From Nitrospinota bacterium (lineage in GTDB: Bacteria > Tectomicrobia > Entotheonellia > J063), in the NCBI GenBank assembly GCA_003696125.1, contig RFHZ01000256.1:1-7985 (forward strand): a stretch of 7,985 nt of DNA, in the 5' to 3' direction. Shown piece after piece: positions 1 to 7,985 of the stretch; positions within the stretch are counted from its first letter, which is position 1; each line of letters starts with the position of its first letter. Below the pieces are notes generated by a model. It was not told the origin of the DNA. It ran no database searches and saw only the letters and a program-made list of their open reading frames with translations. The translations under genes and the position numbers were made by a program.

Positions 1-1733
1 TCGCTTCTGGTCGCTTTGGCGTGACCCCAGAGTACCTGACCTGGGCAGAAGAGCTGGAGATCAAGATGGCACAGGGGTCAAAGCCGGGAGAAGGGGGACA
101 GCTCCCCGGACACAAGGTTGCGCCTCATATCGCCCGTATCCGACACTCGGTGCCCGGGGTTCCCTTGATCTCTCCCCCTCCGCATCACGATATCTACAGC
201 ATCGAGGACCTCTCCCAGTTGATCTACGACCTGAAGCAGGTCAATCCCCGGGCCAGGATCTGTGTCAAACTGGTGGCCGAGGCGGGGGTGGGGACCATTG
301 CCGCCGGTGTGGCCAAGGGATACGCCGATGTTATCCTGATCAGCGGGCATGACGGCGGTACCGGTGCCTCCCCGATCAGTTCGATCAAGAATGCCGGGGT
401 CCCCTGGGAGCTGGGCCTCAGTGAAACGCAGCAGGTGCTGGTCCTTAACGATCTGCGTGGACGGGTCACCCTGCGGGTGGATGGGGGGTTGAAGACGGGA
501 CGCGATGTGGTGGTTGCAGCTATCCTGGGAGCCGAAGAGTACGGGTTTGGTACCGCTCCGTTAGTGGCAACCGGCTGTGTCATGGCGCGTCAATGCCACC
601 TCAACACCTGCCCGGTCGGTGTAGCTACCCAGAAGGAAGAGCTCCGGGCCCGGTATGCCGGCACACCGGAGATGGTGATCCACTTTTTGACCTGTGTGGC
701 CCGGGAGGTACGGGAAATCCTGGCCAGCCTGGGGGTGCGGAGTCTGGATGAGCTGATCGGCCGTACCGAGTTTCTCCGCTACACCGGTCCGACCCTCCCC
801 GGTCACCATAAGATGAGTACCCTGGATCTGGGCGCCATCCTGGCCGATCCTGACCCAGAGAACACGAGGCCACGGCGTAGAAATCTCCCTCGTAACGATC
901 GACCGGAAAAGCTTACCCTGAACCAGCGGATCCTTGCCGATGCGCAACCGGCCTTGAACGAGGGCCGGCCGGTAAAGCTACGCTATGCGATCCGTAATAC
1001 GGATCGAACGGTGGGCGCCACCCTGGCCGGGGCCATCGCCCAGAAATACGGGAGGGCAGGACTGCCGGCAGGGACCGTGGATCTCCGCTTCCGGGGAAGT
1101 GCCGGGCAGAGTTTCGGTGCCTTTTGCGTGGAAGGGATGCGTCTTTCCCTGGTCGGCGAGGCGAACGACTATGTCGGGAAGGGGATGGGAGGAGGCGAGA
1201 TCATCCTCACCCCGCCTCCCGAATCTCGCTTTGCCTGGCATACCAATGTCATCATGGGCAATACGGTCTTGTATGGGGCGACAGGTGGAAGCCTGTTTGC
1301 AGCCGGACGGGCAGGAGAACGCTTCTGCGTGCGTAACAGCGGGGCCGTGGCGGTCGTAGAGGGGATTGGTGATCATGGGTGTGAGTATATGACCGGTGGG
1401 GTGGTGGTGATTCTGGGTGAGACAGGGAAGAACTTTGGGGCCGGCATGTCCAATGGTCTCGCCTATGTCCTGGATGAACATGACCACTTCCCGCGGCGCT
1501 ACAATCCGGAGATGGTAGGAATCGAGCGGGTGCAGAGCGAGGCCGATCAGCAGATGTTGCGCTGCCTGATCACCAGGCACGTGCAACTGACCAGGAGCCC
1601 GTGGGCACAGACCATCCTCGACTCCTGGGACCATTTCCTCCCCCTCTTCTGGAAGGTGACTTCCCATATCCCGGAAGCGAAGAACTCCCTGGCGGAAGTG
1701 ATGCAACGCGTGCAGGAGAAGCTGGCTGTGTAA
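1..1733 (+). CDS. gltB: Glutamate synthase large (alpha) subunit, 3' part (5' end outside window)
   Basis: This is the C-terminal part of the GOGAT large subunit, which makes glutamate from 2-oxoglutarate and the ammonia released from glutamine. The frame is already open at the left edge (first whole codon at base 3) and reads into RFGVTPEYL, so the GTG at 21 is internal and the gene starts upstream. Seen: the FMN-domain stretch KMAQGSKPGEGGQLPG, then GVAKGYADVILISGHDGGTG and VDGGLKTGRDV. The 3Fe-4S cysteines follow in the C-x5-C-x4-C pattern of CVMARQCHLNTCPVG (Cys codons at 576, 594 and 609). The C-terminal GXGXG beta-helix domain is recognisable from about base 1080 to 1470 (GMGGGEIIL, GATGGSLFAAG, GAGMSNGLAYV). 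The N-terminal glutaminase domain is not in view. The stop is TAA at 1731. No gltD-like gene follows; the next gene is convergent. The family call is secure, and no frame break is visible. Confidence 0.97.
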   Translation, partial: ASGRFGVTPEYLTWAEELEIKMAQGSKPGEGGQLPGHKVAPHIARIRHSVPGVPLISPPPHHDIYSIEDLSQLIYDLKQVNPRARICVKLVAEAGVGTIAAGVAKGYADVILISGHDGGTGASPISSIKNAGVPWELGLSETQQVLVLNDLRGRVTLRVDGGLKTGRDVVVAAILGAEEYGFGTAPLVATGCVMARQCHLNTCPVGVATQKEELRARYAGTPEMVIHFLTCVAREVREILASLGVRSLDELIGRTEFLRYTGPTLPGHHKMSTLDLGAILADPDPENTRPRRRNLPRNDRPEKLTLNQRILADAQPALNEGRPVKLRYAIRNTDRTVGATLAGAIAQKYGRAGLPAGTVDLRFRGSAGQSFGAFCVEGMRLSLVGEANDYVGKGMGGGEIILTPPPESRFAWHTNVIMGNTVLYGATGGSLFAAGRAGERFCVRNSGAVAVVEGIGDHGCEYMTGGVVVILGETGKNFGAGMSNGLAYVLDEHDHFPRRYNPEMVGIERVQSEADQQMLRCLITRHVQLTRSPWAQTILDSWDHFLPLFWKVTSHIPEAKNSLAEVMQRVQEKLAV

Positions 1734-1760
1734 GGGGAGACCCAGGTCACCCCTCCGGCC

Positions 1761-1796
1761 GAGGGAAAGCCCGAACCGCATCCCGGACTTTCCCTC
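1761..1796. terminator. Perfect 9-bp inverted repeat between convergent genes, possible bidirectional terminator
   Basis: GAGGGAAAG (1761-1769) is the exact reverse complement of CTTTCCCTC (1788-1796). Inside it, CCG (1771-1773) can pair with CGG (1784-1786) after one mismatch, leaving a loop of about 10 nt. It lies 28 bases after the gltB stop and 62 bases beyond the stop of the convergent selenoprotein gene, which is where a shared terminator would be expected. No T-run follows on either strand, so it is not a canonical intrinsic terminator. It may instead be a 3'-end stabilising hairpin or part of a Rho-dependent end. Confidence 0.4.
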
Positions 1797-1822
1797 CTCG
1801 TAAGGGGGACCGCCTCAGACTC

Positions 1823-1836
1823 GCTGGTAGACCAGC
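1823..1836. repeat. Short inverted repeat in the intergenic gap
   Basis: GCTGG-TAGA-CCAGC forms a perfect 5-bp stem with a 4-nt loop, 22 bases past the stop of the minus-strand selenoprotein gene. It could be a 3'-UTR hairpin of that transcript. There is no T-tract, and a match this short could be chance. Confidence 0.3.
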
Positions 1837-1857
1837 CTGCCGAGGGGGCATGCTCGT

Positions 1858-2091
1858 TTAGAGCCGTTCGCGGATCTTGTCGATGATCTCTTTGTGTTCA
1901 GGAAACTGGCCTGTTTCCAGCTTGGAGTAGACCAGTTCCTTGTTCAGGCTGATTTCGAAGCGTCCTCCTGACGACGGTACCAGGGTCAGGGAGGTGAGCG
2001 CCTGCCCAAACGTTTCCAGGATATCTTTGCTCAGGGCAACTGCCTGAGGAGTGTAGTTTCACGCTGCACAGTAAACGATCTCGACCTGCAT
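1858..2091 (-). CDS. SelW-like Rdx-family selenoprotein (CxxU), UGA read as selenocysteine
   Basis: Reading the minus strand from ATG at 2091 gives a 77-residue protein beginning MQVEIVYCAA, then an in-frame UGA (2061-2059), then NYTPQA and an open frame to TAA at 1858. With UGA as Sec the motif is YCAAUNY, the redox CxxU (Cys8, Sec11) of the SelW/SelT/SelH (Rdx, thioredoxin-like) family. The part after the UGA keeps the family pattern: SSGGRFEISLNKELVYSK (about 40-57), then ETGQFPE (59-65) and a C-terminal helix. Total length is typical of the small bacterial members. Start choice: AAGGAGG lies 7 nt upstream and residue 2 onward is the usual beta-strand leading to the CxxU. In-frame ATGs at 2166 and 2118 have weaker ribosome sites. 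Family members are thought to act as thiol or selenol oxidoreductases; the substrate here is unknown. It has its own promoter and a likely SECIS hairpin. Confidence 0.9.
2030..2048 (-). promoter_or_regulatory. Candidate bacterial SECIS hairpin downstream of the Sec UGA
   Basis: On the selenoprotein mRNA, CTCAGG (2048-2043) pairs perfectly with CCTGAG (2035-2030) around the 7-nt loop CAGUUGC. The stem begins 11 nt and the loop 17 nt after the UGA. Further GC pairing could close the loop to about AGUU, which keeps a G near its start. This fits what is known of bacterial SECIS elements: they lie inside the coding region just after the UGA, and SelB reads a G/U in the apical loop. The hairpin is seen directly; SelB recognition is inferred. 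Confidence 0.65.
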
Positions 2092-2098
2092 AAGTAGC

Positions 2099-2105
2099 CC
2101 TCCTT
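2099..2105 (-). promoter_or_regulatory. Ribosome binding site that fixes the selenoprotein start
   Basis: The minus strand reads AAGGAGG, then 7 nt, then the ATG at 2091. This is a full-strength Shine-Dalgarno at ideal spacing. It is the main reason for choosing this start over the in-frame upstream ATGs at 2118 and 2166. Confidence 0.8.
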
Positions 2106-2136
2106 TTTGGGTATTCATGCTTCTTACCTGACATCT

Positions 2137-2156
2137 CTGCCGGAGATGGCCGGCAG
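2137..2156 (-). promoter_or_regulatory. GC-rich hairpin in the 5' leader of the selenoprotein gene
   Basis: CTGCCGG (2137-2143) and CCGGCAG (2150-2156) form a perfect 7-bp stem with a 6-nt loop. It begins just after the predicted transcription start (about 2158) of the promoter at 2165-2193. It could protect the 5' end of the transcript or affect its translation. It could also be a processing or stop signal after the upstream cyclase gene, but no T-tract follows. Confidence 0.4.
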
Positions 2157-2164
2157 GATTCCTC

Positions 2165-2193
2165 ATTATACCATAAAGCCTTCTCTCCTCCAA
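2165..2193 (-). promoter_or_regulatory. Sigma-70-like promoter for the selenoprotein gene
   Basis: On the minus strand: TTGGAG (-35, 2193-2188), a 17-bp spacer, and a perfect TATAAT (-10, 2170-2165) preceded by TGG (extended -10). It lies in the gap between the cyclase stop (2203) and the selenoprotein ATG (2091), leaving a leader of roughly 67 nt. So the selenoprotein can be transcribed apart from the cyclase, though read-through is possible. Confidence 0.7.
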
Positions 2194-2202
2194 CCTCCTT
2201 TT

Positions 2203-4005
2203 TCACCGCAAGGGCTGGGCAGAGACGGCGACCTCGACGCGATACACCGTGACCGGCTCACTCACATTCTTGAGATGGTGCTTGCCGATTTCCCGTACCG
2301 GGACGACCCCCTGCACCCGTCTTGCCGTCTCCTCTCCGATCAGGATCTCTCCCTGTGTGGCCAGCTCACCCAGGCGGGCGGCGATGTTGGTGACCGGTCC
2401 AGAAGCGGTAAAGGTCCAGCGGGTGCCGGTGATCCCTTCAAAGCGGGTAGAGCCGACCGCAGCACTGCCGGAGTTGATCCCGATGTTGACGAGGAGCGGC
2501 TGATATCTCCCCTGCAGGCTCTGGTTAATGGAGGCCACCTTTTGCTGGATGGCCACGGCGGTCTGGACCGCATTGAGGGCGTGCCGTCTCCTATCGCCAT
2601 CCTGAAAGATGATCATCAGCCCGTCTCCGGCCGTTTCGTTGATGTCACCGTTATGGCGATAGATATCATCCAGGAAGCTGGAGAAGTAGTGCTCGACCAG
2701 ATAGTTCACCTTTTCCAGATCGATGGTCTCGCTGAGGTGCGTGTACCCGGCGATGTCGAGGAAGAGGACAGAGACGTCCCTATCGTGCTTTTCCAGATCA
2801 GGAGCCTCCGGAGTGGTCTCGATGATCCGTTTCACCGCTTCCGGTACGAACTTCCCCAGATGGGTCTTGATGTTCTCGAGCAGCCGGACCTTTTGCAGTG
2901 TGGACTCCAGCTCCACATTCTTCTGCCGGAGATCCTCATAGGCGGCCTGCAGTGCCTCTGTCTTCTCCTGCAAAGCCTGCGCCATCCGGTTATAGGAGTC
3001 GGCCAGGATCCCGATTTCGTCCTGCGACCTGACCACGATACGGAGATCGTAGTTTCCGGCGCTGACCGCGGTGGTGCCGGCAACCAGTTTCTGCACCGGG
3101 GCGGTAATGCTCCGCGCCATGACAAAGCTGATGATGAGGGCAATGCCCACGCCGCTGGCACCGATCAGGATGAGGGCCTTCTGGAGGGTGCGGAGGAATC
3201 CCAGGGCTTCATCCACAGACCGCTGAAGCACGTACAACCCTAGCGGTTCGTTCCTGCTCCCCCGGATAGGGGCGATAAGCGAGAGATAGTCTTCACCATG
3301 TACCGTGATCAGGCGCAGCTCTTCTCCCTTTTCCCCCTGGGGCTGTCCTGAGAGGAGAAGGTGAGCCAGGGTCCTTTTTCCCTGCTCCTGCCAGGTGGAA
3401 GCAACGGCCCGGCTGAAGGTCAGGAAGGTGATCTCACTCCGTGTCGCTTTCTTTAACTCTCTGGTGACCGCATCGTCGATCAGAAAGCCGATACTGAGCG
3501 TGCCAAGAATGTCCGAGCCGGCCTTCAGGGGTACGGTAGCCACCTGGTAGAGGGTCTCCATCAATACCCAGTTCGTGGTCGATTCCTTTCCCTGAAGAGC
3601 AGCGCGGATGGCTGGGAGACCAGAGACGTCTTCGCCAGCTATCTCTGGTCTGTCGGTCCGGGCCAGCACTCTGCCTGCGGCATCGGTGATCAGGAAGAGC
3701 TGGCTGTTGACCCGGGCCTGGAAGGTCATGGCCGCGGAGAGGACGGTCCCGGGATCGTAAGTCGCCACCGCGGTGCGAAGGGCAAAGTCCTTGCCCAAAA
3801 GGCGGCAGATGGCGAGGAGGCTCGCATAGCGGGTACGTTGGAACTCGGCGAAAACAGACTGGGCCCCTTGCAGATCGCTCTCCACATTGCGGTACATCTG
3901 GCGGGTTACCCAGAGGTTGACCACGAGAAGGGTGGAGAGGATGAGGACCAGAACGAGGGCAGAGACCAGGAGGAAGAGCTTGGTCTGAAGACGGAAGCGA
4001 ATCAT
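2203..4005 (-). CDS. Membrane CACHE-HAMP class III nucleotide cyclase
   Basis: This 600-residue sensor cyclase makes a cyclic nucleotide from ATP or GTP. Order of parts: cytoplasmic start and TM1 (about 8-32), a periplasmic CACHE-like sensor region (about 33-275), TM2 (about 278-296), HAMP (about 297-350), a coiled-coil linker (about 340-380), and a class III cyclase domain (about 408-590). Metal ligands are present: Asp417 in FLDIAGYT and Asp461 in AGDGLMIIF. The transition-state pair Asn540 and Arg544 lies in VTNIAARL. The two base-selecting positions are Glu457 (normally Lys in adenylate cyclases) and Thr531 (normally Asp or Thr). Glu is the guanylate-cyclase residue at the first site, so the substrate is uncertain. 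The start has an AGGA site 8 nt upstream. The gene follows the secreted cupredoxin-like gene by 17 nt, almost certainly in one operon. The ligand of the sensor domain is unknown. Confidence 0.93.
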   Translation of the reverse strand: MIRFRLQTKLFLLVSALVLVLILSTLLVVNLWVTRQMYRNVESDLQGAQSVFAEFQRTRYASLLAICRLLGKDFALRTAVATYDPGTVLSAAMTFQARVNSQLFLITDAAGRVLARTDRPEIAGEDVSGLPAIRAALQGKESTTNWVLMETLYQVATVPLKAGSDILGTLSIGFLIDDAVTRELKKATRSEITFLTFSRAVASTWQEQGKRTLAHLLLSGQPQGEKGEELRLITVHGEDYLSLIAPIRGSRNEPLGLYVLQRSVDEALGFLRTLQKALILIGASGVGIALIISFVMARSITAPVQKLVAGTTAVSAGNYDLRIVVRSQDEIGILADSYNRMAQALQEKTEALQAAYEDLRQKNVELESTLQKVRLLENIKTHLGKFVPEAVKRIIETTPEAPDLEKHDRDVSVLFLDIAGYTHLSETIDLEKVNYLVEHYFSSFLDDIYRHNGDINETAGDGLMIIFQDGDRRRHALNAVQTAVAIQQKVASINQSLQGRYQPLLVNIGINSGSAAVGSTRFEGITGTRWTFTASGPVTNIAARLGELATQGEILIGEETARRVQGVVPVREIGKHHLKNVSEPVTVYRVEVAVSAQPLR

Positions 4006-4022
4006 AGGGTGTTTCCTGTGGT

Positions 4023-4634
4023 TTATTGCTCCTGATCTGAGAGCAGGAGATCTATTCTCTGCTTCTGCCCCTTCCCTATCTCGACACGGCGCGGGCTCCC
4101 TCGTAGGGTCTTATGCCAGGTGCGCAGCAGGTAGGTGCCGGGGGGAAAGCCGGAAAGGGTGTAGTTTCCCTGGGGATCGGTCACCGTAAAGTAGGGGGTC
4201 TCTAAGACGAGGATGATGGCTTGCATGCTGTCGTGGATGTTGCAAAAGACCTTGATCACCCCTGGTTTATCAAAAACCACCGACTTCTCCTCTCCCGGTT
4301 TATAGAGTCCCAGGTTGAACTGCTTGGGCCGGGAGAGGGAGTAGATGTTGTGGTAGACCGTATCATGATTGGGGAAGAGGACGCGTGTCCCTACCAGGAT
4401 AGGGAGGAGAGGGGGGACAAAGGCGATATGGCGCTGTTCCATCACGGCCGGTTCGGCGGGAGGAGAGAAAGGGGGGTGGCTGTCCAGCGGTTCGACCCAG
4501 ACGGCCACCCAGGGCAACCGCTCTCCGCTACCAGCCTTGTGGACCGTACCGCTGATCGTCTGGGCAGAACCGTAAACGCTCCCACCCAGGAGTAAGATAC
4601 AGACATGAAGGATGATCAGCCATGCGGGTCTCAT
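4023..4634 (-). CDS. Secreted cupredoxin-like protein with carboxypeptidase-regulatory-like C-terminus
   Basis: This is a 203-residue exported protein of the kind often labelled methylamine utilization protein in databases, although nothing here ties it to methylamine. Residues 1-25 are a signal peptide (hydrophobic LIILHVCILLLGG, likely cut after SAQ). Residues 27-145 look like a plastocyanin-like fold. The expected type 1 copper ligands can be picked out: His95 (TVYHNIYS), then Cys131, His134 and Met137 in FCNIHDSM. Residues 148-197 (DPQGNYTLSGFPPGTYLLRTWH) match a carboxypeptidase regulatory-like beta-sandwich. It acts outside the cytoplasmic membrane, probably binding copper or serving as a structural or electron-transfer protein. 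A purine-rich GGGGAGGGGAG precedes the ATG. It is the first gene of a two-gene unit with the CACHE cyclase, which suggests it helps sensing or is regulated with it. Copper binding is inferred from motifs only. Confidence 0.82.
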   Translation of the reverse strand: MRPAWLIILHVCILLLGGSVYGSAQTISGTVHKAGSGERLPWVAVWVEPLDSHPPFSPPAEPAVMEQRHIAFVPPLLPILVGTRVLFPNHDTVYHNIYSLSRPKQFNLGLYKPGEEKSVVFDKPGVIKVFCNIHDSMQAIILVLETPYFTVTDPQGNYTLSGFPPGTYLLRTWHKTLRGSPRRVEIGKGQKQRIDLLLSDQEQ

Positions 4635-4671
4635 GCTCCCCTCCCCTTTCTCCTGCCCTATGAGCCACCTC

Positions 4672-4684
4672 GATTTGGGAAATC
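4672..4684. repeat. Small palindrome upstream of the cupredoxin-cyclase operon
   Basis: GATTT-GGG-AAATC is a perfect 5-bp inverted repeat, 38 bases before the cupredoxin ATG, in a gap where no clear sigma-70 promoter could be found. It could be half of an operator. It is short, so confidence is low. Confidence 0.25.
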
Positions 4685-4702
4685 ACTCCAAGAACAAGAG
4701 CA

Positions 4703-4725
4703 GCTCGGCTAAATATTCCCCGAGC
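4703..4725 (-). repeat. Inverted repeat with AT-rich centre, possible weak terminator or operator
   Basis: GCTCGG (4703-4708) and CCGAGC (4720-4725) form a 6-bp stem around the 11-nt AT-rich centre CTAAATATTCC. It lies 37 bases past the dehydrogenase stop and 68 bases before the cupredoxin start. On the minus strand the stem is followed by TGCTCTTGTTCTTGG, which is T-containing but not a true T-run. It may end the dipeptidase-dehydrogenase transcript or be a regulator site for the next operon. Confidence 0.35.
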
Positions 4726-4763
4726 AAGAGGGGGGAGTAAGAGCAGGCTGGACAGGAGGAGAC

Positions 4764-5513
4764 TTAAATCGTTCGTCCCCCGTCGATCAGGATGGTCTGC
4801 CCGGTAATCATGGAGGCCTGGGTAGCCAGAAAGAGGACTACCTCGGCCACATCCTCTGGGGTTAAGATCCGTCCCATACGCGTCTCCCGGATGGCCTGCT
4901 CTCGTACCTGGTCCACATCGGCCCATTCCTGGATCCAGCGGGTTTCTACCAGACCGGGGGCTATGGCGTTGACCCGGATCTCTGGCGCCAGCACGCGGGC
5001 CAGGGATTTGGTCAGGGTAATCACTCCTCCTTTAGAGGCGGCATAGGGGATAGAGCTCCCGGTACCACTGACTCCGGCCACAGAGGCGATGTTGATGATG
5101 GTACCGTTCCCCTGTTGTCTCATGTAAGGAACAACGGCTCGACAGCAGAAGAAGACCCCTTTGAGATTGACGGCCATGGTTCGATCCCAGACCTCTTCGC
5201 TCACCCCTTCCAGGTCACGATGATCGATGCGTTTCGTGAATCCGGCATTGTTGACGAGGATATCGATGCGTCCCAGTTGTTCTACTGTCTTTTGCACCAT
5301 GGCCCGCACCGCGGCATCCTGGGAAACGTCTGCCTGAATGGTGATGGCAGAGGGACCTAAAGCCCGCACATCTTCGGCCGTCTTCTCCGCTTCTGCCTGG
5401 GAGCGGGAATAGTTGATGGCGATGCTGGCCCCTTTCCCTGCCAGGGCCAGGGCAGAGGCACGTCCGATACCGGTTCCTCCTCCTGTGATCAGAGCCACTT
5501 TCCCTTGCAACAT
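4764..5513 (-). CDS. Short-chain dehydrogenase/reductase, FabG/glucose-1-dehydrogenase-like
   Basis: This is a 249-residue classical SDR oxidoreductase using NAD(P)H. Seen: the Rossmann motif TGGGTGIG (10-17), NNAG (88-91), and the catalytic Asn116, Ser144 (NIASVAG), Tyr157 and Lys161 (YAASK). The C-terminal GQTILIDGG is typical of FabG-like members. Arg37 in NYSRS after the second strand suggests NADPH preference. The substrate cannot be told from sequence: the group includes 3-oxoacyl-ACP reductases, sugar dehydrogenases and steroid or alcohol dehydrogenases. The ATG at 5513 is preferred over the ATG 36 bases further upstream (5549) because AAGGAG lies 5 nt before it and MLQGKVALITGG is the usual SDR start. 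The longer form would also overlap the dipeptidase end. It follows the dipeptidase by 17 nt and is probably co-transcribed with it. Confidence 0.93.
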   Translation of the reverse strand: MLQGKVALITGGGTGIGRASALALAGKGASIAINYSRSQAEAEKTAEDVRALGPSAITIQADVSQDAAVRAMVQKTVEQLGRIDILVNNAGFTKRIDHRDLEGVSEEVWDRTMAVNLKGVFFCCRAVVPYMRQQGNGTIINIASVAGVSGTGSSIPYAASKGGVITLTKSLARVLAPEIRVNAIAPGLVETRWIQEWADVDQVREQAIRETRMGRILTPEDVAEVVLFLATQASMITGQTILIDGGRTI

Positions 5514-5530
5514 AGACACTCCTTTCTCCT

Positions 5531-6640
5531 TTAGTTCTCCTGTTTCCATGCCTGCCGGAAGAAGCGCAGCGCATTGCCGCTGAGGATGTCATTGATCTCC
5601 TGATCCGTGTAGCCCGCCTCCTTCAGGACCGTTCCGAAGTTTTGCAGGTCAGCGATGGTATCGACATCGATCGGGGTCAGCTCGGCACCAAACCCGCCAT
5701 CCATGTCTGTACCGATGGCGATGTTCTTTAGCGAACCCCCGGCCAGATTCCCGATATGTTCGATATGGGGGAGGAGTCCCTCCATGCCGTACCGGGGCGT
5801 ATAGTTCTTCAAATCGGGCCGGTTTTCCCACTCGATGTCGGGATCGATGAACCACTGGCAGAAGACCAGGCCGATGATCCCGTCGCGGGCAATCAACTCC
5901 TTGATCATGTCATCGGTGAGGTGGCGTTGCCCTCTGATCAGGGCACGACAGACGCAGTGGGAAGCCATGATCGGTCCATCCCAAAGGGCAAAGGACTCCC
6001 ATACCGCCTGGTCGGCCATGTGGGTGATGTCGAGGATCATACCCACCTCGCGCATCGCCTTGTAAAGGGCTTTAGCTGGGGGTTTGAGTCCCCCCTCTGT
6101 TCCGGTACCATGAATGTAGGTGTTGTGCCCGAAGTGTGCCGGTCCCACGACCCGCAAGCCGGCATTCCACCAGAACTCCACGTCATCAGGATCGGCGATC
6201 GGGTCTGCACTCTCCATGGAGAGGATGTGGTAGATCGGTGTGGTGTCGGTAGGGTTTTTCCACACTTCCACTGCTTCCTCCAGATCGGCCAGGGAACGAA
6301 CCGGTTTGATCTCCCCCCGCCTGGCCATGGCCTGGTAGTAGGCGAGGTGGCCCCGGCCTATGGCCATGGTCTGCTCCTGGGTACGCATCCCATCCCGGAG
6401 TAGACCGCGTCGCGAATCGATGCGGGACATGATCGAGCTGAGGATGATGCCCACATTACCGCGTCGCAGTTCCGGGAAGGTGACGGTACAGAGACCGGTG
6501 TTGTACCCGTCGGCGAACAGGGGAGGCTCACTCGCCTCTTGCTGTCGCACTTCGTGTGCGGTACGGGTGAGATCCCTGTTCCAGAAGAGGGCATCCCAGG
6601 CCAGATCGAGGTGTAGATCGATGATCAACGGTCGGCTCAT
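5531..6640 (-). CDS. Membrane-dipeptidase-type peptidase (family M19)
   Basis: This 369-residue zinc hydrolase belongs to the renal dipeptidase family, whose members split dipeptides, often with a C-terminal D-residue. The expected metal ligands are all visible: His10 and Asp12 in IDLHLDLAWD, bridging Glu143 in SMESADPI, His207 in LDITHMAD and His228 in MASHCVCRAL. Asp312 in GTDMDGGFG is the acid/base residue. There is no signal peptide, so a cytoplasmic location is likely. The open frame continues 87 codons upstream to 6901, but that part overlaps the promoter and the methyltransferase gene and looks nothing like the family. The ATG at 6640 has GGAGG 7 nt before it and gives the family's usual beginning. 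It heads a two-gene unit with the SDR downstream, driven by the promoter at 6695-6723. The physiological substrate is unknown. Confidence 0.94.
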   Translation of the reverse strand: MSRPLIIDLHLDLAWDALFWNRDLTRTAHEVRQQEASEPPLFADGYNTGLCTVTFPELRRGNVGIILSSIMSRIDSRRGLLRDGMRTQEQTMAIGRGHLAYYQAMARRGEIKPVRSLADLEEAVEVWKNPTDTTPIYHILSMESADPIADPDDVEFWWNAGLRVVGPAHFGHNTYIHGTGTEGGLKPPAKALYKAMREVGMILDITHMADQAVWESFALWDGPIMASHCVCRALIRGQRHLTDDMIKELIARDGIIGLVFCQWFIDPDIEWENRPDLKNYTPRYGMEGLLPHIEHIGNLAGGSLKNIAIGTDMDGGFGAELTPIDVDTIADLQNFGTVLKEAGYTDQEINDILSGNALRFFRQAWKQEN

Positions 6641-6694
6641 GACGTCTCCTCCACCACAGGAATGAATCCCTTCTAGATGAGTCCTTTCTCCGCT

Positions 6695-6723
6695 ATTATG
6701 GGCAAGCAGCCGGTGTACGTCAA
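6695..6723 (-). promoter_or_regulatory. Sigma-70-like promoter for the dipeptidase-dehydrogenase operon
   Basis: On the minus strand: TTGACG (-35, 6723-6718), a 17-bp spacer, and CATAAT (-10, 6700-6695). Each box has one mismatch to consensus, and spacing is ideal. It lies in the gap between the methyltransferase stop (6751) and the dipeptidase ATG (6640), giving a leader of roughly 50 nt. Confidence 0.75.
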
Positions 6724-6750
6724 CCGGAAAATCGGAAGCCAAAACTCGAC

Positions 6751-7494
6751 TTAAGAGGCACTTTCCGGATGGCAGACAGGACAGGGAGTGAAACCCAGCC
6801 GGGCAGGATCGAGCTGCCGGGAGAGGAGGAGCGTATTGCCCGGCGGATTCTGCGGGAGAGAGGGGCAGTCCGGCCGGCAATACCGGCGACTGTTCCACCA
6901 CCCCACATGCATCTGCTGTCGATCGATGTAGATCTTCTTCCCCCTGGTCTGCAGGGGAATACCCTCCAGCGCCAGCAGGGTAGACTTCCTCTCCAATCCG
7001 CCTGCATACCCGGTGAGGCTGCCATCACTCCCGATGATCCGGTGGCAGGGGATGACGATGGCCAGCGGGTTTTTGCCCAGGGCCTGCGCCACCGCCCGCA
7101 CGGCCTGGGGGCGTCCCAGCGCCTCGGCCACTCCCCGGTAGCTCATCACCGCACCACGGGGGATCCCGGATATCAGGCGAAGGACCTGCTGCTGGAGATC
7201 TCCTCGCATCAACCGGTCATCGATCGGCCACACAAGCTCCTCCCGTTCACCGGCCAGATAGGCCTGCAGCTCGCTGTACAGGGCCTCCAGTTCTGCCCCA
7301 TCCTCCTCGACCACCACACCGCGCATCGAGGAGAGACACGGCAGGAGACGAGAGGCTTTGCCCGGCCAGGTCACCATGACCACCCCCTGCTCTGAACGTA
7401 CCAGGTACAGGTCGCCGAGCGGGGAGGAGAAGACACGATAGTGGATATGCACCACTTCATGAGCATCACAGGAAAACGGGGATAACGGGGACAT
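6751..7494 (-). CDS. ogt: Methylated-DNA-[protein]-cysteine S-methyltransferase with C-terminal Ada-type zinc domain
   Basis: This 247-residue DNA repair protein transfers the methyl group of O6-methylguanine to its own cysteine, once per molecule. Residues 15-85 are the ribonuclease H-like N-terminal part. Residues 98-180 are the catalytic domain, with helix-turn-helix SYRGVAEALGRPQAVRAVAQALG, probable arginine finger Arg133, and acceptor Cys150 in IPCHRIIG. Residues 195-243 are an extra piece not found in plain Ogt: RYCRPDCPS and GFTPCPVCHP. These give Cys206, Cys210, Cys238 and Cys241 with nearly the spacing of the zinc site in the N-terminal domain of E. coli Ada. There that domain binds zinc and accepts methyl from phosphotriesters; here it sits at the opposite end, with no AraC-type HTH region. 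AAGGAG about 8 nt upstream supports the ATG at 7494. The gene lies 77 bases after the MFS gene on the same strand. Confidence 0.93.
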   Translation of the reverse strand: MSPLSPFSCDAHEVVHIHYRVFSSPLGDLYLVRSEQGVVMVTWPGKASRLLPCLSSMRGVVVEEDGAELEALYSELQAYLAGEREELVWPIDDRLMRGDLQQQVLRLISGIPRGAVMSYRGVAEALGRPQAVRAVAQALGKNPLAIVIPCHRIIGSDGSLTGYAGGLERKSTLLALEGIPLQTRGKKIYIDRQQMHVGWWNSRRYCRPDCPSLPQNPPGNTLLLSRQLDPARLGFTPCPVCHPESAS

Positions 7495-7537
7495 ATCTCT
7501 CTCTCCTTAATGTCTCTACTCCTCTGCAAAGATTTCC

Positions 7538-7560
7538 CGGCGTTTCTTGAGGGAACGCCG
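7538..7560 (-). terminator. Hairpin after the MFS gene, possible terminator
   Basis: CGGCGTT (7538-7544) and AACGCCG (7554-7560) form a perfect 7-bp stem with a 9-nt loop, starting 11 bases past the MFS stop on the minus strand. It is followed by CGGGAAATCTTTG, so there is no real T-run. It may weakly end the MFS transcript before the methyltransferase gene, or simply stabilise its 3' end. Confidence 0.4.
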
Positions 7561-7571
7561 CGGCCGGTCTC

Positions 7572-7985
7572 TTAAGCAGCCGGCACCGGAGCGCGTACCT
7601 GGGCGATCGGCTGATCTCTGATCAACAGGGTCAGACCGGCAGCGATGACCCCCAGGATTCCTGCCGACACAAAGGCCCCACTGTAACTCCCCATCCAGTC
7701 AAACATCCATCCCCCTAAGGTGGCACCGAGGGCTGCGCCGATCTGATGGGAAAAGAAGACCCAGCCGGATAGCTCTCCTACGGAACGGGCGCCAAAGGTG
7801 TTGGCGGTGATGGTGGTGGTGGGAGGGACGGTGGAGATGTAGTTGAGGCCAAAGAGGATGGCAAACCCGTACAGCAGAGAGGTGCTGTCCAGAAAGGGAA
7901 CCAGGAAGAGAGAAAAACCTCGCAGCAGGTAGTAGGTGGCAAGAGGAATGACCCGTCCAAAGCGATCGCAGAGCCAGCCGGAGAA
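7572..7985 (-). CDS. MFS transporter, C-terminal part (5' end outside window)
   Basis: The frame is open from the right edge to TAA at 7572 and gives the last 137 residues of a major facilitator superfamily permease. Seen: GWLCDRFGRVIPL, the loop motif G-x3-DR-x-GR of MFS proteins, near the start. After it come four hydrophobic segments, including YLLRGFSLFLVPFL, a segment with GFAILFGLNY, WVFFSHQIGAALGATLGGWMF and GAFVSAGILGVIAAGLTLLI, ending in a short charged tail. The stretch NYISTVPPTTTITANTFGARSVG resembles the monocarboxylate or oxalate/formate-antiporter-like MFS group, but the substrate cannot be assigned from this part. It lies upstream of, and on the same strand as, the methyltransferase gene, and is separated from it by a hairpin. 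Confidence 0.88.
   Translation of the reverse strand, partial: FSGWLCDRFGRVIPLATYYLLRGFSLFLVPFLDSTSLLYGFAILFGLNYISTVPPTTTITANTFGARSVGELSGWVFFSHQIGAALGATLGGWMFDWMGSYSGAFVSAGILGVIAAGLTLLIRDQPIAQVRAPVPAA

Follow-up and report, generated by a model that had tools for sequence, protein, structure and literature searches.

The stretch of DNA analysed here, referred to as the window, comprises 7,985 nt of contig RFHZ01000256.1 from a Nitrospinota bacterium (GenBank assembly GCA_003696125.1). Between positions 1858 and 2091, its minus strand carries a small SelW-like gene of the Rdx family, whose reading frame is crossed by a single UGA codon. The first-pass annotation of this DNA had placed the gene at these coordinates, which are correct, and had given no strand. 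The gene and its associated features are as follows.

1858..2091, minus strand: SelW-like (Rdx family) gene, very probably of a selenoprotein; 77 aa with one selenocysteine (Sec), ATG start and TAA stop, translated with TGA as U
2059..2061, minus strand: in-frame UGA, codon 11, the predicted Sec of the CAAU (CxxU) redox motif, from the translation and the homologue codons
2030..2048, minus strand: putative SECIS hairpin of the bacterial type; stem of 7 pairs with one bulged nucleotide, closed by the loop AGUU (2041-2038) at 17 nt from the UGA; MFE -8.2 kcal/mol
2099..2104, minus strand: Shine-Dalgarno sequence AGGAGG, 7 nt 5' of the ATG, read directly from the sequence
2165..2193, minus strand: possible sigma-70 promoter (TTGGAG, 17 nt, TATAAT), from a pattern search; a stricter scan did not report it

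The same strand holds a gene for a HAMP and adenylate/guanylate cyclase protein (2203-4005), which directly follows a gene at 4023-4634 with carboxypeptidase-regulatory-like and weak plastocyanin-like matches. Another minus-strand gene, at 6751-7494, encodes an MGMT-type DNA methyltransferase with a C-terminal Ada-like zinc-binding match (residues 197-244) just below the cut-off; in E. coli Ada the order of the domains is the reverse.

Read with UGA as U, the minus strand of 1858-2091 translates as MQVEIVYCAAUNYTPQAVALSKDILETFGQALTSLTLVPSSGGRFEISLNKELVYSKLETGQFPEHKEIIDKIRERL*, with codon 11 as the only in-frame UGA. A six-frame search of the genome recovered the gene independently, also with one internal TGA. 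UGA is ordinarily a stop codon, and standard gene finding can be expected to overlook this copy; in the window's ORF list, no ORF of at least 20 aa covers the Rdx frame 3' of the UGA. It is plausible that standard gene callers would miss or truncate this gene. The alternative that the real gene is a 102-aa ORF overlapping it in a different frame (1898-2206, minus) was rejected, as that ORF has no Pfam match. No DNA-level relative of the SelW-like gene was found in the plasmid collection, and a permissive Rfam scan placed no RNA element there; the sole Rfam match in the window was a sub-threshold glutamine-II elsewhere.

The full Shine-Dalgarno sequence claimed in the first-pass annotation is indeed present, while the promoter attributed to the gene stands in part. 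Its TATAAT is perfect and stands at a spacing of 17 nt from TTGGAG, but the latter is a poor -35 element, and because it matches at only three of six positions, a generic sigma-70 scan of the window reported no site. A search for TTG-N20-TATAAT gave one occurrence in the window and none in 200 shuffles, a count that refers to a pattern chosen after the site had been seen.

The assignment to the Rdx family is firm. The PF10262 (Rdx) profile matches the 77-aa protein at 2.5e-25 (88.9 bits against a cut-off of 22.6) over positions 1-74 of 74, and the match runs across the UGA, so that a single homology extends over both sides and the codon interrupts one small protein, as had been proposed. TIGR02174 (CXXU_selWTH) also scores above its cut-off (3.9e-20, 71.9 against 34.2), and the narrower NF041051 profile falls slightly below (85 against 88). 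In an AlphaFold2 model with cysteine (Cys) replacing Sec (pLDDT 97.4), the CxxU motif, at positions 8 and 11, follows the first strand of the predicted thioredoxin-like fold. The model superposes on bacterial SelW-related crystal structures with TM scores of 0.91-0.96 and an rmsd of about 1 Å; these are the best structural matches, followed by MIEN1 and mouse SelW, and then by thioredoxins. The sequence at 1858-2091 is a real small SelW-like gene.

The comparison of homologues bears directly on the UGA. The 33 homologues from other genomes, gathered by a whole-genome search and a search of named-genome contigs whose results may overlap by a few genomes, carry TGA at the codon of interest in 28 cases and TGC or TGT in five (L022-L025 and L048); a second SelW-like copy in the window's own assembly is not counted among them. 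The UGA stands where homologues hold Sec or Cys, which is the pattern that identifies a selenoprotein gene, and it occupies the second redox position of CxxC/CxxU, here C-A-A-U, as the first-pass annotation had stated. The relatives nearest by sequence (L043-L045, from Planctomycetales, Chloroflexi and Latescibacteria MAGs) are 49-53% identical and all have TGA. The named-genome scan found relatives of at most 53% identity, in other groups (Planctomycetales, Chloroflexi, Latescibacteria and others). Across an alignment of 24 sequences, residues 8, 11, G43 and F45 are invariant when Sec is counted as Cys.

The genes needed for Sec decoding, which the first-pass annotation had proposed to look for, are present in the assembly (G000; 4.18 Mb in 990 contigs, 94.8% complete, 7.98% contaminated), with selA and selD cut by contig ends. 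selB adjoins most of selA on contig C102, and a 5' part of selA lies on contig C184. The two selA pieces (L018:1-528 on C184 and L017:1501-2592 on C102) share an overlap of about 85 residues with a few differing positions, which suggests two co-assembled strains. A tRNA-Sec with anticodon UCA, scoring 74 bits where the gathering cut-off is 47, is found on contig C328. Only the first third of selD is available (contig C684, L019:3-302, minus), ending at the contig end, and it contains an in-frame UGA (VACAGUASKMSP) at what, judging by E. coli SelD, is probably the position of the catalytic Cys (CAGUASK). The hairpin 3' of this UGA is strong (z -3.8 versus synonymous recodings), and the fragment is itself a probable selenoprotein gene.

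The contamination figure prompted a check of where SelB comes from, made against 98 genomes that mostly represent other groups within the domain. Its four closest matches, at 58-62% identity, were exactly the four same-class genomes, all of which also carry Rdx genes with TGA. The closeness of SelB to those of the four sampled same-class genomes argues against contamination, and together with their TGA-containing Rdx genes it makes it most likely, as far as sequence relationships can tell, that the Sec trait belongs to this lineage.

Three further genes of the assembly have UGA in CxxU motifs, namely a second SelW-like gene and two CMD/AhpD-like genes. The second SelW-like gene (L002:1498-1728, contig C710) is divergent, begins MEIEISYCTEUGYLAEAV, and has its UGA in CTEU with a hairpin 3' of it; its neighbours, identified by eye, are a phosphoesterase-like ORF on one side and, on the other, a convergent ORF resembling chemotaxis receptors. 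The CMD/AhpD-like genes contain in-frame UGA in CTTU (L055, contig C428, match 6261-6422) and CAYU (L056, contig C657, match 3140-3355), and both are likely further selenoproteins. No in-frame UGA was found in the AhpC-TSA and molybdopterin Fe4S4 domains of the assembly, the latter being a domain that may miss the catalytic Sec of formate dehydrogenase.

With this evidence in hand, other explanations of the UGA can be weighed. A sequencing or assembly error would make the true codon TGC or TGT and the product an ordinary Cys-containing Rdx protein; Cys homologues of this kind do exist, and the assembly is a fragmented MAG. Nevertheless, base-calling error is an unlikely source of the UGA because 28 of the 33 homologues in other genomes, the nearest ones included, have TGA at the same codon, and the same assembly holds the Sec machinery together with four further genes whose UGA falls at a redox position. 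We consider such an error highly improbable. The same low probability applies to a decayed pseudogene in which the UGA is a true stop. The nominal stop after 10 codons, with no common start codon reopening the frame soon afterwards, would fit decay, but the remaining frame is intact, with a Shine-Dalgarno sequence, a TAA stop and a whole-length Rdx match, and the UGA falls exactly at the residue where relatives hold Sec. On the sequences compared, neither sequencing error nor gene decay explains the TGA/TGC/TGT pattern among homologues.

It is barely conceivable that UGA is read genome-wide as another amino acid, such as Trp in code 4. In-frame UGA in several genes of the assembly might be taken that way, but those found sit at redox Cys positions, the cyclase gene at 2203-4005 has TGA as its stop, the long genes of the window contain no internal TGA when read with table 11, and a tRNA-Sec with the UCA anticodon is present. 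We infer with very high confidence that 1858-2091 is a SelW-like selenoprotein gene (Rdx family, thioredoxin fold) in which the UGA at codon 11 is decoded as selenocysteine.

The putative SECIS element has the sequence CUCAGGC-AGUU-G(C)CCUGAG, with a 4-nt loop in which G is second and is followed by U. Published criteria for bacterial SECIS elements are a loop of 3-9 nt, an upper stem of 4-16 bp, G in the first two loop positions, a distance of 16-37 nt from the UGA and an MFE of at most -7.5 kcal/mol (PMC13188914), and the hairpin at 2030-2048 agrees with all of them. Its folding energy differs little from that of shuffles (z -0.92), and for a single hairpin this quantity is not decisive with either shuffles or synonymous recodings as reference; comparative evidence and the published geometry were used for this reason. 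When the peptide is recoded synonymously, only 6% of the recodings satisfy the published criteria, but so do 38 of the 230 TGA triplets in the window (17%), a low specificity. The hairpin is therefore supportive, not decisive, and by itself weak evidence of a SECIS.

Among the homologues the hairpin stem covaries, with six of the seven pairs changed on both sides; such two-sided changes fill 19 cells, where shuffles give 6.1 and slid registers no more than 15. Because the hairpin loop of the window sequence lies some 4 nt closer to the UGA than that of most homologues, this sequence does not have the covarying stem in register. The spacing from UGA to loop is 17 nt here, compared with about 20-21 nt in the organism's own selD and in most SelW-like homologues. 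A tentative and rather doubtful suggestion is that the SelB of this organism recognises SECIS hairpins at variable spacing; if true, the lineage would be useful for the study of SECIS spacing tolerance.

In the mechanism we propose, SelB with GTP and Sec-tRNA-Sec would bind the hairpin just 3' of the UGA, and codon 11 would be decoded as selenocysteine, giving a product of 77 residues with the redox motif C8-A-A-U11. By analogy with the family, the Sec selenol and Cys8 would probably form a reversible selenenylsulfide, which may function in the redox chemistry of thiols and disulfides or of peroxides, glutathione or thioredoxin being the probable reductant.

Knowledge of SelW-like selenoproteins in bacteria goes back to about 2005. 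With the described members of this family the window protein shares the Rdx family, the CxxU motif with Sec second, the small single domain, the SECIS-like hairpin right after the UGA and Sec machinery in the genome, and it differs in its low identity to the aligned relatives (28-52%) and in the position of its hairpin loop, which is about 4 nt closer to the UGA than in most of them. The structures from Agrobacterium (2fa8), Vibrio (2p0g) and Streptomyces (3dex) have the same fold and sequence profile at 30-37% identity, and presumably carry Cys, not Sec. Mammalian selenoprotein W (2npb), which has a CxxU motif, shares the Rdx family and thioredoxin-like fold (TM 0.74) at 23% identity. The SECIS of eukaryotic SelW lies in the 3' UTR, whereas the window hairpin lies in the coding region beside the UGA.

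SelW-like CxxU proteins were the most abundant family of the Sargasso Sea set, with 48 genes; their function was called unclear, and the CxxU motif was taken to suggest a redox role (PMC1088965). Bacterial SelW-like selenoproteins have been described in several phyla, with Geobacter, Desulfotalea, Symbiobacterium and others among their carriers (PMC1794560), and PF10262/CxxU selenoproteins also appear in a 2026 review (PMC13188914). The first-pass reading of an overlooked selenoprotein gene of the SelW-like Rdx family is thus upheld, but not the degree of surprise attached to it, since such bacterial selenoproteins are common and long described. Insofar as sequence data can speak to them, the two refuting conditions set in the first-pass annotation both favour its reading. 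The gene is a sound member of a well-known family, and the general phenomenon is well established. Taken as a whole, the assembly points to use of the 21st amino acid by this genome, with at least five candidate genes. Through the present gene, a poorly sampled bacterial class gains a small redox selenoprotein of the sort that gene calling easily overlooks, and the value of the finding lies in correct annotation.
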